Virus record (IMG/VR): IMGVR_UViG_3300020201_000072
Span: 1-33,019 of that record
Direction: 5' to 3' (one strand)
Source: a virus
DNA: 33,019 bases
Shown here in pieces: positions 1 to 33,019 of the stretch. The position numbers were made by a program, and so were the translations under genes. The notes under the pieces are model-generated. The model was not told the origin of the DNA and did not search any database. It saw only the letters and a list, made by a program, of their open reading frames with translations. Every line of letters starts with the position of its first letter. The first letter of the stretch is position 1.

Positions 1-46
1 GTGGGGGAGACATGGGGGGAGATATGGGGGGAGATATGCCGCCCAG
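1..46 (+). repeat. Short tandem repeat at window start
   Basis: About three copies of a 12-base unit, GGGGGAGATATG with one C/T change, encode the GGDM repeats of the gene that ends at 386. The window begins inside this array, so the true copy number is unknown and the contig may have broken here. Confidence 0.7.
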
Positions 47-386
47 AGAACAAGGACGTAGAATGGATAATGCCTATCTAACACCAGGGGCCAAAGGCAA
101 AGCATACAACGCAGTTAGACCAGAAATGGATGGAAGATTGAGTTCTGGACGTGGAAAGCAAATGAAGAGTCAAGCAGGAAGTCCCGGCACGCAATTTCGA
201 GATTTATTCCCAGGATTTAAATCAATGGACTCCTTTTCGCGTGGAATATTTCCAGAAGGAGTTCAAAGCGATGATGAAGCGGCCATTGTGATTGCGGAAG
301 AACAAATCCAAGACACCGTTAAAATGTTACAAGAGAAAAGGGAACTAATTAACACAAGAATTTCTCACTACTTGAAGAAACGATAA
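3..386 (+). CDS. C-terminal fragment of probable portal protein (gp20 position), 5' end outside window
   Basis: The reading frame is open from the window edge, so this is the tail of a longer gene. The visible part begins with three GGDM-type repeats, then a basic Pro/Gly/Arg-rich linker, then a C-terminal helix (about the last 45 residues, ending in KKR) rich in Glu, Gln and Lys. T4-like phages place the portal gene 20 just upstream of the 67-68-21-22-23 head cluster, and this gene is directly upstream of that cluster, so portal is the best guess. Nothing from the conserved portal core is visible, so the call rests on synteny. Its GGDM repeats resemble the Gly-rich repeats of the scaffold gene at 3440. 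It could be another head protein. Confidence 0.45.
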   Translation, partial: GGDMGGDMGGDMPPREQGRRMDNAYLTPGAKGKAYNAVRPEMDGRLSSGRGKQMKSQAGSPGTQFRDLFPGFKSMDSFSRGIFPEGVQSDDEAAIVIAEEQIQDTVKMLQEKRELINTRISHYLKKR

Positions 387-405
387 GAATTCTGAGGTAA
401 ACAAG

Positions 406-1218
406 ATGACTCATAATAAGAAGAGGAACACGGCTTTTTTGTTCGAAGCACTCGTCAAAGAGCAAGTTGAATGTGTACTCAAAAAGAATGATAATAAAGC
501 CAAGTTGATTGAAAAAACAATTAACAAATTTTTTGCCCAAGGAACTTCTCTAGGGAAAGAACTTGAACTTTACATCTGTCTTTCTGAGTCTACCAATTTA
601 CAACCAGAATTAGCTGAACGTTTAATTACCAACGCAAAAGAATCGAGAGATACAATTGATGAATCTTCGATTTGGTCAGAACAAAGTAGACTCATCGCTT
701 TTATCAATAAAGCATTGGGTGCTCATATTTATGAAAATTTTGTTCCAAGTTATAGAATTTTAGCAACAATCAATTCATTATTTAACAAAAAATTACCAGT
801 CAAGTATCGTGCCCAAATGGAACAAAAAATCAAAGACCTTTTGATTCAAGAAGCTCAAAAACCAGAAGAGGTAAATAATGACATTGATATGTTGGTATTC
901 AAAAAATACGTAGACAACTTCAATTCTCAATATTCTGATTTGCTAGAGGAACAAAAAGAATTACTAAGCAAATTCATTCTTCATCAATTTGGTTCGGACA
1001 TGGATTTCAAGATTTACATGAACGAAGAATGTGGAAGAATTCTTGAAGTAATAAATGTTAATATGTCAAAATTGGTTTCTCCGTTGAAAGAGAGTGTTAA
1101 TCAGTGTGTGAGTGATTTGCGGAATATTAATTTAAAGTACATTGATGAAACTTTGATGTACCAATTAATGAAATACCAAGAATTGGCGAGGACTCTAACA
1201 AATGAAAATTATTCTTAA
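406..1218 (+). CDS. Unknown protein, 270 aa, head gene cluster
   Basis: A GAGG Shine-Dalgarno site lies about 9 bases before the ATG. The product is mostly helical and soluble by composition, with no signal peptide, membrane segment or recognisable catalytic motif. It starts with a basic stretch (HNKKR) and ends in a Glu/Asn-rich tail. It lies between the probable portal gene and the prohead protease, where T4 carries the small prohead-core genes 67 and 68, but it is much larger than those proteins and I see no similarity to them. Its 3' end overlaps the next gene by 17 bases, so the two are probably translationally coupled. A role in prohead assembly is inferred from position only. Confidence 0.8.
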   Translation: MTHNKKRNTAFLFEALVKEQVECVLKKNDNKAKLIEKTINKFFAQGTSLGKELELYICLSESTNLQPELAERLITNAKESRDTIDESSIWSEQSRLIAFINKALGAHIYENFVPSYRILATINSLFNKKLPVKYRAQMEQKIKDLLIQEAQKPEEVNNDIDMLVFKKYVDNFNSQYSDLLEEQKELLSKFILHQFGSDMDFKIYMNEECGRILEVINVNMSKLVSPLKESVNQCVSDLRNINLKYIDETLMYQLMKYQELARTLTNENYS

Positions 1219-1687
1219 TGCTCGCAAAACAATGGAAGGAAATATCATTATTCGTGACCACCATGATGTAGATATTGTCATTGCCCCATTGTCCAAGAAA
1301 ATCATTCTTCTTCCGAAAAAGAAGATGGTTGAGGATTTGTATCCAATTCAAAAAAGATTCTTTCAACATCTCAGAGAGAATGGTGCAACAATGCTTGGCA
1401 GTGAATCAACTGGTTTCATTTACAACTCATATGAGGCTTTATATGTTGAATCTTCAGCGTACGATTCAATCGCAGTGCTTTTAAGATTTATTCACGAGTT
1501 CGTAACAGAAGAGAGAACTGTTTACGACAAATTAAAACAATACAAGAATGATTTAGAAAACGAATTATTGGCACCAACGGATGAAAAATCAACTGAATAC
1601 GGAAAAATTCCTCATAAAGAATTGGATGGGTCTCAACTGAAAGACCCATATCACAGTTACGTTTCATCTTGGTTCGGATGGAGATAA
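1202..1687 (+). CDS. Unknown protein, 161 aa, head gene cluster
   Basis: The gene starts inside the end of the preceding gene (17-base overlap) and stops two bases before the next start. The N-terminal half is beta-rich (alternating hydrophobics around residues 13-40: NIIIRD, VDIVIAPLSKKIILLP) and contains a KKK cluster; the C-terminal half is helical and acidic, ending in WFGWR. No known family is recognised. Lying between the portal and protease genes, it is probably a head or prohead-core component, but that is inference from position. Conserved unknown genes occupy this interval in other T4-like phages. Confidence 0.8.
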   Translation: MKIILNARKTMEGNIIIRDHHDVDIVIAPLSKKIILLPKKKMVEDLYPIQKRFFQHLRENGATMLGSESTGFIYNSYEALYVESSAYDSIAVLLRFIHEFVTEERTVYDKLKQYKNDLENELLAPTDEKSTEYGKIPHKELDGSQLKDPYHSYVSSWFGWR

Positions 1688-1689
1688 TC

Positions 1690-2109
1690 ATGAAAATTAA
1701 GTTACCACAAAGTAAAATCCTACGAATCATTCAAGAAGAAATTGAATTATTTATCAAACACCAAAACAATGAAGAAAAAAATGGCAGATTGTTGGATGAA
1801 TTTTCATCCGTATTTGTCGAAGCAATTGAGGGTGACCAACGACTAAAGGAAGCCGTTCGTAGCAACTTATCATTCATTACGGAGAATTGGGGCGACACTG
1901 GATTCGGCGACCCGGCTAGCAATTCAGACCAATCAAACAGACAAGACACATCGGAAGAAAAGGCATTAACTCAATTAAAAAGAGAAATTATGTTCAATTT
2001 GAATATTCTTGATGTTCAGCAATTGAAATCGGTATTAAACCAAGTAAAAACGGCAGCCACGACTCAATTCAGAAAAAACGAGGGTGGTGGAACTAATTCT
2101 GCTTTCTAA
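1690..2109 (+). CDS. Unknown small head-cluster protein with N-terminal helix motif
   Basis: The ATG at 1690 is preferred over upstream in-frame TTG and ATG codons (1669, 1678) because GGAG lies 7 bases before it and the previous gene stops at 1687. The 139-residue product opens with an amphipathic helix (KILRIIQEEIELF) that resembles the opening of the gene at 2736 (ELKTIIRECMNELF). A low-complexity Asn/Gln/Ser/Asp linker (residues about 73-90) separates it from a second helical segment. The function is unknown. Position and the shared N-terminal helix suggest a prohead-core or head-packaged protein, but this is not shown. Confidence 0.75.
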   Translation: MKIKLPQSKILRIIQEEIELFIKHQNNEEKNGRLLDEFSSVFVEAIEGDQRLKEAVRSNLSFITENWGDTGFGDPASNSDQSNRQDTSEEKALTQLKREIMFNLNILDVQQLKSVLNQVKTAATTQFRKNEGGGTNSAF

Positions 2110-2119
2110 GGAGACGCAT

Positions 2120-2734
2120 ATGACAACACAAACATTATTACTGAAAGAGTATTATGCGCTAGACCGCAGCAATGTAACCATCAACAAGGCCGATAACCAA
2201 TATGTTTTGCGTGGCATCATCCAGAGGGCAAATGCCCTAAATGGTAACGGAAGAGTTTACGAAAAAAAGATTTTAATGAGGGAGTGTAATAAGTACGACC
2301 AATTCATTAACGAAAAGCGTTCCTTGGGAGAATTGGACCATTGTAATAGTACAGAGGTTAATCTCAAGAACGCTTCTCATATTTTAGAGCAATATGAATG
2401 GAGGGGCGATGACCTTCACGGTTCAATCAGACTCTTATCAACTCCAGCAGGGCAAATTGCAAAAAATCTGATTGACGACGGGGTGACGCTAGGAATTTCG
2501 ACCCGTGGCCTGGGCTCCGTAACGCAAGAGAGCAACGGAACGGTAAAGGTCAACGAGGATTATCACCTGGTGTGTTGGGATCTGGTTCATGACCCTTCAA
2601 CCACTGGCGCTTTCATGTTAAAAGAAGGTAAATACATTAAAATCGAAGAAACCAATAACGCAATGTTGTCGGAAAATAGGTCTTTTGAGAATAAAATTCA
2701 AGACATTGTCAACCAGATAATGAGAAAGAGGTAA
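2120..2734 (+). CDS. gp21: Prohead core protease (T4 gp21-like)
   Basis: This is the serine-type maturation protease of the T4 gp21 family (herpes-assemblin-like fold), which cleaves scaffold and capsid proteins inside the prohead. The ATG at 2120 is chosen because AAGGAG lies 6 bases upstream; an in-frame GTG at 2084 has no such site. The 204-residue product is close to T4 gp21 (212 aa). It shows the family pattern: a first block GIIQRANALNGNGRVY (about residues 33-48), the predicted catalytic His in GELDHCN (about 79-85), the Ser in GISTRGLGS, and a later HDPST block. The family uses a Ser-His dyad or triad. Downstream lie the scaffold and major capsid genes, its expected substrates. Confidence 0.92.
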   Translation: MTTQTLLLKEYYALDRSNVTINKADNQYVLRGIIQRANALNGNGRVYEKKILMRECNKYDQFINEKRSLGELDHCNSTEVNLKNASHILEQYEWRGDDLHGSIRLLSTPAGQIAKNLIDDGVTLGISTRGLGSVTQESNGTVKVNEDYHLVCWDLVHDPSTTGAFMLKEGKYIKIEETNNAMLSENRSFENKIQDIVNQIMRKR

Positions 2735-2735
2735 A

Positions 2736-3158
2736 ATGAAACGCGACGAATTAAAAACAATCATTCGAGAATGCATGAATGAATTATTTGAGGATAATGA
2801 TTATTTCATGAGAATGATGAGTGAAGCAATCAAGGCGGCGGTTGGAACGACTTTAAAAGAATCTCTAAACCATATGCCAAGACAAACTGTAAATGAAAGT
2901 TCAGTACGTCAAGTCCCATCCGCACAATCAAAGAAAAAAGGAATCATTGAAAAACAAGGTTTTGATGCGGCCAGTTTTTTTAATGAAGGTGGATTAGATG
3001 CTGTAAAGGAAATTTTTGCCACAGGAGCAAAAAACGAAGTTGAACAAGAAAAAACAGCTCATATGGCATATCTTGAAAAAGTAAATGAAAAAATATCAGA
3101 CGATATGATTTTTGGATCAGATTTTAAACAAAAAATGCAAAAATATGTGAAGAGGTAA
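2736..3158 (+). CDS. Unknown small head-cluster protein, 140 aa
   Basis: It begins one base after the protease stop, with GAGG just upstream. The first 18 residues form a predicted amphipathic helix (KRDELKTIIRECMNELF) similar to the N-terminus of the gene at 1690. A Ser/Gln-rich linker and a charged helical C-terminus ending in YVKR follow. No catalytic motif is visible. Its place between protease and scaffold suggests a prohead-core or internal head protein; no closer assignment is possible. Confidence 0.75.
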   Translation: MKRDELKTIIRECMNELFEDNDYFMRMMSEAIKAAVGTTLKESLNHMPRQTVNESSVRQVPSAQSKKKGIIEKQGFDAASFFNEGGLDAVKEIFATGAKNEVEQEKTAHMAYLEKVNEKISDDMIFGSDFKQKMQKYVKR

Positions 3159-3160
3159 TA

Positions 3161-3388
3161 ATGCGACCAGTTAATATTGAAATAAGAGAGAGGAGCGGAG
3201 AATCATCCGAACAACTTATTAGGAAATTTATGAAAAAAACATCAAGGAGTCGAATTGTACAAGAGTATTTAGATTCATTGAATCACAAAACAAGGGCGCA
3301 AAAACGAAGAGAGAAATTGGTTCGTAGGAAATATATTAAACAACGAATTCAAGAAGATTTTTTAATCTCTCTCAAAGCCGAAAGCTAA
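3161..3388 (+). CDS. Ribosomal protein bS21-like small basic protein
   Basis: The 75-residue, strongly basic product follows the bS21 pattern: a short beta start with V-x-I-x-I-R-E-R (residues 3-10), a Leu-Ile-Arg-Lys-Phe-x-Lys-Lys helix (about 19-26), a central I-V-x-E-Y turn, and an Arg/Lys-rich C-terminal helix starting near HKTRAQKRREK. Bacterial bS21 is about 70 residues with the same layout and sits near the anti-Shine-Dalgarno region of the 30S subunit. Phage-encoded bS21 homologues are known from aquatic phages and are thought to bias host ribosomes. The typical YEKP box is replaced by a Leu-Asn-His-Lys-Thr segment, so this copy is divergent. It could instead be a basic head protein, given its place between protease and scaffold genes. 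Confidence 0.55.
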   Translation: MRPVNIEIRERSGESSEQLIRKFMKKTSRSRIVQEYLDSLNHKTRAQKRREKLVRRKYIKQRIQEDFLISLKAES

Positions 3389-3406
3389 TATAACACAAAA
3401 TGTCAT

Positions 3407-3416
3407 CTATTTATTG
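3407..3416 (+). promoter_or_regulatory. Candidate late-promoter motif upstream of scaffold gene
   Basis: CTATTTATTG lies 24 bases before the scaffold ATG in a short intergenic gap. It belongs to a recurring CTAWTTA family seen before several structural genes here (4676, 6506, 8858, 13465) and inside the structured repeat. The T4 late promoter is TATAAATA; this family shares only the TA..TA core, so the role is inference. Confidence 0.35.
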
Positions 3417-3439
3417 TTGACTAAGGGAATAAGAATAAA

Positions 3440-4654
3440 ATGTCAGAAAAGACCAAACCAACAGAAGATTTGCTAGAAAGATCAATCATTGACGCCAAAA
3501 AGGTCAAACAGGTTGCGTTTCAAAGTGCCGAACGAGCTTTAAAGCAAAAATTTTCCAAAGATTTAAAGAAGATTTATTTAAATAAACTCAACGAAGAGGC
3601 CGATATTGATTTCGGCGAAGACCTTCTTGAGGAAGAATATTCTATGTTGGGAGAGGAGGAAGACCCATTTGGCGACGAAGACCCGATGGGTGGAGCTGGT
3701 GGAGGAGATATGGGTGGAGCTGGTGGAGGAGATATGGGTGGTGGTGGATTAGACGGAGGTGGACCTCCACCTTCCGGTGGAGGTTTGGACCAAGGTCCCG
3801 CTCCTGCTCCGAATTCTATTTCTCCTATCGAACCACAAATTCCCACAACGCATGATGACATCACATTACCAAACGGCACAGAACCAGATGAAATTGAATT
3901 AGAACTTATTTTCGACAAAGATCAGTCACTCCCAGGTGATGTGAATCAATTCATGCAGAATGATACCGAACAACCTTCAGGGATGGATGATGGAATGGGC
4001 GAAGAAGACCCGTTTGGTGGTGGAATGGGTGAAGAAGACCCGTTTGGTGGTGGAATGGGCGAACAAACACCGAGTGGATTAGATGGTCCGGGTATGCCCG
4101 GAGAAGAAGAAGGAATTGATTTCGGATTCGGAGACGAAGATCCAAATCAACAAATGAATCCACGACAAAACAACGGAAAGGGATTTGATATGGCATCAAT
4201 CCAGTTAGATGATGATGTTTTACTTGATTACATCAACAATTCATTGAAAAATGATGAGCTAACAAGAAGAATGCAAGCGGATTTGTTGTTAGTTTCTGAA
4301 CAAGTTAATCTACTTAGCAAGCAACTGGATAAATCCAATTCAACTTTGGAATTATTACAAAGACAGAATTTGAGACTTATTTATCAAAATAAGACTCTAA
4401 TTGATGACTCGTTGAGTGAGCATCAAAAACAACATATTGTCAAAGCGTTAGATAAAGCTGCGACCTTGAATGAAGCAAAGGTAATTTTTGAAACTGCAAA
4501 ATCAAGCACACGAACGAAACCTGAAGGTAATTTGAACAAGATTCATGGAACAAGAGCAACTGGAACAACAAATCTCTTAAGGGAGAATAAGGGTTCCTTG
4601 CTTCCACAGGCTGACCGTTGGCAAGAATTGGCAGGCATTAAAAAGAGCAAATAA
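3440..4654 (+). CDS. Prohead scaffold/core protein (gp22-like)
   Basis: The 404-residue, very acidic product lies directly between the protease cluster and the major capsid gene, the T4 gene 22 position. An N-terminal helix of about 50 residues is followed by a long Gly/Pro/Asp/Glu/Met low-complexity region (about 70-250) with two in-frame repeat arrays (MGGAGGGD and GMGEEDPFGG). A conserved-looking helical C-terminal domain (about 250-404) contains a coiled-coil-like Leu/Gln/Asn segment and a LNEAKVIFETAK stretch reminiscent of gp22 C-termini. Scaffold proteins of this type form the inner core that shapes the prohead and are then degraded by the gp21 protease. The enlarged low-complexity middle is unusual. 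Assignment rests on position, charge and helical content. Confidence 0.7.
   Translation: MSEKTKPTEDLLERSIIDAKKVKQVAFQSAERALKQKFSKDLKKIYLNKLNEEADIDFGEDLLEEEYSMLGEEEDPFGDEDPMGGAGGGDMGGAGGGDMGGGGLDGGGPPPSGGGLDQGPAPAPNSISPIEPQIPTTHDDITLPNGTEPDEIELELIFDKDQSLPGDVNQFMQNDTEQPSGMDDGMGEEDPFGGGMGEEDPFGGGMGEQTPSGLDGPGMPGEEEGIDFGFGDEDPNQQMNPRQNNGKGFDMASIQLDDDVLLDYINNSLKNDELTRRMQADLLLVSEQVNLLSKQLDKSNSTLELLQRQNLRLIYQNKTLIDDSLSEHQKQHIVKALDKAATLNEAKVIFETAKSSTRTKPEGNLNKIHGTRATGTTNLLRENKGSLLPQADRWQELAGIKKSK
3686..3739 (+). repeat. In-frame 24-base tandem repeat in scaffold gene
   Basis: Two exact 24-base units starting at 3686 and 3710 each encode MGGAGGGD; a degenerate third unit follows. The repeat keeps the reading frame, so copy-number changes would alter protein length without breaking the gene. 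Confidence 0.8.
3991..4062 (+). repeat. In-frame 30-base tandem repeat in scaffold gene
   Basis: Two near-identical 30-base units (3991-4020 and 4021-4050, one C/T difference) plus a partial third encode GMGEEDPFGG-type decapeptides. The length is a multiple of three, so the frame is kept. Confidence 0.8.
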
Positions 4655-4675
4655 GAAAATCAATAAAAACGCGCA

Positions 4676-4685
4676 CTATTTAAAG
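4676..4685 (+). promoter_or_regulatory. Candidate late-promoter motif upstream of major capsid gene
   Basis: CTATTTAAAG lies 30 bases before the capsid ATG, followed by a GGAG ribosome-binding site at about 4702. It belongs to the same CTAWTTA family as 3407, 6506 and 8858. A strong promoter is expected before a major capsid gene; this motif is the best candidate in the gap. Confidence 0.35.
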
Positions 4686-4715
4686 TGTAGCTCACTCAAA
4701 CGGAGATTAAAGACA

Positions 4716-6455
4716 ATGAAAGAATTTCTACAAAGCATTATGGACAACGACGTTCCTGAAACAAGGAAGGCTCGTGATGAGAAGTTGGTAACCAAATGGA
4801 AACCATCGGGACTATTAGAGGGTATCGAAGACCCAATTAAACGCAGGAACATGGCGCGTCTTTTCGAAAATCAAAAGGACCACTTTAAGAGCATGCTCTT
4901 GAGTGAGCAAACAAGCATGGCCGGTGGAGATATCCAAGGTTTTGCGGCTGTTGCATTCCCAATTATTCGTCGTGTATTCGGTGATTTGGTTTCAACATCA
5001 GACATCGTTTCTGTTCAAACAATGGACCAACCAGTCGGATTGGTGTTCGTTCTAGACTTCGTGGCTGGTTCAAACAAGAGTGGAATGGGAATTAGAGAAG
5101 GAGAGTCGTTCTTCGGAGGCGGCAGGGTTGGTGCGCAAATTCTTTCGGGTGTTAACTTGGAGGGTACCAACGTTGAGAAGGGATTTTATTCTCTAAACAA
5201 CGGATATTCATCACCATCAGGCTCGGCAACTGTTAACTTTCTAGGACCAATTGGTTCGCCAATTGCATCAGGAACAGTTGGAGCAGTCAATTATTCTCTA
5301 GACGCACTGTGCCGTTTTGACCCAGACTTGTCAGGTTCATATGTTACAATTCTAACGGCATCAAAGTCTTCATTCGGACAATTGAATTTAAAGTCCTATA
5401 TGGCAATGACCGATACCGGCGTTCTATCAGGAACCCTGATAAAGCGTTTGACACAAGACTATGCGGCTGACCCATCTAAAATTTTATTCTTCTACTCATC
5501 AACAAATGCGGCCCAAGCACTTACCTTGACAGGAACGCTAGACGGAACGCCAACCGCCTCGCTGTCTCCAACTTACAATCGTTCGTTCAAGTTCCCAATC
5601 TTTGACAACTTCACAAATGCTACAGCAATGTCAGCAATTGGCGGAACAAGCATTTGGGGATTCGAATTTGACCAATCTGCGGGTTCGCAAGACATTCCAG
5701 AAGTCGATTTGAAGGTTGAGGCATTCAATATTCAAACAAACACCAAGATGTTAAAGGCAAAGTGGACAGCACAAGCTAGCCAGGATTTGTCAGCGTGGCA
5801 GAACTTGGATGCAGAAGTGGAATTAACTTCGTTCTTATCAGAGCAAGTGGCGATGGAAATCGACATGGAAGTCTTGAAGGACTTGGTTGAGAATGCAACT
5901 GGAACAACGCAATACTGGTCACGTCGTCCAGGTCGTTTCGTAAACAGGGACAATGGAGAAGTTATTCCAGCAGCGGTTACGGGTGACTTCACGGGTAACG
6001 TTGCAGAGTGGTATCAAACTCTAATTGAGACAATTAACGGTGCATCGGCTCTTATTGCTCGTAAGGTTCTAAAGGGTGGAGCGAATTTCTTGGTTTGCGG
6101 ACCAGAAGTTCAAAACATTCTAGAGACAACAAACCAATGGTTTGCTAATACGACAGTTGGAGAGGAGAATACTGGAGAGGTTGGTATTAAGAAGGAAGGT
6201 CAACTTCGCAAGAAGTGGGACGTGTATGTTACTCCATACTTCTACAGGAACCTGATTCTTGTTGGACGCAAGGGTTCATCTAACTTGGAGACAGGTTATG
6301 TGTACGCACCATACGTACCTTTGATTACCTCGCCAGCAATTCCTGACCCAACAGATATCTTCAAGTACGCAAAGGGTGTTATGACTCGTTACGGAAAGAG
6401 AATGATTAGACCAGACATGTACGGAAAAATCATCGTACAAAATCTAATCGGATAA
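4716..6455 (+). CDS. gp23: Major capsid protein (T4 gp23-like)
   Basis: This is the precursor of the hexameric shell subunit of the head (HK97 fold). At 579 residues it is somewhat longer than T4 gp23 (521). The charged N-terminal segment (1-64) is the likely propeptide. A gp21-type cleavage site (Leu-x-Glu) occurs at L62-S63-E64, matching the T4 cleavage after Glu65, and is followed by the family segment GGDIQGFAAVAFPIIRRVFG and a VQTMDQPVGLVF block. The C-terminus has the typical KWDVYVTPYF, PYVPL and RYGKRMIRPDMYGKI blocks. A strong terminator follows 20 bases downstream, as expected for a highly expressed gene. Confidence 0.95.
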   Translation: MKEFLQSIMDNDVPETRKARDEKLVTKWKPSGLLEGIEDPIKRRNMARLFENQKDHFKSMLLSEQTSMAGGDIQGFAAVAFPIIRRVFGDLVSTSDIVSVQTMDQPVGLVFVLDFVAGSNKSGMGIREGESFFGGGRVGAQILSGVNLEGTNVEKGFYSLNNGYSSPSGSATVNFLGPIGSPIASGTVGAVNYSLDALCRFDPDLSGSYVTILTASKSSFGQLNLKSYMAMTDTGVLSGTLIKRLTQDYAADPSKILFFYSSTNAAQALTLTGTLDGTPTASLSPTYNRSFKFPIFDNFTNATAMSAIGGTSIWGFEFDQSAGSQDIPEVDLKVEAFNIQTNTKMLKAKWTAQASQDLSAWQNLDAEVELTSFLSEQVAMEIDMEVLKDLVENATGTTQYWSRRPGRFVNRDNGEVIPAAVTGDFTGNVAEWYQTLIETINGASALIARKVLKGGANFLVCGPEVQNILETTNQWFANTTVGEENTGEVGIKKEGQLRKKWDVYVTPYFYRNLILVGRKGSSNLETGYVYAPYVPLITSPAIPDPTDIFKYAKGVMTRYGKRMIRPDMYGKIIVQNLIG

Positions 6456-6475
6456 TATCAAAGGGATATTTTGTC

Positions 6476-6502
6476 AAGGGCACCTTCGGGTGCCCTTTTT
6501 TT
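6476..6502 (+). terminator. Rho-independent terminator after major capsid gene
   Basis: A 9-bp perfect stem (AAGGGCACC with GGTGCCCTT) is closed by a TTCG tetraloop and followed by a run of T residues to 6502. Confidence 0.92.
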
Positions 6503-6505
6503 GCG

Positions 6506-6515
6506 CTAATTACAA
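6506..6515 (+). promoter_or_regulatory. Candidate late-promoter motif after capsid terminator
   Basis: CTAATTACAA lies 4 bases after the capsid terminator and 15 bases before the next ATG, a sensible place for a new promoter. It is one of the CTAWTTA family. Confidence 0.35.
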
Positions 6516-6530
6516 CTGGAGATTGGATAA

Positions 6531-6737
6531 ATGAAAGAACGAATAAACAAAGTTGAATTATTGTTAGAATCTTGGAGAGAAAACAGTAAAAACGTACAAA
6601 CGTCGAGTCCGAACGATTCTCGGGGGCCGAGGCCGAACGCTTGGGTTCAAACTCATCCAAATCAAACTCAACAGAATGATCCTGAATATGCGAATAGAAA
6701 AAATGCACTCCCAAGTGATTCGAGAGATGATAGATGA
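6531..6737 (+). CDS. Unknown small protein, 68 aa
   Basis: An ATG with GGAG about 10 bases upstream opens a 68-residue product: a short charged helix (about residues 1-20), then a disordered Asn/Gln/Pro/Ser/Asp-rich tail with no hydrophobic core. The last 60 bases overlap another plausible reading frame (6676-6801) that joins the next gene through a TAATG overlap. The disordered tail may therefore be partly the wrong frame, and a sequencing error or frameshift near 6600-6680 is possible. Function unknown. Confidence 0.55.
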   Translation: MKERINKVELLLESWRENSKNVQTSSPNDSRGPRPNAWVQTHPNQTQQNDPEYANRKNALPSDSRDDR

Positions 6738-6801
6738 CATTATATTCGCCAATTTCCGGCTGTACAAGAGGCTTATCACATGGAACAAGGAGAAGATTTA
6801 A
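6676..6801 (+). CDS. Small overlapping reading frame, about 41 aa (start uncertain)
   Basis: This frame reads MILNMRIEKMHSQ and continues through IIFANFRLYKRLITWNKEKI to a stop at 6799-6801 that overlaps the next ATG as TAATG, the coupling seen elsewhere in this genome. Its amino-acid pattern (amphipathic, aromatic and basic) looks more protein-like than the disordered tail of the frame it overlaps. ATG codons at 6676, 6688 and 6703 are possible; none has a good Shine-Dalgarno site. It is either a small separate gene or the C-terminus of the preceding gene after a frameshift. Confidence 0.45.
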   Translation: MILNMRIEKMHSQVIREMIDDIIFANFRLYKRLITWNKEKI

Positions 6802-7055
6802 TGAGTCACGAGAGAAATAGATTAAGAGGATTAATTCAAAGTATTGTCAAATTTGCCGATTCAACACCTGATAGAAATTATGACGAGGAACCGCCTTGGG
6901 GTTATTGGAATATGTATGAAGGTGAAATAAAATACATGCTCAACTCCTATCAAAAAAGCATTCCTGCTGCTTTAAAAGCAGCGGCCGCGAGCGCATTGGA
7001 AATTATGGACATAAGACGTTTAATACAAAAAAAGAATGGGGGCACACAAACTTAA
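6801..7055 (+). CDS. Unknown small protein, 84 aa
   Basis: The ATG at 6801 is preferred to an in-frame ATG at 6780 because AAGGAG lies 10 bases upstream and the start overlaps the previous stop. The product is charged, with an aromatic central block (EPPWGYWNMYEGEIKYML, about residues 29-46) and a C-terminal Ala-rich helix. No family is recognised. It lies between the capsid gene and probable neck genes, so a minor head or completion role is possible, from position only. Confidence 0.7.
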   Translation: MSHERNRLRGLIQSIVKFADSTPDRNYDEEPPWGYWNMYEGEIKYMLNSYQKSIPAALKAAAASALEIMDIRRLIQKKNGGTQT

Positions 7056-7069
7056 CAAGGAGATAATCA

Positions 7070-8329
7070 ATGTCTACAATTAATTTAAGTCCAACAAGTT
7101 TATATTCAAGACGCATTCTTCCTCCGACAGGAACTTTTTCGGAAGTTTTGGCAGCAACTAATCAAATCTACACTTCATCTTTGTTCATTACAGGTGCAGT
7201 AAGTGGACTTAAATTGGCATATCAATTTTTTGTTGGTAATATCTTGGATATTGAGCTTCAAGCTAGTAACGTTTATATGGCTTACGAAAATGCAGTAACT
7301 AAATATGGATATTTCATCAACGCTCATCAGGCACAAAATGTTCTATATGATGTTCTCGGATTTGCTACGGCAACTTTTGATCAAAATGGAAATATCATCG
7401 TCGGAGAAGATATTTCCACCAAATATCCAAATTTCACACTAGGATATGCACGCAACGTTGCTCAAGCTTTGGGTGGCGAAGTTGGTCTAGGTGGCGTACA
7501 AAATCAATACTCTGCCTCTTTTGATATCCAAGATGGAGTTCAGGATTACAATCTTAACTCTTTACTTTTAGGTTCAGAGTTCTCGGGAGTAGTGACTGGT
7601 CGTCAAGTTAACATCAAGGATGTGTTTTTTAAAACAAGAGCTTCCCAGTGGAGATTCTTCGGCGGAATGTATGGAGCCGGAGGATATGGCGGATTTGGAG
7701 GGTATGGCGTAGGGGGTGGAGGAGGCGCGTACAGTGGCCACGCCAATTCCTCGCAATTCAATTTGTATCCAGCATGGCAAACTAAATTAGAAGCAATGGC
7801 TTACGAAGACAAGATGTGGACCAGAACGTCTCACTATTCATTTCAAATCATTAACAATAATTTGAGAATTTTCCCAATACCAAGAATTAATTATTTGACA
7901 GAAAATAAATTCTGGTTCACATTCCAAACCCAAAATAATCCATGGTCTGCTGCATCTGGAAGTGCGAATTCTGGAAGCACGGGGGCTATTAATAACCTCA
8001 ACAACATTCCATTGGGTAATATTCCATATGATTCAATTAATTCATTTGGCAAACAATGGATTAGAAATTACTTTCTAGCATTGGTTGCTGAAATGCTTAG
8101 TTTCTCTCGTGGAAAAATTGACAGTATTCCTATCGCCAATGGGCCTGTGAAATTGAACAGCGCTGAGTTGATGACATGGGCTGGTCAAGAGAAAGACAAG
8201 CTAGAAAAAGAATTAAAGGAGTATCTGGACAAATTGGCATATCCAGAAATCACAAGAAGAAAAAAGGAAGCTGTAGAGGATGCTATGGCAATTCTAGGTG
8301 GAGTACCGACATTCTTTTATATGAGGTAA
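7070..8329 (+). CDS. Probable neck/connector structural protein, 419 aa (gp13-like by position)
   Basis: A strong AAGGAG site precedes the ATG. The product is Gly/Asn/Ser/aromatic-rich like virion proteins, with no signal peptide. An extreme Gly/Tyr-rich loop occupies about residues 199-222 (repeated GGYGG units). The C-terminal 80 residues are a charged helical segment (KDKLEKELKEYLDKLAYPEITRRK) ending in GGVPTFFYMR. The gene lies between the capsid and sheath genes, where a head-to-tail connector or neck protein would be expected. T4 gp13 or gp15 are the closest functional guesses, but I cannot show sequence similarity to either. Confidence 0.55.
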   Translation: MSTINLSPTSLYSRRILPPTGTFSEVLAATNQIYTSSLFITGAVSGLKLAYQFFVGNILDIELQASNVYMAYENAVTKYGYFINAHQAQNVLYDVLGFATATFDQNGNIIVGEDISTKYPNFTLGYARNVAQALGGEVGLGGVQNQYSASFDIQDGVQDYNLNSLLLGSEFSGVVTGRQVNIKDVFFKTRASQWRFFGGMYGAGGYGGFGGYGVGGGGGAYSGHANSSQFNLYPAWQTKLEAMAYEDKMWTRTSHYSFQIINNNLRIFPIPRINYLTENKFWFTFQTQNNPWSAASGSANSGSTGAINNLNNIPLGNIPYDSINSFGKQWIRNYFLALVAEMLSFSRGKIDSIPIANGPVKLNSAELMTWAGQEKDKLEKELKEYLDKLAYPEITRRKKEAVEDAMAILGGVPTFFYMR

Positions 8330-8333
8330 TTAA

Positions 8334-8831
8334 ATGGTAGAAGATAATAAATGGATTAGACCAGAAGCACCTCCTCCTCCAATGTTTACAGGACAGCCTG
8401 AAATTGATTTCCAAAAAGGAGTTTCGGATGAAATTATCGATGACATCATTGGTCAAGAAGTTTTGTATTTTCCAATTGACATGAATCGTACACAGTTTCA
8501 TAAACTATACAAAGAAGCCATACGTAAAGTGTATTTAAATCCTGTAAGAATTAAAGTATTAGTTGAATATTCAGATGGCAACACGGTAATTGACAAATAC
8601 ACGATCGATAGACGTGCCGTTATCAAAGTACATTTTCCAAAAAGAAGATTAACAGAAGACCAAAATATGATGATTCGAGAAGGAGATATTGTATTTTACA
8701 ATAATGAATTTCATGAAATTGCCAAATTAGAAGAACCAACAATGTTATATGGACACATAGACCAAAAGATTGAAATTGTAGCAACGTGTGTGAAATGCCG
8801 TTCTGCACCTAGAGTATCAAACAGGGGATAA
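8334..8831 (+). CDS. Probable neck/head-completion protein, 165 aa (gp14-like guess)
   Basis: The gene starts 4 bases after the previous stop. The N-terminal 20 residues are Pro-rich; then a beta-rich domain includes VLYFPIDMNRTQFHKLYKEAI (about 43-63), a basic HFPKRRLTEDQ segment and a C-terminal YGHIDQKIEIVATCVKCR block. Small beta-rich proteins with a YGxxDxKIEIVA-type ending are typical of connector or neck proteins in T4-like phages. Together with its neighbour at 7070 it probably forms the head-tail interface. The specific gp14 equivalence is a guess from position. Confidence 0.5.
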   Translation: MVEDNKWIRPEAPPPPMFTGQPEIDFQKGVSDEIIDDIIGQEVLYFPIDMNRTQFHKLYKEAIRKVYLNPVRIKVLVEYSDGNTVIDKYTIDRRAVIKVHFPKRRLTEDQNMMIREGDIVFYNNEFHEIAKLEEPTMLYGHIDQKIEIVATCVKCRSAPRVSNRG

Positions 8832-8857
8832 CAATCTCGTTTTGTCAAAAAGGTCAT

Positions 8858-8867
8858 CTAATTATAG
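8858..8867 (+). promoter_or_regulatory. Candidate late-promoter motif upstream of tail sheath gene
   Basis: CTAATTATAG lies 25 bases before the sheath ATG, in a 61-base gap. The flanking GTCAT just upstream is shared with the motif at 3407 (GTCATCTATTTATTG against GTCATCTAATTATAG). Confidence 0.4.
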
Positions 8868-8892
8868 GGAAATACGCGGGAGAAAGTAATCA

Positions 8893-11787
8893 ATGTCTGA
8901 GAAGCAGTTCAAATTTGTAAGCCCAGGAACTCAAATTATTGAGATCGACCTTTCATCAACTCCGAGAGAGGGTGATGACATTGGTCCAGTTGTTATTGGC
9001 AGAGCACAACGCGGTCCAGCAATGAGGCCGGTTAAGGTAAATTCTAATGCGGAATTGATTGAGATTTTTGGTAATCCAACGCCAACATCGGAACAATCAG
9101 ACGTTTGGCGTGATAATGCCATACTAGGTCCTACGTATGGAATTTTGGGAGCACAAGCTTCTCTAAAGAACAAGAGTGCTTTGACATTCATTCGTCTTCT
9201 GGGAACAGAGCATGCAGAGGCAAATAGTACAACTGGTGCCGGAAAGGCAGGTTGGAAAATTGGTTCAACATCAATTGCAGAAACTACCGGACCAGGGGGT
9301 GGGGGTGGGGCTTATGGACTGTTCATATTCCCATCGGCATCCAGTGTTATAGTTACAGGAACTTTGGCGGCAGTGTTTTATCTACAAACGGGTTCGTTGA
9401 CTTTATCAGGAACACGTTATGGTAACAATTCTGCTGTGACGGAAGGAACAGGAACGGCTGGAATGTTCATGTCAAATGACAATAAACAATTCCGTGTTTT
9501 CGTGAAGAATTCAGCAAATGGAATTTCTGACGATCTGAGATTCGACTTTACACCAAGTTCTGATAAATTCATTCGCAAGGTTGCTAACACGAATCCAACA
9601 CGTTTGAATTCAAGTTTGTACGCAACAACCAAGAATTATTTCTTAGGAGAATCATTCGAAGATTTCATTAACGAATCAGAAGAGACGGCAGCTTTAAGAA
9701 GTGCGACAACCTGGGTTGGTGTTATTCTCGGAATAAAGAACGCTGGTACATCAGATGACTTGACAAATCGCCAATTGGCAACACAAAACTCAAGAACGGG
9801 TTGGTTTTTCGCTCAAGACGTTGGTACGGCAGCAACATACCAATACGATAATATGCAAAAATTGTTTAGATTCCATTCGTTGGATTCTGGAGAGTGGAAT
9901 CAAGCAAATCTAAAGATTTCACTGAGAAACATTCGTGTTTCTTCAAATGATTATGACCGTTACGGTTCGTTTGACGTTGTTATTCGTTCGATTGACGATT
10001 CGGACAGTTCGTTAGTTATTTACGAACAATTTACAAATTGCAATTTGAATCCAAGGTCTGCAAATTACGTGGGACGTAAAATTGGAGACAAATACAACGT
10101 ATTCAGCACCACGACAAACAGAAACATGGAATCTGGAGAGTACGATAATAATTCAAAATTCATTCGAATTGAAGTTGCAACGGAAGTTTCTTCTGAAGTT
10201 TTAGTTCCTGAGTTATTACCATTCGGCGTTTACGGGCCTCTTAAGTTCAGGAATTTCGCGTTTGCATCTGGTTCGTTGACTTCTTTTTGGGGAGAAATTA
10301 CGAACGTTCAAACTGCATACACAAGTCCATTCGTAGTAGGAAGTGGAAGTATTCCACAAGGAGACGTAGTAAGTGTTACGGGACAAGCGGTAAATTTTGG
10401 AATTCCAGCACAAGGAATTATCAAAACAGCTTCGGTCGTTTTCCCACAACCGCGATTGCGTAAATCAACGACATCAGGAACATTAGGTTCTCCAAAGAGC
10501 GCATTCTTCGGAGTGTATACTGACGATACAAATCAAAAATTCTCAAAGGGCGTTAAAGACCTTGTGAGAATTTTACCACAAGGTGTTGATTCATTTGCCC
10601 CAGCTAGCTCGAAAGGAACGGATTTCAGTTTCGTCTTTTCGCTGGATGATATCAAATTACAAACAACAACCGATGTACAGTGGGAATCAGGTTCGAGATT
10701 GGCCGGAACATCAATCACATCTTTGGCAGGAAATACATATCAGTCAATTTTGAGTGGAGGATTCAACGCCTTTACGACCTTCTTGGCTGGCGGATTCGAC
10801 GGAATGGACATCAGAGAAATCGAACCATTCAACAATACTGATATGTCAGCGGCGACAGCAAAAACGTCATATGCTTACAATACTGTTCAAAGGGCAATCG
10901 AATTACTTCGTGATCCAGAAGATATCGACTTCAATGTTGCTGCGATTCCGGGTGTTAGTGTTCCGGGGTTGACAGGTAGATTGATCGAGGTGTGCGAGGA
11001 ACGTGGCGACGCAATAGCAATAATTGACATCGAAAACGACTTTGCACCACGCGCAGAAAATTCGAATGACAATCAATCACGTAGAACGGCAATCTCAGTG
11101 AGTTCAGCGATTGCGTCTCTGAAAACTCGTGGTTTGAATTCAAATTACGGTGCGGCTTATTTCCCATGGGTTCAAGCCCGTGAGCCATTGTCAAATAACC
11201 TGATTTTCATTCCACCAACAGTTCCAGTATTGGGAGCATTTGCTTACAATGATAAGGTTGGTGCAAAGTGGTATGCGCCAGCAGGATTCAATCGTGGTTC
11301 GCTAACAGCGGGCCATGGCGGAATTCCAGTCATCAACGTAGCGATGAAGTTGAATAAGAAAGACAGAGACGATCTTTATCTAGCAAACGTTAATCCAATT
11401 AGCGTATTAGAAGGTGAGATTGTTATTTTCGGACAAAAGACATTACAAGTGCGTCCGTCGGCTCTTGACCGAGTAAATGTGCGTCGTGCTTTGTTGGACA
11501 TCAAAAAGAAGATTTCTAAGATTTCCTCTTCAATGTTGTTTGAACCAAACGTAGAAGCAACTTGGGGAAGATTCAGGGCTCGTGCTGAACCTATTCTACG
11601 TGACATTGTCGCAAAGAATGGCCTGGAAGAGTATAAATTAAAATTGGATGGTTCAACGACCACGCCTGATTTGCAAGACAGAAATATCATTTACGGAAAG
11701 CTTTACTTGAAGCCAGTAAAAACGGCAGAATATATCGGATTTGATTTCAATATCACAAATTCTGGTGCAAGTTTCGCAGACCTGTAA
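8893..11787 (+). CDS. gp18: Contractile tail sheath protein (gp18-like), enlarged
   Basis: The contractile outer tube subunit. The N-terminus carries the sheath hallmark FVSPGTQIIEID (about residues 8-19) and the following GPVVIGRAQRGP segment. The C-terminal 300 residues carry the conserved core: the RRTAISVSSAIASLKTRG region, the YNDKVGAKWYAPAGFNRG block, VNPI, and RRALLDIKKKISKISSSMLF followed by WGRFRARAEPILRDI. The 964 residues clearly exceed T4 gp18 (659). The extra length lies in the middle (about residues 120-640), probably added surface domains like those decorating large-phage sheaths. The tail tube gene follows, as in T4 (18-19). Confidence 0.95.
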   Translation: MSEKQFKFVSPGTQIIEIDLSSTPREGDDIGPVVIGRAQRGPAMRPVKVNSNAELIEIFGNPTPTSEQSDVWRDNAILGPTYGILGAQASLKNKSALTFIRLLGTEHAEANSTTGAGKAGWKIGSTSIAETTGPGGGGGAYGLFIFPSASSVIVTGTLAAVFYLQTGSLTLSGTRYGNNSAVTEGTGTAGMFMSNDNKQFRVFVKNSANGISDDLRFDFTPSSDKFIRKVANTNPTRLNSSLYATTKNYFLGESFEDFINESEETAALRSATTWVGVILGIKNAGTSDDLTNRQLATQNSRTGWFFAQDVGTAATYQYDNMQKLFRFHSLDSGEWNQANLKISLRNIRVSSNDYDRYGSFDVVIRSIDDSDSSLVIYEQFTNCNLNPRSANYVGRKIGDKYNVFSTTTNRNMESGEYDNNSKFIRIEVATEVSSEVLVPELLPFGVYGPLKFRNFAFASGSLTSFWGEITNVQTAYTSPFVVGSGSIPQGDVVSVTGQAVNFGIPAQGIIKTASVVFPQPRLRKSTTSGTLGSPKSAFFGVYTDDTNQKFSKGVKDLVRILPQGVDSFAPASSKGTDFSFVFSLDDIKLQTTTDVQWESGSRLAGTSITSLAGNTYQSILSGGFNAFTTFLAGGFDGMDIREIEPFNNTDMSAATAKTSYAYNTVQRAIELLRDPEDIDFNVAAIPGVSVPGLTGRLIEVCEERGDAIAIIDIENDFAPRAENSNDNQSRRTAISVSSAIASLKTRGLNSNYGAAYFPWVQAREPLSNNLIFIPPTVPVLGAFAYNDKVGAKWYAPAGFNRGSLTAGHGGIPVINVAMKLNKKDRDDLYLANVNPISVLEGEIVIFGQKTLQVRPSALDRVNVRRALLDIKKKISKISSSMLFEPNVEATWGRFRARAEPILRDIVAKNGLEEYKLKLDGSTTTPDLQDRNIIYGKLYLKPVKTAEYIGFDFNITNSGASFADL

Positions 11788-11835
11788 TTGGAAAAATTGA
11801 AGACAAATACTTAAGAGGAAGGAGAAATAAAATAA

Positions 11836-12369
11836 ATGGCTGATTCATCTGCATTCTGGGCATCACCACTGGTTGAGCCAAAAAGGAAATTCAAATTCCT
11901 CTGTTTCATAGGAGACATTCCTCCATTCGTGGTCAAATCTGTTCAGAAACCAAAACAAGCAATTTCAAAAATTGAAATTCCATGGTTGAACCATACGTTC
12001 AAGTATACCGGAAGAAATAGTTGGGACGACATTACAGTTGAATTTGTCGATAACGAACAAGTAAATACATTGAAATTGCTTCAAGATAAGCTGAAACAGT
12101 CAGGATATTTTTTCCCAACATCTCCAAGTCAATTGAATACCATTTCAAAGAGGGGTGCCGTAACGGCACTAGGCGATATTCGTATTCAACAATTGACTTA
12201 TGGAGACGGAATTTTAGAAGAGTGGACGTTGATCAATGGATGGATTTCATCCATTGACCCAGGTTCAAACGATTACGGTTCGGACGAAGCGGTTACCGTT
12301 TCTGTTACAATTGTATTCGATTGGGCACAAGTAGAAACATTCGACCCACCAAGAACAGCATCAATCTAA
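11836..12369 (+). CDS. gp19: Tail tube protein (gp19-like)
   Basis: The 177-residue product is close to T4 gp19 (163) and lies immediately downstream of the sheath gene. GGAGAAATAAAATAA precedes the ATG. Family features include an N-terminal segment FCFIGDIPPFVVKSVQKP-like (about residues 25-43), the KIEIPWLNHTFKYTGR strand, a YGDGILEEWTLINGWI block and an acidic strand ending SVTIVFDWAQVE near the C-terminus. Hexameric rings of this protein stack into the inner tube through which DNA passes. A short stop/start gap connects it to the gp26-like gene. Confidence 0.93.
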   Translation: MADSSAFWASPLVEPKRKFKFLCFIGDIPPFVVKSVQKPKQAISKIEIPWLNHTFKYTGRNSWDDITVEFVDNEQVNTLKLLQDKLKQSGYFFPTSPSQLNTISKRGAVTALGDIRIQQLTYGDGILEEWTLINGWISSIDPGSNDYGSDEAVTVSVTIVFDWAQVETFDPPRTASI

Positions 12370-12379
12370 AGAGGAATAA

Positions 12380-13198
12380 ATGAGCGACAAATTGACAGAA
12401 ACATTGTTTCCAGCGGAAACAAAACATGTAGACTTGCCTTCGTGTGGAAAATTTTATCCAATCGGGCATCCTCTTTATGGACAAACGATGATTGAGGTGT
12501 ATCATATGAGAGGTCAAGAGGAAGATATCTTGACCAATCTGGATTACCTCAGACGTGGTTTAACTCTTGACAAACTTGTTCAAAGTTTGATTGTTAATCC
12601 AATTTATAGAACTCCAACAGTTTATGAAAGTATTATTGCGGCAGACAGAAACGCCATTCTTTTGGATGCTCGTATTATCGCTTATACTTGGGAATATCCG
12701 GTCAATATCAAGTGTCCTGCTTGTGGAACGGCAGCAGAATTTGTCTTTGATTTGAGAGAATCCCGTGTTCATCAAGGTTCGTTCGGAGACGGAGAGAAGG
12801 TTCAGTATATCCCAGAAACCAACTCTTTTACTGTCATTTTTCCAAATGGAATCATTTTACAACTTCGTCCAAAAACAGTTGATGTTGAAAACAAGATTGC
12901 CAAAAAACTGAGCAATAAAAAGAAAAAGGACATTACAAATAAGGATTTGTACGAAGATTTGATTTTGACAATCAATGGAAGTAATAGTCCAAAATTGATT
13001 GAACTTTTCTTTCAACAAGCACCAGCGAGTTATCTAAATTGGTTCAAGAATTTGGTATTAGAAATCAATCCAGACGTTGATTTGTCACAAACATTCGTAT
13101 GCCAATCGTGCAATCACGAGGAGCCAATCGACCCTCCATTTACAACTGATTTTTTATTCCCGAAGACGAAGAAGATTCGGAAGGCACGCAAAGACTAG
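12380..13198 (+). CDS. Baseplate hub protein with zinc ribbon (gp26-like)
   Basis: The 272-residue product follows the tail tube gene by 10 bases, with GAGG upstream. The N-terminal part (PSCGKFYPIGHPLYGQ, then a helical LTLDKLVQSLIVNPI segment) matches the layout of T4-type baseplate proteins of the gp26 family. Two CxxC pairs (Cys112/Cys115 and Cys241/Cys244) could form a four-cysteine zinc ribbon spanning the domain. The C-terminus is strongly basic (KKIRKARKD). It would act in baseplate hub assembly. The CxxC pairs are directly visible; the gp26 name is a family inference of moderate strength. Confidence 0.7.
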   Translation: MSDKLTETLFPAETKHVDLPSCGKFYPIGHPLYGQTMIEVYHMRGQEEDILTNLDYLRRGLTLDKLVQSLIVNPIYRTPTVYESIIAADRNAILLDARIIAYTWEYPVNIKCPACGTAAEFVFDLRESRVHQGSFGDGEKVQYIPETNSFTVIFPNGIILQLRPKTVDVENKIAKKLSNKKKKDITNKDLYEDLILTINGSNSPKLIELFFQQAPASYLNWFKNLVLEINPDVDLSQTFVCQSCNHEEPIDPPFTTDFLFPKTKKIRKARKD

Positions 13199-13212
13199 TT
13201 GTCCCTAGAGAC

Positions 13213-13428
13213 ATGAGATTAATGTCTGCGTTTGTGTTTTTTCCAGAAAATTTGTTCAATGATATTAAGAAATTATTGCACAAAGAAATGTCAGAATTGA
13301 AACAATTCAATTATTCCATTTCGGAATCGTATTCGTTACCAGTTGGATTGAGAAAACAACACATTCAATGGATCAAAGAACGATTAAAAAGAGAAGCGGA
13401 TGAAATAAAGAAAGCCCAAAAAGGGTAA
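13213..13428 (+). CDS. Small helical protein next to gp26-like gene
   Basis: A 71-residue product with an N-terminal hydrophobic stretch (SAFVFFPENLF) and a highly charged C-terminal helix rich in Lys, Arg and Glu. A second ATG at 13222 could be the true start; neither has a strong Shine-Dalgarno site. It fits the short gene that follows gp26-type genes in marine T4-like phages, sometimes called gp51-like hub assembly catalyst, but I cannot confirm similarity. A terminator follows directly, so this gene closes the transcription unit that includes sheath and tube genes. Confidence 0.6.
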   Translation: MRLMSAFVFFPENLFNDIKKLLHKEMSELKQFNYSISESYSLPVGLRKQHIQWIKERLKREADEIKKAQKG

Positions 13429-13431
13429 TGA

Positions 13432-13456
13432 GGGGAGGCGAAAGCCTCCCTTTTTC
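13432..13456 (+). terminator. Rho-independent terminator before tape measure gene
   Basis: A 7-bp GC-rich stem (GGGAGGC with GCCTCCC) is closed by a GAAA tetraloop and followed by TTTTTC. It lies 4 bases after the stop of the small gene ending at 13428. Confidence 0.93.
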
Positions 13457-13464
13457 TTTTGTTG

Positions 13465-13474
13465 CTAATTAAAC
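13465..13474 (+). promoter_or_regulatory. CTAWTTA motif between terminator and tape measure gene
   Basis: CTAATTAAAC lies just after the terminator and one base before the ATG at 13476. If it is a promoter of the same type as at 6506 and 8858, the transcript would begin at or inside the start codon. A leaderless mRNA, a later start or chance are all possible. Confidence 0.25.
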
Positions 13475-13475
13475 C

Positions 13476-16037
13476 ATGTCTGACGAAGAAACCAATTCAT
13501 TATTGCGACAAATTTTAGCGGCCAGTTTGGATGAAAAAAGGTCAAGTCGCCCATATAGTGCGAACATAGCTGCGTACGAAAGTGAAAAGGAATTAAAAGA
13601 TGAGTGGAGGAAGTTTGGCGAGGCAATGCGCATTGGTGTCGAAAATGCCAAGAATGAATTAGCAAAGGCCGAAAAAGCTAGACTCGAAGCTGCAATCGAT
13701 GCCATCACCAAGGACGGCGCTAGTATACCAAATGCAATTCGAGAAGCATTGGCCAATGCTTCCATGCCTGGTTTAGAACCAGAAAAGGCGGCAGCATTCT
13801 TTGACGAAGCAACAAAGTATTTAAAAGATACATACGGAAAAGACAACCCACAGATTCAAAAAGTTATTACTCTTTTGGAAAATGAAAAGAAAAAAGTAAG
13901 TGCTGCTGATGCGGGACAAGATGCTCTCAATGATGCAAAACCAAAGTTCGACACGTTATATCGTCAATCAGAAATCCGTGTTCGCGGTTTCTTTGATAAA
14001 TTAAATATCAAGTTTGCTGGATATGAAAACAGTCCATGGTACGTCATCTTAAAAGATATGGCCGAAGGAAAAGAAACTGGTGGAATGTTCATGCAAGCAT
14101 ATTTTAATAACATCGGGACCAATGTCAAAAGACACTTAGAACCACTGAATTTATTCATTAATGCTATGAGGATGGTTAAAGAGGAAACGACTAAATTAGT
14201 TCAAAACATGGACATGGTTCAGGTTGCATTTCTAAGGAGCACAGGATTTGCATCTGATTTTGCTGATGTAATTGAAAACACGTGGGATGATGTCAAGTAT
14301 TTTGGCGTGTCCCTTGAGGAAGTTAGTAAAACTATCGATGTTTATATAAATAAATTTAGTGCATTTTCCAAGATGAATGAAAAAGAGCAAGGAAGTCTTA
14401 TTAAATTAGGAGCCACGATGAGTCGTCTGGGTGTCTCGGTTGAAGAATCGTCAGCGATATATGATTACTTCCAATCCTCGTTAAAAAGAGGTTCAGGCGG
14501 GGCAGAACGGGGACTTTTAAACATTGCTGGTATTGCTGAAACATTGGGAGAATCTTTTTCAAAGATAAGTGGAGAATTCGTTAGTATGTTGCCAACATTA
14601 GCAAAATGGGGACAACAAACGGAAAACGTTTTCAGAAATCTTGAGGCGGTCAGGAAATCGTTGAATATCACGGCACAAGAGGTATTAAACATTGCACAAG
14701 GATTTGATACGTTTGACTCAGCAGCACAGCACGTTGGTAAATTAAATGCTATTTTGGGCGGTCCATTCCTCAATTCAATTCAATTGTTGAATTCTAGCGA
14801 GGGCGAGGTTGTTCAACAATTGAATTTAGCATTTAAAGCTTCTGGTAAAAATTGGCAAGCATTGTCTCGTCACGAGAGACAGGCGATTGCAACGGCCGCT
14901 GGAATCACAGATATGAATGTTGCTCAAAAACTCTTCAATGGTTCTTTGGCAGACGTTAATATGCTGTTAGCTCAACAATCAATTTCTCAAGAGGAAGTGG
15001 ACAAAAGATCACAAAGAGCAACTACAATAACCGAAAAATTCACAATTATCCTTCAGACGTTAGCATTTGCTGCTGAACCAATTTTGGATGTTTTACAGTG
15101 GATTGCTGGTGCAGCACTGAGTGTTGCCGAAACCCTTCAAGGATGGACAATTCCTGCATTCTTTCTTTTATTCGGGCTATTGGGCGGTGGTATTGGTAAA
15201 TTGATTAGTTTGGGAGGATTTTTGGGTAAATTGCCATTCAAACTTCTCGGATTAATACCCGGATTGGGTGGTGTTGCGGCTGGATTGGGTAGCGTTGGAG
15301 GGGCAGCGGGTGCGGTTGCGGCACCAGCATTGGGAGCTAGAATTACTGGATTCTTTACAGGATTAGGCACTGGTATTGCATCTTTTATTACATCGATGGC
15401 GAGCGTTGTTGCAATGGCAGGTCCAGCGGCATTAGCGATTTTACTTGTAGGTGGAGCCATTGCGATCGTTGCTGGCATTTTTGCCGTATTTTTGGGCGTT
15501 GCTGTAGGAATTGCTGGCTTTTTTGGAAGTCTCGGTGACGCCGTGAAAACAGATGCGTTGACGGATTTTGCAGCGACCGTTGGGGATATGTCCAACAACG
15601 TACCAGGGAAATTTAGTTCAATGGCGGCTTCTGTAGATTTGATGTCAAAAGCAATTTCCAATATTCCATCGGCAAACATTGATAGTTATATTAGTTTAAT
15701 GGAATCAATCGAAGAAATTGCAAGTTCGGCTCAAAGTAATTTTTCATCTCAGTTTTTAGGTTCTCTGTCTGACGTTTTGACGAGTGTTTCGGTCAATCCA
15801 TCGATTAAATCCAATTCATTCTTTGCTACTGGAACGTCAGAAGCAGAAAAAGAAAAGACAGATACGATTCAAATGTTGATGAGCAAATTGAATGAAATTA
15901 TAGCTGCACTAAAGGGGGGCGGGACAGGGCCAGTAACGACAGGAACAAGGTCTGCATCATTGTCTATTGAAATAGATGGTGCGGTTTTGGCAGACAAGGT
16001 AATTGAGGTAATTGAGGATAGGTGGAGGGTTAGGTAA
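13476..16037 (+). CDS. Tail tape measure protein
   Basis: The 853-residue product has the classic tape measure layout: a long helical, charged N-terminal half (KNELAKAEKARLEAAIDAI and similar), a large middle, then a hydrophobic Gly/Ala-rich membrane-active region at about residues 560-690 with several segments able to span a membrane (FFLLFGLLGGGIG, AGPAALAILLVGGAIAIVAGIFAVFLG). A short C-terminal tail ends in a beta-rich ALKGG...SLSIEIDG...VIEVIEDRW segment. T4 gp29 is 590 residues; at roughly 1.5 angstroms per residue this longer ruler predicts a longer tail. The start has no Shine-Dalgarno site but the sequence (MSDEETNSLLRQ) is a convincing N-terminus. The stop overlaps the next start (TAATG). 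Confidence 0.85.
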   Translation: MSDEETNSLLRQILAASLDEKRSSRPYSANIAAYESEKELKDEWRKFGEAMRIGVENAKNELAKAEKARLEAAIDAITKDGASIPNAIREALANASMPGLEPEKAAAFFDEATKYLKDTYGKDNPQIQKVITLLENEKKKVSAADAGQDALNDAKPKFDTLYRQSEIRVRGFFDKLNIKFAGYENSPWYVILKDMAEGKETGGMFMQAYFNNIGTNVKRHLEPLNLFINAMRMVKEETTKLVQNMDMVQVAFLRSTGFASDFADVIENTWDDVKYFGVSLEEVSKTIDVYINKFSAFSKMNEKEQGSLIKLGATMSRLGVSVEESSAIYDYFQSSLKRGSGGAERGLLNIAGIAETLGESFSKISGEFVSMLPTLAKWGQQTENVFRNLEAVRKSLNITAQEVLNIAQGFDTFDSAAQHVGKLNAILGGPFLNSIQLLNSSEGEVVQQLNLAFKASGKNWQALSRHERQAIATAAGITDMNVAQKLFNGSLADVNMLLAQQSISQEEVDKRSQRATTITEKFTIILQTLAFAAEPILDVLQWIAGAALSVAETLQGWTIPAFFLLFGLLGGGIGKLISLGGFLGKLPFKLLGLIPGLGGVAAGLGSVGGAAGAVAAPALGARITGFFTGLGTGIASFITSMASVVAMAGPAALAILLVGGAIAIVAGIFAVFLGVAVGIAGFFGSLGDAVKTDALTDFAATVGDMSNNVPGKFSSMAASVDLMSKAISNIPSANIDSYISLMESIEEIASSAQSNFSSQFLGSLSDVLTSVSVNPSIKSNSFFATGTSEAEKEKTDTIQMLMSKLNEIIAALKGGGTGPVTTGTRSASLSIEIDGAVLADKVIEVIEDRWRVR

Positions 16038-17083
16038 TGTTTACACTTGAATACGAAGGGGCCATGAAAAAAGGTGGGTATATGCTCAAAATTGAAGCAA
16101 TGCACACCAAACGTGCAAATACGGGAAAAAATTTAGAAGTCCCAGGCGAACCCGATTCTGTTGAATTTTACTCTTATCTTGAAGATTTCTCAGACAATTA
16201 TACTTCAAATTGGCAAACTGAAGATGTATTCGGAAGAATGGATGGATTGAGTAATTACATTAACACAAGACGCTCAATCACCCTGTCATTTAAAATTCCA
16301 GCGGCTGATCTTGAGCAATCAAAGGAAAATTTACACAAAGTTTCTAAATTGATTCGTTTTTTGTATCCGGGCGTAGAACAGATCGAATCCGTATTACAAG
16401 ATTCGACGCCGTATAGTCCGGGGGACGGTCGCCCTCAGGCGGGACGAACGAAACCAATACTAAAAAAGGCTGGCGTTTCTACATTTGCAACAAATATCAA
16501 GACGGCACCTGTATTAAGGTTACGTTTCGCAAATATGATTCAAGATAGTTTAACTGGTGGCGGACTTTATGGATTTATCGAAGGTGGAATTTCAATGAAA
16601 CCAATGAAGGATGCCGGGTATTTTACTCCAATAACGGAAATTAAATCCGTAAACGGTTCAGATCCTCAGGACGAATTAAATCCCGCAACATCATTAGAAA
16701 ATCAAATCTTTCCAAAGGTAATTGATATATCGTTTACATTTAAACCATTACACACTCAAGTATTGGGTTTGTTTGGTGCAAATGAAAAGGGAACGTACAC
16801 ACGATTCAGTCAAGGTTCGGGTGCCACATTTCCTTACGGAGTTCCTGAAGCAGGATTTGAACCTCTTCCTACCAAGGTTTACATCCCAGCAATTCCGGGC
16901 ATTAATTTTTCTGATTATTACCCTCAGACATTAGAAAATGGAACGAATTTAACTCAACAACCAGATTATGTCAAAGACCAATACGGAAATGAAAGTAGGC
17001 CCGAATCCTTGGGTGCAAAATTGGCAGACAGAACTTTAAATATTGTCTTTGGACCGCAAACTCAAAGGTCAGGAAATTACTAA
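16037..17083 (+). CDS. Baseplate tail-tube cap/initiator protein (gp48/gp54-like)
   Basis: A GGAGG site lies about 11 bases before the ATG. Residues about 40-100 carry the pattern EFYSYLEDFSDNYTSNWQ followed by a VFGRMDGLSNYINTRRSI stretch and ITLSFKIPA strand, typical of the tube-like baseplate proteins (T4 gp48 and gp54) that bridge hub and tail tube. At 348 residues it is close to T4 gp48 (364) and gp54 (320). The C-terminal half is Gly/Pro-rich. Neighbours (tape measure upstream, gp53-like wedge downstream) match T4 baseplate organisation. Which of the two T4 proteins it matches better cannot be decided by eye. Confidence 0.75.
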   Translation: MFTLEYEGAMKKGGYMLKIEAMHTKRANTGKNLEVPGEPDSVEFYSYLEDFSDNYTSNWQTEDVFGRMDGLSNYINTRRSITLSFKIPAADLEQSKENLHKVSKLIRFLYPGVEQIESVLQDSTPYSPGDGRPQAGRTKPILKKAGVSTFATNIKTAPVLRLRFANMIQDSLTGGGLYGFIEGGISMKPMKDAGYFTPITEIKSVNGSDPQDELNPATSLENQIFPKVIDISFTFKPLHTQVLGLFGANEKGTYTRFSQGSGATFPYGVPEAGFEPLPTKVYIPAIPGINFSDYYPQTLENGTNLTQQPDYVKDQYGNESRPESLGAKLADRTLNIVFGPQTQRSGNY

Positions 17084-17418
17084 TGAGATATGAAAATAGA
17101 GAAATAGTTACAAATGATCTGTTGGAATATCAACCATTATTTGAAAGGCGTAAACTTTCTCGCATAATTCATTTCAAGAGTGGTGGGTTGAAATATCCAA
17201 CTCAAGAACAAATTGATACATTAAACATCCAGAGTGATGTCTGGAAACGCGGGGATGCATTTTGGAAATACGCAAGCAAGTTCTACGACGGCAGGTCGGA
17301 ATTGTGGTGGGTTATTGCTTTTTTCAACAATACACCCACAGATGCTCATATTAAAATTGGACAAACTGTTTATATCCCAACACCACTAGAATCTGTGCTG
17401 CAAGCATACGGAGTATAA
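17083..17418 (+). CDS. gp53: Baseplate wedge protein (gp53-like, LysM-type end)
   Basis: The 111-residue product shows the gp53 layout: an early ENREIVTNDLLEYQPLFE segment, then RRKLSRIIHFKSGGLKYPT, a WKRGDAFWKYASKFYDGRSELWWVIAFFN block (about residues 48-76), and a LysM-like ending IKIGQTVYIPTP. T4 gp53 (196 aa) is a baseplate wedge component; homologues in other T4-like and contractile systems combine the same core with a LysM end. The gene starts in the stop codon of the gp48/54-like gene. Confidence is good because the Trp-rich block and LysM-like end occur together. Confidence 0.75.
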   Translation: MRYENREIVTNDLLEYQPLFERRKLSRIIHFKSGGLKYPTQEQIDTLNIQSDVWKRGDAFWKYASKFYDGRSELWWVIAFFNNTPTDAHIKIGQTVYIPTPLESVLQAYGV

Positions 17419-17421
17419 ATA

Positions 17422-19935
17422 ATGGGCGGTTCTATGAATTACAATCAAAGCGAACAGTGGGTGTTATTCAAAGCTTTGGACAATATTTTGAAATTTCACG
17501 AAAAAGATAGATTTTCAAATCTTATTCAAATTACAAGTCAAAATCCAGAATTAATGTTCAATAGGGTATTTGCTTGTGCTCCAGAAGTTGCTAAGTTTTA
17601 TACAGAATTAACTCCAGTACAAAAAGCGTTCTTACAACCACAAGTTCGTCTTTTTAGAATGAAGGCAGATGGTACTGAACGTGAAATTGCATTTGCTAGC
17701 AATTTCAATAGCGATGAATTTAATGAAATTGCACAAGGGGCAGCGGATTATAATAAGGAGCCTGGGAGATTAGATGGTTCAGCTTTGAAAAAGATTACAA
17801 TTTCAGAGAAACCAGAGCGCCCAACTGACGTAAATTTGTCTTGTAAGATTGATTTATTTTTTGACAACATCACTTCTGTATTTAATACCAATGTTTTGGA
17901 GTTAATAACCACCCCAATCCGTCGTGATAATTTTGATAGCAGAGATTATCGTATCAAAATGTTACTCGGATGGAATGTGCCATCCGATTCTAGCGGCCTT
18001 CAGTTTAGTTCGGTTCAAAAAGACATCATCAATTCGAGCAATGTGGTCTATTTGCTCGAATTGGTTCAACATAACATTAATTTTAGAGAAAATGGTTCTT
18101 TGGATTTGTCAATTGAATACGCTGGAGCCATTGAATCAGCGTTGAAAAATAATAACAAGTACGATATTTTCAAAATTGACATAAACAAGGACTCATTTCG
18201 TGGCGTATACGGAGCAGCTAAAGAGTCTGATGCATTTTTTTCATTTGACAGAGGTGTTGAACGTATAAATGAAGCTGGAGAGTATTATATTGAACTCTTT
18301 AAAAGCTTTGTGAATCCAAATCAGCCACCGACGAATGAACAAAAAACCCAACAAGACGTTACGACTGCACACGTTCGTATAGAATATCTAGCCAGAAATG
18401 CCAGAAAACAACAATTAAATGATAAATTACAAGTAATTGCCACAAAACAAGCTGCTGATAACATAAAATCGATAAAATCGGAAAAAAACAAGGAACTTGA
18501 AGAAATTCAAAAAGAAATGGATGAAATTAACGCTCGATTATCGAATATTGATGTGTTAATTTTGAGAGAGAAGTATGCTCAAATTCTTGATTGGACAATG
18601 CGTTCGAATCGGATATTTTATATTCCAATTAGACCAGAAATTTTTGCACTTTTGGGAGCAGTCGATGACCCGAAAGCAATTTCTGTGAATTTAGGAGGAA
18701 ACACGAGTATTATTTTTGACGCCTTGGCCAAAGTTCAACCAATTCAATTAAAATACACAGTAGATGGTAAACCTAATCCCGCTTTAGATCAACTAATAAG
18801 CCATTCTGCCGGACTCAAAGAGGCCAAAATTGAAACACAAAAATCTTCCAATGAAGAAAATTTAAAAGATATTGAAGATACAACCAACGAAACGAGCGAA
18901 GATATATATGAAAAATTGAATAAGATTAATAGACTCATTGTAGATCCTAACATTGACCCGGTACGAGTTCTCGCGGGGAATGCAAATCCAGACGTTCCTT
19001 TTCAAAATTTTGACATATTTTACATTCTTTTGGGCGATTTGATTAACATTGTAACGTATTTATCTGGTAATGCACAAGCAAATGACCCTTCTAATCCGAA
19101 TATCGTTTTGGGTCCATTTAGATTTGGTGGCAAAATCATTAATTTAGCCCAAATTCCTATCGCCCTGAATCAATTTTCTTCATTTTTCGTTAACAAAGTC
19201 ATCAAGACTGTTAGAAAGTCTTATTTTCTATGGGATTTTATTCAAGATGTAATTACGGATTTGGTCATTCCTCAGTTAACAGGTGAGAATCTATCATTAC
19301 CATCAATGCCCAATTTGAGTGTGACAAATACTACTGTTATTTCGACACAACCACTGATCGCTGGAGAAGTTTACTCGGATACCAAATTAGCAAATTCTTT
19401 ATCAAGGGGTTATGCACCGGGACAACAAATATACTCATATATGGTAATTTACTGTCGTTCTTTTGATTTACCACCTCGCAATGGGAATTTGATAAAGGAT
19501 GCGGAGGATGGAATTTTCCATTTTGGAATTGGAAGGAATGTCGGAGTTGTAAAAAGCATCAATTTTACAAAAATCGACCAACCAAAGGTGAGGGATGCGA
19601 GGTTGACGGGCGATGAGTTAAATCGAGCTGGAAAGGTGCTACGAGAGCACTATAATTGCCGACTTTCGTTAATTGGTAATCCCATGTTCATCCCGGGAGC
19701 CCACTTTTATTTTGATGGGTCCTATCTAGGACAACGAGGTCGTCAGGCGACCGAAGCAATTGGATTGGGTGGATACTACATGATTAACGGAATCGACTCA
19801 ACGTTCACACCTGGAAAATACGAAATGAGTGTGGATGGATTCTGGCAAACAATGGCAGATTATCCAAGAACGGAAGAAACCTCTTACTTTGTTGAGTTAA
19901 TGAACGAATACAAGAAGAAACCAGGACAAAAATAA
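17422..19935 (+). CDS. Large baseplate/virion structural protein, 837 aa
   Basis: GGAG lies 8 bases before the ATG at 17422; an in-frame ATG at 17434 is an alternative. The N-terminal 270 residues are rich in beta segments resembling tube- or hub-type folds (DVNLSCKIDLFF; YRIKMLLGW; GSLDLSIEYAG). A long charged helix able to form a coiled coil occupies about residues 325-375 (KSEKNKELEEIQKEMDEINARL). The C-terminal 130 residues (HFGIGRNVGVVKSINF; IGNPMFIPGAHFYFDG; YEMSVDGFWQTM) resemble the C-terminal domains of other large tail proteins in marine myoviruses. Context is baseplate (gp53-like upstream). It may fill a hub role (gp27-like) but I cannot show this. Confidence 0.6.
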   Translation: MGGSMNYNQSEQWVLFKALDNILKFHEKDRFSNLIQITSQNPELMFNRVFACAPEVAKFYTELTPVQKAFLQPQVRLFRMKADGTEREIAFASNFNSDEFNEIAQGAADYNKEPGRLDGSALKKITISEKPERPTDVNLSCKIDLFFDNITSVFNTNVLELITTPIRRDNFDSRDYRIKMLLGWNVPSDSSGLQFSSVQKDIINSSNVVYLLELVQHNINFRENGSLDLSIEYAGAIESALKNNNKYDIFKIDINKDSFRGVYGAAKESDAFFSFDRGVERINEAGEYYIELFKSFVNPNQPPTNEQKTQQDVTTAHVRIEYLARNARKQQLNDKLQVIATKQAADNIKSIKSEKNKELEEIQKEMDEINARLSNIDVLILREKYAQILDWTMRSNRIFYIPIRPEIFALLGAVDDPKAISVNLGGNTSIIFDALAKVQPIQLKYTVDGKPNPALDQLISHSAGLKEAKIETQKSSNEENLKDIEDTTNETSEDIYEKLNKINRLIVDPNIDPVRVLAGNANPDVPFQNFDIFYILLGDLINIVTYLSGNAQANDPSNPNIVLGPFRFGGKIINLAQIPIALNQFSSFFVNKVIKTVRKSYFLWDFIQDVITDLVIPQLTGENLSLPSMPNLSVTNTTVISTQPLIAGEVYSDTKLANSLSRGYAPGQQIYSYMVIYCRSFDLPPRNGNLIKDAEDGIFHFGIGRNVGVVKSINFTKIDQPKVRDARLTGDELNRAGKVLREHYNCRLSLIGNPMFIPGAHFYFDGSYLGQRGRQATEAIGLGGYYMINGIDSTFTPGKYEMSVDGFWQTMADYPRTEETSYFVELMNEYKKKPGQK

Positions 19936-20945
19936 TGGTTAAAGAGCTTTTTGAAGATAAAAATCCCTTAATTGAAATAATTCAAGATTCGATGGCAAAT
20001 ATCATCGAAACTGAATATGGATTTGCATTCAATGAATCTCTTTTTATTCCGAAAACTTCATCAGTTGGGAATGTGCCTAATAGTGGAATTTTCAATCTTA
20101 ATTTTACTATCGAACCCTTTAAAGCACTATGGGCTGAACTGAAATATTACTCTTCGGTACAAAGAATACCCAAATCAAGCAAGTATCATTTTTCCAGAAT
20201 GAAACCTATTCTTGGTTTTAGAGATGTTTTCGGCGAATACGAGGATTACTTCAATGTATTTTACTCAGCAATGTTATTGGAAAATAAAGGTGTTGAAATT
20301 TCAACACTAAATTCGTTCTGTGAAAAATTTTTACACTTTCTCCTTAAAATGGGAGCACCAACGACACTTACGGAATACCTTAAATCCAATCTAGTTTCAG
20401 TGTACAATACAGGGTTGGCGTTTTGTGTAATAGACGAAAAAATGTCTACGAAAAAAGTAGAAGAGTATTTGTTAGATTCATATCTACCTGTGTTTCAAAA
20501 TCTGTGTATGCTTCATGGGTTCATTATCGATTCAAGAATACCATGGACTATTGTTTATCGTGTAAACGATAACACTCCAAATTTGACCAATGCTTATGTC
20601 AACGCCTATGATAAGGAGGTCATTAGCTTATTGCAGGTAATTGGCTCTTTATGGATGCGATACGCAAACAACCAATTGAGTCAGGTGTCTCAAAACACAA
20701 TCAATCTAAATGATAAATTCATTGATGCTAATAAATTTCTAGACTTGTACGTCAGAATTAAGGCAAAGGAACAGGACGTTACCTTGCGTCAAGAGCAAAT
20801 CGATTGGATTAAGATTTACCTACAAGCTAACACCGTTCACAACGGATTAGCCAGTTCAATTCGTAAATTATCGTACATGAATAAAGATGATAAAACCCTA
20901 CCTCAAGATTGGAGACAAGTATTTTCTCAAAACAGGAATTTGTAA
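19935..20945 (+). CDS. Unknown structural-cluster protein, 336 aa
   Basis: The gene begins on the stop codon of the 837-residue structural gene (TAATG) and ends 59 bases inside the polymerase-like gene. The product is globular, rich in aromatics and Leu/Asn, with no signal peptide, repeat or catalytic motif I recognise. Residues about 130-190 contain a helical block FCEKFLHFLLKMGAPTTL. Translational coupling to the baseplate genes suggests a virion or assembly role. It is the last gene of the morphogenesis run before the replication genes. Confidence 0.7.
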   Translation: MVKELFEDKNPLIEIIQDSMANIIETEYGFAFNESLFIPKTSSVGNVPNSGIFNLNFTIEPFKALWAELKYYSSVQRIPKSSKYHFSRMKPILGFRDVFGEYEDYFNVFYSAMLLENKGVEISTLNSFCEKFLHFLLKMGAPTTLTEYLKSNLVSVYNTGLAFCVIDEKMSTKKVEEYLLDSYLPVFQNLCMLHGFIIDSRIPWTIVYRVNDNTPNLTNAYVNAYDKEVISLLQVIGSLWMRYANNQLSQVSQNTINLNDKFIDANKFLDLYVRIKAKEQDVTLRQEQIDWIKIYLQANTVHNGLASSIRKLSYMNKDDKTLPQDWRQVFSQNRNL

Positions 20946-22032
20946 TGAATTGCCATTCGAAGAAGGTGATTTGTACATCACAAATCAATTTGACATAAAT
21001 CACTTTTCTAACGATAGAGTTGAATTTATTCCATGCCTTACTAAGGGAAAACCTTTGGGCGATTTCTTGAGCCATTACCCTCGTCGCTCAAATCTTGAAA
21101 TCCTTCACAAAAGGGTAATGGCTCATTACAAGACGATAATGACCATCAAAATGTCATTAAATGTGGCGCATAAGTTCGTCCCGGCGTCCCTATGGCAAGC
21201 CTTCAACGTGGAGCTTTTGGAAGCTATGAAATATGCATCTGAGGCAATCCCAAGGGCTCCCGACTACGCTCACCAGCGCTATGCGTGGGCGATGTCAGAA
21301 ATCATTTCTCGCACGCCCCTAAATCACGGTGGCAAGTGGAGGCGAGTGTTGTACAATGCACATCCATCTAATGGATATGGTCGTTATGGATTACAGGAGG
21401 GTTCGTTTCCTATCTTATCTTGTTCGAAAGACGAAAGAAAGAAGATTGCACCAATATCGGAAGACCACGTTTTGGTCGAATTTGACTTTAATGCCTTTGA
21501 AATCAGAACACTCTTAGCTTTATGCAATATTGACCAACCAAATGAAGATTTGTATGGAATATTACATATAAAACAAGACCACCTTACGAGAACAGAATTT
21601 AAACAAAATTTAATAGCGTCCTTATATTCGAATAGGCCAGAGAGGACACCACTGAATTCTATCATTCAAAAACGACACCTGAAACGCAGATTTCCACTTA
21701 TCGATGGGGTTGTTGTTAATCCATTTGGTAAAAAAATGGAATCCGACAATTACCATTATTACTCAAGGCTTTTACAAAGTACAGCGGCATATATCCTCTT
21801 CCAGCAAATGTATGTGTTACAAATGTACTTAATCAACAATAAATCAAAGAGCAATATTGCATTTTGCATTCACGATTCGGTCTGTATGAATGTCCACAAG
21901 GACGAATTGAACCTTGTTCCTGAATTTAGAAATATCTTGTCATTAGTGAAAATTAAGAATTACGATGGAAAATTTATGATGAAAATGAAGATTGGTAAAA
22001 CGTATGAAACAATGGAGATTGTAAATGATTAA
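20887..22032 (+). CDS. Minimal family A DNA polymerase domain (no exonuclease)
   Basis: The 381-residue product carries polymerase-fold motifs of family A (E. coli Pol I numbering in brackets): motif A EFDFNAFEIRTL with D200 (D705); motif B R235-x3-K239-x7-Y247 (R754, K758, Y766); a Q297-S-T-A block (Q849-G-T-A); motif C H329-D330-S331 (H881-D882-E883). There is no 3'-5' or 5'-3' exonuclease domain; the N-terminal 150 residues are short and mostly unassigned. Odd points: Pol I F762 is Ile, the G after Tyr is Ser, and Glu883 is Ser. The ATG at 20887 lies 59 bases inside the preceding gene without a clear Shine-Dalgarno site; a TTG at 20971 with AAGAAGG upstream is an alternative. Catalytic Asp residues are present, so activity is plausible but unproven. 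Confidence 0.75.
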   Translation: MIKPYLKIGDKYFLKTGICNELPFEEGDLYITNQFDINHFSNDRVEFIPCLTKGKPLGDFLSHYPRRSNLEILHKRVMAHYKTIMTIKMSLNVAHKFVPASLWQAFNVELLEAMKYASEAIPRAPDYAHQRYAWAMSEIISRTPLNHGGKWRRVLYNAHPSNGYGRYGLQEGSFPILSCSKDERKKIAPISEDHVLVEFDFNAFEIRTLLALCNIDQPNEDLYGILHIKQDHLTRTEFKQNLIASLYSNRPERTPLNSIIQKRHLKRRFPLIDGVVVNPFGKKMESDNYHYYSRLLQSTAAYILFQQMYVLQMYLINNKSKSNIAFCIHDSVCMNVHKDELNLVPEFRNILSLVKIKNYDGKFMMKMKIGKTYETMEIVND

Positions 22033-22300
22033 AACGAAAGAAGATTGGGGAAAGGTTTATAAAGAAACGGAATCTGATATATATAATATGTTGGATTTTC
22101 TTCAAAAAAGAGGCAATATTCCTAGTAATAGGAGCGAACAATTAACTGAGGCTGTTAAAGTTAAAGATGTTTATGAAATGCTTTTCATTTTTAACGAAAT
22201 TTGGTTCACTATGCCTGAATCGATGTGTCGTAGTGTCAATGGTTGGTTCAATCTCTGTGATTTGTGTAGCGAATCTTGGGTATTCGGAGAGGGGAAATGA
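22025..22300 (+). CDS. Unknown small protein, 91 aa
   Basis: The gene overlaps the polymerase stop by 8 bases, with GGAG 8 bases upstream of its ATG, and overlaps the next gene as ATGA at 22297-22300. The product is helical and acidic, with a Trp/Cys-containing C-terminal half (WFTMPESMCRSVNGWFNLCDLCSESW; three Cys). The CxxC in NLCDLC could bind metal, but one pair alone is weak evidence. No family is recognised. Its coupling on both sides puts it in the same operon as the polymerase and the FtsZ/tubulin-like gene. Confidence 0.7.
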   Translation: MIKTKEDWGKVYKETESDIYNMLDFLQKRGNIPSNRSEQLTEAVKVKDVYEMLFIFNEIWFTMPESMCRSVNGWFNLCDLCSESWVFGEGK

Positions 22301-23115
22301 TTGGCGTTGTAGCAATCGGAACGTTGGCTAAACAAATAACAACAAGGTTGTCTGAATATACAAAAGACATTGTAACATTTGAATTCCAAGATTTGGAGAA
22401 ACCAAAAAAAACAATGAAGGAGTATGAAGAATCCTTCGATCAAACACTTGATGTAATGAACGTAGATAGCCTTTACTGTTTGATAGAAGGTTCAGTTCCG
22501 ATTTCAGGGATTGCTCTAAAAGTTCTAGCTCAATTTAAAGATAAACCTATTGCAATTTTCTATTTGACTAAAGATGAAGCTCTTATGTCAACCAAGGAAA
22601 AAGAAAATAATAATATATGTATTAACGTGTTGCAAGAATACACAAGGAGTGGTTTGTTTGAACACATGTTTATTATGGACCACGAATTGATGTGGGAATC
22701 TATAATTGGAAATGTAGAACAGGCAGAAAATAAGTCCCTGAGCGAATTGAGGTTAATGCTGTTTGACAAGATTTGCCTTGCTGTCTATACATATCAACAG
22801 ATTCGACACGAAACGCCCATGGATGGTGCGGTGTTAAATTTCGAAGACACTATTTACCGCATCAGCACATTCTGTGAAGTCAAAAACAACACAGAGCTTG
22901 TGCCGTATTATCAACTCAGATTTCCAAGGTCATACTCATACATTCTCAATTTGCCCGATAAGTTAAGCAAGGAAGACTTGCAACTCATGCGACTCCTGAA
23001 ATCAAAAACTAAGGAGTTGGACAACGTGAATGTGGCGGTTTACAAGGACACTAAGAAGTCGCTTATAGCACTTTGTAGCACAAATATTGTACAAGAATCA
23101 AAATACATCAACTAG
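22297..23115 (+). CDS. FtsZ/tubulin-superfamily-like protein with degenerate GTP loops (hypothesis)
   Basis: Start at ATG 22297 (ATGA overlap, GAGAGGGG just upstream) rather than an in-frame TTG at 22276. The 272-residue product follows FtsZ motif order end to end: an initial strand-loop-helix MIGVVAIGTLAKQ (FtsZ T1 loop position); DSLYCLIEGSVPISG-ALKVLAQ, where FtsZ has strand plus GGGTGTG then helix; KPIAIFYLTKDEALMSTKEK, where FtsZ has TVAVVTKPFxxEG; INVLQEY-LFEHMFIMDHELM, matching ITELxxxVDxLITIPNDKLL; GAVLNFEDTIYRISTF, matching the NVDFADVRTVM helix; and a C-terminal SYILNLPDKLSKEDL...VNVAVYKD...LIALCSTNI, matching the FtsZ activation-domain strands. The Gly-rich nucleotide loops are largely lost, so it may not bind GTP. 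Seen directly: the motif order. Inferred: the fold. T4-like phages are known to carry conserved unknown genes here. Confidence 0.55.
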   Translation: MIGVVAIGTLAKQITTRLSEYTKDIVTFEFQDLEKPKKTMKEYEESFDQTLDVMNVDSLYCLIEGSVPISGIALKVLAQFKDKPIAIFYLTKDEALMSTKEKENNNICINVLQEYTRSGLFEHMFIMDHELMWESIIGNVEQAENKSLSELRLMLFDKICLAVYTYQQIRHETPMDGAVLNFEDTIYRISTFCEVKNNTELVPYYQLRFPRSYSYILNLPDKLSKEDLQLMRLLKSKTKELDNVNVAVYKDTKKSLIALCSTNIVQESKYIN

Positions 23116-23131
23116 GAGTTTAAAAGAAAAA

Positions 23132-23995
23132 ATGACAAATTTAGACATTGAGTCGATTAGGAATAAGTATAAGTTTAACGCAGAAACGTTGCACGTTGCG
23201 GAGGAGGCTGGAGAAAACTTCAACAAGGCTATTAAGTTAGTCAACGGAAAAAACAAGTTCCGTCTAGTCCCATTTGAAGATGGTACTATCGTAAAAAGGG
23301 TTCATGTTCATATGAATCTCGGTCTTCCGTTTTTGTGCCCAAAGAAACATGGTGGGGAGTATTGCCCGTCTTGCGACTTTGGTTGGTTGGAGTATAATAA
23401 CAACGGAAAGCAGCACACCAAAACGGACAAAGGCTTTGACATTTCAAAGGCATTTCTTTCCCAAGAAAAATATGTATTTCGCGGAATTCTTCGTGCTGTA
23501 GAAGAGTCCGATTTTAAAGAATTCGGGCATCCAATGCTTCGGTGGTACGATGCTTCACCGACCCTCGCAAAGGATATGATCAAGTATTGCTCAGACCCCA
23601 GGGAATACGGCGAAGTTTCGGATATCATTGACGGAACTGACCTCATTCTGACCAAGGATGATGCGAAGGCGGCAGCTCGTCTGCAATCAGTTTCTGCCGA
23701 TTTGGCAAGGAAATCTTCTCCTGCGGTTTCGTTGGAGATGAATGATCCTAACATGGTTTCCGTTTTGGATGCAATGTTTGCAAATGCTCCTTCTTTTAAG
23801 GAAAGGTTTGCAATCAAGACCGCTCAAGAAATTGATGATTTGATGAAGACGGCGGCTTCTAGGGCACGAAGGAGTGAGCGTCCAGAAGAAGGGGCTGCGA
23901 CGACAGGCAGCGTCGGTTTTGACGACACATCTGATGACTTTGATAAAGCCCAAGCATCCTTGGACGATAGAAAGCAACTAGACGAATTGTTCTGA
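23132..23995 (+). CDS. gp32: Single-stranded DNA-binding protein (T4 gp32-like)
   Basis: The ATG at 23132 with AGGAG 12 bases upstream is chosen over an in-frame upstream codon at 23087 that lies inside the previous gene. At 287 residues it matches T4 gp32 (301). Layout: a short N-terminal arm, an OB-fold region with NKFRLVPFED and HVHMNLGLPFLCP, a zinc site C69-H73-C78-C81 (T4 uses His-Cys3), then Lys/aromatic-rich segments and a very acidic C-terminal tail (FDDTSDDFD to ELF), the protein-interaction tail of gp32. It coats ssDNA and organises polymerase, helicase and UvsX activity; the uvsX gene is next downstream. A hairpin follows the stop. Confidence 0.88.
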   Translation: MTNLDIESIRNKYKFNAETLHVAEEAGENFNKAIKLVNGKNKFRLVPFEDGTIVKRVHVHMNLGLPFLCPKKHGGEYCPSCDFGWLEYNNNGKQHTKTDKGFDISKAFLSQEKYVFRGILRAVEESDFKEFGHPMLRWYDASPTLAKDMIKYCSDPREYGEVSDIIDGTDLILTKDDAKAAARLQSVSADLARKSSPAVSLEMNDPNMVSVLDAMFANAPSFKERFAIKTAQEIDDLMKTAASRARRSERPEEGAATTGSVGFDDTSDDFDKAQASLDDRKQLDELF

Positions 23996-24006
23996 TAAAT
24001 TTTCAC

Positions 24007-24050
24007 CAAAGAGCGCATAGGTTGGGTAATACCAATTTGTGCGCTCTTTG
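24007..24050 (+). terminator. Terminator-like hairpin after gp32-like gene
   Basis: An 11-bp perfect stem (CAAAGAGCGCA with TGCGCTCTTTG) encloses a 22-base loop that itself contains a TTGG/CCAA stem. The downstream tract (TTGTTC) is only moderately T-rich, so it could terminate or protect the gp32 mRNA 3' end. Confidence 0.7.
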
Positions 24051-24057
24051 TTGTTCA

Positions 24058-24251
24058 TGGAGGGGTGACATAGCTATTTACAGCATGCCCATACGTGAGC
24101 ATAGATACCCAGCATGAAGGCTTTGGCCTTCCTACCCGCAGCTTGCGGGAAAGTTACGCTCGTGGACAGATCGACCTCTGCGCCTCGGATTTCCCGAGGC
24201 GTAAGCCGACTGGTTGAAGCGAGAAGTTCACCCGTGCTCACTCGTGAGCAC
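24058..24251 (+). ncRNA. GC-rich structured element, copy 1 (RNA-like), upstream of uvsX
   Basis: A 194-base intergenic element, GC-rich by count (106 G or C in 24061-24250, 56%), richer than its surroundings. Perfect hairpins: GAAGGC/GCCTTC (24116-24131), CCCGCA/TGCGGG (24135-24149), CGCCTCGG/CCGAGGCG (24181-24201), GTGCTCAC/GTGAGCAC (24234-24251). A long-range pair GGGTGA (24063-24068) with TCACCC (24228-24233) would close a multibranch structure. The first 128 bases (24058-24185) recur exactly at 32892-33019. The 3' segment (GGTTGAAGCGAGAAGTTCACC plus hairpin) recalls, from memory only, right ends and guide-RNA-like ends of IS200/IS605-type TnpB/IscB elements. No transposase or TnpB gene is in the window. 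A 5' leader of uvsX or a phage ncRNA is also possible. Confidence 0.6.
24074..24083 (+). promoter_or_regulatory. CTAWTTA motif inside structured element
   Basis: CTATTTACAG lies near the left end of the repeated element, the same core as the candidate late-promoter motifs at 3407, 4676, 6506 and 8858. If real, the structured RNA would be transcribed from it toward uvsX. It recurs in the second copy at 32908. Confidence 0.25.
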
Positions 24252-24271
24252 ACAGAATAAGGCAGTTAAAA

Positions 24272-25402
24272 ATGAGCGAAGAGATAACCGAGAAAAAAGA
24301 AAAAGTAGAAAAAAAGGTTTTATCACCAGACGAAGTTAGAAAAGCAATCAATAAGAAGACCGGACACAAATCTGCTTTTGATATGACTAAAGAAAATCCG
24401 GCAGAAGTTAAAGATTGGATTCCATCTGGAAACAGATTGCTCGATTCGATCATGTGCGATGGAATGGTTGCTGGAATTCCCGTAGGACGAATCATCGAAT
24501 TAGCAGCAGAACCGGGAGGTGGTAAATCATTTCTGGCCGTTGCTTACGCAAAGAATGCTCTTTTGAAGGGGTATGATGTTGTGTATTTCTGTTCAGAGCC
24601 AGGAGGCGTTGAAGCAGATTTCTTGACCAAATTTATTGGCGTAGAAACTCTTGCAAGATTTACATATGTTGAAGTCAATTTCATGGAAGAAGTATTTGAA
24701 ACAATTGAATCATTGCTTGTAAATACAAATAACAAATACCTATTCGTTTGGGATTCTTACGCAGCAACGCCAGCGAAGGCTGAGGCTGACGGTGGATTTG
24801 ATCCAAGTTCGACATTCGCCATTGCTCCGCGAGTGGCAACGTTGGGATTGAGAAAGTTGTTGGTGCCCTTGGCGAAAAGGGAATCAACCTTGTTAGTTTT
24901 AAATCAAATCAGAGACAACATTGGTGCTGATAAGTACAAATTGATGTACGAACCTTATCGCATTCCTGGCGGAAAGGGAATGGCGCATGCTTATTCCAAT
25001 AGATTGTGGTTGTTTGTCAACAACTCAAAGGCCAAGTCGATTTCGGACGAGGGTGGCGAGAAGATTGGTAAAACTGGCAAGGTGATTCATAAAAAGAGTC
25101 GTCATGGAACAGAGGGTCGTGAAGCTCCAATCGCATTCACTTGGTCAGGTGACCATCCCCATTTACACAATGAGGAATTGTGGATGGATGCTCTTAAGGA
25201 ACGCAAGGTTTTGTTTTGGAAACAACCACGTTGGGTTCTTCGTTTAAATGGAGCTGAAATTCCCATTAAACTTGACGATTGGGAAACATTGCTAAAGGAT
25301 GTTGAGGCAAAGAAACTCATCATGGCGGCGTTGGACGAAGCATATGTTTATAATTATCAAAGTGTGACCGCGGAAATTCCGAGGGTTGCCGAGGAAGATT
25401 GA
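24272..25402 (+). CDS. uvsX: UvsX-like RecA-family recombinase
   Basis: RecA/UvsX recombinase for strand exchange and recombination-dependent replication. AAGG lies 9 bases before the ATG. The 376-residue product is close to T4 UvsX (391). Walker A is AEPGGGKS (residues 79-86, Lys85), with Ala instead of the first Gly; Walker B is YLFVWDS (Asp160); a LNQIRDNIGA segment follows (RecA L2-like), then RIPGGKGMAHAYSNRLWL. The N-terminal 40 residues are charged and helical. It is flanked by gp32-like SSB upstream and helicase/nuclease genes downstream, the expected recombination-replication set. The structured element at 24058-24251 forms or adjoins its 5' leader. Confidence 0.93.
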   Translation: MSEEITEKKEKVEKKVLSPDEVRKAINKKTGHKSAFDMTKENPAEVKDWIPSGNRLLDSIMCDGMVAGIPVGRIIELAAEPGGGKSFLAVAYAKNALLKGYDVVYFCSEPGGVEADFLTKFIGVETLARFTYVEVNFMEEVFETIESLLVNTNNKYLFVWDSYAATPAKAEADGGFDPSSTFAIAPRVATLGLRKLLVPLAKRESTLLVLNQIRDNIGADKYKLMYEPYRIPGGKGMAHAYSNRLWLFVNNSKAKSISDEGGEKIGKTGKVIHKKSRHGTEGREAPIAFTWSGDHPHLHNEELWMDALKERKVLFWKQPRWVLRLNGAEIPIKLDDWETLLKDVEAKKLIMAALDEAYVYNYQSVTAEIPRVAEED

Positions 25403-25596
25403 TGAAAAATACCACTGAAAAGGTGGAAAAGGAAATGGACAATGATCAATCATTGTCCATTTCTCGTTCTATCGAGAAATGTATTTGCTCCTCTCGTTGT
25501 GCGGCAATTTGTGATGGAACTAAGTGTGGATGCGATTGTTGTGCGGAATTTTATTTCGAATTCCTTTCATGCGATTTTAATTTGGGAGATTACTAA
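25402..25596 (+). CDS. Cys-rich miniprotein 1
   Basis: The start overlaps the uvsX stop (TGATG). The 64-residue product has nine cysteines, eight clustered in KCICSSRC-AAIC-KCGCDCC (about residues 30-49), and an aromatic C-terminus (EFYFEFLSCDFNLGDY). The clustering suggests a zinc- or other metal-binding knot, or a metallothionein-like sink. It ends exactly where Cys-rich miniprotein 2 starts. The first third of the gene contains a 30-base palindrome (25433-25462). No family is recognised. Confidence 0.6.
   Translation: MKNTTEKVEKEMDNDQSLSISRSIEKCICSSRCAAICDGTKCGCDCCAEFYFEFLSCDFNLGDY
25433..25462. repeat. 14-bp perfect inverted repeat (30-base palindrome)
   Basis: AAATGGACAATGAT, a CA centre, then the exact reverse complement. 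It lies 31 bases downstream of the uvsX stop, inside Cys-rich miniprotein 1. As RNA it would form about 12 bp with a 6-base loop; as DNA it could be a dimeric protein site. Confidence 0.8.
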
Positions 25597-25806
25597 ATGC
25601 CAGTTTGCGATTGTACGGGAAATTGTACAGAAAGGTGTGCAATTTGCAAAAAAAGGAAGAGTTGCAATGGCAAATGTAAAACTTGCACTCTGGATGTTTA
25701 TATAAACCACTCTTTCGATATTCCAAATATACCAATATTCAGAGGTGATTGTGAGTACAGCATCAAAATTGACGATACTAAAAACATTAAAGAAGGAGGA
25801 GACTAA
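25597..25806 (+). CDS. Cys-rich miniprotein 2
   Basis: Starts immediately after the stop of miniprotein 1 with zero spacing and ends on the next start (TAATG). The 69-residue product also has nine cysteines: CDCTGNCTERCAICKKRKSC, then NGKCKTC, then one distant Cys. The two products share length, cysteine number and clustered layout but little else visible, so they may be diverged duplicates or two halves of one original gene. A metal-binding role is inferred. Lying between uvsX and a nuclease, they may serve recombination-replication or a redox function. Confidence 0.6.
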   Translation: MPVCDCTGNCTERCAICKKRKSCNGKCKTCTLDVYINHSFDIPNIPIFRGDCEYSIKIDDTKNIKEGGD

Positions 25807-26819
25807 TGTCTGAAAAGAAAAAAGTTCTTTTGATAGATGCCAACAATATGTTTTTTAGAGCATATGCGGCTAACCCTAGTTTGAACATAAACGGGCAACA
25901 CGTTGGTGCAATCATTGGTTTCTTTTATTCACTTCAAAAGTGCATTAAGGATACAAGACCCCATAAAGTCGTAGTTATTTGGGACGGAAAGGGCGGTTCG
26001 AAGAAAAGACAAGAAATTCGTCCAGATTACAAACACGGAAGAAAACCGCCAAAGCCACTGCGATTGAATAGGGCTTTGGACATTGAAAGGACTGATGAGG
26101 AAGAGAAAAATTCAAGTTTATACCAACAAGGTCGAATCATTGGCCTTCTGAATTCCCTTCCTATACTTCAATTGTGCGAGCCCGGGGTTGAAGCTGACGA
26201 TTTCATTGCTTACATGAACAATTTTTATTCGTGCGAGGAACACCTGAAAATAATCGTGTCAAATGACAAGGATTTCATTCAGTTGCTGGATAATTGCACT
26301 TTATTGTATCGTCCGACAACAAAGGAATTTGTAAGTCACAAAGCCGCACTGAGTGAGTATGGAATCCACCCTGTCAACATGGCCCTAGCTAGGGCAATTG
26401 CGGGTGATAATTCTGATAATTTGGACGGCGTTCCGCGTGTTGGTCTGGCAACGGTAGCCAAGTTGCTGCCCGAATTTGCCAGCGACGAGGCAATTGCCTT
26501 TGAAAAGCTCGAAAGCTTGTGCGAGGCACTGAAACTCACTCAAAAGGTGAACAAAAAGGAGCGCAAAAGTTTACCTCCAGCCGAAGCAATTTTAGAACAT
26601 ATTGATAAAGTAAAGAATAACTACAAAATTATGCAACTTTACATGCCAATGGTTCCGGCAGTTGCTAAACTGATGGTTGATGAGCAAGTTTCTAACTTTA
26701 AAATGGAAATAAATATGGACCAATTCCTTGCTGACATGAAAGAGGATGGAATCTTTGGCGTGGCCTTCACAGAAATCGTACGTCATTGTAAAAATATGAT
26801 AAGGGAGACTCAAAAATGA
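25806..26819 (+). CDS. FEN-family 5'-3' nuclease (T4 RNase H/Pol I 5' nuclease type)
   Basis: The 337-residue product carries the acidic residues of FEN/PIN 5' nucleases: D11 (LLIDANN), D60 (VVIWDG), the EADD cluster (E129-D132), D154/D156 (SNDKDF), and D201/D204 (AGDNSDN) followed by the helix-hairpin-helix region GVPRVGLATVAKLL. GGAGGAG lies 5-8 bases before the ATG. The KKRQEIRPDYKHGRK segment (about 66-80) is the basic, DNA-gripping region after the second Asp. It would remove RNA primers and 5' flaps during lagging-strand synthesis, which matters because the polymerase here has no such domain. It overlaps the helicase gene by 4 bases. Confidence 0.9.
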   Translation: MSEKKKVLLIDANNMFFRAYAANPSLNINGQHVGAIIGFFYSLQKCIKDTRPHKVVVIWDGKGGSKKRQEIRPDYKHGRKPPKPLRLNRALDIERTDEEEKNSSLYQQGRIIGLLNSLPILQLCEPGVEADDFIAYMNNFYSCEEHLKIIVSNDKDFIQLLDNCTLLYRPTTKEFVSHKAALSEYGIHPVNMALARAIAGDNSDNLDGVPRVGLATVAKLLPEFASDEAIAFEKLESLCEALKLTQKVNKKERKSLPPAEAILEHIDKVKNNYKIMQLYMPMVPAVAKLMVDEQVSNFKMEINMDQFLADMKEDGIFGVAFTEIVRHCKNMIRETQK

Positions 26820-28174
26820 GCAGAAACGGGGCAGAAGTTAGGAAACAAGATTTTGAAAAGTTTGGACCAGCATTTGAATCAAATCTGGTTAAGTTAATTG
26901 TTCAAGACAGAGCCTTTGCATCTCAAATGCAAGAGGTTATTGAACTGTCGTACTTCACAGAGAATCATCACCAGAAGATGGTGGAACAAATCTTCAAGTA
27001 CAAGGAGATTTACGGTTGTCAACCAGCATTTGATACCATTGATTTGTTGTTTTCGCATCAATTACCTAAGGATATTGACGCACTAAAGAAGCATGAAATT
27101 GAGATTTTTTGGAATGCAATTAAAAAGAATCCAAAAGTAGAAGATGCAGAGTATTACATGAAGACCTCATTGGACTTCTGTCGTTCTAACAAGCTCTTTA
27201 CCTCTATCAAAGATAACAGAGAGCTTTTGCTCGACGCTCAAATTGATGCTTTCATGGAAAACATCACAAAAGCAGCAATGTTGGGTTCAAGCAACAACTT
27301 TGGACACGATTACAAGGAGGACTTCGAAAAAAGGTACGAAAAGGACCACCGCGACCCAATTACCACAGGATTCCCGGCAATTGATGCGAGGGCTGGTGGT
27401 GGAATTGGTCGTGGAGAGGTCTTTGTTTACGTTGCGCCACAAAGTCAAGGTAAAACATCGCACATGATTTACACTGCGGTCCAAAATCTTAGAGCCGGAC
27501 TGAATGTGGTCTTCTTCACACTTGAAATGAAGGAAGCAATTATCGGACAAATGTTCGATGTTTGCTTGACTGAAATCAATCGTGAAGATTTGATTGATAA
27601 CTTAGAGCATTCGAAGTCATTTATCAGGGAACGACTAGATTTACTCCCTGGTAAACTGAAAATCATTCAAGAAGAGTATGGCGTTAGTACTCCCCGTAGA
27701 ATGATTAATAAAGTCAAGAAACTGGAAGACAGCGGCCTTCCTATTGACTTGATTTGCGTTGATTATATGGACATTTGTGCCCCATCAAAGGCGATGCACA
27801 ATGACGATGGAATGATAGGAGGTGTTCAAGCTTATTCGGAACTAAAAACCCTTACCGAACGCTACAATTATAGGATGTTGACCGCCGCACAAACTAATCG
27901 CGAAGGAGCAGAGGCGCCAGTCATTACGCCAAAACATTTCGAAGGTATGTTTAAACGATTCAATCCGTGTCATTTGGTCATTGGTTTTTCTAAATTTGAC
28001 AACGTGTCTTGTTTGAAGACGAGAATCGGTCCACAGTTTGTTTTAAAAGAAAAGAAGGATTTTAAACGTCTACAGTTTGAGATTTTCGAGGCGGTTGATG
28101 ACGTACAAGAGCACACGCCACAAACAATGTCCAACGCATTGGATGCATTTATGAAAAATCGCGGAAAAAAGTGA
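26816..28174 (+). CDS. gp41: Replicative DnaB-type helicase (T4 gp41-like)
   Basis: A hexameric helicase that drives the replication fork. The 452-residue product has an N-terminal helical domain (to about residue 180) and a RecA-type motor: GFPAIDARAGGGIGRGEVFVYVAP (about 185-208), Walker A APQSQGKT (207-214, Lys213, first Gly replaced by Ala), LNVVFFTLEM, Walker B LICVDYMD (Asp316), and LTAAQTNREG (sensor or Q-type motif). T4 gp41 is 475 residues. ATGA overlap with the nuclease gene shows coupling. A primase gene is not in the window. No fused primase or zinc domain is seen. Confidence 0.92.
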   Translation: MSRNGAEVRKQDFEKFGPAFESNLVKLIVQDRAFASQMQEVIELSYFTENHHQKMVEQIFKYKEIYGCQPAFDTIDLLFSHQLPKDIDALKKHEIEIFWNAIKKNPKVEDAEYYMKTSLDFCRSNKLFTSIKDNRELLLDAQIDAFMENITKAAMLGSSNNFGHDYKEDFEKRYEKDHRDPITTGFPAIDARAGGGIGRGEVFVYVAPQSQGKTSHMIYTAVQNLRAGLNVVFFTLEMKEAIIGQMFDVCLTEINREDLIDNLEHSKSFIRERLDLLPGKLKIIQEEYGVSTPRRMINKVKKLEDSGLPIDLICVDYMDICAPSKAMHNDDGMIGGVQAYSELKTLTERYNYRMLTAAQTNREGAEAPVITPKHFEGMFKRFNPCHLVIGFSKFDNVSCLKTRIGPQFVLKEKKDFKRLQFEIFEAVDDVQEHTPQTMSNALDAFMKNRGKK

Positions 28175-28208
28175 GGTGCTAGTTACTAACCACAAGGAGA
28201 GAAGAGAC

Positions 28209-30116
28209 ATGATTTTGATAGAGAAAACCAAAGAAATTGAGGCCGCATATTCAAATTACATCGCAATGTCGAGGTATGCACGCTATCGTGAGGATTTGGG
28301 ACGCAGAGAAACGTGGGAAGAGACGGTCGAACGACTTTGTTCGTTTTGGATAAACAAATACCCTGATCTATTTCCGTACGATGAAATGAAAAAAGCAATT
28401 TACCAACATGAGGTAATGCCATCAATGAGAAGTCTAATGACTGCCGGAAAAGCCCTCGAAAGGGACGAAATGGCAGCTTATAATTGTTCTTATCTAGCAA
28501 TCAACGATGCACGTTGTTTTGATGAGGTAATGTACATTTTAATGTGTGGAACTGGTGTTGGTTTCTCCGTCGAAAGACAAGAAGTCAAGAAATTGCCCAT
28601 TGTTGCGGAGGAATTCTTCCTTTCAGACTCGACAGTCAAGGTTAGAGATTCCAAAATTGGTTGGTGCACTGGATTGCGCGAATTGATCTCACTTTTATAT
28701 GCCGGAAAGATCCCAAATTGGGATTTGACTGGTTTACGTGCCGCTGGGGTTAAATTGAAGACTTTCGGGGGTCGTTCGTCTGGCCCAGGTCCATTGAATG
28801 ATGTATTTACCTTTTTTGTGGCGACATTCAAAAAGGCTGCCGGTCGTCAATTGACATCAATTGAATGTCACGACCTTGTTTGTAAAATCGCAGAGTGCGT
28901 GGTCGTTGGTGGTGTCAGAAGGTCGGCATTAATTTCACTTTCTAATCTTTCTGACGAAAGAATGAGGGACGCAAAGACAGGGCAGTGGTGGGAAAATCAA
29001 GGACAACGCGCTCTGGCAAATAATTCAGCAGCTTACACTGAAAAGCCGGATATTGGCATTTTTATGAAAGAATGGTTGTCGTTGTACAATTCTAAGTCCG
29101 GAGAACGTGGGATATTCAATAGAGTTGCGGCGAAGAAAAAAGCGGGAGAAAATGGAAGGCGAGATGTCAATCATGACTTTGGAACGAATCCTTGTGCAGA
29201 AATCCTCCTGCGCATGTTTGGCTTGTGTAATTTATCTGAGGCGGTTGTCCGTTACGACGACACCCTGGACTCCTTAAAGGAGAAGGTGCGCTTAGCGACG
29301 ATTCTAGGCACGTTCCAGAGCACTTTAACCAACTTCCGCTATGTTCGTTCCATTTGGAAGAAAAACGCCGAAGAAGAAAGGCTTTTGGGCGTTTCTTTGA
29401 CTGGAATTATGGACCATTTCGTAATGTCTGGTAAAGAATGGGATGACGGAAAACTTGAAATTTGGCTCGAAGAATTGAAACAAGTTGCGATTAAAACTAA
29501 TAAAGAATGGGCAGGAAAGCTTGGAATTAATGTTTCGGCAGCAATTACAACGGTAAAACCTTCTGGAACAGTTTCGCAATTGGTCAATTCAGCTTCGGGT
29601 ATTCATCCAAGATTCTCGGAGTATTATATTAGAACAGTGCGTTCGGATAAAAAAGACCCCTTGGCAACATTTTTAATGATTCAAGGTGTTCCTGTGGAGG
29701 ACGATGTAACCAAGCCAGGAAGCACATACGTATTCAGTTTTCCAATGAAATCACCTCCAGATACAGACTTTACTGACAACGTGAGCGCAATTGATCAATT
29801 GCGCATGTACTTGACATACAGAAGGCATTGGGCAGAACATAATATTTCAATTACAGTATATGTAAAAGAACATGAGTGGATGGAGGTTGGTGCGTGGGTT
29901 TATAAACATTTCGATGAATTGTGTGGCGTTTCGTTCCTTCCTCATTCTGAACACACATATAAACAAGCTCCATATCAACAAATTTCAGCAACTCAATACG
30001 AAGTGTTGGCCAATGAATTCCCAAATTTGAATTGGAGTCAATTCATTGAATACGAGGACACAACCAAGGGCAGTCAAGAGCTGGCCTGTCAATCGGGCGC
30101 CTGCGATATTTTATAA
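28209..30116 (+). CDS. nrdJ: Class II (adenosylcobalamin-dependent) ribonucleotide reductase
   Basis: Makes deoxyribonucleotides for phage DNA, using vitamin B12 and needing no oxygen. AAGGAG lies 9 bases before the ATG at 28209, preferred over a GTG at 28176. The 635-residue product has the class II monomeric layout: C93 in YNCSYL, radical-site NPCAEI (N327, C329, E331) and paired C340 in CNLSE, the GLRAAGVKLKTFGG and VGGVRRSA blocks, KPSGTVSQL (about 525-535) and the C-terminal redox pair C627-x4-C632. It is shorter than Lactobacillus RTPR (739). T4 itself uses class I (nrdA/nrdB), so class II is a notable departure, but other aquatic phages carry it. It depends on host B12. Confidence 0.93.
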   Translation: MILIEKTKEIEAAYSNYIAMSRYARYREDLGRRETWEETVERLCSFWINKYPDLFPYDEMKKAIYQHEVMPSMRSLMTAGKALERDEMAAYNCSYLAINDARCFDEVMYILMCGTGVGFSVERQEVKKLPIVAEEFFLSDSTVKVRDSKIGWCTGLRELISLLYAGKIPNWDLTGLRAAGVKLKTFGGRSSGPGPLNDVFTFFVATFKKAAGRQLTSIECHDLVCKIAECVVVGGVRRSALISLSNLSDERMRDAKTGQWWENQGQRALANNSAAYTEKPDIGIFMKEWLSLYNSKSGERGIFNRVAAKKKAGENGRRDVNHDFGTNPCAEILLRMFGLCNLSEAVVRYDDTLDSLKEKVRLATILGTFQSTLTNFRYVRSIWKKNAEEERLLGVSLTGIMDHFVMSGKEWDDGKLEIWLEELKQVAIKTNKEWAGKLGINVSAAITTVKPSGTVSQLVNSASGIHPRFSEYYIRTVRSDKKDPLATFLMIQGVPVEDDVTKPGSTYVFSFPMKSPPDTDFTDNVSAIDQLRMYLTYRRHWAEHNISITVYVKEHEWMEVGAWVYKHFDELCGVSFLPHSEHTYKQAPYQQISATQYEVLANEFPNLNWSQFIEYEDTTKGSQELACQSGACDIL

Positions 30117-30123
30117 TTGACGA

Positions 30124-30169
30124 CATTATTGCGCCTGTCTATTCTGAGAACATGGCAGGCGCAATAATG
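30124..30169. repeat. 14-bp perfect inverted repeat after nrdJ
   Basis: CATTATTGCGCCTG pairs perfectly with CAGGCGCAATAATG around an 18-base loop, 7 bases after the nrdJ stop. There is no following T run, so it is not a standard terminator. It overlaps the start of a small reading frame (30152). Confidence 0.85.
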
Positions 30170-30247
30170 GATGTAACTTCGGAAGATTGGGGCACAGACC
30201 CTGAATTCTTTCGTAGAGTCGCAATGAGGAACAAATGGGCGAAATAA
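30152..30247 (+). CDS. Possible 31-residue small ORF after nrdJ
   Basis: A short frame starting in the loop of the nrdJ-distal hairpin (GAGAA 4 bases before the ATG) encodes MAGAIMDVTSEDWGTDPEF onward to MRNKWAK and overlaps the next gene start by 13 bases. The composition is charged and protein-like, but evidence is weak. If real, the hairpin would control its translation. Confidence 0.35.
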   Translation: MAGAIMDVTSEDWGTDPEFFRRVAMRNKWAK

Positions 30248-30579
30248 TAAAGAGACCTTGGGGGTCGTACAAAGTCCTCGTAGATAGCGCTAGCTATAAA
30301 ATCAAAGAAATCACTGTAAATCCGGGTCACAGACTATCTTTACAGTCTCACGAAGAGAGGTCTGAAACGTGGACCGTTATATATGGCGTTGCTACCGTAA
30401 CCATGGGCGATGTAACGTGGAACGTTAACGAGGATGAGTGTGTTTGGGTTGAAGCGCAAACCAAGCATCGCGTCGCTAATGATGGTAGAATACAACTCGT
30501 ATTCATAGAAGTTCAGACCGGCAATTCCTTTGACGAAGAGGATATCATTCGTTATGAAGACGATTACAATAGGGTATAG
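30235..30579 (+). CDS. Stand-alone cupin, ManC/phosphomannose isomerase type II C-terminal domain
   Basis: The 114-residue product is a single cupin matching the C-terminal isomerase domain of ManC-type bifunctional enzymes: RPWGSYKVL (about 7-15), YKIKEITVNPGHRLSLQSH with Q37 and H39, R42-S-E-T-W46, VIYGVATVTMG (47-57), H78 in the second cupin box, and FIEVQTGNSFDEEDI. In full enzymes this domain converts fructose-6-phosphate to mannose-6-phosphate, using metal held by His/Glu/Gln residues. It lacks the nucleotidyltransferase half. It may feed a mannose- or fucose-containing sugar on host or phage glycoconjugates, or act as a generic sugar-phosphate isomerase. The start overlaps the small ORF and lacks a strong Shine-Dalgarno site. 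Confidence 0.75.
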   Translation: MGEIIKRPWGSYKVLVDSASYKIKEITVNPGHRLSLQSHEERSETWTVIYGVATVTMGDVTWNVNEDECVWVEAQTKHRVANDGRIQLVFIEVQTGNSFDEEDIIRYEDDYNRV

Positions 30580-30589
30580 GGTTTAAAAA

Positions 30590-31228
30590 ATGGGAATGGG
30601 CATGTATCCGTTTGAAATTTTAAGCGAAGAAAAGAAACGTCTTGAATTGTTTGTCGACAAACGTCCAAGAATGGAGAAAAAAATGAAAGTTAGTAAGATC
30701 AAGAAGGGTAGTAAGTTTTCACGTCATTCTTTTGGAACAGTAACAAACCTTGACTCAAGTCGGGTTGAATTGAGGAATGAAGCTGGTTATACGTGGCATG
30801 TTACCAATGACGTTATCGAGAATGAATTTGAATTTTCCGATATCGAGAACGAAATAAAGAAGATTACCGCAACCGAAATGGCACAGTTGATTGTTGATAA
30901 TCCCTTTATCGTTATGACCGTCAATTTCAACAAGAAAATTGACGAAAAGGCACTTGAGGCCAAGATTCTCGACCTTTATCCAAATAAGGGTGGAAAAATT
31001 TTATCAGAATCGGTCTTCAAGGCGAAGGTCAAGGAATCTTTATCTAATTTGACAAAGGGTGAAGAAAGAACCTTGGTTGGTTATCACAAGAGTCGTATCG
31101 ATGTGAATGGACGTTTTGCATTCACTGATATGGAAATCGAGAGTGGAGAGAAACATAATTTACGTCTCGTTGACCCTCGTGCTTTAAATTGGGTTGTAGT
31201 TATGGGCGTCAAATACGTGTTGAAGTGA
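30590..31228 (+). CDS. Conserved phage protein of unknown function, 212 aa
   Basis: The product has an N-terminal beta-rich segment (GSKFSRHSFGTVTNLDSSRVELRNEAG-type layout, about residues 40-67), a central helical region and a C-terminal block ending HKSRIDVNGRFAFTDMEIE then RLVDPRALNWVVVMGVKYVLK. From memory this is the pattern of a widespread unnamed phage family ending in VDPR-x-x-x-W-x-x-x-x-G-x-KYxxK. Function is unknown. A second ATG at 30680 (MEKKMKVSKIKK) is possible, but the ATG at 30590 begins in the normal spacing after the cupin gene. Confidence 0.7.
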   Translation: MGMGMYPFEILSEEKKRLELFVDKRPRMEKKMKVSKIKKGSKFSRHSFGTVTNLDSSRVELRNEAGYTWHVTNDVIENEFEFSDIENEIKKITATEMAQLIVDNPFIVMTVNFNKKIDEKALEAKILDLYPNKGGKILSESVFKAKVKESLSNLTKGEERTLVGYHKSRIDVNGRFAFTDMEIESGEKHNLRLVDPRALNWVVVMGVKYVLK

Positions 31229-31629
31229 CCGGAGACGAGTTTGGTGCGCCGCTTGTGCGGACTGCGCCCCACATACCTGCTGCCTCGGCAATCAAATCTG
31301 CGGATGGTATAAAATTCGATACAAACAAACTTGAATACACTTTGTTGCCAATGAATGCAATTGAGAAAGTTATTCGGGTTTTGATGTATGGCAGTGAAAA
31401 GTATGAAGAGTTCAATTGGAATAAGGTCAATGACCGTACTAAGAGATACCTTAACGCTGCTTATCGACACATGGGAGCTTATTTGAGGGGCGAATCTGTT
31501 GATCAAGAGAGCAAACAAGAGCATTTAGCTCATGCCGTTTGTTCTTTACTTTTCATTCTAGCAGAGAGTAGTAACGGAGACGCAAAGAACAAATGTGGCT
31601 TTAACGAGGAAAAGAAAAATGGCAGATGA
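31225..31629 (+). CDS. DUF5664-type predicted dNTP (dATP/dGTP) pyrophosphohydrolase, MazG-like
   Basis: The product core reads GIKFDTNKLEYTLLPMNAIEKVIRVLMYGSEKYEEFNW (about 28-66) then RYLNAAYRHMGAYLRGESVDQESKQEHLAHAVCSLLFILAE, the layout of DUF5664 proteins, named in databases as dATP/dGTP diphosphohydrolase N-terminal type and related to MazG-like all-alpha NTP pyrophosphatases. Acidic/His residues in the RHxxAYLRGExxD and HLAHA blocks would hold metal. A GTG at 31225 overlapping the previous stop (GTGA) is taken as start; a TTG at 31189 is also possible and neither has a good Shine-Dalgarno site. Next to nrdJ it likely adjusts dNTP pools. Enzyme activity is inferred. Confidence 0.65.
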   Translation: MTGDEFGAPLVRTAPHIPAASAIKSADGIKFDTNKLEYTLLPMNAIEKVIRVLMYGSEKYEEFNWNKVNDRTKRYLNAAYRHMGAYLRGESVDQESKQEHLAHAVCSLLFILAESSNGDAKNKCGFNEEKKNGR

Positions 31630-31705
31630 TAAATTTTATCTGACGCCAACCCCAACGCTGATTATACTGAAATCACCAAGCCAAGACCAGGGAGGTCAAC
31701 AATGA
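31619..31705 (+). CDS. Possible 28-residue small ORF
   Basis: A short frame (MADDKFYLTPTPTLIILK then Ser/Gln/Gly) starts inside the end of the DUF5664 gene, has GAGGAAA about 8 bases upstream, and ends with an ATGA overlap on the next gene. The coupling at both ends mirrors real genes in this genome, but its shortness leaves it tentative. Confidence 0.4.
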   Translation: MADDKFYLTPTPTLIILKSPSQDQGGQQ

Positions 31706-32073
31706 AATTTGAGAATTTTAAGAATTTACAACAAGTTTTCAATCATGCTGCAAAGTTTTTTCTATACACAGATTCATCAAAAATTTGCAAAACCAGATTG
31801 GGCGACGAATTTGGGAATGTGTGCGTCCTTGGTAGTATGTTAACTCGTGACAAGAGTTGGCTAAAGAAGCCCGACGGAATGAAAAAACAATTTACTTATA
31901 AAGTTATCGAAATTAACAAACTTAATCGTATCTGTGGGAATGTTTTACTAAAGTTTGTTTTGATCAATGATTCGGTAAAACCATCACGTCGTCCGCAAAG
32001 ACTAAGGTCTTTAGCTAAAAGATACAATTTAACAATTCCAATTTTTCTAGAAAAAAAGGTATTGGGATACTAA
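31702..32073 (+). CDS. Unknown protein, 123 aa
   Basis: GGGAGG lies about 8 bases before the ATG. The product is basic, with aromatic and Lys/Arg-rich stretches (LQQVFNHAAKFF near residue 9; SVKPSRRPQRLRSLAKRYN near 91-109). No domain, signal peptide or catalytic motif is recognised. It is the last protein gene before the tRNA cluster and terminator; its basic C-terminal half could bind nucleic acid, but this is only a compositional hint. Confidence 0.65.
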   Translation: MKFENFKNLQQVFNHAAKFFLYTDSSKICKTRLGDEFGNVCVLGSMLTRDKSWLKKPDGMKKQFTYKVIEINKLNRICGNVLLKFVLINDSVKPSRRPQRLRSLAKRYNLTIPIFLEKKVLGY

Positions 32074-32128
32074 TTATGCAATATGATTCGTGAAAATGGA
32101 TCATAATAGGTGTGTATGGCACCACCAC

Positions 32129-32177
32129 CCAACCCCGAGGACTCTCCTCATACAGGATCAGGTCCTCGGGGTTTTTA
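32129..32177 (+). terminator. Rho-independent terminator before tRNA cluster
   Basis: A 12-bp GC-rich stem (AACCCCGAGGAC to GTCCTCGGGGTT) with a loop of about 20 bases is followed by a T run (TTTTT). It ends the transcription unit at 31702 and precedes the first tRNA gene by a few bases. Confidence 0.9.
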
Positions 32178-32182
32178 AATAT

Positions 32183-32272
32183 GGAGACGTGGTCGAGTGG
32201 TTTATGGCTACAGTCTTGAAAACTGTCGGGGGCGAAAGTCCTCCGTAGGTTCAAATCCTACCGTTTCCTCCA
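32183..32272 (+). tRNA. trnS(uga): tRNA-Ser (UGA anticodon)
   Basis: A 90-base class II tRNA. The acceptor GGAGACG pairs with CGTTTCC (one G-T pair), the anticodon stem ACAGT/ACTGT holds the loop CTTGAAA (anticodon TGA), the long variable arm CGGGGGCGAAAGTCCTCCG is typical of Ser tRNA, and the T loop is GTTCAAAT. The CCA end is encoded. Confidence 0.93.
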
Positions 32273-32280
32273 ACACAAAC

Positions 32281-32357
32281 GCCGATGTAGCACAATTTGG
32301 CAGTGCAGCAAATTTGTAATTTGACGGTTGAGGGTTCAAGTCCTTTCGTCGGCACCA
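32281..32357 (+). tRNA. trnT(ugu): tRNA-Thr (UGU anticodon)
   Basis: The acceptor GCCGATG pairs with CGTCGGC (one T-G pair), as in bacterial Thr tRNAs. The anticodon loop TTTGTAA gives TGT; the anticodon stem has one G-A mismatch at its outer end. The T arm is GAGGG-TTCAAGT-CCTTT with wobble pairs, and ACCA is encoded. It is slightly degenerate but probably functional. Confidence 0.88.
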
Positions 32358-32362
32358 AACAA

Positions 32363-32438
32363 GCCCAATTAGCGTAGCGGATAGCGCAGTTGACTACGAA
32401 TCAACAGGTCACAAGTTCGAATCTTGTATTGGGCGCCA
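32363..32438 (+). tRNA. trnR(acg): tRNA-Arg (ACG anticodon)
   Basis: The acceptor GCCCAAT pairs with ATTGGGC. The anticodon stem GTTGA/TCAAC holds loop CTACGAA (anticodon ACG, usually edited to ICG by host TadA). The T arm ACAAG-TTCGAAT-CTTGT is perfect, and GCCA is encoded. Confidence 0.93.
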
Positions 32439-32466
32439 TACGTAGGTATAATTCCAAAGGGGTAAT

Positions 32467-32877
32467 ATGTTAATCGAGAAAATTAGAGCCGACCGAATGG
32501 CGGCTTTTAAGATCAAGGATCAATTTACCAAGGATTTACTTGGGACATTAATTGGTGAGGCATGTAGGGTTCAAAAAGAACCAGATGATGCTTCTGTTAT
32601 TTCAACAATCAAAAAGTTCATTCATAACATTGATTTCACTTTGGTTGTTCCGAATATTACGGATGACCAAAGTAACCAATTGAAGGCTGAACTTAAGATG
32701 TTGATGACATACCTTCCCACTCAAATGACAGAGGATGAGGTTCGTAATGAAATCTCTTTCGTTCTCGAACAGGGATTGAATACTGTCGCTATGATCATGG
32801 GTTGGTTCAAGAAAAAGTACGATGGATTGTATGACGCCAGGATGCTTTCTCGCATTGTAAAAGATATTTTGGAATGA
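32467..32877 (+). CDS. GatB/YqeY-like protein
   Basis: The 136-residue product matches the YqeY layout (about 150 aa, related to the C-terminal tRNA-binding tail of GatB): an N-terminal LIEKIRADRMAAFKIKD helix, a middle LKAELKMLMTYLPTQMTEDEVRNEI block (about 76-100; YLPxQ is a family hallmark), and a final WFKKKYDGLYDARMLSRIVKDIL helix. AAGGGG lies about 6 bases before the ATG. It sits right after three tRNA genes. YqeY-type proteins are thought to act with tRNA or amidotransferase chemistry, though the phage role is unknown. Confidence 0.75.
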   Translation: MLIEKIRADRMAAFKIKDQFTKDLLGTLIGEACRVQKEPDDASVISTIKKFIHNIDFTLVVPNITDDQSNQLKAELKMLMTYLPTQMTEDEVRNEISFVLEQGLNTVAMIMGWFKKKYDGLYDARMLSRIVKDILE

Positions 32878-32891
32878 ATTTGTTTGTCATT

Positions 32892-33019
32892 TGGAGGGGT
32901 GACATAGCTATTTACAGCATGCCCATACGTGAGCATAGATACCCAGCATGAAGGCTTTGGCCTTCCTACCCGCAGCTTGCGGGAAAGTTACGCTCGTGGA
33001 CAGATCGACCTCTGCGCCT
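32892..33019 (+). ncRNA. GC-rich structured element, copy 2 (cut by window end)
   Basis: These 128 bases are identical to 24058-24185, including the hairpins at GAAGGC/GCCTTC and CCCGCA/TGCGGG. The window ends inside the 5' arm of the third hairpin, so the rest is not visible. It follows the YqeY-like gene by 14 bases, in the same gene-end setting as copy 1. Confidence 0.75.
32908..32917 (+). promoter_or_regulatory. CTAWTTA motif inside structured element copy 2
   Basis: CTATTTACAG, the exact counterpart of the motif at 24074. It carries the same caveats and is not independent evidence, because it is part of the duplication. Confidence 0.2.

Follow-up and report, generated by a model that had tools for sequence, protein, structure and literature searches.

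A duplicated, standalone homologue of TnpB guide RNAs in a genome fragment of a T4-like phage

On the evidence of sequence and covariation, an intergenic element at positions 24058-24251 is a genuine homologue of the guide RNAs of TnpB (omegaRNAs, or reRNAs), standing alone and duplicated. The window, i.e., the whole stretch of 33,019 bases analyzed here, is a virus record from IMG/VR (IMGVR_UViG_3300020201_000072) and represents a genome fragment. The explanation that we favor, with a probability of about 0.55, is that it represents an omegaRNA of the IS200/IS605 type that stands alone, without tnpB; it would derive from an element that lost its proteins, would have been duplicated, and would be bound in trans by TnpB or TldR.

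Judged from its sequence, the window is part of the genome of a distant T4-like myovirus. T4-like genes seen include those for a prohead protease, a gp23-like capsid protein, a tail sheath protein and a T4-type baseplate protein; further genes include an ssb-like gene, uvsX, a DnaB-like helicase gene and three tRNA genes. In a capsid comparison, the closest capsids were those of Flavobacterium phage immuto, Microcystis phage Mel-JY01 and uncultured huge phages. A UvsX search of viral contigs for relatives of the phage found none, and a capsid search of viral contigs found one related contig of 12 kb, from which the element is absent. Two other features of the window are mentioned for completeness. 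The gene immediately upstream of the capsid gene contains three tandem copies of a 30-nt repeat (3988-4077; GGMGEEDPFGG-like), and a 646-aa frame at 28176-30116, with similarity to ribonucleotide reductase (RNR) in short patches only (Pfam RNR barrel at 455-492, alpha domain at 28-65), suggests a very divergent or altered RNR.

The first copy of the element is located in the gap between the ssb-like gene and uvsX, on the same strand as uvsX. A terminator-like hairpin of 19 pairs (24007-24050, + strand), which is 3' of the ssb-like gene, abuts the upstream side of the element, and the uvsX-like recombinase gene (24272-25402, + strand) follows directly 3'. The second copy (32892-33019, + strand) lies directly 3' of a yqeY-like gene (PHROG: tRNA amidotransferase); just upstream of this copy, at 32183-32877, the yqeY-like gene is preceded by a cluster of tRNA-Ser, tRNA-Thr and tRNA-Arg. 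As claimed in an earlier note on this DNA, at least 128 bases are identical at the two places, i.e., 24058-24185 equals 32892-33019 exactly over 128 nt at a spacing of 8834, and there is no other long repeat pair within the window. To the left, the copies read CAT and TTT, respectively, before the shared GGAGG, and the first T of the 128-nt match is probably due to chance, which would leave a common block of 127 nt. This block stops exactly at the contig end, where the second copy is cut within the central hairpin of the element; 127 nt is the length by which sequences typically overlap where a de Bruijn assembly graph with k=127 branches. We infer that the contig stops owing to the repeat, with the break at a k=127 graph branch, and that the second copy was thus shortened by assembly and lacks its 3' end; the repeat itself would be truly present at two genomic places. 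The copy number in the genome exceeds one (two copies, identical over 127-128 nt). The earlier note had proposed recent duplication or gene conversion. The exact identity is compatible with recent duplication or spread, but as the second copy lacks its 3' end, transposition, gene conversion and simple duplication are not distinguishable.

The 5' segment of the element (24059-24133, + strand), which is exact in both copies and for which no homologue was found, includes the hairpin GAAGGC-TTTG-GCCTTC (24116-24131, + strand). It also holds a 10-codon open frame (MPIREHRYPA, 24087-24119) without a well-placed ribosome site, which is probably a chance frame. The likeness of the 5' segment to the hairpin at the 3' end of the element, considered as a pair of transposon-end repeats, was not significant (p 0.04-0.10), nor was its likeness to the left end of two of the omegaRNA loci discussed below (L022 and L032; p about 0.06).

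The end of the element had been likened to those of guide RNAs linked to IS200/IS605 TnpB or to IscB, and an Rfam search had been proposed. At the gathering threshold, no Rfam family was found over the element and only tRNAs passed in the window; RAGATH-18 (RF03064) did match 24159-24225, with 23.1 bits (E 0.05), which is below its gathering cut-off of 44.9 bits. BLAST of the element against phages and plasmids gave no match. Among exact 3' patterns searched in viral contigs, a 16-mer gave chance matches only, and patterns close to the window sequence (CTCGT/GCGAG, or GAAGTTCAC without a stem-loop), searched in genome and viral collections, gave none or chance matches, i.e., matches within coding sequence or with no TnpB RNA around them. 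A degenerate pattern search of IMG/VR contigs found about twenty real relatives, many of them directly 3' of the end of a tnpB gene. These relatives form two sets by their 3' end, which is GUUCAC in one and UACUG or UACGG in the other. Several contigs of the GUUCAC set encode a Y1 TnpA (IS200/IS605), while three contigs of the other set (L016, L020 and L034) show a serine-recombinase match (IS607-like).

A covariance model (R1) was built from 13 omegaRNA sequences of the GUUCAC set only, all from other phage contigs and with no window sequence included. Run with filters off, R1 matched 24121-24231 of the window (+ strand), scoring 32.4 bits (E 3.9e-6). The second-best match in the window had an E-value of 0.58; these E-values are rough because the calibration of the model was short. 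Over 1.28 Mb of non-carrier phage records, the best background match reached 20.3 bits and lay inside a gene. No match was observed on 134 kb of control loci, and no convincing match on the whole of LR756508, LR756511 and Mel-JY01, which are among the phages nearest by capsid. LR756508.1 (loci L063-L068), an uncultured phage of 484 kb, itself carries ten TnpB-family genes; the 3' flanks of six of them were examined, and all six ends were of other kinds, unlike that of the window RNA. Overall, the region 24121-24231 represents an omegaRNA scaffold homologous to IS200/IS605 TnpB RNAs. The TnpB side of the likeness drawn in the earlier note has thus been borne out by the model match and by covariation, whereas kinship with IscB RNAs (HEARO) found no support, as the matches are TnpB RNAs and no such family reached the Rfam threshold.

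The scaffold includes a 5' flanking hairpin, CCCGC-AGCTT-GCGGG (24135-24149, + strand), and a RAGATH-18-like core (24159-24223, + strand). The core comprises P1, in which CTCGT (24159-24163) pairs with GCGAG (24219-24223), P2 (CAG/CTG and TCG/CGA, within the same interval) and the central hairpin GCCTCGG-ATTTC-CCGAGGC (24182-24200), all on the + strand. In a joint alignment of 26 RNAs, which was fitted to the model, 93% of cells were paired as compared to at most 52% in slid controls, and for 16 of 20 pairs both sides were changed in at least one RNA. The pairing of P1 is unambiguous because invariant bases bound it; P1 reads CUCGU/GCGAG in the window, and its variants include CCUGU/GCAGG and CUUGU/GCAAG. 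Compensatory changes between the window and its relatives occur in the flanking hairpin, P1 and P2. For the flanking hairpin of the window (CUACCCGC-AGCUU-GCGGGAAAGUUACGC), the best alignment by eye was with that of the relative L039 (CUACCUAC-GGAAC-GUAGGGAAGUUAAGC). Pseudoknots between the flanking loop and the RNA end are possible in both sets of relatives and covary in the second (CAGUA/UACUG and CCGUA/UACGG). In the window, the loop AGCTT is complementary to AAGTT at 24224-24228, giving five pairs, of which one is G-U, in a shifted register; this is only suggestive of a pseudoknot kept in this RNA. Homologues with covarying pairs, on which the earlier note had made its reading depend, were therefore found, both through a model free of window sequence and through the pairs themselves.

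The reRNA of IS607 TnpB (ISFba1) has RAGATH-18 as its core, and its 5' flanking loop forms a pseudoknot with the 3' end (PMC11061315). The window RNA shares with RAGATH-18 the core fold and the conserved UGAAGC..GAA strand, and may share the loop-to-3'-end pseudoknot; it differs in that it scores 23.1 of the 44.9 bits and in that its 3' end is IS200/IS605-like rather than IS607-like. With the IS200/IS605 omegaRNAs of phage contigs (L039, L024, L022 and L032), it shares the flanking hairpin, P1, P2, a variable central stem, GGTTGAAGCNNGAAG and the GTTCAC scaffold end. For these RNAs, however, the usual location is just 3' of tnpB, and a stem-loop precedes GTTCAC; both are lacking from the window RNA. 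In L024, two identical omegaRNA cores were observed in inverted orientation about 2.4 kb apart (2742-2879, - strand, and 5095-5232, + strand), one 3' of the broken end of a tnpB gene and the other without tnpB.

The element is also GC-richer than its surroundings, as had been noted (56% as compared to 40% in the window, which places it above the 99.8th percentile among 194-nt stretches), and the hairpins that had been claimed are present; its RNA fold beats 200 of 200 shuffles (z -3.47). Such a fold, placed between the terminator-like hairpin and the start of uvsX and on the strand of uvsX, could be a cis-acting leader controlling the expression of uvsX and of the gene 3' of the second copy, and the whole fold could be closed by GGGTGA (24063-24068) pairing with its complement TCACCC (24228-24233). 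The structure is, however, already explained by homology to TnpB RNAs, so that a leader role is not needed, and the long closing helix, although it can form as the earlier note had proposed, is not a conserved feature: in the homologues, GUUCAC is the end of the scaffold and pairs in the pseudoknot. A leader is the least probable of the explanations that we weighed.

The scaffold 3' end, AGTTCAC, is located at 24225-24231 (+ strand), exactly where the R1 model ends. The terminal stem-loop that precedes GUUCAC in every one of the 13 RNAs used for the model is absent from the window; it is not known to be essential, and a pattern search for other forms without this stem-loop found none. In IS200/IS605 elements, the scaffold terminates with the element and the adjacent flank represents the guide (PMC10711439). 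In the first copy, the guide position (24232-24251, + strand) is occupied by a perfect 7-bp hairpin, GTGCTCA-CTCG-TGAGCAC. This 20-nt flank (CCGUGCUCACUCGUGAGCAC) has a folding energy of -9.1 kcal/mol, as compared to -3.5 to 0 in 15 relatives, and only 0.2% of the 20-mers in the window match its stability. The hairpin either predates the element in the ssb-uvsX gap or else belongs to the RNA. With its guide slot taken up by a hairpin, the first copy may be a poor or an altered guide. A guide target was sought in the window and none was found, the near matches being one site at 4.9 kb and two places within the element, namely the palindrome and the 5' segment.

The loss of the terminal stem-loop and the hairpin in the guide slot, together with a window without a protein partner, would also fit a relic, i.e., decaying right ends of IS200/IS605 elements that lie in intergenic gaps and that no protein now uses. 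We regard this as unlikely, as the remaining helices of the scaffold are preserved, with compensatory changes, and both copies are identical. Phage genomes, moreover, rarely keep useless DNA.

An intact scaffold core with a hairpin placed exactly at the guide start, far more stable than the corresponding flanks of the 15 relatives, might instead be read, by analogy, as a decoy: a hairpin-capped, guide-less omegaRNA scaffold that would sequester nucleases resembling TnpB or Cas12, whether these belong to the host or to rival elements. There is a precedent in the solitary CRISPR repeats encoded by phages, which are inhibitory (RNA anti-CRISPRs, Racr; PMC10651486). Both would be phage-encoded scaffold RNAs of a nuclease without the nuclease, but the likeness is one of principle only, since Racr mimics a CRISPR repeat and the window RNA resembles a TnpB omegaRNA. 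As the proposal is based on a single 3' end, the second copy being cut upstream of the hairpin region, and as the hairpin may have been in the gap before the element, we consider a decoy role highly unlikely.

The favored reading of a standalone omegaRNA acting in trans calls for a protein partner. The window of 33,019 bases contains no match to TnpB (PF07282), and thus no TnpB-family or tldR gene beside the RNA, and encodes neither a Y1 TnpA nor a serine TnpA, in agreement with the earlier statement that no mobile-element protein is visible. As the window is a fragment (33 kb), a partner gene may lie elsewhere in the phage. Four further IMG/VR contigs, which may be incomplete, carry an omegaRNA without a TnpB detectable by Pfam (L043, 412 kb; L033, 148 kb; L042, 38 kb; and L041, 13 kb), and standalone omegaRNAs thus seem to recur in phages. 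Bacterial omegaRNA loci without a nuclease gene of their own have also been reported. Phage TldRs regulate host genes with guide RNAs of the TnpB type, and it has been proposed that one broken tldR locus provides guides in trans (PMC13418256). The window RNA is comparable in that it, too, is a TnpB-type RNA in a phage genome outside an active transposon; in the TldR systems, however, tldR adjoins its RNA, whereas none was seen in the window.

Under the favored reading, the ancestor would have been an IS200/IS605 element, of which the right end was kept while tnpA and tnpB were lost. As to the mode of spread, the short non-autonomous unit that remained may then have been copied inside the phage. 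The RNA would be transcribed along with phage genes and would fold as a TnpB scaffold. A TnpB, or else a TldR (nuclease-dead), supplied from elsewhere in the phage, from the host or from a co-infecting element would bind it in trans, now or formerly, and the sequence on the 3' side of GUUCAC would serve as the guide.

TnpB guide RNAs have mostly been studied as the tail of tnpB, and here a T4-like phage has one that stands alone and is duplicated. The lone omegaRNAs found here and in the four further phage contigs raise the question of whether phages retain such RNAs for redirecting TnpB in trans or for blocking it. A scaffold without the terminal stem-loop would reveal what TnpB can dispense with, and a decoy, if true, would represent an RNA inhibitor of transposon nucleases.
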